Below are positions 1 to 64,000 of a stretch of 64,000 nucleotides of DNA, one piece after another. The stretch lies in contig JAGUCH010000004.1 of NCBI GenBank assembly GCA_019096065.1, positions 5,890,001-5,954,000 of the forward strand, given 5' to 3'. The notes under the pieces are model-generated. The model saw only the letters and a list, made by a program, of their open reading frames with translations. It did not search any database and was not told the origin of the DNA. Each line of letters opens with the position of its first letter. Positions within the stretch are counted from its first letter, which is position 1. The translations under genes were made by a program, and so were the position numbers. Source of the stretch: Paracyclopina nana. Lineage: Eukaryota; Arthropoda; Copepoda; Cyclopoida; Cyclopettidae.

Positions 1-1
1 C

Positions 2-481
2 TCGGATAACTCACCTGAGGAATTAATGGCATACATGAATGATTTGCATGGAGACTGGTTAGCAGTCCAGCATGGAGCTGCTTTAGCAGAGTAAGTCAAC
101 ATCATAATTATGTCGCGCCGGGTCGCAATTGTTTATAAATAAAGCGCCACCTACAATTTAGCGATATTTCAAAAACTTTATAAAATAAAAATAAAGAGGG
201 CGCTGTTTGTAAACAAAGCCATTCGAATTGACCCAACGCATGCCTTTATTTTTTTAAAAGTTTTTAAAATTGTCTTTCCTTATGATTGCAGGGAACTTAT
301 GGCAAAATATGAGATTGCAGGCATTCCCAGCTTGGTGGTCGTGAGCAAAGATGGCCGACTCTTGAGCATCAACGGTCGAACTGAAGTCACGGAGAAGGGT
401 CCCAAAGCATTTCAGATGTGGCTTCAATGTGCCAATTCCAGAAGCAAATCAATCGTGTCGAGGATGTCAATGTCACATTGA
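2..481 (+). CDS. Nucleoredoxin-like (thioredoxin-fold) protein, 3' part
   Basis: Two exons are visible: 2-90 and 292-481, joined across a 201-bp GT-AG intron in phase 2 (GA|G). The 5' part lies outside the window. The reading continues SDNSPEELMAYMNDLHGDW, then a thioredoxin-fold C-terminal half containing YEIAGIPSLVVVSKDG, where the IP pair is the cis-proline loop facing the active site of thioredoxins. The order SDNSPEEL, then HGDWLAV, GIPSLVVV and NGRTEV resembles nucleoredoxin-like protein 2 and tryparedoxin-type proteins (family knowledge). The catalytic WCxxC would be upstream and cannot be checked. The likely role is a cytosolic thiol-disulfide or redox-signalling protein. The tail after the fold (CANSRSKSIV onward) is short and not recognised. 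The TGA stop is at 479-481. I am fairly sure of the fold and less sure of the subfamily. Confidence 0.8.
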
Positions 482-743
482 AATTCTTAGTACTTTTGCA
501 ACCGAATTTGGGCTATCAATACAAGAAATAGAATGGAGGAAAAAGTGAAAATCATCCTCCTCGGTCACTGCGACAATTTTCCAAATGAGTAGCGCCAATT
601 TTTGAGTTGTTGTTGCTCCATATTGAAATGTACTCAAACATGAAAAATTGACCCTAATAATTTAATAGCAAACCGACGAGCTCACTTTCTTCTATCATGG
701 TTAATATCTGTGTCGTCCACCTAGCAATTCAGTTGTGAGGAAA

Positions 744-2214
744 ATGTCATCTCATAAACATCTCACGATATTGGGTCTCATATTGGCAGCATTTTTGCCT
801 AGCCTTAACTACGGGTATGAGGACGCTTCTGACCTCTTTGCTGGATATTTCATTGATACCGGCTATGGAGACAGTTTTTTGGCTGAGCTTCTATCTGCCA
901 AATTCATTATGAAAAATGGACGTAAGTTATCATCTTTGAGTTAAGTTGAAGCAAGAAATAGCAATTTTTTACCACCATAGCTTATGCACACCTTCTGGAT
1001 GATCTATTTCCTGATTTGGAACGAGTAAAGAGAAGCATCAAAGAAAAGCCAAGAATCACCCAAGAGCCCAAATATTACAACCAATCAGTGGTGAAAAATT
1101 GGAGGCCCATTGAGCATGCTCAAAGGTTACACAATGCTAAACCCTCTCCTGTTTACCAGCCTAAAAAGCTGTATGGAAATAATGTTCAGTATGGAAATCA
1201 CACCTACAAACTTCAAGTTTCAAACAGTCAAGCACCTTACAAGAAAACTCCCTATTTTCCACCTCCATCTTACTCAAAAAAGCCCATCGGCCAACTAGGC
1301 GTTCAACTCAAAAATTCTACTTACCACCAAAACACAACAATTAAGAGAAATGACCTGACTCCAGTGTATCACAAGTAAATTCACCCATTTCCAAATTAAG
1401 AACACCGATTTAAAAATGCAAATATTTTATTCAGGCCTCAAGTGAGAAGACCAGTTAACAAACATAGGTTTGTAGATAAAAATCCATTTGTCACTGAAGT
1501 CTTGGAAAGGCCCAAAAGCCCTTATTACTCGAATGTCATTGAACTTCCTGATCATCAAACCAAGTTTGAATATTTACCAGACAACATCACTGTCTATGAA
1601 AAGAAGAAGCTTCCCAAGGCCATCCCACCTTTCCCATTCGGATTTTTTACCAAGGATCCAGTGAGGCCTTTTCCCCCAGGTGCACTATTCACAGCTATGC
1701 CTGCCTGGATTGTCCCATTTGTGCCTTTTGGAATTTGGGAGCTGAGAATCCCCATTGCTTGGGATATGAACTACATTGTGGAGAGCTTGAATGGCTATAA
1801 TGATGATGACTTCACTTATGGAAGAAGTTTCTCCAATCAACAGCTCAACTTTTATGGATGGATTGAAAACCTACTTGGCACAACTTTAGGCATGAATGGA
1901 AAGGCTTGCGTGCAAAGGCTCATTTGTGAATTGGCTGAGGCTCCAATCGACCAAAGAAGCCTCATGGGAGAAATTTTACACCGCATAGTAGAGTAAGCCT
2001 TTTTCAAAACTAACAAAACTATCTTGACTTAATCTTAAACTATGTTTATTTTAGGCCAAGACGAGATGGTAATTCTATAAACAATGAATACATAGAGGCT
2101 GAAGACCGAGGCCGAACTTTTGGCCACTGCTTTGACTTGTATGGAAGTTGCCCATTGACAATAAGAAGAATGCTGCCTGACAACTATGTGACAATGATGA
2201 AAAAACGTAGGTGA
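744..2214 (+). CDS. Secreted DM4/DM12-family protein
   Basis: Four exons: 744-921, 981-1374, 1435-1992 and 2055-2214, with introns of 59, 60 and 62 bp; the phases join without a frameshift to give about 429 residues. The ATG at 744 begins MSSHKHLTILGLILAAFLP, a signal peptide, so the product is probably secreted. Residues about 60-230 are basic and rich in Pro, Tyr and Lys (for example KKTPYFPPPSYSKKP). From about residue 300 comes the C-terminal domain: PIAWDMNYIVESLNGY, then YGWIENLLGTTLGMNG, KACVQRLICELAEAP and GHCFDLYGSCPLTI. The four cysteines (ACVQRLIC, HCFDLYGSC) and the FYGWIE/GMNGKACVQRLICE pattern are the hallmark of the DM4/DM12 family (DM4_12), a set of arthropod proteins with unknown biochemical role. 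The stop TGA (2212-2214) overlaps a possible AG|GTGA donor, so a further exon cannot be fully excluded, but a polyadenylation signal follows 67 bp later. Confidence 0.88.
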
Positions 2215-2280
2215 TTACAGTTAAATTGTAGTCATCTTTAGGGGTCCTACTTTAATTTTATGATTTGGTTGCTAGAAACA

Positions 2281-2286
2281 AATAAA
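2281..2286 (+). terminator. Predicted polyadenylation signal
   Basis: A canonical AATAAA lies 67 bp after the stop codon of the DM4/DM12 gene, a usual distance for a short 3' UTR. Confidence 0.5.
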
Positions 2287-5200
2287 CATTCATAATTGAG
2301 AACAGCTTGGGTTGAAGGTAAATTGTAAGAGGTAAAAAAGGTGCTCAAATATGGATCATTTGACAAAAAGATGGGGTTTAGCAGATACGTTATGGTAACT
2401 CTTCCTGGTTGAGTGAAGAACTACTAATAATGCAACATTTCCGTTCAATCTGGGCGTAATTATTGACATTTCTGACTTCCATGTTGCGAGGCACTGCTCA
2501 AAAATCAAGCTATTCTCATAACTTATGATAAGCAGCAGAAATACGATAATTTCTTAAGTTCCACATTTGTTCAAAAAAGTTGTTCTCAAATCCAATTTAC
2601 CGCAGTGTTTTTTGGCTTTGTGTCAATCCTCACATTTTCATGCTTGACTTATTTATTGAGGAAGCATCATACATAATATCCTGTGTAAAAATAATGAAAC
2701 GTAACCAAGAAAAATATTTGGCTTTTTTCCTTCTTCTCAAGAATTGTTTGAAAACATGGGAAAAAGTGTAGCTAATTGTCACGAAAAGTTGACCCCCACC
2801 CTACCTACACCAAAGCTTTGATTCACTGAGAAGAAACCTGAGTCATGTGCCAAAAAAATGGACCTGGATAGTGTACTACATAATTAACTGAAAAGAGGGT
2901 TAAGCATGCTATTAAGGGGCCAGAAGGACCTAGAAAAACATTTAGTCTTGCTAATGCTCCATAAATTAACAATCAACTTGTTTCAACATCAAAATTGCAT
3001 CCTGCATGATGCTATTTTGGCTCCATTCTTCTTCCAGTTATTTCAGCTAGGCCATAAAATATTTCATATCTAATAGGATATACTGTAAAGTGTGTAGTAA
3101 TAAAACCCTGCAAAGGGCATGTATGTAGATATAGCATAGTAGGCACTAATGGGCCCAGATGATCTTTTCCCCCAGACTCTGCAATTTGTTCGCTCTCAAG
3201 TTCCTAGAATCATCCAACACAGGCCCCAAAAGCATAAAGTGATGATTTTCCAATCCAGAATTTTGTGGAAACAAAGTGGAGCTCATTGTCTACCATTAGA
3301 ATCTGCTAGTAGGTGCTCTAAAAGCTCTGTGAGGCAATTAAAAAATAATGGGAGACGCATGGGTGATGTTGGAAGAGAAGAGGCCAATTATAATTCAAAG
3401 GTTTGAAGATAAAGCAAACAGGATTTATAGGAAAATTAGTAACCACTTACTTTTACAAAAAAGGTTTCAGCAGTTTTTGACTATTTTTATGGATTTGCCC
3501 AGAGGCTTCCTTTGCTTTGGCTGTCATTACGACCTCAAGAGTCAACCCTTTATTTTATGATGCTGTCAGCCATGATCTAATCTCTTCTTCAGGACAGGAG
3601 CAGTATTTTCCCAACGTTTTTGCCATTTGTGCCCACCCTGTAGTCTATTCAGGTAACCAAACCACTTAGGTGGTCTACTTCAATGGGTGTTTTTCTTTAT
3701 AGCTACTTTTTTGGCTACTGTGTTGAGAGCCGAAAAAAGAGAGGAATTTTTCAAAAGAAGAAAAACAGATTTTTTCCCTGCAAGAAAAAATGATCCGACA
3801 AGATTTATTTTTCCAAGAAGTTTCATAATAACCAGAGTAATTGAAGCCATGCTTAAATTCATCAATCAAAGTGTCAACCATGAAATGATTACAAATTGTA
3901 CATAAAGAAGGTTTTAGAAAATCCGTTTTTTCCCATTCAAAATTGTATTTACAGCATTGCATGTTTGATATTTGCTACAGTGTTGCTACATAGTTTGTCT
4001 TCTCCTTCCTATTTTTATCAGTTACAATGAATGGACTCAGACGCGGATCTATTAATGAGACAAGGCCAACGTTTCAACTGACCAAAATAAATAATTGGAC
4101 AATTAGCAATGATACTATATAAAATCGTGCAAATTGCTTCCAAAAATGTTGATGACTTGGCTACAGCTCCATCAAGTCATCCAAGTGCCATTCTTTCTAC
4201 ATTTGCAGTAGGCAAGACAAATCGGTTTAATTTTATAGATAGGCAATAATAACAAGCTGAGCAAGGAACTCATAATTAAGGTTTCTGTCTTGTCAAGTCC
4301 TTGGGAAGTTTGTAACGCCGATATCTCTTCAGATGTCAACGTTTCAGCTTGCAATAGCTGCCATCACAAATCACTCCATATAAAAGATCCTTGACAATGA
4401 ATGAATTTAGATCACATTCTCACTTCTTCAAGAAGAGCACTCAAGGAACAAATGATGATGGTGCTCAAGGTTCAATACCATGAGAACCATGTGGGTTACT
4501 TTTATGTATACATGGTACACAATATATTTCACAATTTCCAAAATAAAAATAAAAATGCCTCCTTCTTGAGCAAACTCTTTGATGAGTATCTTCTCCTCTT
4601 GGAATTTCAGAGTCATGAATGCAGAAAAAATGTGGACATTTTTTAGTTGCACTTCAACTGTACATATTGACACACAAATCTAGATGTTTATCAGCTCTTC
4701 CACAAAAAAACCTCGAGGACACGTTAATTTGTCTTTAAAAGATGATCATCTAGCTGCATTTGTGATAACACTCCCAGTTAATACTTGTTTACCACCAGGA
4801 ACTGCACTTGATTGCATTGAAATCACTCACTCAATGATGATGTGACAAAATGAACAGAAGCAAGTAGCAACCCAATAACCACAACATGTTCAAATCAAAA
4901 ATTAGTGAAGCAGAAAATGAATTTCTCTGGTTTTCAAACTCAGATGCTCATAGAAAATACTCAACATCAAATAGAAGGGAAAAGATGAAAGAAAGAATCG
5001 AAGCGATTGGACACATAATTGACACCTCTGAAGCCTAGATTGTTTCACAAATTTTTTTCACCATAGATGTCGTATTTGAAGGGGAGTTTTTTAATGGGTC
5101 CACCCCACTGTGCAATCTTGGTGATGGATCACTGAATTTGGACAATGTCCTGGATTTCTTTTGTGACTGCTTCTTTTCCTCTTGATGGATGGAGTACAGG

Positions 5201-7408
5201 AGAAGAAATTCTCACAAGCAATTCCCAAAAAATATTAGCTATTGAGACTTTGTAATATTAAGAAGAAAAACTAGCTTTCAATAAGAAATCCACTATTTAA
5301 AAGCCTGACAATGAGGGGCCTTATACCTCTTACAGGGAAGACACTATTTTTACCTCACCATAAAAAAGATTGAGTACATGAGATTTCATCAGGGACAAGG
5401 GAAACACATCTCTTTGTTTTCTAGCATTTTCACTTATTCAGCCATATTTGGGCAAAAAGAACACAATGTGCTCACCCAATCAGAAGTGATGTGAAATTCC
5501 TAACATTTGGATCTCATGAAAACAATGACACTAGAGGACCAAAAAAATGGCCAATTGATATTTTTTGTTATAGGCATTTAGATTAACTGGACCACCAGCC
5601 ATGCAATCTCAATTCCTATTTATATAGTAGTGCTACACATACCTATCACGATTTGAAAAGACAATTTACAGCTTCACGAAATTAGAATTCCTTCCAGCAT
5701 TGCATTCTTTGTGCTATTTTTATGAGCTGGGGGACAGAAGTAGAAGCAACAAAAAGTTGGATAAAATGCTCAATCCTCCTCTGATAAGTAGGAGTCCAAT
5801 CAAAGTGGCATTCTGAACATTTGAACTTGTTTTTTTCTGCTCATAGCATTTCACTTACAGAAAATGGCAAAAAAGTCTGTCTTGAGGGTGTGTTGTGTCT
5901 GATTGGTAGCATTTTTGTCACCAGATGATCTTTTGGCACGCGATCATCATCATTATGACAGTCATCATCACCAAAAGCTTGTCTGTCATTGCTTCTTCCG
6001 TCTTTGAAGAATTCTTTGCTTCAATGTGCAGTAATGCAAAATTTTCACTCATCAGTGTGCAATGTCAAGGCCGAAACAACAATTACTGCAGTCTTTTTGT
6101 CTTTTCTGCAGAAAAGCAAACATGTTTTGCAGAACCAGCAGCAGACCTTCAAAGTATTTTTTTGCCAATCACACTGATACATCATGATGGCTTCTTTCTT
6201 CGTACGGATTTTTGATTGGCCTCGTGATGGTTAAAAAAGTTGATTGGAAGTGGATCTTTTTATGAACTTTTTAGGAATTTATTGCAGTTTCTTCTTTTTA
6301 TTACGGCAAGAGTATAGCTAACTGTGGTTAATTGTAGTTAGGCCTCGTTTTTTTTAAAGTCAACCAATTGGACCGTGAATTCTGACAGCTATTTATTATT
6401 ATTAGCTTGGTAAGGTTCACGCACTTCTTCGCTTTTTTCACATTGTAGGTAGGCATAACTACGGTGTTTTGAACGCAATTTTAAAATAATTCGGTTTATC
6501 AATGCAAAATGGAAAAACAGTAAGGCTATTATTATTAACTTCCTCGGCTTGAAAATTCCAAGAATAATGGAAGAAGTTCAACATCGTCATCGTCGTGATG
6601 CTGATAAGACTCGGATCGATTTACATTGGAATTCAATTTTCAGCATTCTTTGGAGTAATTCGATCGTTTGGTTGATGGATCAAAACCACATTTTAATAAG
6701 CCGCAGTTTCAAATTGTTATCATGGCTGCACAAAATGAATGGCCAGGTTTTGCAAGCATTGCACACTTTAGGCTCAATTAAACTGTCCAAAAGTTCTTTT
6801 TTATTGAGCTTTAATTATTGCCACTGCCAAAATATTGACAACTGGATTGCGAAAGCATGAAGAAGTAAGACTTTTTGCAAGACGAGCAAATGTTTGATAA
6901 GTCATGTCAACCCGTAGCCTCGAGATTGATTTTCATGGGGAAATTGCATTTTAACCACATTTTTTTGCAACTATTCAAATAAGTCCATTTATGTCTGTAA
7001 CTCGTCACACTAATAAAATCATAAAAAGAAGAAGGACAAGAAGGAGGTTTTTCAATGGCAACATGCAAGAGTTAATTGCTTAGCCAAAAATGGTAATAAT
7101 GAATAGTGATTTTCTTTTTTTTTTCTTGGACCTGAAGGAAACCAGCTTTAAATTCAAGCCAAATGGCATAAGAATTCCTAAAGTACGTAAGGAATCGAAG
7201 GGACTTTCCGGCACACCTCGCTAATTGATTAGATTTGCCGAAAAAGTTACAACTTAGCACGATTTGGCTTGAAAATTGGTAATCAACAAAAACCACGTGG
7301 GTTGCCATTGGGACAAATATGAGCGTTTTACCTCGAATCGCAAAAAATCCAGCTGATCAAAGAACTTACCTTGGAAGATGAATCATATCCTGCTGTCAAA
7401 TGAGTTGT
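2287..7408. other. Intergenic, no supported gene
   Basis: About 5.1 kb of AT-rich sequence. Open frames here are all under about 105 codons, lack family-like composition, and several overlap on opposite strands. I see no signal peptide with a following exon, no tandem repeat and no recognisable transposon ends. A gene on the basis of a small exon chain cannot be excluded by eye. Confidence 0.5.
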
Positions 7409-7420
7409 GCCATTCCATAA
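7409..7420. repeat. Left 12-bp direct repeat (candidate target-site duplication)
   Basis: GCCATTCCATAA at 7409-7420 is repeated exactly at 14584-14595, immediately outside the matching inverted ends of the satellite-bearing element. This is what insertion of the whole 7.2 kb block as one unit would leave. The true duplication could be 8-9 bp with a few chance matches. Confidence 0.75.
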
Positions 7421-7659
7421 CGGTGTGTCTAAATACTGCACCAAGCTGCAATGGACTGCATCAACCAGCACTGGACTGTACCACACTGCAACAGGCTTGA
7501 AAAAGCTAAAAACGTCAGTTCAGACAGTTGCATCAGCTGCATGCCTCAATGCGCGCCGAAGAGTGAGCTGAATTTCCCAAAATAAAACAACACATAATTC
7601 CAATGCATAAAGAGGAAGCGATTGATGACATAAAAACAATGCCAAAAGACGTGAATTCG

Positions 7660-10600
7660 GGCGCAAGCTTTTTGTTTCAGTGGGCAACTGAAAATCGCAT
7701 CGCCACTAGCATTTCGCTACTACAGCCAGCTTTCAAACTGAATTTGCCACACTGCACCAGAAGTAACTTTTTTCAAAGTGGTTTGTGGAAAAGTTTCTTT
7801 TTACCACTAGCTTCCATGGAAAACTAGAGTTTCAGTTTTGTCGCAAACTTTTTGTTTCAGTAGGCAACTGAAAATCGCATCGCCACTAGCATTTCGCTAC
7901 TACAGCCAGCTTTCAAACTGAATTTGCCACACTGCACCAGAAGTAACTTTTTTCAAAGTGGTTTGTGGAAAAGTTTCCTTGCAGCACTAGCTTCCATGGA
8001 AAACTAGAGTTTCAGTTTTGTCGCAAACTTTTTGTTTCAGTAGGCAACTGAAAATCGCATCGCCACTAGCATTTCGCTACTACAGCCAGCTTTCAAACTG
8101 AATTTGCCACACTGCACCAGAAGTAACTTTTTTCAAAGTGGTTTGTGGAAAAGTTTCCTTTTACCACTAGCTTCCATGGAAAACTAGAGTTTCAGTTTTG
8201 TCGCAAACTTTTTGTTTCAGTAGGCAACTGAAAATCGCATCGCCACTAGCATTTCGCTACGACAGCAAGCCTTCAAACTGAATTTGCCACACTGCACCAG
8301 AAGTAACTTTTTTCAAAGTGGTTTGTGGAAAAGTTTCCTTTTACCACTAGCTTCCATGGAAAACTAGAGTTTCAGTTTTGTCGCAAACTTTTTGTTTCAG
8401 TAGGCAACTGAAAATCGCATCGCCACTAGCATTTCGCTACTACAGCCAGCTTTCAAACTGAATTTGCCACACTGCACCAGAAGTAACTTTTTTCAAAGTG
8501 GTTTGTGGAAAAGTTTCCTTGCAGCACTAGCTTCCATGGAAAACTAGAGTTTCAGTTTTGTTGCAAACTTTTTGTTTCAGTAGGCAACTGAAAATCGCAT
8601 CGCCACTAGCATTTCGCTACTACAGCCAGCCTTCAAACTGAATTTGCCACACTGCACCAGAAGTAACTTTTTTCAAAGTGGTTTGTGGAAAAGTTTCCTT
8701 TTACCACTAGCTTCCATGGAAAACTAGAGTTTCAGTTTTGTCGCAAACTTTTTGTTTCAGTAGGCAACTGAAAATCGCATCGCCACTAGCATTTCGCTAC
8801 TACAGCCAGCCTTCAAACTGAATTTGCCACACTGCACCAGAAGTAACTTTTTTCAAAGTGGTTTGTGGAAAAGTTTCCTTTTACCACTAGCTTCCATGGA
8901 AAACTAGAGTTTCAGTTTTGTCGCAAACTTTTTGTTTCAGTAGGCAACTGAAAATCGCATCGCCACTAGCATTTCGCTACTACAGCCAGCTTTCAAACTG
9001 AATTTGCCACACTGCACCAGAAGTAACTTTTTTCAAAGTGGTTTTTGGAAAAGTTTCCTTGCAGCACTAGCTTCCATGGAAAACTAGAGTTTCAGTTTTG
9101 TTGCAAACTTTTTGTTTTAGTAGGCAACTGAAAATCGCATCGCCACTAGCATTTCGCTACTACAGCCAGCTTTCAAACTGAATTTGCCACACTGCACCAG
9201 AAGTAACTTTTTTCAAAGTGGTTTGTGGAAAAGTTTCCTTGCAGCACTAGCTTCCATGGAAAACTAGAGTTTCAGTTTTGTCGCAAACTTTTTGTTTCAG
9301 TAGGCAACTGAAAATCGCATCGCCACTAGCATTTCGCTACTACAGCCAGCTTTCAAACTGAATTTGCCACACTGCACCAGAAGTAACTTTTTTCAAAGTG
9401 GTTTTTGGAAAAGTTTCCTTGCAGCACTAGCTTCCATGGAAAACTAGAGTTTCAGTTTTGTCGCAAACTTTTTGTTTTAGTAGGCAACTGAAAATCGCAT
9501 CGCCACTAGCATTTCGCTACTACAGCCAGCTTTCAAACTGAATTTGCCACACTGCACCAGAAGTAACTTTTTTCAAAGTGGTTTGTGGAAAAGTTTCCTT
9601 GCAGCACTAGCTTCCATGGAAAACTAGAGTTTCAGTTTTGTCGCAAACTTTTTGTTTCAGTAGGCAACTGAAAATCGCATCGCCACTAGCATTTCGCTAC
9701 TACAGCCAGCTTTCAAACTGAATTTGCCACACTGCACCAGAAGTAACTTTTTTCAAAGTGGTTTGTGGAAAAGTTTCCTTGCAGCACTAGCTTCCATGGA
9801 AAACTAGAGTTTCAGTTTTGTCGCAAACTTTTTGTTTCAGTAGGCAACTGAAAATCGCATCGCCACTAGCATTTCGCTACTACAGCCAGCTTTCAAACTG
9901 AATTTGCCACACTGCACCAGAAGTAACTTTTTTCAAAGTGGTTTGTGGAAAAGTTTCCTTGCAGCACTAGCTTCCATGGAAAACTAGAGTTTCAGTTTTG
10001 TCGCAAACTTTTTGTTTCAGTAGGCAACTGAAAATCGCATCGCCACTAGCATTTTGCTACTACAGCCAGCTTTCAAACTGAATTTGCCACACTGCACCAG
10101 AAGTAACTTTTTTCTAAGTGGTTTGTGGAAAAGTTTCCTTTTACCACTAGCTTCCATGGAAAACTAGAGTTTCAGTTTTGTCGCAAACTTTTTGTTTCAG
10201 TAGGCAACTGAAAATCGCATCGCCACTAGCATTTCGCTACTACAGCCAGCTTTCAAACTGAATTTGCCACACTGCACCAGAAGTAACTTTTTTCAAAGTG
10301 GTTTGTGGAAAAGTTTCCTTTTACCACTAGCTTCCATGGAAAACTAGAGTTTCAGTTTTGTTGCAAACTTTTTGTTTCAGTAGGCAACTGAAAATCGCAT
10401 CGCCACTAGCATTTCGCTACTACAGCCAGCTTTCAAACTGAATTTGCCACACTGCACCAGAAGTAACTTTTTTCAAAGTGGTTTTTGGAAAAGTTTCCTT
10501 GCAGCACTAGCTTCCATGGAAAACTAGAGTTTCAGTTTTGTCGCAAACTTTTTGTTTCAGTAGGCAACTGAAAATCGCATCGCCACTAGCATTTCGCTAC

Positions 10601-11112
10601 TACAGCCAGCTTTCAAACTGAATTTGCCACACTGCACCAGAAGTAACTTTTTTCAAAGTGGTTTGTGGAAAAGTTTCCTTGCAGCACTAGCTTCCATGGA
10701 AAACTAGAGTTTCAGTTTTGTCGCAAACTTTTTGTTTCAGTAGGCAACTGAAAATCGCATCGCCACTAGCATTTCGCTACTACAGCCAGCTTTCAAACTG
10801 AATTTGCCACACTGCACCAGAAGTAACTTTTTTCAAAGTGGTTTGTGGAAAAGTTTCCTTGCAGCACTAGCTTCCATGGAAAACTAGAGTTTCAGTTTTG
10901 TCGCAAACTTTTTGTTTCAGTAGGCAACTGAAAATCGCATCGCCACTAGCATTTCGCTACTACAGCCAGCTTTCAAACTGAATTTGCCACACTGCACCAG
11001 AAGTAACTTTTTTCAAAGTGGTTTGTGGAAAAGTTTCCTTGCAGCACTAGCTTCCATGGAAAACTAGAGTTTCAGTTTTGTCGCAAACTTTTTGTTTCAG
11101 TGGACAACTGAA
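7660..11112 (+). repeat. 180-bp satellite array, left arm (about 19 copies)
   Basis: The period is exactly 180 bp with very few indels. Each unit reads through TTTTTGTTTCAGTAGGCAAC, CACTGCACCAGAAGTAAC and CTTCCATGGAAAACTAG. Variants alternate at one site (TTACCACTAG versus GCAGCACTAG) and at a few single bases. Adjacent units are almost identical, pointing to recent unequal exchange or rolling-circle type amplification. Short open frames through the units are interrupted by stops and are not genes. Confidence 0.97.
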
Positions 11113-11477
11113 CTATATTTATTAATGTCATATTTCATTTTGTCAGCATTTTGGGGTACACTTTTCATTTTTTTGAACATATTGAGTTAATAGTCAATGT
11201 TTTTTGATTTCATCAAATGAACATGCAAAAAATGAGATAAAATTGAAATTTTATTATAAATATGATATGCGATGAGCATTTTTTATTTCTGTCATCATTT
11301 CTATCATCATACCATCATTGGTGGACCATTTTTAGGGTAGTTTTACTGTGAGTGCATCATAGTTTGATTAATTAATAAAGCTTTCTCTTTCTTAAGACTA
11401 AGACATATCTTAAGTGAAAGAAAGTTAGAAAAGCTAGAAAGATAGTTTACCTATGGTGGATTCCGACCCCATGAAAG
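11113..11477. other. Unique centre of the foldback element, with a small hairpin
   Basis: AT-rich 365-bp sequence between the two arms. It contains an imperfect hairpin at about 11379-11440 (arms around CTTTCTTAAGA and TCTTAAGTGAAAG). No coding frame or transposase motif is visible. Confidence 0.6.
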
Positions 11478-14039
11478 TTACTTCTGGTGCAGTGTGGCAA
11501 ATTCAGTTTGAAAGCTAGCTGTTGTAGCAAAATGCTAGTGGTGATGTGATTTTCAGTTGCCCACTGAAACAAAAAGTTTGCGACAAAACTGAAACTCTAG
11601 TTTTCCATGGAAGCCAGTGCTACAAGGAAACTTTTCCAAAAACCACTTTGAAAAAAGTTAGTTCTGGTGCAGTGTGGCAAATTCAGTTTGAAAGCTGGCT
11701 GTAGTAGCGAAATGCTAGTGGCGATGCGATTTTCAGTTGCCCACTGAAACAAAAAGTTTGCGACAAAACTGAAACTCTAGTTTTCCATGGAAGCTAGTGG
11801 CAAAAGGAAACTTTTCCACAAACCACTTTGAAAAAAGTTACTTCTGGTGCAGTGTGGCAAATTCAGTTTGAAAGCTGGCTGTAGTAGCGAAATGCTAGTG
11901 GCGATGCGATTTTCAGTTGCCCACTGAAACAAAAAGTTTGCGACAAAACTGAAACTCTAGTTTTCCATGGAAGCTAGTGGCAAAAGGAAACTTTTCCACA
12001 AACCACTTTGAAAAAAGTTACTTCTGGTGCAGTGTGGCAAATTCAGTTTGAAAGCTAGCTGTTGTAGCAAAATGCTAGTGGTGATGTGATTTTCAGTTGC
12101 CTACTGAAACAAAAAGTTTGCGACAAAACTGAAACTCTAGTTTTCCATGGAAGCTAGTGGTAAAAGGAAACTTTTCCACAAACCACTTTGAAAAAAGTTA
12201 CTTCTGGTGCAGTGTGGCAAATTCAGTTTGAAAGCTAGCTGTTGTAGCAAAATGCTAGTGGTGATGTGATTTTCAGTTGCCTACTGAAACAAAAAGTTTG
12301 CGACAAAACTGAAACTCTAGTTTTCCATGGAAGCTAGTGGTAAAAGGAAACTTTTCCACAAACCACTTTGAAAAAAGTTACTTCTGGTGCAGTGTGGCAA
12401 ATTCAGTTTGAAAGCTGGCTGTAGTAGCGAAATGCTAGTGGCGATGCGATTTTCAGTTGCCCACTGAAACAAAAAGTTTGCGACAAAACTGAAACTCTAG
12501 TTTTCCATGGAAGCTAGTGGCAAAAGGAAACTTTTCCACAAACCACTTTGAAAAAAGTTACTTCTGGTGCAGTGTGGCAAATTCAGTTTGAAAGCTGGCT
12601 GTAGTAGCGAAATGCTAGTGGCGATGCGATTTTCAGTTGCCCACTGAAACAAAAATTTTGCGACAAAACTGAAACTCTAGTTTTCCATGGAAGCTAGTGC
12701 TGCAAGGAAACTTTTCCACAAACCACTTTGAAAAAAGTTACTTCTGGTGCAGTGTGGCAAATTCAGTTTGAAAGCTGGCTGTAGTAGCGAAATGCTAGTG
12801 GCGATGCGATTTTCAGTTGCCCACTGAAACAAAAAGTTTGCGACAAAACTGAAACTCTAGTTTTCCATGGAAGCTAGTGGTAAAAGGAAACTTTTCCACA
12901 AACCACTTTGAAAAAAGTTACTTCTGGTGCAGTGTGGCAAATTCAGTTTGAAAGCTGGCTGTAGTAGCGAAATGCTAGTTGCGATGCTATTTTCAGTTGC
13001 CCACTGAAACAAAACGTTTGCGACAAAACTGAAACTCTAGTTTTCCATGGAAGCTAGTGCTGCAAGGTAACTTTTCCACAAACCACTTTGAAAAAAGTTA
13101 CTTCTGGTGCAGTGTGGCAAATTCAGTTTGAAAGCTGGCTGTAGTAGCGAAATGCTAGTGGCGATGCGATTTTCAGTTGCCCACTGAAACAAAAATTTTG
13201 CGACAAAACTGAAACTCTAGTTTTCCATGGAAGCTAGTGCTGCAAGGAAACTTTTCCACAAACCACTTTGAAAAAAGTTACTTCTGGTGCAGTGTGGCAA
13301 ATTCAGTTTGAAAGCTGGCTGTAGTAGCGAAATGCTAGTGGCGATGCGATTTTCAGTTGCCCACTGAAACAAAAAGTTTGCGACAAAACTGAAACTCTAG
13401 TTTTCCATGGAAGCTAGTGGTAAAAGGAAACTTTTCCACAAACCACTTTGAAAAAAGTTACTTCTGGTGCAGTGTGGCAAATTCAGTTTGAAAGCTGGCT
13501 GTAGTAGCGAAATGCTAGTTGCGATGCTATTTTCAGTTGCCCACTGAAACAAAACGTTTGCGACAAAACTGAAACTCTAGTTTTCCATGGAAGCTAGTGC
13601 TGCAAGGTAACTTTTCCACAAACCACTTTGAAAAAAGTTACTTCTGGTGCAGTGTGGCAAATTCAGTTTGAAAGCTGGCTGTAGTAGCGAAATGCTAGTG
13701 GCGATGCGATTTTCAGTTGCCCACTGAAACAAAAAGTTTGCGACAAAACTGAAACTCTAGTTTTCCATGGAAGCTAGTGGCAAAAGGAAACTTTTCCACA
13801 AACCACTTTGAAAAAAGTTACTTCTGGTGCAGTGTGGCAAATTCAGTTTGAAAGCTGGCTGTAGTAGCGAAATGCTAGTGGCGATGCGATTTTCAGTTGC
13901 CCACTGAAACAAAAAGTTTGCGACAAAACTGAAACTCTAGTTTTCCATGGAAGCTAGTGGTAAAAGGAAACTTTTCCACAAACCACTTTGAAAAAAGTTA
14001 CTTCTGGTGCAGTGTGGCAAATTCAGTTTAAAAGCTGGC
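11478..14039 (-). repeat. 180-bp satellite array, right arm, inverted (about 14 copies)
   Basis: Reverse complement of the left-arm satellite with the same exact 180-bp period (CTTCTGGTGCAGTGTGGC, GTTGCCCACTGAAAC). The last unit decays at about 14036, where AAAGCTGGC runs into unrelated sequence. Together with the left arm it would form a hairpin of more than 2.5 kb in single-stranded DNA or read-through RNA. Confidence 0.97.
12541..13620. repeat. 540-bp higher-order repeat, two tandem copies
   Basis: Three successive 180-bp units carry distinctive variants: AAAAATTTTG at 12651, TAAAAGG at 12871, and the pair GCGATGCTAT/AAAACGTTTG at 12981-13020. The same three-unit block repeats at 13081-13620 with the variants in the same order, and I saw no difference between the two 540-bp blocks. 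Confidence 0.9.
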
Positions 14040-14093
14040 ATGAAACATTTCAAGTCACACGCTGACTATAAAGTTTGTGACAAAACTTTAAGG

Positions 14094-14313
14094 GCCTGTT
14101 CACCTGCTTATTATGGCGGATATTTTGGCAAAATATCGGAGAGAAATACTGACAAACTGAGCATTTTTATATTGGTGTAGGTTGGCTTTTGGTACCAATA
14201 GACATATTTCAGAGTCAAAATCTGAAAAATGATTTTACAAATACCATATATTTGCAAACATCAGCATAATATTGCCCGTTATTTCGCTAATAATAATGCA
14301 GGTGAACAGGGCC
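14094..14313. mobile_element. Nested MITE copy 1 (CCTGTTCACCTGC ends)
   Basis: The left end GGCCTGTTCACCTGCTTATT and the right end reading ATGCAGGTGAACAGGGCC are near-perfect inverted repeats around about 220 bp of AT-rich DNA with no coding capacity. Two relatives lie at 42551-42759 and about 35700-35900. It is inside the foldback element, between the right satellite arm and the right terminus. No clear target duplication is visible here. Confidence 0.7.
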
Positions 14314-14583
14314 TACGTCTTTTTTTCCATTGAATCTTGTGCTACTAGGAATTTTTCAAGCATTTGAAATCAATTACCTTTTCTGTTGAGGCGGCTTTAG
14401 TTTATTTATGTATGTGTTTTTCTGGTGCATTCTGGTTTAGCCTATTATTAGCACCTTGCAGATTGATGCAGGTTGGTGCTGGGTGGTGCAGGTTGGTGAA
14501 CGTCGGTGTAGTTTGGTGCAGTCCATTGCAGTACATTGCAGTCTAATGCAGTCCAGATCAGTTTGGTGCAGTATTTAGTCGCG

Positions 14584-14595
14584 GCCATTCCATAA
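14584..14595. repeat. Right 12-bp direct repeat (candidate target-site duplication)
   Basis: An exact copy of GCCATTCCATAA found at 7409-7420, directly after the right terminus of the foldback element. Confidence 0.75.
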
Positions 14596-14961
14596 GAATA
14601 ACCCGGAGGCATGAAATTGCATTATTCGTCGTCAGTGATGAAGATTATGCCATGTTCTAATTTTTGCGTGAGTGTCGCACGAGCTTAATGTTGTTGTCAA
14701 TTTTTTCCGCCAAATCGCAAGTCGCAACTCGCAACGTCACACTAGTACACACGCGTGCATTTTGTAAACAAAACGGCAGCTGCTGTTGCTGCTGTTACTC
14801 AGCTGACGCGCGTTCCAAGCTCGGTCCGCGCTTACGATGATCGCAACTTGTTCACCAGCTCAACGCTCAGTTTCAACCCGACTTTCATGGCTCAAAGTCG
14901 ATAATACTTTCAAGTGATTTGCTGCCAAAAATTGTGCGTGAAACTAACTTGCTTTTTCGAC
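14596..14961 (+). promoter_or_regulatory. Upstream region of the first ZP gene
   Basis: 366 bp between the foldback insertion and the first ZP start codon; it must contain the 5' UTR and core promoter unless transcription begins beyond the element. It has a GC-richer patch with repeated GCTGCTG/CAGCTG motifs (14776-14812) and ACGCGTG/ACGCGCG steps. No unambiguous TATA box is seen. Confidence 0.4.
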
Positions 14962-17900
14962 ATGGATTGGAAGTTCAGGTTTTTCGCAATACTGTGGTTG
15001 TCATTCACGTTTGCTGAGGTAAGAATCCAATTGATTTCGCATTTCGAGTTTTTTCCATCCTGGCGTTGAAATCACCGCCTTTTTTCTTGTTACATTTTGT
15101 CACAATTATCGCTGTGAATGTAGCAAACCCTCAAAAGGATGTCTTTACATGGCAATTTGAGTGGAACAAGAAAAATGCCACTTTTTACCTTCTTCGCTGA
15201 TAGCAGGCTAATCCATTGCAGTTTGTCTCTAAGGCAAACAGGATATAACTACTTCGCTTAATGTTGGGATTCATGGCCAATTTATGCGCTATTTTTAACT
15301 AATCCTACCATTGTCATGACAACTTCTATTGCATTGGTGAAAAATTACATGGTGCTACCTTTGTTTTAACCAGAGGTTTTCACATTAAGGGGTTGAATGC
15401 ATTTTTGATGGCTCCATTTCTGCCAATGCATTTTTTATTTTCATGCATATCATTGCACATTAGAATACCATTAAAGTGTTCCCAATCCCTTTAGCGCCTC
15501 TAAAGAAAAAAAGCAACTACCACTAGGATATTACTAAAAAAGCCACAAACTGCGTTTAGCCCTACAATAGTGGTCTGCTTTATTTGATGGTAGTAATTAC
15601 AACAAATCTCGAAAAGGTTACGTCAAATAATTGCCTCAAGGTTATTTTACAAATGATCGAGTTGAAATCAATCTCGTTGGCTTTTGACAGAGGGAAAAAA
15701 CCTAAATTGCCCGTCTCAAAGCATGAGATCCTTTTTGTTGTTCTCCAAATTGGTATCTTCTATAGCGCGTAATTATAGTTTGTTTCCTATCACCCCTTTG
15801 GGATATGTTTCAGAAATTGTTAAATGGCTCAATTTAGCTCGGAAACACTTGGTCATCATCATTGCTTTTAACTGCCATTGTTGTTTTGCAACTTTGCAGC
15901 AATATAATGTGTAGCCATAAAAGCAACGTTTACTGCGAAATGCATTATTTTCCATTGGAGTCCTGATTCGCCTTTTTGGCGGAAAATGGAGGTGCTAAAA
16001 TTGGCACTATCATAGTTTTAATGATTGAAGTGTGTGGCATCATATGAAATTGAGATTGATGTTGAAAAACTATTGAAAAAAGCAGTTAACAATTGAGTTG
16101 CATTATTATTGTAGAATGATATCTTCATCTACTCTTGCAGCATGTCCCATTGTGCAACAAAAGGCTTTGCCTTAAAAAATGGCAACAATGCACATATCAC
16201 ATTGGTTGTCGAATAATTGCTGCTGCTGAATTTTACTTTGTGCATGGCTGATTCATGATGTCAATGTCCTTCACCTTGTTTTACCGAGTGAAAAAAGTCT
16301 GAGGAGCATGACCAAAAATAACATTTTTTCGTGAACGATCGAAAAAAGCAAAAAAAGCCCGTTAGCTTCATTTTGGTGCTGTCAATCCTTGGTAAAGCTT
16401 ATAAGCTTTTTAAGTGTTTTTCAGGAGAAAAAAAACAACTTTGAAATAGGAGAAGTGGCAATTAAAAGGAGGCCAAAGTCTTGACATTTGGAAGTGCGTT
16501 GTAATGTCATGTAATGACTTTTTTTGGAAAAAGGGAATGCATGCAGATGACCACCATCATGCTTCAAAGTTACTACCACCAACTTACATGCAGTTAGGTT
16601 AATTTTGGAGCATTTTTCTGGTCTGGTGGCCACAGTGTCCTAGCTGCTGATCTATGGTTGATATGTGCAGAAATAACTTTTAAACATGACATTATTACAT
16701 GTATTTCGAAAATGTGATCGTGTTTTAGAATTTTTGAAAATCCTACAATTTCAAGGTCTGTCAAAGGAATCTTCTTTTTTGAGGCATTTTGCTGAACGCG
16801 TTGCACACACTGGCCACTTGCAGCCGCATTTGGCTCGGCCGAAATGCATAGCAATAATAATAAGATCTGGGTAGAGTTGGTAATGACTTGTCAAAACGTA
16901 TCAAAATTTTTCATGCCTCGCGTAATTTGCATTTGTTAACTTGTGGGCCTCTTGGGAGGTCTGTCTGCTGTATTTATTTCTTCAATGGGGCCAATTTTAT
17001 TCCCCAGAAATGAAAATGGGGTCGATTCTTCATTTTGAGGGGGCGTGGACGCGTTTTTGGGCTTTGGAACTAATCATCTGTTTTAATTTGTCTGATGGAA
17101 CACAGACTTCTCATATAATTGCCTACAAATGGTACACATATACCAAGCTGCTTGGGAGGTTAAAATCATAATTATGTAATTTACAACTAATCCTCTTATA
17201 GTGTAGACTGGAGCATAATCTGTCTTATAAGCTTCATCAATCCACTTGAACGTGGTGAATTGTCAGGTAGCTTTATTTCAAGCTATGAAAAAATGACTGC
17301 ATGTCATAATTAATGATTGTTTCTGTCATCAACCCAAGCATAGGAGATCTTGATAGCAATTTTCCAATTTATTACGACTGCTGTCATATGATCTGGGCTC
17401 AAAAAAGGAGCCATTGCCAGGCGTGAAATCACACAATAGCTGTTAGCTTGTGAAGATCATTAAGATCAATAATTGCCGTAGGTGGACAAGGGAAAGTGGA
17501 AAACTTCCCCATAAGTAATAAAGATTGAGGATTATGCCATAGCCACCAACAGTATACTGGCAAAATGCCATTTTTTGAGCTGTGGTCAGGGATTTTGAGG
17601 GAGAAATTCCAGTGCATTAGATGCAATAACGGCAGCAGTAGCCAAAAATGAAAAATACTTGTCCTATTGCCTATTTCACCTAGGCATGCGATCTGATAAG
17701 CGAGCCAAAATGAATGAATATGATCAAATCAGTACTTATAAATATTTTGAGGACCTCTCTTACCTTGTTAAAAACTAATCAAGCCATTTTGGTGCAGACC
17801 TGAGACAATAGTCACCATGATTATCTGTGCCTTTTAAGGCGCGAATTTGCAAATCGTGCGTAGCGGCGTAATAGGCAATAGCATCCTTCATCAACCAAGT

Positions 17901-20900
17901 GGATTCTGAAGGCAAACAGCAATTTCTTGACAAATCTCTGCCTCGTTAAAAATGCCTATCTGAAAATGTCATCTTGATGCCAAAAGCTTCTTGAAAAAAA
18001 AACCTGATGGCCTTCTTTAATCCTATATAGCATTTATGCATAAAATTCGTTCTGGCTTTGAGAAAGCATCCTTGAATTTTACACCTGTTTTAGCCTTGGT
18101 GAGCATTATCCTGTAAGTGTAGCAAATAGCTTATTTTTCTACACTTTTACTGATCAGTTTCAAAATTATTCCTTCATGGCATTCAGTTTGTTGAAAAAAA
18201 ATAAGCTGTGTGTGTGTCCGTCTAACGATGGCTATTCAAAATGGGCGCTTTTTGTGATGATGTCGAGATAAAAGCAACCCTATATCAAGTATGGACTTGG
18301 CTCTGAAAATGCAGCAGTCAACGATCATTCCAACAAAAGGCCCTTGTCAACTGTGAGAAGCTTTTTCCCTGACTTTTTACTCGTTTTCGTCCATTCACAA
18401 ACTCTTAAAAGTTTTGATGATGCATACTTCTCTCGTGTCAAAGATGAGGCATAAATCTTGCACCAACGCGGCCTTTATTTGCATTATCTAGCAAAAATAT
18501 TCAGCTCTTGCCAAAAAGTTATTTTTCCACTTTACGAGGAATTCGCTGCAAGGATTAGGCAAAAATACTTGACTTCCTTTGCATTTGCAGATTATTTTTT
18601 AGTGTGACAGTGCTTTGATTTATTTTCAATTCCCGTCGAACAACCCAATGTGCTACTGCATTTTTTTCACTTGATTCCTCCTTTGCAAGACTGATAATTG
18701 GTGCATTTTTTATCATAGAGGATTGTGAAGTATCCGGAGTTCGAAATGTGTGTGTGGTCAGCTTGTTGAAAATATGCACTAGGAACTTGAAAAATCCACG
18801 TGCTTGAAAAAACCACACCATTAGCTACTTCGATTGAGAAGTGGCTTTTATTTTTCAAATATATGACAAAAATGAAAAGTCAAGATTGAGTCAGTAACAA
18901 TATTGACACATACTCAAGTTCCACGCAGCAGTATGTATACGTAATGAATTTTTATGGCTCTTTAATTTGCATGTGCTGAAAGATAATGAAACGCAATTCA
19001 AGTAAACGAGGAACTTGACTTAATGAACCGAATTTTTTCTCCGTCAACAATTTCCTGGCTAGTGAACTTGTAATTATGAAGCTATATCGCGCAAAAAAGG
19101 CAATATCTGCACGATAAGCAAATTACTCTTGCCAATTATATGCTACGTACGTTTTCGAAGCCGGAACTGCTCAAATGTATACATATAATAAGCTAGTAAA
19201 CATTTTTGAGATTGGAATCATTAGCCAATATTTCAAAGACAACAAACTGCAATTAGTTGGGGCTTTTTTTCGTGACCTTCATGAGTGCGACATATTATTA
19301 CTCCTTTGGGTTTTGGCACGTGATAAAAAGATGAGTTCAACTTCCTCATGAGATGGTGACTGGATACAAGAAGTATGTGCTGTGTATAGTATGTATACCT
19401 CTTTTTATTGCTTTAAAAACGTGCCAATTTTCACAAGTTAAATTATGCTCATTTGCATACTAAATTCGTGGTGCTTTGCAAAACATTCAAAATGTTCTTC
19501 AAGCCACCAAAACTGATTCTTATCCGTCGCCTTGTTTTTGGTCCTTGCTTCTTTCCACGCATTTTTCCACTTTTTGCTCTGGTTAAGGACACATTGCAGA
19601 TGTTTGATAGATGACTTGTAGATTGTAGAAGACGCACAAAAAGGCCTAGGAAGCTGAGGGCACACACTAATATAATCAATTGCAATTCAAGAGCTTAGTA
19701 GTGCTACATAATGGGAGAAAAAGCGTGACTCTTTAGAAATGCGCATAGTTTTTCAAGGTCCCCTTTCAATATACTAAGCCTTGTGCATTGTAGGTCTTCT
19801 TGCAACAATCAATCTCAATACTACCATCTACTTTACATTTGCCAGAAGAGCCTTGCTGAAAAACATCATCATCAGAAAAAATTCGAGCATGTCATGAAGG
19901 AACGGAAGCAGCTTCAAATCGTAGGAGGAAAAAAGTTCGACGTCGACAAGTGCAACAGCAAATTCGTGATTGAGCTCTTTGTATGAAATTAACAATAGTA
20001 GGCCTCAAGTATCAATCATCGACGGTTATACGCAGAAGTAGAGATGAAAAATCCTCGTGCAGCTCATTGACTTCCTTCATTTGACGAGATTTTATGACAG
20101 CCACGTGGTTTTTAACGGAAAAACGTGCATATGACAAAACAGGCTCTCTTTTCTCCGTCTTATCATAAATCATGGCATAATAATGCAAAAGATGAGTAAT
20201 TGTGGTCGGTCAGAATTCAGAAGCAGCTTTTTTGCTATATAGCAAATTGGTTTTTTGGGGCGTGACTCATTTTGCTACTACATACTACCACTAGCTACAA
20301 AAGCATTTTCTCGAGTAGAAAGTCAAATTATTGCTGACAATCAAAAAAGATCGTGCCAAAGCCTAACAACTACCAATTCCCTGAGCCCTCCATCATTTAC
20401 CACAACAAATATTGACTCATCATCATGAACCAAGAAGACCTTTCTCCCTTGTGATTGTGTGAGCCCATGTTATTGCCAAAAAGAGCCACGTGGACACAAA
20501 AATCGTGAAGTTGCTCAAAGGAAAAATCTCATTGTCATTCTGTATGTGGCAGCTAATGCCTTTTAAGTCGACGGGAAACATTTGACACAAAATGGATCAT
20601 CTCACAAAAAGCTCATCTTTTATGGTGAAATGTGTGCTGTTGCTGCTATTTGCTGCATTTGGGAGAAAACTGTGGTACCAAGTAGGCCTAGTTCATAGTA
20701 TAATGGTCCGGCTAAGAAATTGAGTTTGTTGGCAGTATTGCTTGGTCAATCATCCGAATCTACTATTTTGGCCTTTGCAATGCAAGTTCAGTCTAGTGTA
20801 AAATATGAAGCAAGCAGGCATTTGTTTTTACTGCCATTATATACTAGGCTACCACAGAAGCTGAGCAATTGTAGCTGATCTCTTGTCTCTCTTTTTTTCG

Positions 20901-23900
20901 AGTTGTTTTAACATGCAAAGAAAATGTCAAGAAAGAACGAAGAATTCCATGGGAATAAACAATGACTTTTTTGCTGCCCAACAAACCCAGTCTACATTTG
21001 CAGCTCAACTGGCCGTTTTACATGCACATACTCCATTATTAAAGCAAAAAGCCTTTTTGGCCACTGACCAAATGGAATAATTTGAATTTTGACTTATCAT
21101 TCTCATTTCTACACCAAGATTGTATATTTTGTAATTAATTACTCTGCAGGCCGAATTGTTGTAAGCCTCTTTTTCCTGGAAGACCTTCAGCGCACTGGAG
21201 AGTGATTGGGATCGTGAAAAACAGGCCTATTTAGGGATTAAAAAACCTGCTGCTCTTAGCATGAAAAACGCCGAATAAAGAAGTTACCATAAAAAGTTGC
21301 AACATGACATCTACAAAATAATCAACCTTGAATTTTTGACACCTGCGGTGGTTTCTGCTGAATATTCGAAATGTGTCCCATTTTAATGGAATTCTAAATG
21401 CTCCACCACATTTTCAACAAATCAATGTAGATCGGAATTTCAGGTTTTTTCGGGGGCTAAAGCCCCCAGTGTGATTACACAGGGTAAGACAGAAAAAAAT
21501 GTTGATTGTTGGCAGTTCACGGTTTGGTGACTTTTCTGAAAGGATTGATTTACTTACCGATAAAAAGATAGGAGGGGCCCAAAAAATGCAGATTACCAGT
21601 ACATAGAACAAAAAGGCATTTTGTGTTCACTATGGTTTAATTTCGGTCTTTGTTGGTTTTCGGAGGCTCCACGTGATTAATCTTGGCATCTTTCATTAGA
21701 TCACCTGTCAAAAGATGTTGGAAGAAGAGTAGCTGTAGCATTTTCAACAAGCAGCAACGGAAAAAAGCAGCCAAAATGATAGTCATCAATCAATTTTTGG
21801 CCTACTTCGATTATGATAATAAATGTAGAAGTTGCAGCAGCAGCAGCAGCAGCCAGGACCAATAAAATGCAGACAAAAACGATAGAAAATGACCCCAAGG
21901 CTATAAAAATTAACCCACGTGGGTTTTTGCTCCTTCCACCTGCTGCAAAATCATCATTTTTCCTCCTTACCTGCAATATGCATTTTTAAGCCCTGTGATA
22001 TTATTATTCTTTGTCTGAAATGGCATAAATGAGAAAAATGCACTCTCTTGGCAAAAGGCACTTTTGATGTAGCCCTCAGATATGCTCATCCGGTTCATAA
22101 ACATAAATTAGCACCATTTCATTATAAGCTGCATTCCTGAGAAAAAGATCCTTTTATTTAATAGCATTTTAATAATGTCAGCAACAGCGGTAATCGAGAA
22201 ATTCTCCACACGCTTTTAGTTGTTGGCATCCAAATGATGCTGATGATGATCATCAGTCGATTTGGTGTATTCAAAACTCATGAATAAGCTTGTAAATGTC
22301 CAAAAATGCCCAAAATGATGATGGTGAGAGAATTCCACGTGCCAAAACTTTAGTGCGTTTGACAGCAATTCACTGTTCCATTCTTGCGTAGCTGCGAGTG
22401 ATCAGTTAATTCCAGCTACAAAAAAAGTAATCATGACTTGTGGTGACTATAGGGTGTGTGTGCAAGCTTGCTTGAGCCCCCCTTTATTTGCCTACATAAT
22501 TTGACTTTGCTATCGGCCATATAAGAGAACTGATAAAGATTTGAATGGCCAGAGGTAGAAGCAAATTGGTGTGGTGTTTTTATGATTCAACACTCTGGCA
22601 ACGCTGCTGCGAGTTACATTGCATCAGCTGACATTCTTCTGCTACCCATCCATTTCATACAGCAATATTTAAGCCTCAATTGTTGGCTAATGAAGTGACA
22701 AAGGACGGCGTTTATGTAGAATGCAGGCATTAAAAAAATGCTGCGACTGGATAAAGAAATGTGTTTTTTAGTTGGCTTGTAAAAAAATAATCTTCAATGG
22801 GGTCATTATCTGGTCAAAATGTTAACACATGCAAACAAGCTATGCTGGATTCTGGGCACGTTCCAAAGTTTGTTGTTGTAGTAGTACGTATAGCACTGCT
22901 ACACAAAGCCAATAAAGAATTTGCTCGAATTTGAGGCCCAGCTTGGGCCATGGCCCTCAATTATCGTTTGCCACCGTGAGGGCACTTCAAAAAATAGCCC
23001 CTCAAGTAAGCTTATCCGAAAATGTAGTGGCATGATTGAACTATATTGGAAAATTAAGAATGTTTTTGAGTCAGCGTTACATCTGAGTGTTTCTTCATTG
23101 GGCCCCATGCGCAAGAGAATGCTGCTTGGCTCACTATGGGGTCAATCAGATTTTGGCAGAACAAAGCTTATCTAAGGTGCAAATCGAATTTCGGTTGAGC
23201 ATAAAAGGGTTAATGGATTCTCAATGATCTCATGATCTTGCCCATTTAAAACCTTTTAAACACCAACATGAAACTTGAAAGGGGCATCCTCTCTCCTCTT
23301 GGCCATTAATTAAAAGCCAGTGGTGCAGCAGCCATAATAATCAGCTTTTTCAATTAATTACTAGACATGGCGTGGTTATTAAAAAGCATGATAGCTTATG
23401 GTAGCTCTGTTTCACCTTTGGGTGAACAAAAGGGGCCCCCATTAAAGAACCACCAACGCCCTATAAATCGAGAAAAGGGCCAAGGGGAAAAGTGTTATAT
23501 TTGAGGGTCCAAAGGCATAGAGCTGCGTGTGTGGGTGTAGGTGAAAAAAACCGTAGGCGCTAAAGTTTCTTTTTTCCTTTGCAGAATAATGATGTCCATG
23601 GCCAGAACTCTGGCATTTTCTCCCCAATTGTTTCTGCGACCTGCAGGGCCGGAGTTATGACAGTCAAAGTGGAAACTCTGGACAATTTCTTTGGAGTGGT
23701 GCAAAGTAGGGATCATCGGAAACCCGAGTGTTCTGGGTATGGGGAAAATTCGCGAATTACCTACCTGCGCATCAACATGCTGGCTCAAACCACCGACCCT
23801 GAATATTGTGGAGTATTCATCAATGAGGTGAGGATGATGATGCAAAAACTGGGGCTATTAGTCATAGGCTACAGCTACTAACTACTAGCATTTTATTACT

Positions 23901-26900
23901 CGTATCTGATGGCTAAAATGCTCGTAATTGCTCATTATCGTAGTAGGCTCCGTATTTTCCATATATAATGGAGAATCTTGACTATTCGTTATTTATTTAC
24001 GAGAAAAAAAGAGCACCGCCAAGGCATATTTTTTCCTTTAATGGTCAGCATCATTTTGATTTTGTGGCCTTAGGTGTAAGAGTGAGTTTTTCAAAGACAT
24101 TAAATTAAAGCAGCACCACGAGGCTCTCAGCTCGCGCGCGCCTCTTTATGCATCATATCAAAAGAATGATGTATGGCTATTAGCAGCTATGCTATGGAAA
24201 CATGAAAACTGCTGGCTGCTATGAGTGGCTACTTCGATAAATCAGTAAACTTTCTACATTTGTCAGCAGCAGCGGGACAGCTCATATTTCTGCCAATATC
24301 AGACATGCTAATGCTTCGCGTTGAAAAATGAATGAACGCTAGTAGATCTTAAGGGAAAAGATGATTAGTAATTGTGCACACACAGTGGGGCGTGCTTCTT
24401 CAGAGTCCACCCATTATAGGCAATCAACGCAGGGCTCTGCAGCTGCATTTTCATGAACAATGGGATGATCTTCTTCTTGGAAATCTTTGAGAAAAACTGT
24501 AGCTCCTCAGGGCCTCTCTCTGTGTGCTAATTAATTGGGGTTGCACCTCGCATAAAGAAGGTGCTGAACGGTTTATTTGCTTGTACTAGACGGTAACTTT
24601 TTAAAATGGGGCCCCCTTTGACCATCACCTGCAAGATTTATTGGCTGGCTGCACCAGGTATAATAATAGTATGTAGTGGTGAAATTTCAAGAGTATTTTT
24701 CTTTCGTGTGGGCCCATAAGTGTTTATTCATGGAATTTCAAAGATTATTCATGGGGGGAAAGATGGCATGAGTATCAATTTGCAAACAGGCCCTTCAATT
24801 TATTCTGCTTGAGCAATTTACGATTATCACCCTTCGTAGTCTTTTGTTTCTCAATTGAGCAGTGCTATATACTCATTTCGTATTCCTCTCTTGCTTGCAG
24901 AAAAATGACGAGTTTAGCGTGGCTGTTGCAGTTCGACTGCACAAAACGTTGGAATTGGCAGGAGACAAGTTCTACATGATCACGTGTGGCAAGGCTGGCT
25001 TTCAAAACACCAGGTGAAATCGTCTCTTTTTCTGCTCGTCTTTTTTCCCCTTATGCAGAGCTTTTTATGCAGGAATGAGACATCTCTTGTCAACCTCGAG
25101 CTGATTCGTGGCCAAGACAAAGTGCAGCAAGTCATCTACGGGCAGGAATACAAGCTCAGGGCATACTTCTCACAGCCAGATGGTAATTAAGTGGATTTGC
25201 ATATTCAGTGAATTTTTTCTCCTCCTCAACAACAAGTCTATTCCTAGGTAAATTTGGCATGAGAGTGAAACGATGCTTCAGTTTCAGTGACACCAACAAC
25301 ACTGTCCAACTTGTCGATGAGGGCGGGTAAGCGTTTGAAAAAAAGCAAGTGTATCACCTTCCCACGACTCTCATCATTTATCTTCTTCCAGATGCGCTGA
25401 CCCCGACATTTTATCAGAATTCAATTATAACCCAATTCGAGGCACCGCAGAGGCCACATTGTTCTCCATGTTCAAGTTTCCAGAGAGCAAACGTGCTCAC
25501 TTCCAATGTGACATAGTGATTTGTCGGGGTAAGAGCTAGAGCGAAAAGAGTAGAAGCGGTGCTGAAACTCTCTGCATGACTTTGAACACTAATTTTTCCC
25601 ATTAGGCCGATGCCCTGACAGTGACTGTGAGAAAAATGGCACAGATGCTCGACCTTTGCCTCAGGCCAGATCACTTGAGCCAAAAGCTGATGCTTTATTG
25701 CAACCAGCTGAAGATGGCGCACTTATGGCATCTTATTCAGTCTTTGTCCTCGAGCCTGGAGAAAGAGTTGGTCAGTCTGGCATTGTCAATTGACAATTAT
25801 TACTGAATCCATGAAACTCAATCCCATTTTATTTTGCTAGATGTGGAGACTGTGTGCACAGGTTGCGATGTCAGCAAGAGTTTCATATTTTATTTGTGCA
25901 TTGCATTTGGCATCCTGTTCCTGGTGATGCTGCTTGTCAATGTCTACTTATGTTGTGCTGTAAGTGGATCTGTGGGCCCCTGCTTTGGCAGCAAAGACAC
26001 CAAGCCTTTCGATGATCGGAAATCCAGGCCTGAAGAGTTTGATCCCTACACCAGATCATGGCATGGCTCCCAATATGGATCTAGGTAAGTTTTATAGCCA
26101 TTTCACTATTCCTATTCAGAGTGGTTGATTTATGACTAACCCATAAACTATCCAAGATATCATATGAATTCAATGAGCCGGAGACCAGTGCACTTTGAGA
26201 GCTCACCTAGTTCCAATAACAACAACATTTACACCAGCTCAGCCAGTCTCAGGTGTGTGTTTTAAAAACTTTTCTTTATGTGCCATGAAGCAGTTTGCTT
26301 GTACCATAGCTGAGGAGGTTATGTACGTAGTATAGATATTAGTTCTCTTATCGTGTGGCTCTCTCTAGGAGCGACCAAAGGCATATCTTTGTCAATGAGG
26401 CATTTGAGATGGATCGTGGAATGGCTTGGACTTAGACGAGTTTGACCTAGTAGTCTCCTTGTAATAATAGTGATTGATTGTTGCAAAAATAGGCTCCAGC
26501 TCTTTCCATTATTAACCCCCTTCCTCCAGGTAAATACAGTGGGAGCATCCTAGTTGATATGCTTTGCAGTACCTAGTAAATTGCTTCCTACTGACTGACT
26601 GATTTTTTCCCACTCTACACTGAATGGATCAATCAATTATGACAGATGAGGCTACAGACATCTTTTTTTTCTTGCCAGACCTGATTCAATAGACAATTTT
26701 GACCCAATGTACTCATGTTCTTGCACTAGACTGTTCCCACTGTATTTGGCAATGAGCACCCAGCATGACTTCATAGACTGACTCATTTGCAAAATTAATC
26801 AGCATCAGGGCTGATCACGAAACACTTATTGCATTTGCACATTCCCTTTGAGAATCGTAAATATTGCCTGCTGTTGGTAGAAACGGTAATGGAATCCCAT

Positions 26901-27314
26901 CTGGGATACACTATAAAAAAGTGAAATCGGAATGCAATCGGCAAGGAGGAAGTGAGGTCAGCTGATTTTAACCACGTGGCTTTGTTTACGTTTTGCAGGT
27001 ACTCTCTCAACGGACAGGTCAAGTCGATGCCTGTCCCATACATCCCATCAGACACGCGAGTGCTGAGCCAAATTACGAGCACTAACGCGAGTAGCAGCCA
27101 AATTGTGGACATTGGGCGACCAGACAGCCGCTACTCTAACCGGTCACGTGACCACCGATCACGTTCCCGATCTCGAGCCCGATCTCGGTCGAAGCATCGC
27201 AGAAATGCGGGCATCCAATCCTCCAGTTCGGGTCAATCAGCCTCAACTCAATATAGCAGTAGAGCCGATTCTACTGGTCGTCTCGTCACGAATGGAAATC
27301 CAAGATTGTTGTAA
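14962..27314 (+). CDS. ZP-domain transmembrane protein, paralogue A
   Basis: Exons: 14962-15018, 23585-23827, 24901-25013, 25073-25182, 25248-25326, 25392-25528, 25606-25770, 25841-26084 and 26999-27314; all phases agree, giving about 487 residues. Exon 1 is a 19-residue signal peptide (MDWKFRFFAILWLSFTFAE). The zona pellucida domain runs from about residue 35 to 270 with ten cysteines in order (SATCRAG, PECSG, EYCG, ITCG, KRCF, GGCAD, FQCD, VICRG, RCPD, DCEK). One membrane helix (about 314-336, YLCIAFGILFLVMLLVNVYL) is followed by a cytoplasmic tail with FDPYTRSWHGSQYGSR and an Arg/Ser-rich end. ZP proteins polymerise into apical extracellular matrix; arthropod relatives (Dusky/Miniature/Neyo-Nyobe type) shape cuticle, so a cuticle role is inferred. 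Exon 1 is separated by an 8.6 kb intron and is supported mainly by paralogue B. An alternative 3' end is listed separately. Confidence 0.87.
18797..22341. promoter_or_regulatory. Cluster of seven CACGTG E-boxes in intron 1
   Basis: CACGTG occurs at 18797, 19317, 20102, 20487, 21670, 21916 and 22336. In AT-rich DNA one would expect fewer than one such palindrome in 3.5 kb. Several share extended context: 19317 reads TTTTGGCACGTG and 22336 its inverse CACGTGCCAAAA. CACGTG is the canonical site for bHLH factors (Myc/Max, Clock/Cycle, Hairy-type relatives). An enhancer role is inferred. Confidence 0.4.
21834..21853. repeat. Short CAG microsatellite
   Basis: Uninterrupted run of GCA/CAG triplets, about six copies, in the first intron of ZP paralogue A. 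Confidence 0.85.
23828..24900 (+). other. Second intron of ZP paralogue A, absent from paralogue B
   Basis: 1073-bp intron between GAG|GTGAGG and a TTGCTTGCAG|AAA acceptor. It is phase 0 and splits the ZP-N half between FINE and KNDEFSVAVAVR. Paralogue B reads straight through the equivalent place (FASDPSSDERSVAVAVR). No gene seen inside. Confidence 0.75.
26157..26435 (+). CDS. Alternative 3' exons of ZP paralogue A
   Basis: From the shared donor at 26084 (SR, phase 2) two other exons also fit. 26157-26252 has an AAG acceptor and encodes YHMNSMSRRPVHFE through NNNNIYTSSASL. 26369-26435 has a TCTCTCTAG acceptor and encodes SDQRHIFVNEAFEMDRGMAW before TAG at 26433. Both keep the frame and the same phase-2 junction as the terminal exon at 26999. 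They would give a 436-residue isoform with a different cytoplasmic tail. The Asn/Ser-rich exon could instead be a cassette joined to 26999, since that acceptor is also phase compatible. Paralogue B has no evident counterpart between its transmembrane and terminal exons. Confidence 0.6.
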
Positions 27315-30300
27315 TAATTGTTTTGCGCGCTTATAGTATATATACCCATTTTTCCCTCCCTTCAAATTGCAGAGATTTCGCCGCTGCTAGCTCTCAAGGG
27401 CCAAAGGTTAAAGCTAACTTGTACTACTACTATTACAACTCCTGAGATATATATGTACTAGCTACTCTACGTATATATACACCGAGTGACCCAGTCATTT
27501 TCGCCATCATAATAATATTCATGCAATAATTAGCGCGCTCCTATATTTTCCTGAAAGAAGTACAAGAAGGGCCGCAATTATTATAGGAATTCTTTTTTCT
27601 GGCACCTTTTGCTGCATATGCGTATGAGAAGCTGCTGCTAGGTATGTTGAAGTAGTGGTTTTGATTTTTATGATGTGGGATCTTTTCAAATTTTTCTAAT
27701 GAGATATTTTACTGCTGCTCACGCTCCTCGAAACATCGATTTTTTGCGACTTTTTTCATTTATGATCGAAGAAGGTCATGACTTTTGCTTCTTTTATGGT
27801 CACCCTGGTTGAGTGTAGCTGTTGTACAAATAGATATCCCATGTGTAGTAGTAGTATTTACAAGGCTTTGCAAAAGAGCGGTCCAATTATGTGCTCAACA
27901 TTCATTCAGCATGCTCCATTACAATTTAATGTAGATTAACGTTTTCCGCAAAACTACTAATTATTATGCTACTAAGCTATGCTCTAAACCTTGGGTTAAA
28001 ATGACCCCAGGTCTCATAATAACATCCCAAAATTTATGCTTCCTCCTCCCTTATACATTTATTTTCTCGGCTGTGATTTGCGCTACACTTTATATACCTT
28101 TATGTCAAGAGAATGTTAGAACTGAAATATAATAGCTTGTACTGTAAACGCGTGGAGATTTCAACGCGCGAGGAGTACATCTCGCGCGCATTTATTGTGA
28201 TATGACTCTCTTGTTTTTATTTGCACTGGATGTGTGGCATAATGTGCCATTTCCTGCAAAAACGATGAAGGCAGTTGGGTAATTAAGTTTATGGCATTTT
28301 TTAAAATCAGCGAAAAGTGAGCACAAACGGTAAGAGAGTATCAAAAGAGAAGCCAAAATAACCGAGCTGCTTCATTTTATAACCTCCATAAAAGATACAC
28401 AGATTTGACCTGAAGCTACTTCTTTCCCCACAACTTAAATAAAGGGTCACTTTTCCTCCTTTATATCTCGTGCTCCATCCTTACAAAATATCTCATGGTC
28501 TACCACAAAATGTCAACTCTAACTAAGGGCCAATTAGCCTCAAATAGTACCTAATTAGACAGCTTTTTATCCCACGATGTTTCTTCATATTCAGACATTT
28601 ATCCTTCTGGTTGCTCAGAAAGTTGCAAGCACAGAACGAACATTAGTGAAATTATTACAATTTTTTCTGGCCTGTGTTCAAAGTAACTTTCATAACCATC
28701 TACAATTAAATGCATGCTGAAGTATTGGCCAAAAAATGTTTTTCCTTCCTGTCGTCTCGCAAAAAATGATTAACAATAGAAGACATTTAGCAAGTCAACA
28801 ACACCCTTCCTTTTTTTGCAGATAGTATTTGAGCTATTTAAAAACATATTTGTAAGCGTGGAATGGGCCATTATTTACTATTTAAGCTCGGTAGTGACTA
28901 CTAGCAGTTTGGCTAAATTAAGTTGCCAATACACGATTTTCATGGAGGTAAAAAAGGCCCATTGTTGCCATCATTGTGATGCAAAGCAAGCCCATATAGT
29001 ACAAGTATTTTCAAACTTGAGCAAATTCTCAGTTTGAGTTGAACATTCAGAATTTTTTTTGCATACCATGGCATGTTTAAATTCTTTCGCGAGAACTTCC
29101 GTTGTTTTCGTCCCATTTTGCTACATAATCCATACATTACAGCAAGGATGTCTACAATGTTGACTCGCGAGACTCAAATTCACGACTACTCTTTATAGTG
29201 AAGTGTCTTCCGTGTGATTTGAGCAAAAATGACATTTTCGTGCCATAATTACAATATTTACCCCTGTGCTATTGTTGGTTTTAGCAGCACGGTGGACCCA
29301 TAAAAAAAGCTCACTCACAAAAATCCATGGTCGTGGCCTTCAAAAACGTACTTGTGCATAATTGGAAATTCCACAGCTTTTGCAGCTAGAATAGCTTGAT
29401 TCTAATGATATCACGTCACCAGACCAGATTATTAAGCAGTCGAGTAAATGAGGCTTGAATCTTGTAGATGGTACGAAGCAAATTGCCAAATAAATTGCGA
29501 GAGCAAGCAAGGCCTCAATTGTTGGCATTCTTCGCCATGTTCCTCCTATAAATTTAATGGTTACACATGTGCACAATTTATTAGCTTTCAGACATCTCAA
29601 TTCATTGATAAAGGCCTAGCTTCACAGGCTTAAAATTTGAAAGGTGCGCCATGTACCACACACTTGAAAAGTGTTGTTTTAACGACTCGTCAAACAGTAT
29701 AGGCCTAATATAGATAGAATAAATATTGATTTGGCAAATACCACCCATTTTTTGTCTGATTTTTGTAGAGCCCTTCTCATTTCGTTTTGTGGCACTTCTC
29801 AATTTACATACGCAATGTTATGTACAAAAAACAGAGGAAAATGTGCAACAACCTTTTGTTTTCCTTCCCCAAAGAATTGTTTCCTGCCAGAGAACAAAAG
29901 TCCAATCATTGAGCTCAATTTTATAGGCATCTTACACATGAAAGGAGCCATTGTAGTACCACTCGCAGTGAGTGCAATGTTGACTTTTTTCAAGTTGAAG
30001 GTTGGCTGCAGCGGCCACCCATATTTTTTTACAGCTTTTTCATGACTGCTATGAAAACTTTTAATTGCAGCCAGGGCATAAAGTCGATTCACCTGCACCA
30101 ATATTGGGGACAATAAATGAGGAATTGCCTGAGAACTTATCAGTTTGAACAACGTAACGATCTGTCTTTAAAATGCAGAGACTGCAATAGGAACATTTTT
30201 TAGCTGAAATCTCGCAACCTTTCGCCTCTTTTAAATGAGATTTTTTGCTGTACAAGTGCAAAAAGCCAGGTAATTAGCGGATTAATCGGCTTTTTTGCAA

Positions 30301-30799
30301 GCTTGGAGAATCGACGTAAATCATAATGTCATCATAAGTGTCGATTATCAGATTTTTACAGCTAAAACCTTTTAATGAGATCTTATCCCTTGATCTCATC
30401 TTCACCTAGAAAGTCTATTAATTATGATCAAAGATGGAATTGATGCGATTTATCAAAAATGACTTGGTTTTCCCATCAATTATTTTTTTATTTACGTAAT
30501 AAGTGTGCAAGCGGCTGCAACATTTGCAACATTTTTAATAGCATATAAAATGGCTAGTACATTAATTGAATGTAGCGAAACATGCAATAAACAACAACTT
30601 TTTGGCAACATAGCACACATTTACGTAGTTTTTGTAGCATATGTGCAGAAATCCCTTGTGTGTGGTTATACAGCAGTGCGCATAATTATAGAAAAATGTC
30701 CATTATTGATTTCACAGCCTTGACAAAATCTGGGGATTTTTCTTGCATCAATGGTGAGGTATTTTAGCTCTTCTTAGGTATGTTCTGATGTTATCATCG
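27315..30799. other. Intergenic region between the two convergent ZP genes
   Basis: About 3.5 kb containing the 3' UTRs of both ZP genes. No gene supported; open frames are under 120 codons and overlap antisense frames. No tandem repeat or transposon termini noticed. Confidence 0.55.
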
Positions 30800-33700
30800 T
30801 TATTTGACAATATGCCTTCCATTGGAGTATTTTGAGTAGTGTGCAGTGGATCCAGAGGAAGAGGCTGCTGATTGGTGGCCTCTTTTGTGAGACCGATTGG
30901 AGTACCTACTACTCGGCCTTGAATGCACTGGAAGGCCATAAACGGCTGGTATGCCGCACTCACTCGATGATGAGATGCTATGAGCTGTGTCCACCGATAT
31001 CAATGGAGGTGGAATTGGTTTGATATTGCCATTGAGTGAGAATCTGAAAATCCAAATGGGAAAATTATACATACTGTTACAAATAGCTCGTTTTATTGAT
31101 TTCCTGCTGCAATCAACTTGATAGAGTTGTTGACTCAAAAAAGCAATCAAGGTCGACCTTGTAAGCACAAAAATTGAGCCGTTTTCCTACGTAAACTTTG
31201 CCACTGCACTGCTGCAAGGTTGAACCTTTAATTGATTGATCTAGTAGCCCAGATAAGGAGAATTTCTCACCTGGATCCATACTGGGATCCATGCCATGAC
31301 CTGGTGTATGGATCGAACTCTTCAATAATGGAGGGCTCTTTTTCCACATTATCTGCTCTTGCACAAGAGCAGGTCATAGCAGAGCACAAAAATACATTGA
31401 TTATCAACATGACAAGGAACAGGATTCCAAATGCGATGCACAAGTACAGCAACCAAGGCGGGCTGACGCCACAATCAGTGCACACCGACTCAACATCTGC
31501 AAAAAAAGAGAGAAGATGTTGCAATGCAAAATTCCAATTTCATGATGATTGGGTGGTCTAATTTACCAACTGGTGCTCCAGGTTCTACGACAAACACTGA
31601 ATAAGATGCCATAAGTGCGCCATCTTCTGCTGGTTGCAATAAAGCATCGGCTCTTGGCTCAAATGATCTGGCCTGAGCCGAAGGCCCCCTTGTGCTGTTG
31701 CTACTATCCGGATCATCGCCTTTGCAAATTGGTTCCTTGCAATCATCTGCAACAAAGATAAAAAGGCACTTTTAGACGCCGCCTCATCCAAATCACCGAT
31801 GAAGCTACCTTTACAAACCAAGATGTCACATTGGAAGTGAACTCGATTGCTCTCTGGGAACTTGAACATGGAGTACAAAGTGGCCTCTGCGGTGCCTTGA
31901 GTCTTGTCATAGACAAATGATGATAAGATATTGCGCTCGGGGCATCTGGAAAGGGATCACATTGTTAATGGCGCAAAGAAGCTATATTTAATATTTTTTC
32001 TCTGCACATACCCGTTGTCATCGACAAGTTGGACAGTGTTGTTGGTGTCACTAAAACTGAAGCATCGTTTCACTCTCATGCCAAATTGTCCTGTGGAAAA
32101 AAGAGGCCATTAATCATTTGGGTATTCACTAGGGAGTTCTCTTGTGTGTTGCCGCGTCATGTTGGCGTGGGGTCAAGTTAAAAAAACGACCCTATATGGT
32201 TGTCTGGGCACGATTTTCTTGTAATTTCTGTGCTATCTCGAAATTGGATCTTACATGACCTTTTTCCAAAGTACAGTGTGATATGTTGTTGGAAAATGAC
32301 AATGCAATTTTATGGGGCTTTAAAATTCTATTCACAGCCCCACTGTGTGCTTCTACTACCTCTTCATCAGATCCATAAAAGTTAACCCTTCTTTTGCGCA
32401 TAGTACTAGTACAACAATGCCAGAGTTTTATGACTGTTGCAAAACTGATAATTGAAAAGGGTTCCTCCAAGATCAATCATCCATTCAACTGGTTTATGAA
32501 TAGTGCATAAACTACATAGTCATTTTGCTTGCTAAAAGAAGGAGACACAGGGAGAAGGGTGAATTAGTAAAGTGGTTCTGACATGTTTTCCAAACATATC
32601 ACATCTGCTCGTAGCAAATTAGAATTCAGCCAGTCATGCACTGTCCATAAATTCGTGTTAGATTTTCAACAGCTGCCAAAAACTTACCATCAGGATGACT
32701 GATGTCAGCTCTCAGTGTATATTCGCGGCCATAAATGACTTGCTCGACTTTCTTGCCATTTCTCAGCAGCTGCAAATTAACCAGACTCGTCTGATTCCTG
32801 CAAAAAAGAAGAAAAAACAGTTATTTGCTGCGTGGTGATGATTTGAAGAAGCTAGATACTTTTTTGTGACATCATGACAACTAATTTGATGCACTTATTG
32901 AGGAGTAAATACTGAGAAATCCTGGATGAAGGTGGCATTGAAATTCTAGCTAATCATAAGGAGCAGCTAGAGGTGTCATAGTAAAATAAAGAGCGGAGAT
33001 CACCAATCAAGGAAATCAAACGTTCACTTCTAAGCATGCTGAAGGACAAAAAGCGGGTTTGGCTTAATGGCACTTTCCATGTAAAAATGCCAATGATCTA
33101 GATTAATTAGCTGCTTTTTTAATTGGCAGCGCAAGATTAAAATTGAAAATATGGCGGTTACTGACAACAAGTTCAGCCGGAGACCGAGCGGCGTTTTCAT
33201 GGGCAATTTTCATTCAAAGACAAACAAAAGGTTCACCAAGGAAATATTACATTTTAAAAGCTGCTTTTTAATGGAAAATCGATCTGTTTTCACCTCAACC
33301 TTTTTAAGTTTGTAAGAAGCATTAAAATCATCTATACCTGGTATTTTGGAAGCCAGCTTTGCCACAAGTGATCATGTAGAATTTATCATCCACAAGTTCG
33401 AGAGTTCGGTGAGTTCGAACAGCCACTGCCACACTCCTCTCATCAGATGATGGATCACTGGCGAAAATTCCACAGTAATCTTCATCGCCCTTCTCGGATA
33501 ACATGTTAATCCTCAAGTAGGTGATTTTGCTATTTTCCCCATATCCAGAACACTGGGGCTTTCTGTAGTCCCTCGAGTGGACGACGCCCCCGAAATTGAG
33601 CTGGGTTTCCACTTTGATGGTCATGATGCCAGCTCGGCACGTGGCTGAGACGAGTGGGGAAAAAACGTCGTTTTCTGAGCCCGGAGGTCGACCAAACGAG

Positions 33701-36700
33701 ACGATTTCTTCATCTGCAGAAGCAGTTTCCTTCTGAGCCTCGACCTGAAATAGAGTCTTCTGGTTAATGTCACGATTATTTTCCCAATTTCTTTTCTCGT
33801 CCTATATATATTGTGAGGTTTTTTTTGGCAGAAGGTTGATTTGTGTTCGCGGAGATAAATCTATTTGGGGGGCCTATGATAATTTATGGCATGGATGAAG
33901 ATTAAGGCAAGTGAATAAATAAGGAGAGGAATGCAGAAATGCAAAATTTGAAGGACATCTTTTCACTGAGGTCTGGTCTCTTTTATGACGCAATTTCTTT
34001 AAAGTAAGCAGGAATGTGATGCCTCATAGTGATATGCACGCTGTGTATATATACTATATAAGTAAAGAACATGAGTCTTCATAACTTGCTAATAATCCTG
34101 CAACAAAGGTTGAAAAGCTGATGGCCATGAAAAATTAAAATTGACATCTGTGAAAGTACCATTTACACATTCTTCGTTTTTTTCCCTGCTCTGGTCAATA
34201 ATCAGCCTCTGTATGAAATTGTGGTCACTTTGACACTTTCTGTGGCTGCTGCATCAAGATAATTCAAGGTTGGGAATAAAAGATGAACTACTACTGCTGG
34301 CTTCCTTGAGACGGAAATATGGCTGACAGTTCACAAAAATCTGGAAAATGAGACAGACAAACTGCGGCTTCCCCTCGAGATTGTATCAAGATTTTGCCAA
34401 GAAAAAAATCAACGCCCATTTCCTCTACTTTTTGCAAGTAAAATTCGGGCCTCTCCGCGTTGCCAACTAATTATGTGCAATGGGAGCTGGTTCTGTAGTG
34501 AAATGACCCGAAGCTATAAAAGAGGTTTTTTTCAGCAAAGGAAAACCGCAGACTATTGAGAAGCACCTTTAATTCGCCTTTGTTTACTATGCACATAGTT
34601 GCTCACTTTATTTATTTGAAAAGATAATGGAATGTCAGCAACAAAAAATTAAAATCTGCGGTTGTTGGTGGTAATTGAAAACCATCAATTTATATAGATT
34701 TATAAAGAGCAGCTGCATTATTGGCTCCAAATGTCAAGCTGGAGCACAAAACGGTTTTTGCCAATATTTGAACTTTGTATTTTATGGCTCCATAAAAATT
34801 GTCTACAGTTGTTTTCTTCCTCTGGAATTTAGCCAAGTTTTGCTGTCAACTCCAATTTTGAAATGAGTTCTTCTGTTCTTGGCCTTAAGGCATAATCTTT
34901 TTTTTGTACAATTGCACTTCATCTTCTGGAGCATTTTGCGGTGTGAAAATGGCAGCAAAACTTGGATCATTTGCTAGATTTTTGGTGCAATATCACAAAT
35001 AATTTAGCTCTCATTAAAGAGGCCTTGGCTAAAAGGATGGGAAATGCCTAGTATTTTTAACTGTACGTACTGCAATTTGCACATTGCTTTTTTTCATCAC
35101 ACCTAGATCACAATCTCATTTTGGTAATTAGTATGGTGGCATCCGCGATGCGCGCTATGATAAAAGTACATAACCTTGATCTCTCTTCTTTTGTTTTTGA
35201 GCAGAGTGCATCATTAGAGTTTAATTTTGAGACACTACTCTCTGCAATTAAACCAGCAATTTTGCATTTCATTACTACTACTATTAACAAAATGGCATGC
35301 AGCTGGTCGTCTTCACTTCTAAAATGAATTGTTGTCTCGCCTAAGCAGTCATGTTTAATTACGAGCAGACGAAGTGGTTGCTGCACCACGCCTTTGTTTT
35401 TATCGGAAATCCTTCTCGCAAATCCAATTAAACACTCATGAATTTCACGCAAACTTGCACAAATGTGCTACATCATTACGTTCAAAATTGGAAGCATGTA
35501 ACAAGGGTCTGTCTACTGACACTTTGCTAATTGGGTTTCTGAGGGAATCAAGGCCGGGGTTTTTTCATGTACCAAAAGCTAAAGATGCTACATTTGAGGC
35601 TTGGTCCTAATCAGGATTTTCGGAAGTTACTCTTTCAAAAGTATTTGTATCTATCCAATGAAAATATGAAAAAAATATGGAAAAAACAAGCCATTTATCG
35701 TCACCTGGTCAGTTTTTGGCTAAATGACGGCCAAATATTACTAAAAATTGGCCATTTTGCGCATTTTCTCGATATTTTCCCAGTTTTTTCAAGCCAGGAT
35801 CGGCCTTATTAGGCAATTCTTGAAAAGGCCATTTAATTTGTTAACCTTTTTAAGCTGTTGTATTCGTTAAATTTTTCGCATAACAACTGTCTTTAAAAGC
35901 GAATTGCTAAAAAAGCTGCGAGTGACTGAGCCCTGGCTTTTTTATAGGCGTAAAACTTGGTTGCCTTTTTTGCTGCCAAAATTATGATGATGAGATAAAG
36001 GCTGAGATGGTGTATATAAATCACGCGCTAGAGTGGCTAATGACAGATTAGCACCACATGTCGGCTCATGGACTGAATTTCACGCTTTATTAGTGACCTG
36101 TCTATTGTTTCAGGTGAATGTCGACGACCCGAAAAAAAGAACTTTATTCAATTTGGCCCGTTAACGTCATCTCCAAATTGGAATATATGAGAATCGCTCC
36201 TATATGTTATGCGTACTACGCTCAGTTTCCGGTGGCTCAGTACGTTTTGCGGTTTCTCCATCGCAGCTTGAGCCCACTGAGCTAAGCCAAAGGATCCACC
36301 TAACCAGAAATCCTCCATTTTGCCCATCAGCTAATTTAGTTTTCGTTTAGCCAAACAATGCATTAATGTGCGTGTTCGCTTATAGTTGACCTTTTTTTGC
36401 TAGAATTGTAGCTTTATGAAGGCAGAAAAAAAGTTGCTGCTAGTTAAAAAAAAAACAATTGTACCTGTCTTGATATTCTGAAATTGCTGACTTGTACATG
36501 GTAGCATTTCTCGTGAAATGACGTTGCATGATGATAAACAAATCTTGCTTTTTTCGACTAGGAATACCCAACTAGAGGAGAATAATTAGTCGAGTTGAGG
36601 AAAAGGATCTTTTTTACATGATTTGAAGATGCTCAGTGTGATGATGCATAAATGCCGGAAGTTTCTCTATAGACACTTTTTGCTTCACTTGCTACCTGAA

Positions 36701-39700
36701 GAGCATAAATCTTGTCCATTATTGACAGCCCTCGCTTAAATATCATGCGCTGTTCATCTTTTTCATGCTCAAAAATTACTTTTCATCCTCACATTTTTGA
36801 GAAGATAACTTGAATAAATAAGTAAATCTGATAATCAGATAGCAGATATTTGTTTACTTTGCAGTAGATGAACACCGCAGCATTAGCCCGGTTCCAACAT
36901 GGTAAATCAGCATAGTCAAGAGATGTAACTTGACTTTTTAGCATAGTCAGGTCACAGCTAGCTCGCGCACTCAGCTCGACCTGACTTAACTGGTTTACCG
37001 CACTGCACTATGCTGATATCCCGTGTTGGAACCGGGCTTTTATCATAAAGAGGTGAGTCCATGAAAATCAACAAAAGGAGAAAGAAGTGGAGCGAGAAAA
37101 TGTGGTGTAAACACGTTAGATTGGCATGTGAAACTACTAAATCCATTTTAAGGTAATCTCCCAAGGAATTTCTTCTCGCACTCATCAAATGTCAACAATA
37201 AGCTGACAGAGCTCGCAGCTAGTAGATTTCTTAGGTCCATTTTTTCATCACTTTCAAAACTCCCATGGCATTGTACATTTGAAGAGAAATTGCAGCTGAT
37301 CCATGTCAGCAATTTTACACGACATTTTATAATGTGAGCAGGATGTTTTTGTCGTATTGTAGTACTTGTAAAACGTTGTCGTCCCCTAGGGCGAGGATTT
37401 GCTTCCAGCAAGGGTTGTTGAGATCTTTATATTCTAGTACTATAATATGTGCTATTTTTGCAAGAGCACGTGGTGGAAGCTATGGTCGGTCATTCATGAC
37501 CCTGGACCATTAATTTCCCATTCCTAGGGGTGTTTCTCTGCAATTTGAGCCCATTTTTCTTCGTCCCCCTCGCCTCCAAAATGACAATTAGAGGCTTCCA
37601 TTTAGGATGCTTCAACTCCAAAAATAACATTTGAAAAAACACTTTTATATGAAAAGCTCCGTTTTGATTTTACACGACCTTTGCAAGTGCACTGCAACAT
37701 TTCTCCTATTCAAGTTGTGAAAATGCGCGCGTCCTTGGCATACTTTGGGTTTTTTGCCTCTCCTTGCCAGTGAAAAACTTGACTTTTAGTATAGGGCAAT
37801 CAGCGAGCAAAAAATGCAGTAAGACTAATTTAGCGAGTTTTTTCTCACACATTAATCACCTGCGTTTAATTCCTATACCATGTAAGACACGGAAGTAACC
37901 AAAGTGATTTCACAAATAGTAGAGTTTATAGCCTTGGCTTCTATATAAATGTAAATTCCCGCTTTGTAAAGACTCGCGTTGAAATCTCCAGGCTCACACA
38001 TTCTTAGAGGCCTGGAATCTTTTTTGGTTGAAGGGTTATGAGAACCTTGCACAAAATAGATCCAAGGTCAGGTAAACGTAGCTGTTACCAATTCGTGGGA
38101 ATTGTTGACGTAGTATCTCAAATGGAATGAGTCAACTCATGTTTGCCTCATTTACCACCTACGACCATTGTTGTCTGTTATTTTGCAGTTATCAAAACAA
38201 AGGGAATTTCTTCGTTATGAAACGTCATTAGCACAATATATCGAGGAATTCCATTGCTCGAGGGCCATTGAACTTTCATGCATGATTTGAGTGGGTTTAA
38301 AGCCAATTTCTTGCGCTACTCAGTCAATCCAAAATTGGCAGGTTGAACAAACCAAGAAACCTTTTAAAGTGCCATTGTCTTTTTTGACGTTTTCAAAATG
38401 AGGCACTTCTGAACATTGAACAAAATAGAAAAAATTCAAGCTCTTTTGACCAACATCATCTTGAGTTTTTCAATTGACAAAAAGCTCAAAAGTGAAGAGT
38501 AGCATGGGAGTGGGTCGATCCATCACTGCATGCAGCTGCCACAGCAGCAACAGGCAGGCGGCTCTCAACAGCTGACTTGTTGACGAACCGGCGCGCGGAG
38601 CCGAGCCATGAATGCGTGGGCTTTTACTGCCCACTTTGAACACCCAAGAGTAGCTGTGAGTTGAAGCATTCAAGGCCATTGTGAGTGACTTTGAGTGCTC
38701 ACACAGCATATAATTTGAGCTCCAATAATTTATTGGATCTACTAATGCCACAGCTCTATCAGCTACTATTTTTGGCTACTTACAAAATGTGATGGAAAAC
38801 CAGGGATTAGGTAGAAAAATATGAGCTCAAAAATGCAGATTTACCAGCCTACTGCTATATGCACTACAGCAAATGGGCGTGGGTTCAAGTTTCAGAAAAT
38901 ACCGTTGTTATGGGCTCCCATTTGGCTGTTTCCAACTTACGTCAAAGAATGTGGTGAAGGGATTGTGAAAAACTTGTTTTGAGCTTATTTCGGCCGACAT
39001 ATTTTGCTGCTCGAAAAAATATGCCAAGAATATATAAAATGCATAAGGCTCCCTTTTTAAGCACCACCAAGAAGGCAATAAGATTGATAGCCAGATTTTT
39101 GTCAAAGCAGACAAGACATGCTATTAAAGCCACGGTCTGTTGGCTTTCAAGTCTCATTATCTTTCAGAAAAAAGGACTTGGAAAATCTTTGCTTTATTTG
39201 TCCAGGAGTGACTTTTTTGTTCATTGCCATTTAGCTCTTATTCAATCACGACTTTAAAATTGACTTTGGCCTGCTTATTTCGTTGCATTGCATTGGTGGT
39301 GATACGACCTCATACACGGTGGAAGTCATGCCATCCATTTGGCTCATAATTATTCATATGCGTTGAAAATCTATTCAATTTGGAGCTGAATGGGATCGAT
39401 CATGGCTCCACCATTTTACGCTCTAATATGCTACAGCATGACATGCACTTTTAAAGGATTTCTCGCCCCCATTTTCCCATATTCAATTGGGAAGAATTTT
39501 TGTAGCCAAGTCTGGCTAAAAGATACTTTTCTGCTCCATGAGTCAGAACTCCATTCATACTATCACTGTGCAGCAGCTTGTAAACCAGGTTGGCTTTAAA
39601 TCGTGTCAGAGTGATAAAAATGTGGTTGTGTGGTGTTGCCTCAAAAAGTCCACACAAGGTTTCTGACCTTTGCCAGACCTCAAAGATCTGATGCACTTTG

Positions 39701-41932
39701 AGGCAGAGAAGAAGCTCCAATTATCAGTCTGATGCACACTGGTGCCTTCGAGATTTTTAAAATGCATCAGCTGCTTGACTTTATGTAAGGCATGAGCAAT
39801 TCGAAACGATGTACGAAATTAAAACACTTTTTTCTGTGGCTGTTTTCAGAAAGTTCACCACGATTCTGGGCTGAAGATTACTTTTGACAAGGGCGCGAAA
39901 TCCACATCTTTTTGTCGTGCCTATATTTTGCCTTAAATGGGCACATTTATTGATCCTCAAGTCATGCTTTTTCGTCATATATCTTGTGAGGCTCCAGAAA
40001 AAGCCAACATTAAATAAAGAGCGGTCAGCACACAAAAGAGTACCATTGATAACTGTTTCAATGTTGATTCTTTTAAGATATGAACGTGAGCATTTTTCAC
40101 TTCTTGGGTTTGGGGTGAAAATTGGCCCATGCCTAATGCATTTTCAACGATGCCTTCGAGTAGAGAATCACGCACATTTTAAAAGTTAGAACGACGAATT
40201 TCCATGTTTCCAAAATTGGGTTAGGTTGTTGCTCACTTTCTAAACCAATCGGTCCATTTGACAGTGGACATTTTTCAATTGAGACTTTTTATCACATGTA
40301 GCACTGTGTAAAAAAAGGGGACCTCCCAAACATTATGGAATTTCAAGAATGATTTGCAGCCTAATATTACATTTTTTCTTCTTGATGGATGGCAGATGAC
40401 ATATTATTTCCACTGAGAGGGCAAAAAAGGCAGCAACGATTAAGGGCTCCAGTTGACAACCCGAAACCGAAAAAAATTGTTTGGCTTCATCAGTGGAAAA
40501 ACCACAACTCGGTTCACAGGAATAATTTTTTACAATCATCACAGCTATGTTGTACTATAAGTTAGCAGGAAATATTTTAATGATGAGTTGATCAGCATTG
40601 TTGAACTTTTTGCATTTCTGTGGTTTTCCGAATAAAATAAAAAATGACCTTACAGTGAACTCGGTCCCAATGTATTATTATTGCCTCTAATAAAAAATAA
40701 TATTGCTTTTTTGGTCAAAATTCCCAGAGGCTCAGTACAAATATGGAATTTCCCCTATAAATCATGTATGACCATATTATCTCTGGCCTCGCACATAACT
40801 ACCATCAGTGGCATATTTGATGAAGCAATGCGCTTTTAAGACAGTATTTTGGCAACTTTTGCTTAACATAATGAAGATTTGATGATGATGGTGGCCACTG
40901 AAAAGCAGCAATGAGCCAAGAACCACAAGAAAATTGATTTGAGAATGGATACACAAATGTCAGCAGTTGATCATTCAGCAAAGTTTGCTGCAAGGATCAT
41001 TAGCATAATTTCAAAAATTATTCCTGTCACATGCGCGGGTTTTTTTTCGCTGACATCTATGCCAAGCAATGGTAAAAATACAAACTTTCTCTGGTTTGAA
41101 ACCATTAGAATTCGGAAAAAAGCCCCAAACTTTCACTGAAAAAGGCCTTCCATTTTGGTCAAGCCAGAATTGCATTACATGTACAAGATATAGAGATAGA
41201 ATGCTATATAAGGCATGAGAAGACCAAATGCTGCAATACATAGTATGATGCAGTAGCTGCAGATTTTTGAGCACATGCCAAGAGAAATGGCCTAGAAATT
41301 GTTTTGCCAGTCGGCTAATTTGCAATGCAAACTGACAAGAGAGAGAGGAAGCAGCTCGCGCAGATTTGAATAAAGAAGAAAAAACTGTAATTATATACAC
41401 TATGCACACCACTTTTTTTTCAAATGCCAAAAGGGCTAGCCGAGGTACCAAAAGTGACTTTTGCTTATCTACCTACTGCCTTTATAGAAGCACACCCTAT
41501 TTCAATTAGGTTGCAAATATCAACATAATGCTTGAGGGTAGGCTACAAAATCATTAATCTCTAATGTAATCCACACAGAATGTACGTATTCTCTGCAATT
41601 ATTGCAGCAAGGGGAAAAACCACAAATGCTAGGCAACAATTTGCCACAAAACAACATCATCAACAGCAGTTGCTTCTAATTACATATACCAATGAATTGC
41701 CCTAAAAACTCGTGAATTTGAACGTAACATGTCTTCACTTTCTTGAGCAGCAGCAGCTGCAAAACAACCTTGAGCACAACCGAGCTTAGGCTCAAAAAAT
41801 GAGGCATAAATGCGGCTTAAAATTACTAGCAAAGGATTAAATTCCTCTCTGTGTGCATGTATCTTTCCGTGGTCTTACCTGCGAGGCCAAAATGGCGAGA
41901 GATGTCAAGAAGTGTGCCCAAAATCTCCTCAT
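30800..41932 (-). CDS. ZP-domain transmembrane protein, paralogue B
   Basis: Minus-strand exons: 41879-41932, 33338-33744, 32688-32797, 32012-32090, 31809-31945, 31567-31746, 31271-31496 and 30800-31043, about 478 residues. Exon 1 encodes the signal peptide MRRFWAHFLTSLAILASQ. The ZP domain has ten cysteines at equivalent places to paralogue A (ATCRAG, PQCSG, DYCG, ITCG, KRCF, NGCPE, FQCD, LVCKG, DDCKE, PICKG). A helix, LYLCIAFGILFLVMLIINVF, is followed by the shared FDPYTRSWHGSQYGSR motif and a Ser-rich tail. Exons of 110, 79 and 137 bp have exactly the lengths seen in A, so the pair is a duplication. The 243-bp and 113-bp exons of A are one 407-bp exon here. As for A, an apical or cuticular extracellular-matrix role is inferred from the family. 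Exon 1 is distant (8.1 kb intron) but has phase, donor and signal peptide matching A. Confidence 0.87.
35700..35900 (-). mobile_element. Degenerate MITE copy 3
   Basis: Resembles the inverse of the element at 42551-42759: shared stretches in order are CACCTGGTCAG, ATTACTAAAAATTGGCCATT, ATCGGCCTTA, GGCCATTTAATTT and TTTTCGCATAACAACTGTC. The outer CCTGTT ends are eroded, so limits are approximate. Confidence 0.65.
36895..37038. mobile_element. 144-bp MITE with 32-bp inverted ends
   Basis: The left arm begins AGCCCGGTTCCAACATGG and runs to ATCAGCATAGT. The right arm, read in reverse, begins AGCCCGGTTCCAACACGG and also runs to ATCAGCATAGT, 29 of 32 positions matching. The interior is about 80 bp. 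No convincing target duplication; no coding capacity. Confidence 0.7.
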
Positions 41933-42273
41933 TGCAAAATGGTTAGCTGACGATCAAGGTCAATGAGAATTCGTGGGCCTTACAGCAGCTCCACGCAGAT
42001 TGAAAGAACGGCCACAATCGTCCAAATAATTGGCAGGAACAAAGTGTCACACACTGTGGTGTAGTTCAGTCCACTTGGTATTATGGATCGGCCGGAAATG
42101 GCTTATGTAGCAGTCGCATGAAAATGGCAGCTTTGGCCATGAAAATGAGTGTAAAACGCAAACTTTGAACTTGTCTTTCCGTGCACCTGGCTAAGAACCG
42201 ACTAACTCTATACCTGCACACACATTCTACTGAGCACAGCACACCATAGCAAACGCGCTGTAAGTTATATATA

Positions 42274-42288
42274 CGCGCGCGCGCGCGC
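42274..42288. repeat. Alternating CG microsatellite next to TATATATA
   Basis: An uninterrupted CG run follows TATATATA directly, about 340 bp upstream of the start codon of ZP paralogue B. Alternating purine-pyrimidine runs of this kind can adopt Z-DNA; position and motif are seen, the structure is inference. Confidence 0.8.
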
Positions 42289-42550
42289 AGTTGAGAAGAC
42301 CATAGCGAAACATGCAAAGTATTCATATATGCATCGTTTGTGTCGGCTTTTCCCCCTTTTTCCACTGAAGTACTCCGCTGTCCACACTGGCAATAATTCA
42401 TAATGGCCCATGGCATGATTATTGCCAAGTTCATCTATGTGAAAAATCGGACCTTATTTTCAGCTTAATGCTAAGATATGAAATGCGTTGAAGTTCGTCG
42501 CCACGATCAGTTTTATTTTTTTGTGGGACTTTCCTAAATTGAGTAAAACG

Positions 42551-42759
42551 TCCTGTTCGCCTGCTTATTATGACTGTTGTTATGCGAAAATTATAACGCA
42601 TAACAGCAGCTAAAAAAAAGGATAAAAATTAAATGGCCCCGGAGTTGCCCAATAATTAAGGCCGATTGTGGGTAAACAAAAGTGGAAAAATAGCGAAAAA
42701 ATGCGGAAAATGGCCAATTTTTAGTAATATGGCCAATCACTGACCAGGTGAACAGGGCC
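42551..42759. mobile_element. MITE copy 2 with 7-bp target duplication
   Basis: 209 bp starting TCCTGTTCGCCTGCTTATTA and ending CAGGTGAACAGGGCC, so the ends are inverted repeats. TAAAACG flanks it at both 42544-42550 and 42760-42766. The left end matches the nested copy at 14094. No coding capacity. Confidence 0.8.
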
Positions 42760-43404
42760 TAAAACGGATGCAGATGAACGCCGCATGAAAGCGTCATTAG
42801 TAAGGATTAAGCCGCAAAGAAAATATTTTTCATCATATCGCGTGCTTTTAAATTATGACGAGCTGGATCTGCCGCCGTTATTGATGACATTTTTGCAAAT
42901 TCGTTACGGTTTTATTGATTAAGCATAATTAAAGGTTGAGCAATGAATTTTTCCGACACTAGCGTGCCTAATCGCTTGGTAATTAGTGTACGTACTCCTG
43001 ATTTTACTTTGAAAATTGCTATTGGAAAACATGAGGGTTTTCCTGGTTCATTAGATTTTTTCGAGATGCTTCTTTAGAGGACTACTTTTCAAAGTGGACC
43101 GCATTTTTATGATCTGCGCATGGGAAAACGTTGCAGAATTGCGGCGGCTGCAAAATGGCAACGCTTGGGAAAATTGGTCAGGATATTTTGTCCGAGCAAC
43201 TTTTGAATTCCGGGAGAATTTGACGAAAATTGATAAACAAAATAGAATCGGTGGGAAGCAGGAAGTTTTGCTAAAATTGGATCCAAAGTTTGCCGTTTTG
43301 AATCTGTTTCAGCAAATGCCTTTTTGGCAGTTTCAATCAGATGGACTAGCTTTAAATTGAAGGGTGCAAAAACACCTGCGTTGCTTGTGCGATTCATTCT
43401 AAAG

Positions 43405-43410
43405 TTTATT
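43405..43410 (-). terminator. Predicted polyadenylation signal of the SLC38A9-like gene
   Basis: AATAAA on the minus strand begins about 7 bp beyond the TGA stop, implying a very short 3' UTR. Confidence 0.5.
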
Positions 43411-43416
43411 TTTCTT

Positions 43417-46400
43417 TCAAATAAGAAATTGAGCAATAAAATTGGCAATTCCTAATAGCATAATGACAGCATGGATGGCAATGTTGAGCGGTGTCAATTT
43501 CCCCACCTTTTTCGAATATGACAATGTGACCAGACATGGGAGCACAAACACAACCACAGCGCCACACAGAGCTCCAGAATACCGAATGATGCTCCCAATG
43601 GAGGGCATGAAAATGGCAAAGCACACACAGATGATCATGACTATGCTGTTGATGGTGTAGATCTGCTTGTAGCCCACGACCGAGTTTCTGGACACCAACA
43701 GCAACGTTTGGCTCCTCAAAATGAACATGATCAACGGAAAGACGGTAAACAATTGGAGCAGCAGGAAGACTCGGGCAATCACAATCAACGTATTGTTCAC
43801 GTGGAAATTGTTCAAAAAGTTCTGCAAGCAAAAGAATGGATTAGAATGCCATATGGGAATAATAATCCCAATTTTTTCACTCACATCTTCTATGCAGCTC
43901 TTGGCAAGCGGAAAGGTCAGGTAAAAAATGGTACCAATGAATAAGTAGGTGCTACTAACAAGTGAAAATCCCCATGCCAAATCTCGACTCTGAAACAATG
44001 AGGGAAAAATTGTAAAGATCATAGGGACACACTTTCAAGATAGGGCTTACATTGTTCTGCTGGTATCTGTTGTTCTTCATAATTGTTATGATTGCATTAT
44101 GGATAAAAAGTCCTAAGGCCATCATGCCACTGAGAGAGGGGAACGTATTGGCATACATTGGCACGTACATGGGCGACTGCGCGCTGTGGAAATCGACATT
44201 GAAGCCCCAAGACGAGCCCAGGAAAACGACGACTCCGATCAAGAAGAACACGTTCAGAGTCCCCACCGAGTTGAACTTGGTGAAAAACGTCGGTGACTTC
44301 AGGCTGATCACTGGCAGCATGGCCATCAAAAAGAGTGGAGCTGTCTTCTTGGTGAATACCGTGCTACTGTCAATGGCAACTTCATGATGATCATGGTCAG
44401 CAGGCTCAAAAAAGTCCACTAGACTCGTCACAAGTGATGACCCATTGTTCCCATTGGGATGCGAAGGGCAGTACACATCTGTGACTGATATGTTCGGATT
44501 GGAGTGATTTCCCAGATGAGATCCTGCAATCAAAACAAAAACGAAGGCCTTGAAATTCCTCCACCCGTAGCATTATCAACATACAGCAGTGCATTAAGTT
44601 TAATGTCTCTGCTCTCAAGTTATATCATGTAGGGCTCGTAATCAGAATGTTATCTCACATGTGACTCATGTTTGGCTTACCTGCAAAAAAGTCCGCACAA
44701 TCGTAGACGAAGGTCGACATCAACACCCAATAGACGACTGCAGCTCCGACAACTGCGAGCAGTGAGAAAATGGCCGCTATGTTCTCGCACCATGGTCCCA
44801 ACAGCCTGCCACAAAGTTGGGCAAATTCAGGTACTGGAGCTTCACTCGCTGGAAAACAAACAGAGTTTTAAATACTGATAAGGATTAAAGAGCAATTAGC
44901 AGTGAATCAGCGATGACACCCTTATTCATGCTGCTATTCCTGATGCCACCATTCATAACTGGAGTGCATGGTAGGATGGCATCTAATTTGACAGAAACGT
45001 CGATGGTGTTTAAAGCTGGGGCAGATTACACCAAAGAGGTCATTGTGAAAAGTGCAGAGCTTGGCCAAAGATATACAGTAAGTTCAGCAATGCAAAAGGG
45101 GATTTCTTTTAATACCGTAATTAATGCTTCAGCATGACATTGACAGCACAAAAGAGTACCACTTTGTCTTCATCTACACCGTGAAAAAAACCGAGACTTT
45201 GAAGCTGACAACCGAAGTCCTCTCCTATGAAGCCAATCCAGATTTCCCCATGAGAGTTACAGTCAGGTACGACAAGGCTTCAGTGAGCTGGCAAGTACCG
45301 ACGAGGATGAGCAAAATTGTCATCAAAAAAGTGGAAAGGACTCTTTGCATTTTGGATGCCATGGAGGAAAACTCAAAAATGACCATTGTGGTGTCAACAT
45401 CCGGATTGAGATCCATTATGTTCACCATGAAACTGGACATTCAGCCGGACTTCATCAGTGACACAAACATGGGGAAATCTTTGCATAATGTCATGGTCGG
45501 ATCTCCAGCTTTCCAATACATCAAGCTTCCGAGCGAAGAAGAAAACTCCCTCATTCAGATTCAAGTCGAGTCTCAAGAAAATATTTGTGGCCTCGTTTCA
45601 GTGCAAAAACTGCGATGCCCTGTCGTCTATGAAGAGGACTCCATACGATCCATGGGATCGTGGCAAACTATGCTCAAGTTGTCAACGTTTACAATTAGCT
45701 CCAGTGACTATGATGAAGGCTTTTTCCTCGTGTTTGTCACCCTCAAGGATGACAGAGTGTGCGGCAATCACACTTTTCCCACCAGAGTACGAACGAAATC
45801 GTTCAAGTACTCCGTTGGCATAATACGATCCTCGACTGCAATCAATCTCAGCATAGGTTTGACCATAGTATTTTCCATCATAGCTGGCCTTTTGAGCTTT
45901 GTGGGCGCCTATTTCTATTTTAGACCGAAAACTGGCACAGTGGCTCCCACTGAAGAAGAGCCAGTGACACAGACAGACTTTTGCCTCCGGAAGCCAAGAA
46001 ACAAGCACAAAGGGCCCAAATATGTCACAGAGCTGTGCCAAAAAGGGCCAATTCTGGGCGAAGACAAGAGCAAACAGTCCAAGCTGAAAACCATGTTCCA
46101 GCAGAGTGATCTCTACATCTGGCTGGTATCCATGATGGTGATATTTTATGGAATTCCAGCCTTGCAGTTGGTCATCAAGTACCAGGAAAGCCTGACCAGA
46201 ACTGGAAACAATGATTTGTGCTACTACAACTTCAAATGCTCCTTTCCTGTGCTGAACGTGCAAGACTTCAACCACATTCTGTCCAATATGAGCTACATGG
46301 TGTTTGGACTGACTTTCATGGTCATCGTGTGGTACAAGAAAAAGTACTATGACATAAGGATCACAACGACCCTGGTTGACAAGGGAGTGCCTCAGCATTT

Positions 46401-48888
46401 TGGCATTTACTATGCAATGGGCATTGCCCTGATTGCTGAGGGATTCCTCAGTGCCTGCTATCACGTTTGTCCGACCAACGAAAATTTCCAATTCGACACC
46501 ACGTTCATGTACGTCATTGCAGTGTTGTGCTTCATGAAGATTTACCAATTCAGACATCCGGATATCACCTCCAGTGCTTACAAAGTTTTCTTTGGAATTG
46601 CCATGGTGGTGTTTTTGGAGGTAGTGGGCATATTTTTCAACAACCTCTTCTTCTGGACATTTTCACTAGTCACCTACTTCATAGCTATCATCCTACTTTC
46701 GTCCATAATCTACGCAGAAGGAAAGTGGTCTTTCAACCACGTGGCAATATGGAATCTAATAAAGGTAAATTTGAAGGGGGGAAAAAGCTGGATTAATTAT
46801 GCAGCATGATTTCATTGCAGATTTTGTTTGCGTCCATGGGGAAGTGCTCATGCTCGAAGGAAACATGTTCTTTGGAAAACATTCCGAGGAAAAGACTAGC
46901 CTTCATACTTATCATGGACTCGTGCAACATTGCACTCATGATTGTGGGAGCTTTGCACAAGCCCAACATATCTACATATTTGCTCATGATCTTTGTTGGC
47001 AACTTGTTCATCTACTTCTTCTACTACTTAGCCTTAAAGCTCATCAACAAGGAAAAGATCCTCGTGCAATTCTGGATCGTTGTCGTGCTCGCAACCATAG
47101 CCTGGATCCCAGGCATGGTATTCTTCCAAATGCCAGGAAAATCGACAGAGCTCACTCCAGCCCAGTCCAGAAATATCAACTTGGACTGCAGCTACAGTGG
47201 GGGATTTTATGACAACCATGACATTTGGCATTTTCTATCGTCGGCTGGCCTATTTTTATGCTTTACTACTCTGCTCATCATGGATGATGGCATCGCTGAA
47301 GTACCAAGAGACCAAATACTAATTTTTTAAAAAGTACTCACTGTGATACTTGGCATGAGTTTTGATGATGACATTTGCAGTGTAGTAGGCAATCACAGTC
47401 ATGAGCAGCACGGTGAATATTCCTGTGAAAAGGCCTGCACTTTTGATGGCCCACGGCACAGCCAGCAATGATGTGCCCATCATTGTGTTCCATATTGACA
47501 TCCTAGATACAATAAAATCGTCAGAAAATGTAAAAAAATACAGTCTTTCTGTACGTACACAGTGACAAAGCTGGATTGCGTGCTTTGACGGTCTTCTTGG
47601 CCAGGTATGTGTAGCAGGAAGAATGTTGGAGGCAATAGATGCACAGGATACTCCTGAAATGCAGACAGACAAAAGTTAAGGAAAAAAGACATAAATGTTA
47701 AGACAGTTATCTCTTACAAGGAAGCCATTGGAATGGTTAATACTGGATCGAAGCAAGGGTGTGCTTTCATCTCCTCCTTCTTCGACAATCACAGAGGCTC
47801 GCCTGTGCTCAATGTGCAATTTTCTGCAGCTGTCATAATATTTCATGCGAATTCGATCGGCTCTGGTTTTGATCAGTCCTTCGTTAGTTTGCACGCTAGA
47901 AAAGTATAAAAACAAGTTTAGATTCAGGAAAAATAGAAACAACGGCATGTAATTACATTCTGATTTCTGCTCCTGGGGTTCTCTCAGCCACTTCAACGAG
48001 CTCATTGTAGGATTTCTTGTTGGGAATTATTCCAGGTTTCCTTCCAGTTCCTTTAGCTTGCTTCAGGGACTTTGTACGTCCACTGGACTCTCCAGTTGCT
48101 CCAGAGCTTATGCCACCTGGACTGAAGACAAGAGGTCCATAAGACGATGGGCTGCCGCCATCTTCAGCTGCCGATCTGGAGGAGAATATACCCGTGCCTC
48201 GAACTGGAGCCGAGGCTGATAAATTTCCAGCTGCCCTCGAGATGCCAGACAAGCTGAAAAAATATTTTTTCCATAAATAATTTGCTACATCGCATTTTAA
48301 AAAGGGGGCGTTCACTGAATTGCACTAAAATTCTCCGCACTTGGGCTAATTGTGGCGCAACATAAAATCGTTGTCATCAAATTCGGATAAAGAGCTTTTC
48401 ATATCGTAATCATTAATTCTCAAGGGATTAATTGACATTTCGTCCAACCCCCAATGACCGAAAGGGAAGCGGGATATATAATTGAACGTTTGCCAGAATA
48501 TTAGAAGTGTATTTGCACCCAAGTTCATTCAACTTACACGCCATTCGACAGATGTGCAGAAAGGGGGCAAACGATTGCTTTGTTTCAAAGTACACACAAA
48601 TTACCATTAGAGTTGGCAAGAAATTGAATAAGCGAAAACTACTACTGCTGTTTAGACCTAAAAGTATGCATTAAAGTAAATATTACTAAAATGACAAATT
48701 AATGAACGTCAATGAAAAGGAAGACAAAGAAAGCTTTTTTAAAAAATCTTCATTCATGAGTTCCCTTCTGCATCGACGGGAGACATCAAGTTGGAAAGGC
48801 TTCAAAGATCGATAAAATAACAGCGTGTAGGTAATTACCTGGTTGCGCCATCAATCTCTATGGTGGAGAATTCCTCGTTTTGGCTCAT
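43417..48888 (-). CDS. SLC38A9: SLC38A9-like lysosomal amino-acid transporter
   Basis: Nine minus-strand exons: 48839-48888, 47957-48253, 47718-47895, 47559-47653, 47342-47502, 44681-44848, 44051-44523, 43885-43989 and 43417-43821. All junction phases agree, about 643 residues. A Ser/Gly-rich N-terminus precedes RIRMKYYDSCRKL, then the first transmembrane region carries SIWNTMMGTSLLAVPWAIKS, the signature of the amino-acid/auxin permease fold and very close to SLC38A9. Later segments include VVYWVLMSTFVYDC, LGLFIHNAIITIMKNNRYQQ and a final hydrophobic exon with AQFLI at the end. SLC38A9 is the lysosomal arginine sensor/transporter that signals to mTORC1 through Rag GTPases via its N-terminal tail (family knowledge). 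Vertebrate forms are about 560 residues, so the N-terminus here is longer. The 2.5 kb fifth intron contains the SID-1 homologue on the other strand. Confidence 0.88.
44913..47330 (+). CDS. sid-1: SID-1 (SIDT) dsRNA-transport membrane protein
   Basis: Exons 44913-45077, 45133-46764 and 46821-47330, introns 55 and 56 bp, all phase 0; 768 residues, close to the family's 770-830. A signal peptide (MTPLFMLLFLMPPFITGVHG) leads an extracellular beta-rich region. The first helix is at about 288-310. After a cytoplasmic loop comes the multi-helix core, with DLYIWLVSMMVIFYGIPALQ, CYYNFKC and FNHILSNMSYMVFGLTFM. The metal-site residues of the CREST/ceramidase-like fold are present: His499 in SACYHVCP, Asp510 in NFQFDTTFMYV, and His732/His736 in DNHDIWH. 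SID-1 proteins move or help release double-stranded RNA across membranes and underlie systemic RNAi in nematodes and uptake in some arthropods. The gene lies wholly within an intron of the SLC38A9-like gene, with 64 bp upstream and 11 bp downstream before host exons. Confidence 0.93.
47511..47516 (+). terminator. Predicted polyadenylation signal of the SID-1 gene
   Basis: AATAAA 180 bp after the SID-1 stop codon is the first canonical signal on the plus strand. If used, the SID-1 3' UTR crosses the whole fifth exon of the SLC38A9-like gene in antisense. Confidence 0.4.
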
Positions 48889-49645
48889 GATGAATTAAAG
48901 CTCAATGGAAACGGAATGCTTCTTGGCCTTGAGACGAATTCCCAGTAGTGATGCAGTCAGTGTTTAACTAAAAGTAGTAGCAAATGAGGTCAGCTTCTTG
49001 CGGCTCTCGAATCGTTGCAGCAACTGAATTGAAAATTGGAAGTGAGCAACACAGCGCGGCGAAGTGACGCTTTTACACTGTCAAAGAGGAGGTGACCGAT
49101 TATTACAATTGGCGCCATAACATTGATCACCTAAAATTCTAATCCTTTTTGCCCAAGTGACCGCACCAGAAATGTCCATTTGACTACAACACAAAATTAA
49201 TCTGAATTTTATCTAAAAAGTTATCTTTAAAAACGTATCTAATGGCTAAATTGCAAATATATAACGATTTGAAAATGTGAAAAAAGTCTAGAAGCTCACC
49301 GAAAATTTCATGAAAGCTCGCATCCAAGCTGAGCTGACAATGTGGAAAATGCTCTCATGTTTTTCAAGGCAACATCAGACAAGTTTGAGGCAAAACAAGT
49401 TTGATTTTTTTCTACTCTTACGCACTACTCACTTTTCAAGGCTTTGACTTGTTTACTTTTTAGCATTTGATTCGCGGAATATTTGATCTTCGTTTACACT
49501 CAACCTCGCTTTTTAGTTTTTTTAATAAAAGCAGATGCTCACTGCTGGTTTTGAGGTTCATAAATCTAACTCGCTAAATGGTTTTTGGAAGTGCTTTTTC
49601 TTTTTTCTACTTGATAAACAACCTATTTTTTGACCAACCAAAAAC
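48889..49645. other. Upstream region of the SLC38A9-like gene
   Basis: About 750 bp containing the presumed promoter and 5' UTR of the minus-strand transporter gene. No coding frame or repeat recognised. Confidence 0.45.
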
Positions 49646-50080
49646 TAGTAATGTTCGAGCGATCCCAAGTTTCTGAAAATTATTTTCAAGCTTTTTCAAG
49701 CTCAAAATTTCACGTTTCAAGCTTTTCACTTTTTTAGGTATAATAGCAATAAATGGTGAAAACTCATAAGTCACCAGATTTGACAGAATTACCAAAAAAC
49801 GCCAATAATGACAGAAATAGCTTTAACTTTAATTTAATAACTCCATACCCTTAGGTATTTGTTGATTTTAAAGTCAGCCTTTTGGTTTAAATATGGATAA
49901 GGTTTGGCAATTTTTTGGTGTCAAGCTTTTTCAAGCTTTGTATTGTTTGGGCTTCAAGCTTTTTCAAGCTTTTCTGGTTTGAGAGATCGATCCGAAGCTT
50001 TTTGCTTATGTAGCTCAAGCTGGGTTTTAGTTTCAAGCTTTCAAGCCAAGCTGAAGCTCGTTCGAGTCGTTCCATCACTA
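49646..50080. mobile_element. Non-autonomous hAT-like element, 435 bp
   Basis: It starts TAGTAATG and ends CATCACTA (inverse TAGTGATG, 7 of 8 matching). CCAAAAAC is duplicated on both sides (49638-49645 and 50081-50088). An 8-bp duplication with TAGNG-type ends fits the hAT superfamily. The interior is full of TTCAAGCTTTTTCAAGC-like motifs in both orientations, which may be subterminal transposase sites. An open frame inside (SLKKLE-like repeats) is a by-product of these motifs. Confidence 0.75.
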
Positions 50081-50088
50081 CCAAAAAC

Positions 50089-51651
50089 TGCGTGCAAAAT
50101 TTATCCTGTGTTTTATTTACTGTTTACTTATCAGTTTTCAAATAAAATTCACGCCGTCGAATCCCGACCAGAAATTTTCGAAAAAATTGTGATTAAATAA
50201 GAGTGAATTTGAGTTACTCAAAAGTGTCCCAATATTCCCGATTTGTGTCAGAAATCCGTGACGCACCACATTTTCTTGTGGAACTCAGCTTAGCAAGCTC
50301 AACCTTAACAGTCGCGAGTCTACGCGGTGATGCTTCAAAAGTGGCACAAATCAAGTTCAATGTAAGACTAAATTGTCCTCACAAATTTGGCTCAAAATAG
50401 ACTTCCAATGATCTTCATTTTTGGTACAAAATATGATAAAAATTGTCCTCAATTTGTCAACGAATTCCATGATATTTTAATTTTTGGAACAGCTGCTTAT
50501 TTCTATTAAGTCACAATAGGTTCTCAACTAAGCTCCGTAGTCCGTTAAAGACTTGAATTTCCCCCAATTTTGGCATTATCTATTAGGAAAAAGGTGCTAG
50601 GAATGAGAGCATCATTCATATATATTTAGACTTTTGGCCAATAGATGGCTGGCTTTGCAAGTCTTTCTCACATCAGACAAGATGTGCTAGTGTCCTTCTT
50701 AAGAGGGATTTTTGTGAGAAATAATATTTTAGTCTACAAACTTCTCTTACTTACTGTCATCTTGATTTGTTTTAAATATTTCATACCGATTGAGTCATGA
50801 GAAACGCAATGCGCTGGCTGCACTGCGGCACTAAATAAACCGGCCGAATTGGCCATAGCGCTTACCCGGTTTTGATGACTCAATCGGTATTTCCATAATA
50901 ATATTGAAAATAAAATTATTTTTACCTCAATACTAACTTGGTTTGGACTGAAAGCTATTAGCAACTTTTTTGATTCACTCAATGCATAGCAAAGTTTTAA
51001 GTATAATTACTTTTAAATAAAATAGGTTTGATAGCAGAGCCATCTCTTAATAATTTGCTAAGCTAGAATGTTTATTCTTTGATTTTTCCTAAAGGTTAAG
51101 CAGGGCTTTTATTACTTATTTAAGAGACACTCAAATCGGGCAATTTGAGGCTGAAATCCATGAGATAGCGAATTTTGTGGAACTCAACTTCTAATTGAAA
51201 ATAATCAACATTGCTTCTTTTGCAAATGAATTCGAGTCAAATTGAGGAACACAATCAAGTTTCAACTTTGTGGAAGTTTGGCAGCTAAAAATGTTTTTTT
51301 TTAATGGCAGCACAAATTTATGTCATACATAGTTGTGAAAGTATTGTATCTCTCAAATCAGCCACAAGTTTGTGGAATAGAATCAGCAAAAAAATGAGTC
51401 CAACAACCCAGGCATAAATTTGTAGAATATAATCTTGATGAAGGTTTATTATAACCTAATTTGGTAACAAGTCTATACATCACAAATTTATATTAGAATT
51501 GAGATTCATGAATGGGATTCAACTTTGAGTAACCCAATTTTGAAGATGATTAGTTATAACTAATGCCCTACAAGTTTGTAGAATACAAAAATCATGCTGA
51601 GTTCTTCAAATTTGTATCTGATTTGTGTTCTTCAATACCGACTAAACATAG
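50089..51651. other. Intergenic, no supported gene
   Basis: About 1.56 kb of AT-rich DNA. Its only clear structure is the 108-bp inverted-repeat element at 50783-50890; the short open frames have no recognisable features. Confidence 0.5.
50783..50890. repeat. 108-bp inverted repeat with TGAGTCAT arms
   Basis: ATACCGATTGAGTCAT at 50783-50798 is the perfect reverse complement of 50875-50890, with weaker complementarity continuing inward. It resembles a tiny MITE. Each arm holds TGAGTCA, the AP-1/bZIP consensus. A 3-bp flanking TTC repeat is too short to prove insertion. Confidence 0.6.
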
Positions 51652-52338
51652 CTACAGTGCATTTTGTGACTGAATTGATTTGAAATTGTGAAACCGAATT
51701 TCTGGTTGGGATTGGAGGCTTTGGCGCAAGAAATGCAAGCCACGACCGCCTCTTTTGAAAATTGGCCATTTTCTTCCTATCCTCTCGCACTTCCACTGGT
51801 TGTCATACGTCAATCTACATTGGTAAGTTGAAATTGGTCTCGGTGGCACAAATATTGGGCTATCCATTCCAGAACGCAAATAACGATGGTCATAATTTGC
51901 CGTTGTACATTCAATAAAATACTCGGGATCTCTGAACACTGTATTCTTATCGCTGATAAATTTGAAGCTGCGACCTCTACCTTCTGACAACTGGCTCGCA
52001 GTGTTTTCATTCAGGTCTTGACTTTTGGGCACTATGTGCGATTTGTATAGGTGTGTTGGAGTTGGGAGCACATTTTTATGATTTGTAATTTTGACGTTCA
52101 AAGGATTCTTTGGTGCAGCATTGATTGAGGGAAGATGAACGTTGCCTTGTCGAAAGGCTTTCTGTTCATTTCTCGTGTGTTGGCCAGAGTAAATTGTGGG
52201 CAATCGAAACGCATCGTCGCCTTTCTCATTGCCGTAGATAAAATATGCAATCAGACTCAACAAAACAAGGAAAACGACAACAGAAAGCACTAAGGTGAAG
52301 TTATTTGCAACTATCGTATGACCTCCACTCAGGCTCAT
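51652..52338 (-). CDS. Unrecognised single-pass membrane protein
   Basis: A single-exon 228-residue frame. A short N-terminus (MSLSGGHTIVANN) precedes one strong helix (about residues 15-34, LVLSVVVFLVLLSLIAYFIY), then a basic tail of about 190 residues rich in Asn, Gln, Ser and Arg. No signal peptide cleavage is needed; a signal-anchor is likely. The tail has only three cysteines (EYFIECTTANYD, TYQCRLTYDNQWKCER). A TATATATA sequence lies a few bases upstream of the ATG, too close to serve this start unless the mRNA has almost no leader; the next ATG would then need testing. I do not recognise a family. The length, helix and continuous frame in AT-rich DNA support it as real. Confidence 0.6.
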   Translation of the reverse strand: MSLSGGHTIVANNFTLVLSVVVFLVLLSLIAYFIYGNEKGDDAFRLPTIYSGQHTRNEQKAFRQGNVHLPSINAAPKNPLNVKITNHKNVLPTPTHLYKSHIVPKSQDLNENTASQLSEGRGRSFKFISDKNTVFRDPEYFIECTTANYDHRYLRSGMDSPIFVPPRPISTYQCRLTYDNQWKCERIGRKWPIFKRGGRGLHFLRQSLQSQPEIRFHNFKSIQSQNAL

Positions 52339-52845
52339 AGTATATATACTGCTAAATTAGCGGGCTTTCTTTGAGGACCACCACAAGGTTGCTAAGGAAG
52401 TTAAACAATCACATTATTGCGCATTTTTTGGCGTTTGATCCAGCTTAGAAAGCAAACCGTTGTTATTTAAATGCCCAAAGTTATTTAACTTCAGATAAAC
52501 TGTACTTGCAATCAATGCAGTCATTATTTGGTGCGAATCTGTGCCAAAAAATAAAGTTGAAAGAAGATCGATCTTCGAGGGGCCTTTAATTTGAGCATAA
52601 TTCTAGTCAAATTTGGAGCAATGGCGAGAAAAAAGCCTCTTGCGTATGCTTTTATTCATACTAGTACTCTCTTTGCGGATACTGCTAGCTTACTAGAAAG
52701 CTGATTGTTGTAGTAACCCTGAGTAGCGCGGCGTAGAAGTAAGATAGGCCTCTTTATTGATAAGCAATCAGCGGTTTTTTTAAAAAATGGGGTAATTGTG
52801 TGGTTTTCTGTATGAGACGTTGAGGCCAAGTTGCCCTTAGTTTAA
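52339..52845. promoter_or_regulatory. Shared upstream region of two divergent genes
   Basis: 507 bp between the starts of the minus-strand membrane protein and the plus-strand secreted protein. It must contain both 5' ends if both are genes. TATATATA lies at the left edge. No other motif stands out. Confidence 0.4.
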
Positions 52846-52995
52846 ATGCTTACTCTGAAGAAAATGAATGTCTTCATTGCTGTTACATTCTTTTTGGCGT
52901 TTTTGTCTTGCCAAGCTGTACTAGCAGATGGAGACACCAAAGGGGCTAGATTGATCAAGGTGGGCAACACCCTTGACAACTATGCCCAAATTCTC
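52846..52995 (+). CDS. Secreted orphan protein, 5' fragment before insertion
   Basis: The ATG at 52846 (or the in-frame ATG at 52864) begins a signal peptide (MNVFIAVTFFLAFLSCQAV, cleavage near VLA|DG). The frame continues through LIKVGNTLDNYAQIL, where it meets the first base of a 7.8 kb mobile element at 52996. The frame resumes with no shift after the element at 60848, so this is the amino-terminal 50 codons of a gene of about 352 residues before insertion. Inside the element the frame stops within about 45 nt. The family is not recognised. Confidence 0.75.
52988..52995. repeat. Left 8-bp target-site duplication
   Basis: AAATTCTC at 52988-52995 recurs at 60840-60847, on either side of an element with GGTAACAC...GTGTTACC ends. 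It lies within the coding frame of the secreted orphan protein. Confidence 0.9.
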
Positions 52996-53100
52996 GGTAA
53001 CACTCTCATGTTCAGCGCACAAAAATGCTCAAATTGACATAGATATCAAATAAAAAAACACAAAAAGTCTGAGCAGGGCACATACAATCAAAAATTTTCT

Positions 53101-54634
53101 TTCCCAACCACCACCAATCACCACCCAAATTTGATTTTGGATTTGGTCTTTTTTTCTGATCACCACCCATCACCACCCAAATTTGAATTTCGTTTTGCCT
53201 CTTTTTTCCCAATCACCACCCATCACCACCCAAACTGATTTTGGATTTGGTCTTTTTTTTCTAATCACCACCCATCACCACCCAAATATGATTTTGGATT
53301 TGGTCTTTTTTTCAGATCACCACCCAAATTTGAATTTCGTTTTGCCTCTTTTTTCCCAATCACCACCCATCACCACCCAAACTGATTTTGGATTTGGTCT
53401 TTTTTTCTGATCACCACCCATCACCACCCAAATTTGAATTTCATTTTACCTCTTTTTTCCCAATCACCACCCATCACCACCCAAAATGATTTTGGATTTG
53501 GTCTTTTTTTCTGATCACCACCCATCACCACCCAAAATGATTTTGGATTTGGTCTTTTTTTTCTGATCACCACCCATCACCACCCAAATTTGAATTTCAT
53601 TTTACCTCTTTTTTCCCAATCACCACCCATCACCACCCAAAATGATTTTGGATTTGGTCTTTTTTTTCTGATCACCACCCATCACCACCCAAATATGAAT
53701 TTCGTTTTGCCTCTTTTTTCCCAATCACCACCATTCACCACCCAAATTTGATTTTGGATTTGGTCTTTTTTTCTGATCACCACCCATCACCACCCAAAAT
53801 GATTTTGGATTTGGTCTTTTTTTCTGATCACCACCCATCACCACCCAAAATGATTTTGGATTTGGTCTTTTTTTTCTGATCACCACCCATCACCACCCAA
53901 ATTTGAATTTCATTTTACCTCTTTTTTCCCAATCACCACCCATCACCACCCAAAATGATTTTGGATTTGGTCTTTTTTTTCTGATCACCACCCATCACCA
54001 CCCAAATATGAATTTCGTTTTGCCTCTTTTTTCCCAATCACCACCAATCACCACCCAAATTTGATTTTGGATTTGGTCTTTTTTTCTGATCACCACCCAT
54101 CAACACCCAAATATGATTTTGGATTTGGTCTTTTTTTCTGATCACCACCCATCACCACCCAAATATGATTTTGGATTTGGTCTTTTTTTCTGATCACCAC
54201 CCATCACCACCCAAATATGAATTTCGTTTTTGCCTCTTTTTTCCCAATCACCACCAATCACCACCCAAATTTGATTTTGGATTTGGTCTTTTTTTCTGAT
54301 CACCACCCATCACCACCCAAACTGATTTTGGATTTGGTCTTTTTTTCTGATCACCACCCATCACCACCCAAATATGAATTTCGTTTTGCCTCTTTTTTCC
54401 CAATCACCACCAATCACCACCCAAATTTGATTTTGGATTTGGTCTTTTTTTCTGATCACCACCCATCACCACCCAAATATGATTTTGGATTTGGTCTTTT
54501 TTTCTGATCACCACCCATCACCACCCAAATATGATTTTGGATTTGGTCTTTTTTTCTGATCACCACCCATCACCACCCAAATTTGAATTTCATTTTACCT
54601 CTTTTTTCCCAATCACCACCCATCACCACCCAGA
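53101..54634 (+). repeat. 53-bp minisatellite, left arm
   Basis: Two related monomers of about 53 bp are interspersed, both containing ATCACCACCCATCACCACCC. One ends TTTTGGATTTGGTCTTTTTT, the other TTTCGTTTTGCCTCTTTTTT. About 29 copies. Long frames read through them (repeats of DHHPSPP/FASFFPITT) purely because of the repeat period. Confidence 0.95.
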
Positions 54635-55047
54635 CGATGCTAAAGTTAGCACTATGACAACTTCAAAATTAGTTAAAACATGGTGAAAAAATGCAAAACT
54701 TTGTAAAACGTTGTCAAAAATACAATTTTGCTCAGGCAAATATGCTCTCTTCATCTACAAACTCCTTAAGGAATCGGAACTCAAAATTCCTTTGCGCCAA
54801 ACAGTTCTCAGTACATAAATTAGCTGCGTAGAGTTGTATGCATGGATTTGTCACAATGCATTCTTTAAGGAATGGTAGATGAACAGTATTTTAATCATGT
54901 ACGCTACGCTAGTTTTGCTCCTTGACCGAAAAATTGTTGCTAAAAATATTCTAGTTTATGTCAGATTTTGCACTGGGAGACTGATGGACCTGGACTTCCC
55001 AAGATCCTAACAACTATAACCAGAATGAGCACAACTTGCTAGCTCAA
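54635..55047. other. Unique segment of the element
   Basis: About 410 bp of AT-rich sequence between the left minisatellite arm and the 169-bp satellite. It has no counterpart on the right side, no coding frame and no motif I recognise. Confidence 0.5.
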
Positions 55048-58000
55048 AGTCAGTTTTATTTAAGAACTCTTGAATTTTAAGTCAAAATGTCAGTTGCAGC
55101 TGTTAGTGTGAGTCAACTTGACTCAAAATTTGAGGCAAAGTCAACCTTTTTTTGATTTTGAGCTAGCAAGAGCTAAAACTTGGGCATCACATTATACTAC
55201 CAATTAATTGCTGAAAAAATTGAATTTCTTGACAAAAGTCAATTTTGAGTCAAAGTGTTGGTTGCCGCTGATAGTGTGAGTCAACTTGACTAAAAACTTG
55301 AGGAGAAGTGAAACTTCTGACTCATTTTGAGTTCGCAAGAGTGAAAACTTGCGCATTGCTAGATGCTATGTATTTATCTCATAGTGCTGCTAGTAAACTT
55401 CTAAGAAAATACGAAATTATGGATAAGGTCAATTTTGAGTCAAAATGTCTATAATGGCTGATAATTTGAGGCATTTGGACCCTAAATGTGAGGCGAAGTC
55501 AAGCTTTGACTCATTTTTGACTATGCGAGAGCCATAACTTGCGCATTGCGTAATGCTGCTAATAAACTACTTAGAAAATACGAAATTCTTGATAAGGTCA
55601 ATTTTGAGTCAAAATGTCAATAGTGGCTGATAATTTGAGGCATCTGGACCCTAAATGTGAGGCAAAGTCAAGCTTTGACTCATTTTTGACTATGCTAGAA
55701 ATAAAAACTATTGAGAAAATGCAAAATTCTGGACTTCTGGTCAAAATGATAATTTGAGGCATTTGGACTCTAAATGTGAGGCAAAGTCACGCTTTGACTT
55801 ATTTTTGACTATGAGAGAAATAAAAACTTACGCATCCCGTAACGCTAGTAATAAACTATTGAGAAAATGCAAAATTCTGGACTAGTCAATTTTGAGTCAA
55901 AATGTCAGTAGTGGCTGATAATTTGAGGCATTTGGACCCTAAATGTGAGGCAAAGTCAAGCTTTGACTTATTTTTGACTATGAGAGAAATAAAAACTTAC
56001 GCATCGCGTAACGCTGCTAATAAACTACTAAGAAAATGCAAAATTCTGGACTAGTCAATTTTGAGTCAAAATGTCAGTAGTGGCTGATAATTTGAGGCAT
56101 CTGGACTCTAAATGTGAGGCAAAGTCAAGCTTTGACTTATTTTTGACTATGAGAGAAATAAAAACTTACGCATCCCGTAACGCTACTAATAAACTATTGA
56201 GAAAATGCAAAATTCTGGACTAGTCAATTTTGAGTCAAAATGTCAGTAGTGGCTGATAATTTGAGGCATCTGGACCCTAAATGTGAGGCAAAGTCAAGCT
56301 TTGACTTATTTTTGAGTATGAGAGAAATAAAAACTTACGCATCGCGTAACGCTGCTAATAAACTACTAAGAAAATGCAAAATTCTGGACTAGTCAATTTT
56401 GAGTCAAAATGTCAGTAGTGGCTGATAATTTGAGGCATCTGGACTCTAAATGTGAGGCAAAGTCAAGCTTTGACTTATTTTTGACTATGAGAGAAATAAA
56501 AACTTACGCATCCCGTAACGCTACTAATAAACTATTGAGAAAATGCAAAATTCTGGACTAGTCAATTTTGAGTCAAAATGTCAGTAGTGGCTGATAATTT
56601 GAGGCATCTGGACCCTAAATGTGAGGCAAAGTCAAGCTTTGACTTATTTTTGACTATGAGAGAAATAAAAACTTACGCATCCCGTAACGCTAGTAATAAA
56701 CTATTGAGAAAATGCAAAATTCTGGACTAGTCAATTTTGAGTCAAAATGTCAGTAGTGGCTGATAATTTGAGGCATTTGGACCCTAAATGTGAGGCAAAG
56801 TCAAGCTTTGACTTATTTTTGACTATGAGAGAAATAAAAACTTACGCATCGCGTAACGCTGCTAATAAACTACTAAGAAAATGCAAAATTCTGGACTAGT
56901 CAATTTTGAGTCAAAATGTCAGTAGTGGCTGATAATTTGAGGCATCTGGACTCTAAATGTGAGGCAAAGTCAAGCTTTGACTTATTTTTGACTATGAGAG
57001 AAATAAAAACTTACGCATCCCGTAACGCTACTAATAAACTATTGAGAAAATGCAAAATTCTGGACTAGTCAATTTTGAGTCAAAATGTCAGTAGTGGCTG
57101 ATAATTTGAGGCATCTGGACCCTAAATGTGAGGCAAAGTCAAGCTTTGACTTATTTTTGAGTATGAGAGAAATAAAAACTTACGCATCGCGTAACGCTGC
57201 TAATAAACTACTAAGAAAATGCAAAATTCTGGACTAGTCAATTTTGAGTCAAAATGTCAGTAGTGGCTGATAATTTGAGGCATCTGGACTCTAAATGTGA
57301 GGCAAAGTCAAGCTTTGACTTATTTTTGACTATGAGAGAAATAAAAACTTACGCATCCCGTAACGCTACTAATAAACTATTGAGAAAATGCAAAATTCTG
57401 GACTAGTCAATTTTGAGTCAAAATGTCAGTAGTGGCTGATAATTTGAGGCATCTGGACCCTAAATGTGAGGCAAAGTCAAGCTTTGACTTATTTTTGACT
57501 ATGAGAGAAATAAAAACTTACGCATCCCGTAACGCTACTAATAAACTATTGAGAAAATGCAAAATTCTGGACTAGTCAATTTTGAGTCGAAATGTCAGTA
57601 GTGGCTGATAATTTGAGGCATCTGGACCCTAAATGTGAGGCAAAGTCAAGCTTTGACTTATTTTGGACTATGCAAGAGCCAAAACTTGCGCATCGCGTAA
57701 TGCTGCTAATAAACTACTAAGAAAATGCAAAATTCTGGACTAGTCAATTTTGAGTCGAAATGTCAGTAGTGGCTGATAATTTGAGGCATCTGGACCCTAA
57801 ATGTGAGGCAAAGTCAAGCTTTGACTTATTTTTGACTATGCGAGAGCCAAAACTTGCGCATCGCGTAATGCTACTTATAAACTATAAGAGCTGATTTTGA
57901 AATTTATCATGCTAGATGGCGCCACTGTAAGGTAGTACAGCTGTTTACGCATGACGCTTTGACGGAAAAGTGTGAAAAAATATTTTAAGGTTACGCACTC

Positions 58001-59410
58001 AAAAGCTGCTAAAAGTTGCCAGTATTTTCATAAAACAGCCCGAATCACTCATTACGTAATGAAAAAAGTTTTTATCTGGTAGCACCATAAAAGCCAACAT
58101 TATTTAACTCTGCTCTGATTGGGCTAAAAAAGGCGGAAAATTTCAAAATACATTGCAAATGAAGAACTTTAGCATTTTCCCGCTTTTTTCTGCTGATCGG
58201 CCTGGTTTTTTTTAACTTGGTAGCATGAAATATAATAGGGAACAAATATTATTAATCAAATTTTCCAGAAATCATATGGAAAGGCTAATTTTTTGGCAAA
58301 TTTCGAATTGCTATTTAGCTGCCTCTGTAGTGAACATACTACACGGCTTTTCACGCTAGGGTGCGCTGACTGTACTACGTAACAGACGCCATGGTTCCTT
58401 ATTGAGAAAATGCAAAATTCTGGACTAGTCAATTTTGAGTCGAAATGTCAGTAGTGGCTGATAATTTGAGGCATCTGGACCCTAAATGTGAGGCAAAGTC
58501 AAGCTTTGACTTATTTTTGACTATGCGAGAGCCAAAACTTGCGCATCGCGTAATGCTACTTATAAACTATAAGAGCTGATTTTGAAATTTATCATGCTAG
58601 ATGGCGCCACTGTAAGGTAGTACAGCTGTTTACGCATGACGCTTTGACGGAAAAGTGTGAAAAAATATTTTAAGGTTACGCACTCAAAAGCTGCTAAAAG
58701 TTGCCAGTATTTTCATAAAACAGCCCGAATCACTCATTACGTAATGAAAAAAGTTTTTATCTGGTAGCACCATAAAAGCCAACATTATTTAACTCTGCTC
58801 TGATTGGGCTAAAAAAGGCGGAAAATTTCAAAATACATTGCAAATGAAGAACTTTAGCATTTTCCCGCTTTTTTCTGCTGATCGGCCTGGTTTTTTTTAA
58901 CTTGGTAGCATGAAATATAATAGGGAACAAATATTATTAATCAAATTTTCCAGAAATCATATGGAAAGGCTAATTTTTTGGCAAATTTCGAATTGCTATT
59001 TAGCTGCCTCTGTAGTGAACATACTACACGGCTTTTCACGCTAGGGTGCGCTGACTGTACTACGTAACAGACGCCATGGTTCCTTATTGAGAAAATGCAA
59101 AATTCTGGACTAGTCAACTTTGAGTCGAAATGTCAGTAGTGGCTGATAATTTGAGGCATCTGGACCCTAAATGTGAGGCAAAGTCAAGCTTTGACTTATT
59201 TTTGACTATGCAAGAGCCAAAACTTGCGCATCGCGTAATGCTGCTAATAAACTACTAAGAAAATGCAAAATTCTGGACTAGTCAATTTTGAGTCAAAATG
59301 TCAGTAGTGGCTGATAATTTGAGGCATCTGGACCCTAAATGTGAAGCAAAGTCAAACTTTGACTCATTTTTGACTATGCGAGAGCCAAATTTTGCGCATC
59401 GCGAAATGCT
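55048..59410 (+). repeat. 169-bp satellite forming the core of the element
   Basis: The period is 169 bp, measured from successive GTCAATTTTGAGTC starts at 55885, 56054, 56223, 56392 and on. Units share GTGGCTGATAATTTGAGGCA and AGTCAAGCTTTGACTTATTT. The first units (55048-55700) and the last are diverged, typical array edges. Units carry marker variants (CATCGCG versus CATCCCG; GAGTATG versus GACTATG). A five-unit block of about 845 bp recurs (units starting near 55716 and 56561, clear over 55790-56560 against 56635-57405). Confidence 0.95.
57886..59085. repeat. Duplicated 514-bp insertion inside the satellite
   Basis: A satellite unit is interrupted after AAACTAT at about 57886 by 514 bp of unrelated DNA (starting AAGAGCTGATTTTG, containing AGATGGCGCCACTG, ending ACGCCATGGTTCC), after which the unit resumes. 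The same insertion with its flanking satellite recurs 685 bp later (58571-59085). I saw no difference between the two copies. So an insertion event was followed by tandem duplication. Confidence 0.85.
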
Positions 59411-59464
59411 TTACTTTTGCAAACTTTCAAACTCAAAATGAGTCAAAAATTATCATATTTTGAG

Positions 59465-60735
59465 TCATATTTTGGGTGGTGATCAGAAAAAAAAGACCAA
59501 ATCCAAAATCAGTTTGGGTGGTGATGGGTGGTGATTGGGAAAAAAGAGGCAAAATGAAATTCAAATTTGGGTGGTGATGGGTGGTGATCAGAAAAAAAAG
59601 ACCTAATCCAAAATCATATTTGGGTGGTGATGGGTGGTGATCAGAAAAAAAGACCAAATCCAAAATCAGTTTGGGTGGTGATGGGTGGTGATTGGGAAAA
59701 AAGAGGCAAAACGAAATTCAAATTTGGGTGGTGATGGGTGGTGATTGGGAAAAAAGAGGCAAAACGAAATTCAAATTTGGGTGGTGATGGGTGGTGATTG
59801 GGAAAAAAGAGGCAAAACGAAATTCAAATTTGGGTGGTGATGGGTGGTGATTGGGAAAAAAGAGGCAAAACGAAATTCAAATTTGGGTGGTGATGGGTGG
59901 TGATCAGAAAAAAAGACCAAATCCAAAATCAGTTTGGGTGGTGATGGGTGGTGATCAGAAAAAAAGACCAAATCCAAAATCAGTTTGGGTGGTGATGGGT
60001 GGTGATTGGGAAAAAAGAGGCAAAACGAAATTCAAATTTGGGTGGTGATGGGTGGTGATTGGGAAAAAAGAGGCAAAACGAAATTCAAATTTGGATGGTG
60101 ATGGGTGGTGATCAGAAAAAAAGACCAAATCCAAAATCAGTTTGGGTGGTGATGGGTGGTGATTGGGAAAAAAGAGGCAAAACGAAATTCAAATTTGGGT
60201 GGTGATGGGTGGTGATTGGGAAAAAAGAGGCAAAACGAAATTCAAATTTGGGTGGTGATGGGTGGTGATCAGAAAAAAAAGACCAAATCCAAAATCAGTT
60301 TGGGTGGTGATGGGTGGTGATTGGGAAAAAAGAGGCAAAACGAAATTCAAATTTGGATGGTGATGGGTGGTGATCAGAAAAAAAAAGACCAGATCCAAAA
60401 TCAGTTTGGGTGGTGATGGGTGGTGATCAGAAAAAAAGACCAAATCCAAAATCAGTTTGGGTGGTGATGGGTGGTGATTGGGAAAAAAGAGGCAAAACGA
60501 AATTCATATTTGGGTGGTGATCAGAAAAAAGACCAAATCCAAAATCATTTTGGGTGGTGTTGGGTGGTGATTGGGAAAAAAGAGGCAAAATGAAATTCAA
60601 ATTTGGGTGGTGATGGGTGGTGATTGGGAAAAAAGAGGCAAAACGAAATTCAAATTTGGGTGGTGATGGGTGGTGATCAGAAAAAAAGACCAAATCCAAA
60701 ATCATTTTGGGTGGTGATGGGTGGTGGTTGGGAAA
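59465..60735 (-). repeat. 53-bp minisatellite, right arm, inverted
   Basis: The reverse complement of the left minisatellite (GGGTGGTGATGGGTGGTGAT, AAAAAAGAGGCAAAACGAAA), about 24 copies of both monomer types. Base pairing with the left arm could form a hairpin of more than 1.2 kb. Confidence 0.95.
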
Positions 60736-60839
60736 GAATAATTGTGATTTTATGTGCCCTGCTCAGACTTTTTGTGTTTTTTTATTTGATATCTATGTCA
60801 ATTTGAGCATTTTTGTGCGCTGAACATGGGAGTGTTACC

Positions 60840-60847
60840 AAATTCTC
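60840..60847. repeat. Right 8-bp target-site duplication
   Basis: The second copy of AAATTCTC, immediately after GTGTTACC. The frame of the secreted orphan protein resumes here. Confidence 0.9.
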
Positions 60848-61756
60848 AGCCCAAGGGCAGCAAAGGCCAGAGAGCCCAAGAAAAGCCCTACCAATCCCAT
60901 CAGGTCACAACTTTATAAGTTGAAACAGGAGAAAATGGTGAAAAACCAGCAAAGGAAGAAGAGTATCATTGCTGGAGCCACGGTCATTAAAAACTTGATG
61001 AAAACCACGCAGAGCGTAAAAATGGATGAAAAAGACCACATCGTCGAGGTCGATCCGAAGGCTGTTGGCCGAGTGGTCTTGTCGATGAAGAGAAGGATTG
61101 GAGTCGTCACTGACTCATTTGAAACTCGAAAAATGGCTGCTTCGAATGGATTCAACCAATACCAGAGTGTTGGCCATGGATCATGTGATGCTCTGAATAT
61201 CATGATGAGAGTCAGCCAATTTGAAAGGACTCGATCGGCTCAAAGGCCAAATAGGACGAGGACAAAAAGATTGAGCATAATGACTGCCAAGCCATCGACC
61301 TCTCAAGACCTGGACTTGTCATGGTTCGACCAATTCTTGAACGGATGGACTGATGAAGATTGGGATGGAGGACCTACCACTCAAACATTTATGGGCGGCC
61401 AAGATCTTGAACCGAATGATTTGTCCCTCTTGGCCTACCACATGAGCAATCCGGATTGCACCTACTCCTATTGTGCTTACACTGGAGATGAAATGCAAGC
61501 ATGCAACAATGACCTGGAGAATTTGATCAATTTCGACCCGCAAATCTCGGCCTGGATTCAATTCATGATGGGCTACAAAGTGGAGCCACATCAACCCTAC
61601 TCAGAGTTGAACAGAGAGCAAAGCAATGGGTACTACATGCACAAAATGTCCGAGCTTTTGGAAGCAAAGCTCAAAAGTGGTGCGTGGAGGGCAGCTCCGC
61701 AAAGTTGTGCTATTATTGTGCTAGCTGCTTTGGCTGCCGACTTGTGGGCCCATTAA
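60848..61756 (+). CDS. Secreted orphan protein, 3' fragment after insertion
   Basis: The open frame resumes directly after the right target duplication in the same phase as the 5' fragment and continues for 302 codons to TAA at 61754. A basic start (ARBitrary Lys/Arg-rich segment: KAREPKKSP, MVKNQQRKKSI) is followed by HIVEVDPKAVGRVVLSMKRR. Then comes an acidic, Trp-rich part (SWFDQFLNGWTDEDWDGG) with a cysteine cluster (NPDCTYSYCAYTGDEMQACN) and INFDPQISAWIQFMMGY. The end is hydrophobic (QSCAIIVLAALAADLWAH), which could be a membrane or GPI-type tail. No family recognised. The cysteine pattern and the signal peptide of the 5' fragment suggest an extracellular protein. Intact codons on both sides argue that the insertion is recent or is spliced out. 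Confidence 0.72.
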   Translation, partial: SPRAAKAREPKKSPTNPIRSQLYKLKQEKMVKNQQRKKSIIAGATVIKNLMKTTQSVKMDEKDHIVEVDPKAVGRVVLSMKRRIGVVTDSFETRKMAASNGFNQYQSVGHGSCDALNIMMRVSQFERTRSAQRPNRTRTKRLSIMTAKPSTSQDLDLSWFDQFLNGWTDEDWDGGPTTQTFMGGQDLEPNDLSLLAYHMSNPDCTYSYCAYTGDEMQACNNDLENLINFDPQISAWIQFMMGYKVEPHQPYSELNREQSNGYYMHKMSELLEAKLKSGAWRAAPQSCAIIVLAALAADLWAH

Positions 61757-62861
61757 AATTGATTTTCAACTCATTTTGGCTAGGCAATGCAGCAATTAAG
61801 GAGTAATCGACTTCTGGACTCTGACCAAGTGAAATAGAGCAAAATGTTTGAACTTGTATTGCAACCTACTATAAGTTGCGAATTGATTTTCGATTGAACA
61901 ATTGGTTGCGCCTCAAAAATGCTAAGCTCATTTTAAGCTTACTCTATTAAGTAACTGCAACAAATGGATGCAGTGAGATAATTAGACCACAAAACGACTT
62001 CTTGATTTGTATCTTGGGAATCTACATATAGTACACAAATGTACCGTTCTCAAAATTCATTTTAGAATGATGTGAAAAAGGTTTGGTACGCGCTGGTTGC
62101 CTCAAATATTTTGAGCACGTAGTTCATGTAGCTGGCATGATATTTGTATATACAACATTATTTGGAGCCAAGCCTAAATTTAATTTGTGCAGTGTCACAG
62201 TTGATCCTTGTTTGACACTCGCATATCATATGCAGCATAAATTCATGCCAGCTCCTTTTCAACCTGTCCTGATCTTTTTTGCTGGATCCTGAGGCATCTT
62301 CATCGTTCCCACTTCCTTTACTAATGTGCCACACCATATATTAGCAGTAATGTTTGGGGGGTCGTCGTCGTCGTGTTGCATGCCACTACAGTGCGACTAA
62401 TTATTACTGTCCACAAACGACTTCAAGAAGCAAGGTTTGTTTCATTAGCCTCTGGAGCTGCTTTGTGAGAAATTAAGCCAGCCATTTTTTAATGTCTATC
62501 CTGGGGGCCAAAAATTTCATTATCTGTGTCAGTTGGTTCATCATTAAGGTTGAGACGTGACGGAAGTAAAAACAGTGGCGAACAATTTAATTGCATCAGC
62601 GTCGTTGTGCATTATTTGCAAAATGACAGGTGGTGGTGTATTTCATGATGCTACTGTAGAAACAATAAAATAAATAGTGGCAGACGATCTTCAATATAAA
62701 TAAATTATCAATGGCACCCTTAGAGCTTGAGTTACACTGACTTAGAATATGGGCTTCATATATAATGCGTACATCATCAGTCTAATATTAAATATCATAT
62801 ATTTAGATAATGCCCTGTAACCAGATAAGGTACCACGTGGAGTTGGTGATGATCAGCTTGT
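61757..62861. other. Intergenic, no supported gene
   Basis: About 1.1 kb holding the 3' ends of two convergent genes. It has a short GTC-triplet run near 62361-62375 (GTCGTCGTCGTCGTG). No coding frame or mobile element recognised. Confidence 0.5.
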
Positions 62862-64000
62862 TCATCGGCCATAGACACTAGGACCGGTCATAGTGTCAAG
62901 AGCTGGGTCGTAGGAGGACAAAGATGGGCTGGAGTAGCTTTCCACTGGACTTGAGTAGCTGCCAGCTGGCTCATTGTACTCTGGCTGAGCAGGGCTACCG
63001 TAGGTTTCAACTGCTGGCTCAGAGTAAGATACTGCAGCTGGAACAGCACTCTGGGGAACGTAGACTGGGGCAGAGGAGCTGGGAGCTGGACTTCCATAGG
63101 TATCCTGAGCAGGGCTGCTGTAAGCAGCAGGTGCAGCAGATGGGCTACCATAGGTGGCAGGTGCAACTGAAGGGCTTCCGTAGGTATCCTGAGCAGGACT
63201 GCCGTAGGAGGAAGGTGCGGCCGCAGGGCTAGCATAATTGTCTTGGGATGGGCTACTGTAAGACTCAGGTGCTGCTGAAGGGCTACCATAAGTGTCCTGA
63301 GAAGGGCTGTTGTAAGAAGCAGGTGCAGCAGCTGGGCTACCATAAGTGTCCTGAGAAGGGCTACTGTACGACTCAGGTGCAGCAGACGGGCTACCATAGG
63401 TGTCTTGTGAAGGGCTGTTGTATAAAGCAGGTGCAGCAGATGGGCTGCCATAAGTGTCTTGAGAAGGGCTGCTGTACGACTCAGGTGCAGCAGATGGGCT
63501 ACCATAGGTGTCTTGAGAAGGGCTGTTGTAGGAAGCAGGTGCAGCAGCTGGGCTACCGTAAGTGTCTTGAGAAGGGCTGTTGTAGGAAGCAGGTGCAGCA
63601 GATGGGCTACCATAGGTGTCTTGGGATGGGCTGCTGTAAGACTCAGGTGCAGCAGCAGGGCTCCCATAGGTGTCAACATTCTGGGAAGGACCTCCATATG
63701 AGGACACAGGTGCAGCAGCCGGGCTTCCATAGGTGTCAACATTCTGGGCAGGACCTCCGTATGATGACACAGGTGCAGCGGCGGGGCTTCCATAAGTGTC
63801 AACATTGTCATTGGAGCTGCCATAGTTGGAGACAGGTGCAGCGGCAGGGCTTCCATAGGTGTCGATGTTGTCATTAGAGCTGCCATAGTTGGAGACAGGT
63901 GCAGCCGCATGGGAAGAAGGGGCTGAGTGTCCGTGCATTTGCATATGATCCATCATCATCATGTGTCCATGCGAGTCCATGGCTGGAGCATCATACGAAT
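62862..64000 (-). CDS. Low-complexity repeat protein (Tyr-Gly-Ser-Pro-Ala), 3' part
   Basis: An open frame from the window edge to TGA at 62862-62864. It may start at ATG 63980 (MDSHGHMMMMDHMQMHGH), but the frame stays open upstream (SYDAPA before that Met), so the true start and any signal peptide are probably outside the window. After a His/Met-rich segment, possibly metal binding, come four units of about 23 residues of the form DTYGSPAAAPVSSYG. About ten 18-residue units alternate SYSSPSQDTYGSP and SAAPASYNSPSQDTYG. The end is diverged (YVPQSAVPAAV, ending TGPSVYGR). Such Tyr/Gly/Pro/Ala repeats are found in structural cuticle, silk, shell or adhesive proteins; a structural extracellular role is inferred. 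The frame is intact and repeat units differ by silent changes, which supports selection on the protein. Confidence 0.75.
   Translation of the reverse strand, partial: SYDAPAMDSHGHMMMMDHMQMHGHSAPSSHAAAPVSNYGSSNDNIDTYGSPAAAPVSNYGSSNDNVDTYGSPAAAPVSSYGGPAQNVDTYGSPAAAPVSSYGGPSQNVDTYGSPAAAPESYSSPSQDTYGSPSAAPASYNSPSQDTYGSPAAAPASYNSPSQDTYGSPSAAPESYSSPSQDTYGSPSAAPALYNSPSQDTYGSPSAAPESYSSPSQDTYGSPAAAPASYNSPSQDTYGSPSAAPESYSSPSQDNYASPAAAPSSYGSPAQDTYGSPSVAPATYGSPSAAPAAYSSPAQDTYGSPAPSSSAPVYVPQSAVPAAVSYSEPAVETYGSPAQPEYNEPAGSYSSPVESYSSPSLSSYDPALDTMTGPSVYGR

Follow-up and report, generated by a model that had tools for sequence, protein, structure and literature searches.

The segment at 52996-60839 of the window (the whole stretch of DNA analysed, 64,000 nucleotides of Paracyclopina nana) is very probably a member of a recently active, non-autonomous foldback transposon family that inserted in a single-frame, 352-codon gene for a secreted protein. 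Two further readings of the locus, in which the element acts as an intron or separates two different genes, were both given little probability. An insertion in a gene offers a clean marker, scorable as present or absent, for which the empty site is predicted exactly.

Element structure and target site

The first-pass annotation had described a satellite-bearing foldback insertion inside one frame, with an 8-bp duplication and inverted ends. The duplication was found where it was expected, given that AAATTCTC is read on both sides of the element, and the inverted ends were confirmed by the match of 108 of the 113 terminal positions between the left and right sides. The inverted 52-bp arms and the 169-bp array, together with the duplication, likewise support the insertion as described (Table 1). 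The outermost letters of the element are GGTAACAC at the start and GTGTTACC at the finish, and direct reading gives the fuller ends as GGTAACACTC on the left and GAGTGTTACC on the right. Most of the 7.8 kb consists of tandem repeats, and no gene was recognised in it. Long inverted arms that hold tandem repeats, as expected of a foldback element, are present as 52-bp arrays in both arms, which align with one another at ~89%. Six of the eight full-length matches to the inner segment are at 98.2-99.1% identity and the other two at 95.7 and 86.6%. Each of the 685-bp units in the middle of the element is a satellite monomer with an inserted segment of ~516 bp.

Foldback elements are also expected to pair inverted ends with a duplication of fixed length. 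Among lengths of 6-11 bp, the duplication was exactly 8 bp in 13 of the 14 complete elements in the genome; the 14th failed the exact-8-bp test and has an 8-bp repeat one base off. A 9-bp repeat (CAAATTCTC in the window; 6/13 sites) was rejected as the duplication, given that it results from the end base of the element sliding into the repeat. Setting the ends to GGTAAC/GTTACC leaves 8 as the sole length that fits.

Table 1. Coordinates of the element, its parts and the flanking frame (window positions)
Feature	Position	Strand	Basis or remark
Left part of interrupted frame, 50 codons from ATG	52846-52995	+	signal-like hydrophobic stretch
Target site duplication, left copy, AAATTCTC	52988-52995	.	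8 bp, direct reading
Element, 7,844 bp	52996-60839		read directly
Left terminal unique segment of inverted repeat, GGTAACACTCTCATG...	52996-53108	+	29 genome-wide matches to 52997-53108; 108/113 identical to right end
Left inverted arm, 52-bp tandem array, ~29 copies	53109-54632	+	matches listed fall inside 15 elements
Non-tandem inner segment common to family members	54633-55066	+	8 full-length matches in family elements
169-bp satellite array	55385-57885	+	also outside family, ~84-87% among matches listed
Two tandem 685-bp units, 683/685 identical	57715-59084	+	
Final 168/169-bp satellite copies	59090-59410	+	
Right inverted arm, 52/53-bp tandem array, ~24 copies	59473-60735	-	
Right terminal unique segment of inverted repeat, ...GAGTGTTACC	60727-60839	-	end matches and 108/113 identity
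Target site duplication, right copy, AAATTCTC	60840-60847	.	8 bp, direct reading
Right part of interrupted frame, 302 codons and stop	60848-61756	+	hydrophobic C-terminus

The family in the genome and the search for its transposase

A scan of 92 Mb in 10 contigs recovered 29 family ends, compared to 0 for the reversed pattern used as a control. Together with the exact 8-bp duplications in 13 of 14 elements, these recurring ends place the insertion signal beyond chance. The ends delimit 14 complete elements, 4.0-23.3 kb in length, and a further one for which no right end was found. The 52-bp arrays are present in 15/15 elements and nowhere else among the matches listed; the 169-bp satellite or a diverged relative is also present in 15/15, and this satellite occurs in the genome outside the family as well. 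An arm array confined to the family among the matches listed, combined with a dispersed body satellite, makes the family a suitable system in which to study the movement of satellites with transposons. One family element is nested in the 52-bp array of another and carries its own target site duplication (TSD). The family is one of non-autonomous foldback DNA transposons, like Tetris or Tm1, and is small and apparently young and recently active.

We propose that the 113-bp unique ends (GGTAACAC...) would carry the presumed transposase sites, with the inverted 52-bp arrays behind them serving as arms and a middle that is largely 169-bp satellite. A transposase encoded elsewhere in the genome would cut and paste the element, and its 8-bp staggered cut would give rise to the 8-bp duplication. 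The element would then have come to lie within the single-frame, 352-codon secreted-protein gene, of which the product would now be a truncated peptide of 63 residues. The cut-and-paste step is drawn from structure, given that the searches identified neither a transposase nor an autonomous partner.

The coding search covered stop-to-stop frames of at least 120 codons in 22 stretches, and 20 frames were run against Pfam (3 of the first 10 lie in element flanks). No transposase was recognised in the 15 elements among the frames and families searched. By Pfam, frames in the element at C1:10453187-10469532 encode an integrase core and a fusion glycoprotein of viral type; these belong to a nested LTR-type element and are not the foldback family's own transposase. 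Frames that translate the tandem repeats gave short or weak Pfam matches (C2H2 fragments, ORF29 and DUF6411), with no stretch passing alone, and four frames searched against a phage library gave transposase matches for the integrase and otherwise chance-level matches. The genome contains five MULE-domain matches, none inside the 15 elements, and GTAACAC or GTGTTAC is absent from the 3.3-kb loci of these five. The 8-bp duplication does fall in the 8-11 bp range of Mutator (MULE) elements, but this length is not specific; P elements likewise produce 8-bp duplications. PF21787, a TNP-like domain that we take to mark P-type transposases (P superfamily, as Galileo), has 11 matches in the genome and 0 inside the 15 elements. 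For PF12762, the model that presumably covers Merlin with its IS1595-type transposase, the genome has 0 matches.

A search for an autonomous partner with the end pattern relaxed to at most two mismatches gave 109 forward and 108 reverse matches versus 89 and 99 in the control, and the matches outside the family are mostly chance. A repeated 15-mer among the first 100 relaxed-pattern matches listed, GGTAACACTTTCAGG, has 42 exact copies in the genome; when one mismatch is allowed, the totals are 32 matches forward and 42 in reverse, compared to 5 and 9 in the control. We rejected it as a related transposon end at the one close inverted pair read (C3:1326440-1328580), given that the inverted repeats there extend beyond the 15-mer on both sides, where they flank a BTB/C2H2 zinc-finger gene.

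The interrupted frame and the age of the insertion

The first-pass annotation had also proposed a gene of about 352 codons. The continuous frame stood: removal of the insert in silico joins ...NYAQIL to SPRAAKAR... in a 352-codon frame with no shift or stop. The status of the two parts as one gene is supported indirectly, by the frame, the termini and a weak codon bias. A TAA lies directly 5' of the ATG of the left part, and the left frame runs 13 codons into the element before it stops. The chance of a 352-codon open frame is ~5e-9 under the frame's own composition and 2e-11 under the downstream composition, with nearly all of the weight from the right-hand 302 codons. Codon bias gives the left 50 codons a frame score of 0.103, compared to -0.056 and -0.083 for the two remaining forward frames, and one reverse frame reaches 0.092, close to this value. 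In a control set of 760 pieces of 147 nt, which overlap and may include coding DNA, 40 scored at least as high as the left part when the model was trained without the right half and 21 when it was trained with it; the training set was small and includes 51655-52338, a frame of uncertain gene status. Codon bias would thus mildly favor the left 50 codons as coding.

Both parts would fit one secreted, possibly lipid-anchored protein, as suggested by their same frame, signal-like N-terminus and hydrophobic C-terminus. Alternatively, the left and right frames could be two different genes with the element between them and a frame shared by chance, which we consider quite improbable. The right part does have its own in-frame ATG, the first at MVKNQQ, the left part is short by itself, and coincidence would require 1 in 3 for the frame times the ~0.03-0.07 chance that the left 50 codons alone are open. 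However, no hydrophobic stretch to suit a signal peptide lies near the ATG of the right part, which has a hydrophobic tail, whereas the left 50 codons are signal-like by their hydrophobic stretch, and at the empty site the two frames join with neither a shift nor a stop.

The left part is single copy in the genome, as is the right part over the codons from 60920 on (278/302). Neither part matched a known family at E 1, the left part against Pfam and the same 278 codons of the right part against Pfam, PDB and NCBIfam. As expected, megablast found nothing among phages that matched the left flank. DM4/DM12 and SID-1 domains are present in the window, which points to an arthropod.

Of the 13 sites that are not nested, only the one in the window is clearly bordered by a long frame on either side; the other 12 were viewed in 778-840 bp each, without gene models. 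Exon insertion is not unique to the window, given that a 144-codon frame spans the insertion junction at C1:141027 by 13 nt.

Splicing across the element is a possibility on paper only, in which the element could act as a large intron, with a GT in or near the left end joined to an AG in or beyond the right duplication to give a nearly full-length protein. Both frames remain open and in-frame GT-AG pairs exist, of which donor 52997 (TCG|GTAACA) with acceptor 60861 would leave 348 codons. Some introner families are described as supplying one splice site themselves and borrowing the other from the duplication or a nearby exon (PMC9860276). However, 17 of 80 pairs (4 GT by 20 AG) are in frame and stop-free, and some such pairs are expected because the frame survives in one third of arbitrary pairs; joining 52997 to 60850, at the edge of the duplication, shifts the frame. 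We regard the intron reading as unlikely to a similar degree as that of two genes. Its more specific form, in which a 7.8-kb satellite-filled intron is spliced out with the donor in the transposon end and the acceptor within the duplicated target or adjacent to it, is marginally less likely again. If true, a foldback transposon would have given an otherwise intact gene an additional intron.

The likeliest reading of the sequence remains a recent insertion that would truncate the protein in this haplotype, and on this copy of the chromosome the gene is probably disrupted by the element. The copy in the window has ~0.8% private divergence. The first-pass annotation had concluded from the undecayed frames that the insertion is recent, polymorphic or tolerated by splicing; this is not supported in that form, and we rejected an age based on open frames. 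At ~0.8% divergence, neutral frames would carry no lesion with a probability of ~0.17 with indels counted (0.07-0.26 over 1.2-0.6% divergence; 0.67 for nonsense changes only), a rough figure given that the indel rate of 1 per 6 substitutions comes from one indel and six substitutions. Intact frames are thus weak evidence of recency, which is better grounded in the low divergence of the element itself and its perfect duplication. We infer a young insertion, one that other chromosomes of the species may lack.

Comparison with known foldback elements and introners

Tetris, a foldback transposon of Drosophila virilis, resembles the window family in several features: terminal inverted repeats with internal tandem repeats, a variable middle, no coding capacity, a connection with satellite arrays at other genomic sites and an autonomous partner that was not found (PMC4079207). 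Its TSD is 8-9 bp in complete copies compared to 8 bp here, its repeat unit is ~220 bp versus 52 bp, and it has three structurally complete copies versus 14; its satellite-like arrays are made by the arm repeat (PMC4079207). In the window family it is the middle repeat that also occurs elsewhere. Tm1, a Mutator/foldback family of root-knot nematodes, shares composite inverted repeats of short tandem repeats, left and right ends that differ and a variable size (PMC3169594). Its TSD is mostly 9 bp and its unit 13-15 bp, compared to 8 bp and 52 bp, and one Tm1 group encodes a putative transposase, unlike the window family as searched (PMC3169594). Rehavkus is related to the MULE superfamily, in which terminal inverted repeats (TIRs) are often long and TSDs measure 8-11 bp (PMC6446971). 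Like the window family, Rehavkus has a minisatellite inside the element and arthropods among its hosts; it differs in its 9-bp TSD, its transposase with a PHD finger and a minisatellite before the 3' TIR only (PMC6446971). Introners are located in coding genes and some, like the window element, have TIRs and TSDs, but their family median lengths are 30-654 nt versus 7.8 kb, and their intronic copies number from 5 to more than 2,000 compared to one clear gene for the window family (PMC9860276). The foldback family clearly exemplifies an established type of transposon and opens no new class of system.

Structure of the element and the interrupted frame

The genome examined comprises 91.95 Mb in 10 contigs, with the window at C4:5890001-5954000. 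On direct reading, the element starts with GGTAACACTC, ends with GAGTGTTACC and carries AAATTCTC on both flanks as its 8-bp target site duplication (TSD); the coordinates of the first-pass annotation were right, and its observation as a whole was accurate and well described. Moving inwards, the element has unique terminal sequences of 113 bp (left and right identical at 108/113), then the 52-bp arrays, and between these a non-tandem segment of 434 bp, an array of the 169-bp satellite and a pair of 685-bp units, which match each other at 683/685 positions. The inverted arms align at ~89%. Inside the satellite, a segment with imperfect inverted ends, 36 bp of which have a 97% match in the locus of a MULE-domain match on C7 (L065), may be a small element in its own right.

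Positions of repeat features (window positions unless a contig is named)
Feature	Position	Orientation	Size
Foldback element	52996-60839		7,844 bp
52-bp tandem array, left arm	53109-54632	opposite to right arm	~29 copies
52-bp tandem array, right arm	59473-60735	opposite to left arm	~24 copies
Segment inside the satellite	57885-58400		~516 bp
Two 180-bp satellite arrays around a spacer	7662-14039	inverted	arms ~2.5 kb each
52-bp array of the fifteenth member	C9:3029269-3030712	inverted	
169-bp satellite outside the family (example)	C3:2464950-2467445		
169-bp satellite outside the family (example)	C3:6568176-6570163		
169-bp satellite outside the family (example)	C5:6708788-6710607		
BTB/C2H2 zinc-finger gene between inverted repeats (L066)	C3:1326440-1328580		repeats ~220 bp

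The interrupted frame opens with an ATG at 52846, directly behind a stop, and runs for 50 codons that include a signal-like stretch by hydropathy, NVFIAVTFFLAFLSC. The right part has 302 codons, closes with the hydrophobic tail CAIIVLAALAADLWA and stops at 61754-61756. When the element and one TSD copy were removed in a script, 352 codons without a stop resulted; with the element in place, it is 13 codons further on, inside the element, that the left frame meets a stop. Both halves, the right one searched from 60920 on, are single-copy in the genome. Neither half matched a Pfam family at E 1, the right half had no match in PDB or NCBIfam at E 1, and the left half gave a single chance-level NCBIfam row (E 0.24). 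Codon bias supports this frame in both halves, weakly in the left one, whose 50 codons score 0.103 versus 0.092 for a reverse frame. The element most likely interrupts a single-copy gene, and given the signal-like start and the hydrophobic tail, we suggest that its product would be secreted and perhaps lipid-anchored.

Age of the insertion and reading across it

The first-pass annotation had argued that the undecayed frames imply an insertion that is recent, polymorphic or tolerated by splicing, an argument that the expected decay does not bear out. Over four single-copy segments (756 bp; alignments of 8, 10, 11 and 11 sequences, excluding diverged and partial copies), 6 substitutions and 1 indel are private to the window copy, or ~0.8%. 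As some of these changes may predate the insertion, this figure sets a maximum for its age. In the 434-bp segment, the window copy has 4 private changes, compared to 0-3 in six others and 14 in that of C9. Over 1,056 coding bases, ~0.8% predicts ~8 substitutions, 0.4 nonsense changes and, by the same rough indel:substitution ratio, 1.4 indels. The probability of no disabling change is thus ~0.17 (0.26 at 0.6%, 0.07 at 1.2%), or 0.67 if only nonsense changes are counted (0.74 and 0.55, respectively), so that the intact frames require neither selection, polymorphism nor splicing. They fit a young insertion best.

Removal of the element as an intron, with the gene still read across it, appears very improbable. 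A GT does lie at the element's very end (TCG|GTAACA), several AGs lie in the right flank, and 17 of 80 GT-AG pairs (4 GT x 20 AG) are in frame without a stop, 9 of them using a GT upstream of the element, within the coding part. However, with stops disregarded, ~27 of the 80 would keep frame by chance, and the simplest pair, which lies at the edge of the duplication, does not keep it.

At the 12 other non-nested sites, element removal left between 26 and 144 codons open across the junction, as read in stretches of just 778-840 bp, which have room for at most 280 codons; the present insertion is thus the clearest coding insertion among the 13 non-nested sites. The 144-codon frame, at C1:141027, reaches the edge of its stretch, passes the junction by 13 nt and matched no Pfam family over the cut-off. 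At the C1:152260 end of that element (L051, minus strand), the element stands directly behind ...AATAAAAGTAAAG, and the duplicated 8 bp include a donor-like GTAAAG. This frame may be an exon, with the element inserted right where an intron begins and the splice donor kept by the TSD.

A family of foldback elements with satellite content

The left end (112 bp) found 29 genomic places, and the 26-bp end pattern, when 3 mismatches at most were allowed, found 29 matches genome-wide (15 forward, 14 reverse); the reversed-pattern control found none in the same genome. The ends pair into 14 complete elements of 4.0, 5.2, 5.8, 7.5, 7.6, 7.8, 8.5, 10.5, 11.2, 13.0, 13.1, 16.3, 19.9 and 23.3 kb, one of them nested within another member's 52-bp array. 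A fifteenth left end lies at C9:3013734, for which no right end was found, and an inverted 52-bp array follows ~15.5-17 kb further; we infer that they are one element. In 13 of the 14 complete members, the two flanks agree over exactly 8 bp beyond GGTAAC/GTTACC. In the other, C1:10453187, end bases are changed and the fixed-end test gave no match; TGAATTTA stands on both sides, offset by one base. The TSD 8-mers share no strict common sequence. The family is of a known kind, foldback transposons with satellite content.

CTCTC at one end and CTCCC at the other distinguish the two ends in 10/14, and the elements therefore have an orientation. In three (C1:11034599, C8:1296000 and C1:10453187), both ends read CTCTC, and their alignment to the 112-bp query covers just 76 bp or is at 78-79%; the nested element has one altered end. 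The 52-bp array search gave at least 263 matches, and all among the matches listed fall within the 15 elements. By sequence comparison, the 169-bp satellite is present in all other members (for the C9 element, within its first 5.2 kb), with best matches of 89.6-99.1% in 11 (one figure serves for the nested element and its host, both of which have matches) and no more than 72-73% in the three with differing ends. Beyond the family, the satellite is found at ~84-87% among the matches listed (318 matches; of 165 first-look candidates, 39 were scored). The larger members carry additional tandem arrays, at least among the matches listed, and C1:10453187-10469532 (L044/L045) holds a nested LTR-type element, which has frames for an integrase and for a fusion glycoprotein of Monjiviricetes type.

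Other inverted repeats were also seen. The two arms of 180-bp satellite at 7662-14039 are 97% complementary and are flanked by shorter inverted repeats that are imperfect (~7430-7480 and 14470-14580, 80% over 50 bp); by its layout, this is a second, different foldback-like structure. The repeats around the zinc-finger gene include GGTAACACTTTCAGG, a 15-mer with 42 exact genomic copies.

Transposase and superfamily

No transposase was recognised in the 17 element frames searched against Pfam (7/10 of one batch and 10/10 of a second), and MULE, TNP-like and IS1595 domain matches in the genome lay outside the elements or were absent. The MULE-domain frames at L062 and L065 both have a hydrophobic, signal-like start, which seems unusual for a transposase. 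A transposase provided in trans would recognise the ends and excise the element, reinsertion with an 8-bp stagger would create the TSD, and unequal exchange inside the arrays could account for their differing lengths between arms and members. TNP-like domains, which we take to be P-type transposase domains, are present in the P. nana genome. The length of the TSD, 8 bp, and the long, composite arms fit the Mutator group. Most foldbacks seem to be members of the Mutator group, and the foldback Galileo belongs to the P superfamily (PMC4079207). Given Galileo and the TNP-like domains in this genome, both the Mutator and the P superfamily are possible for the family described here.
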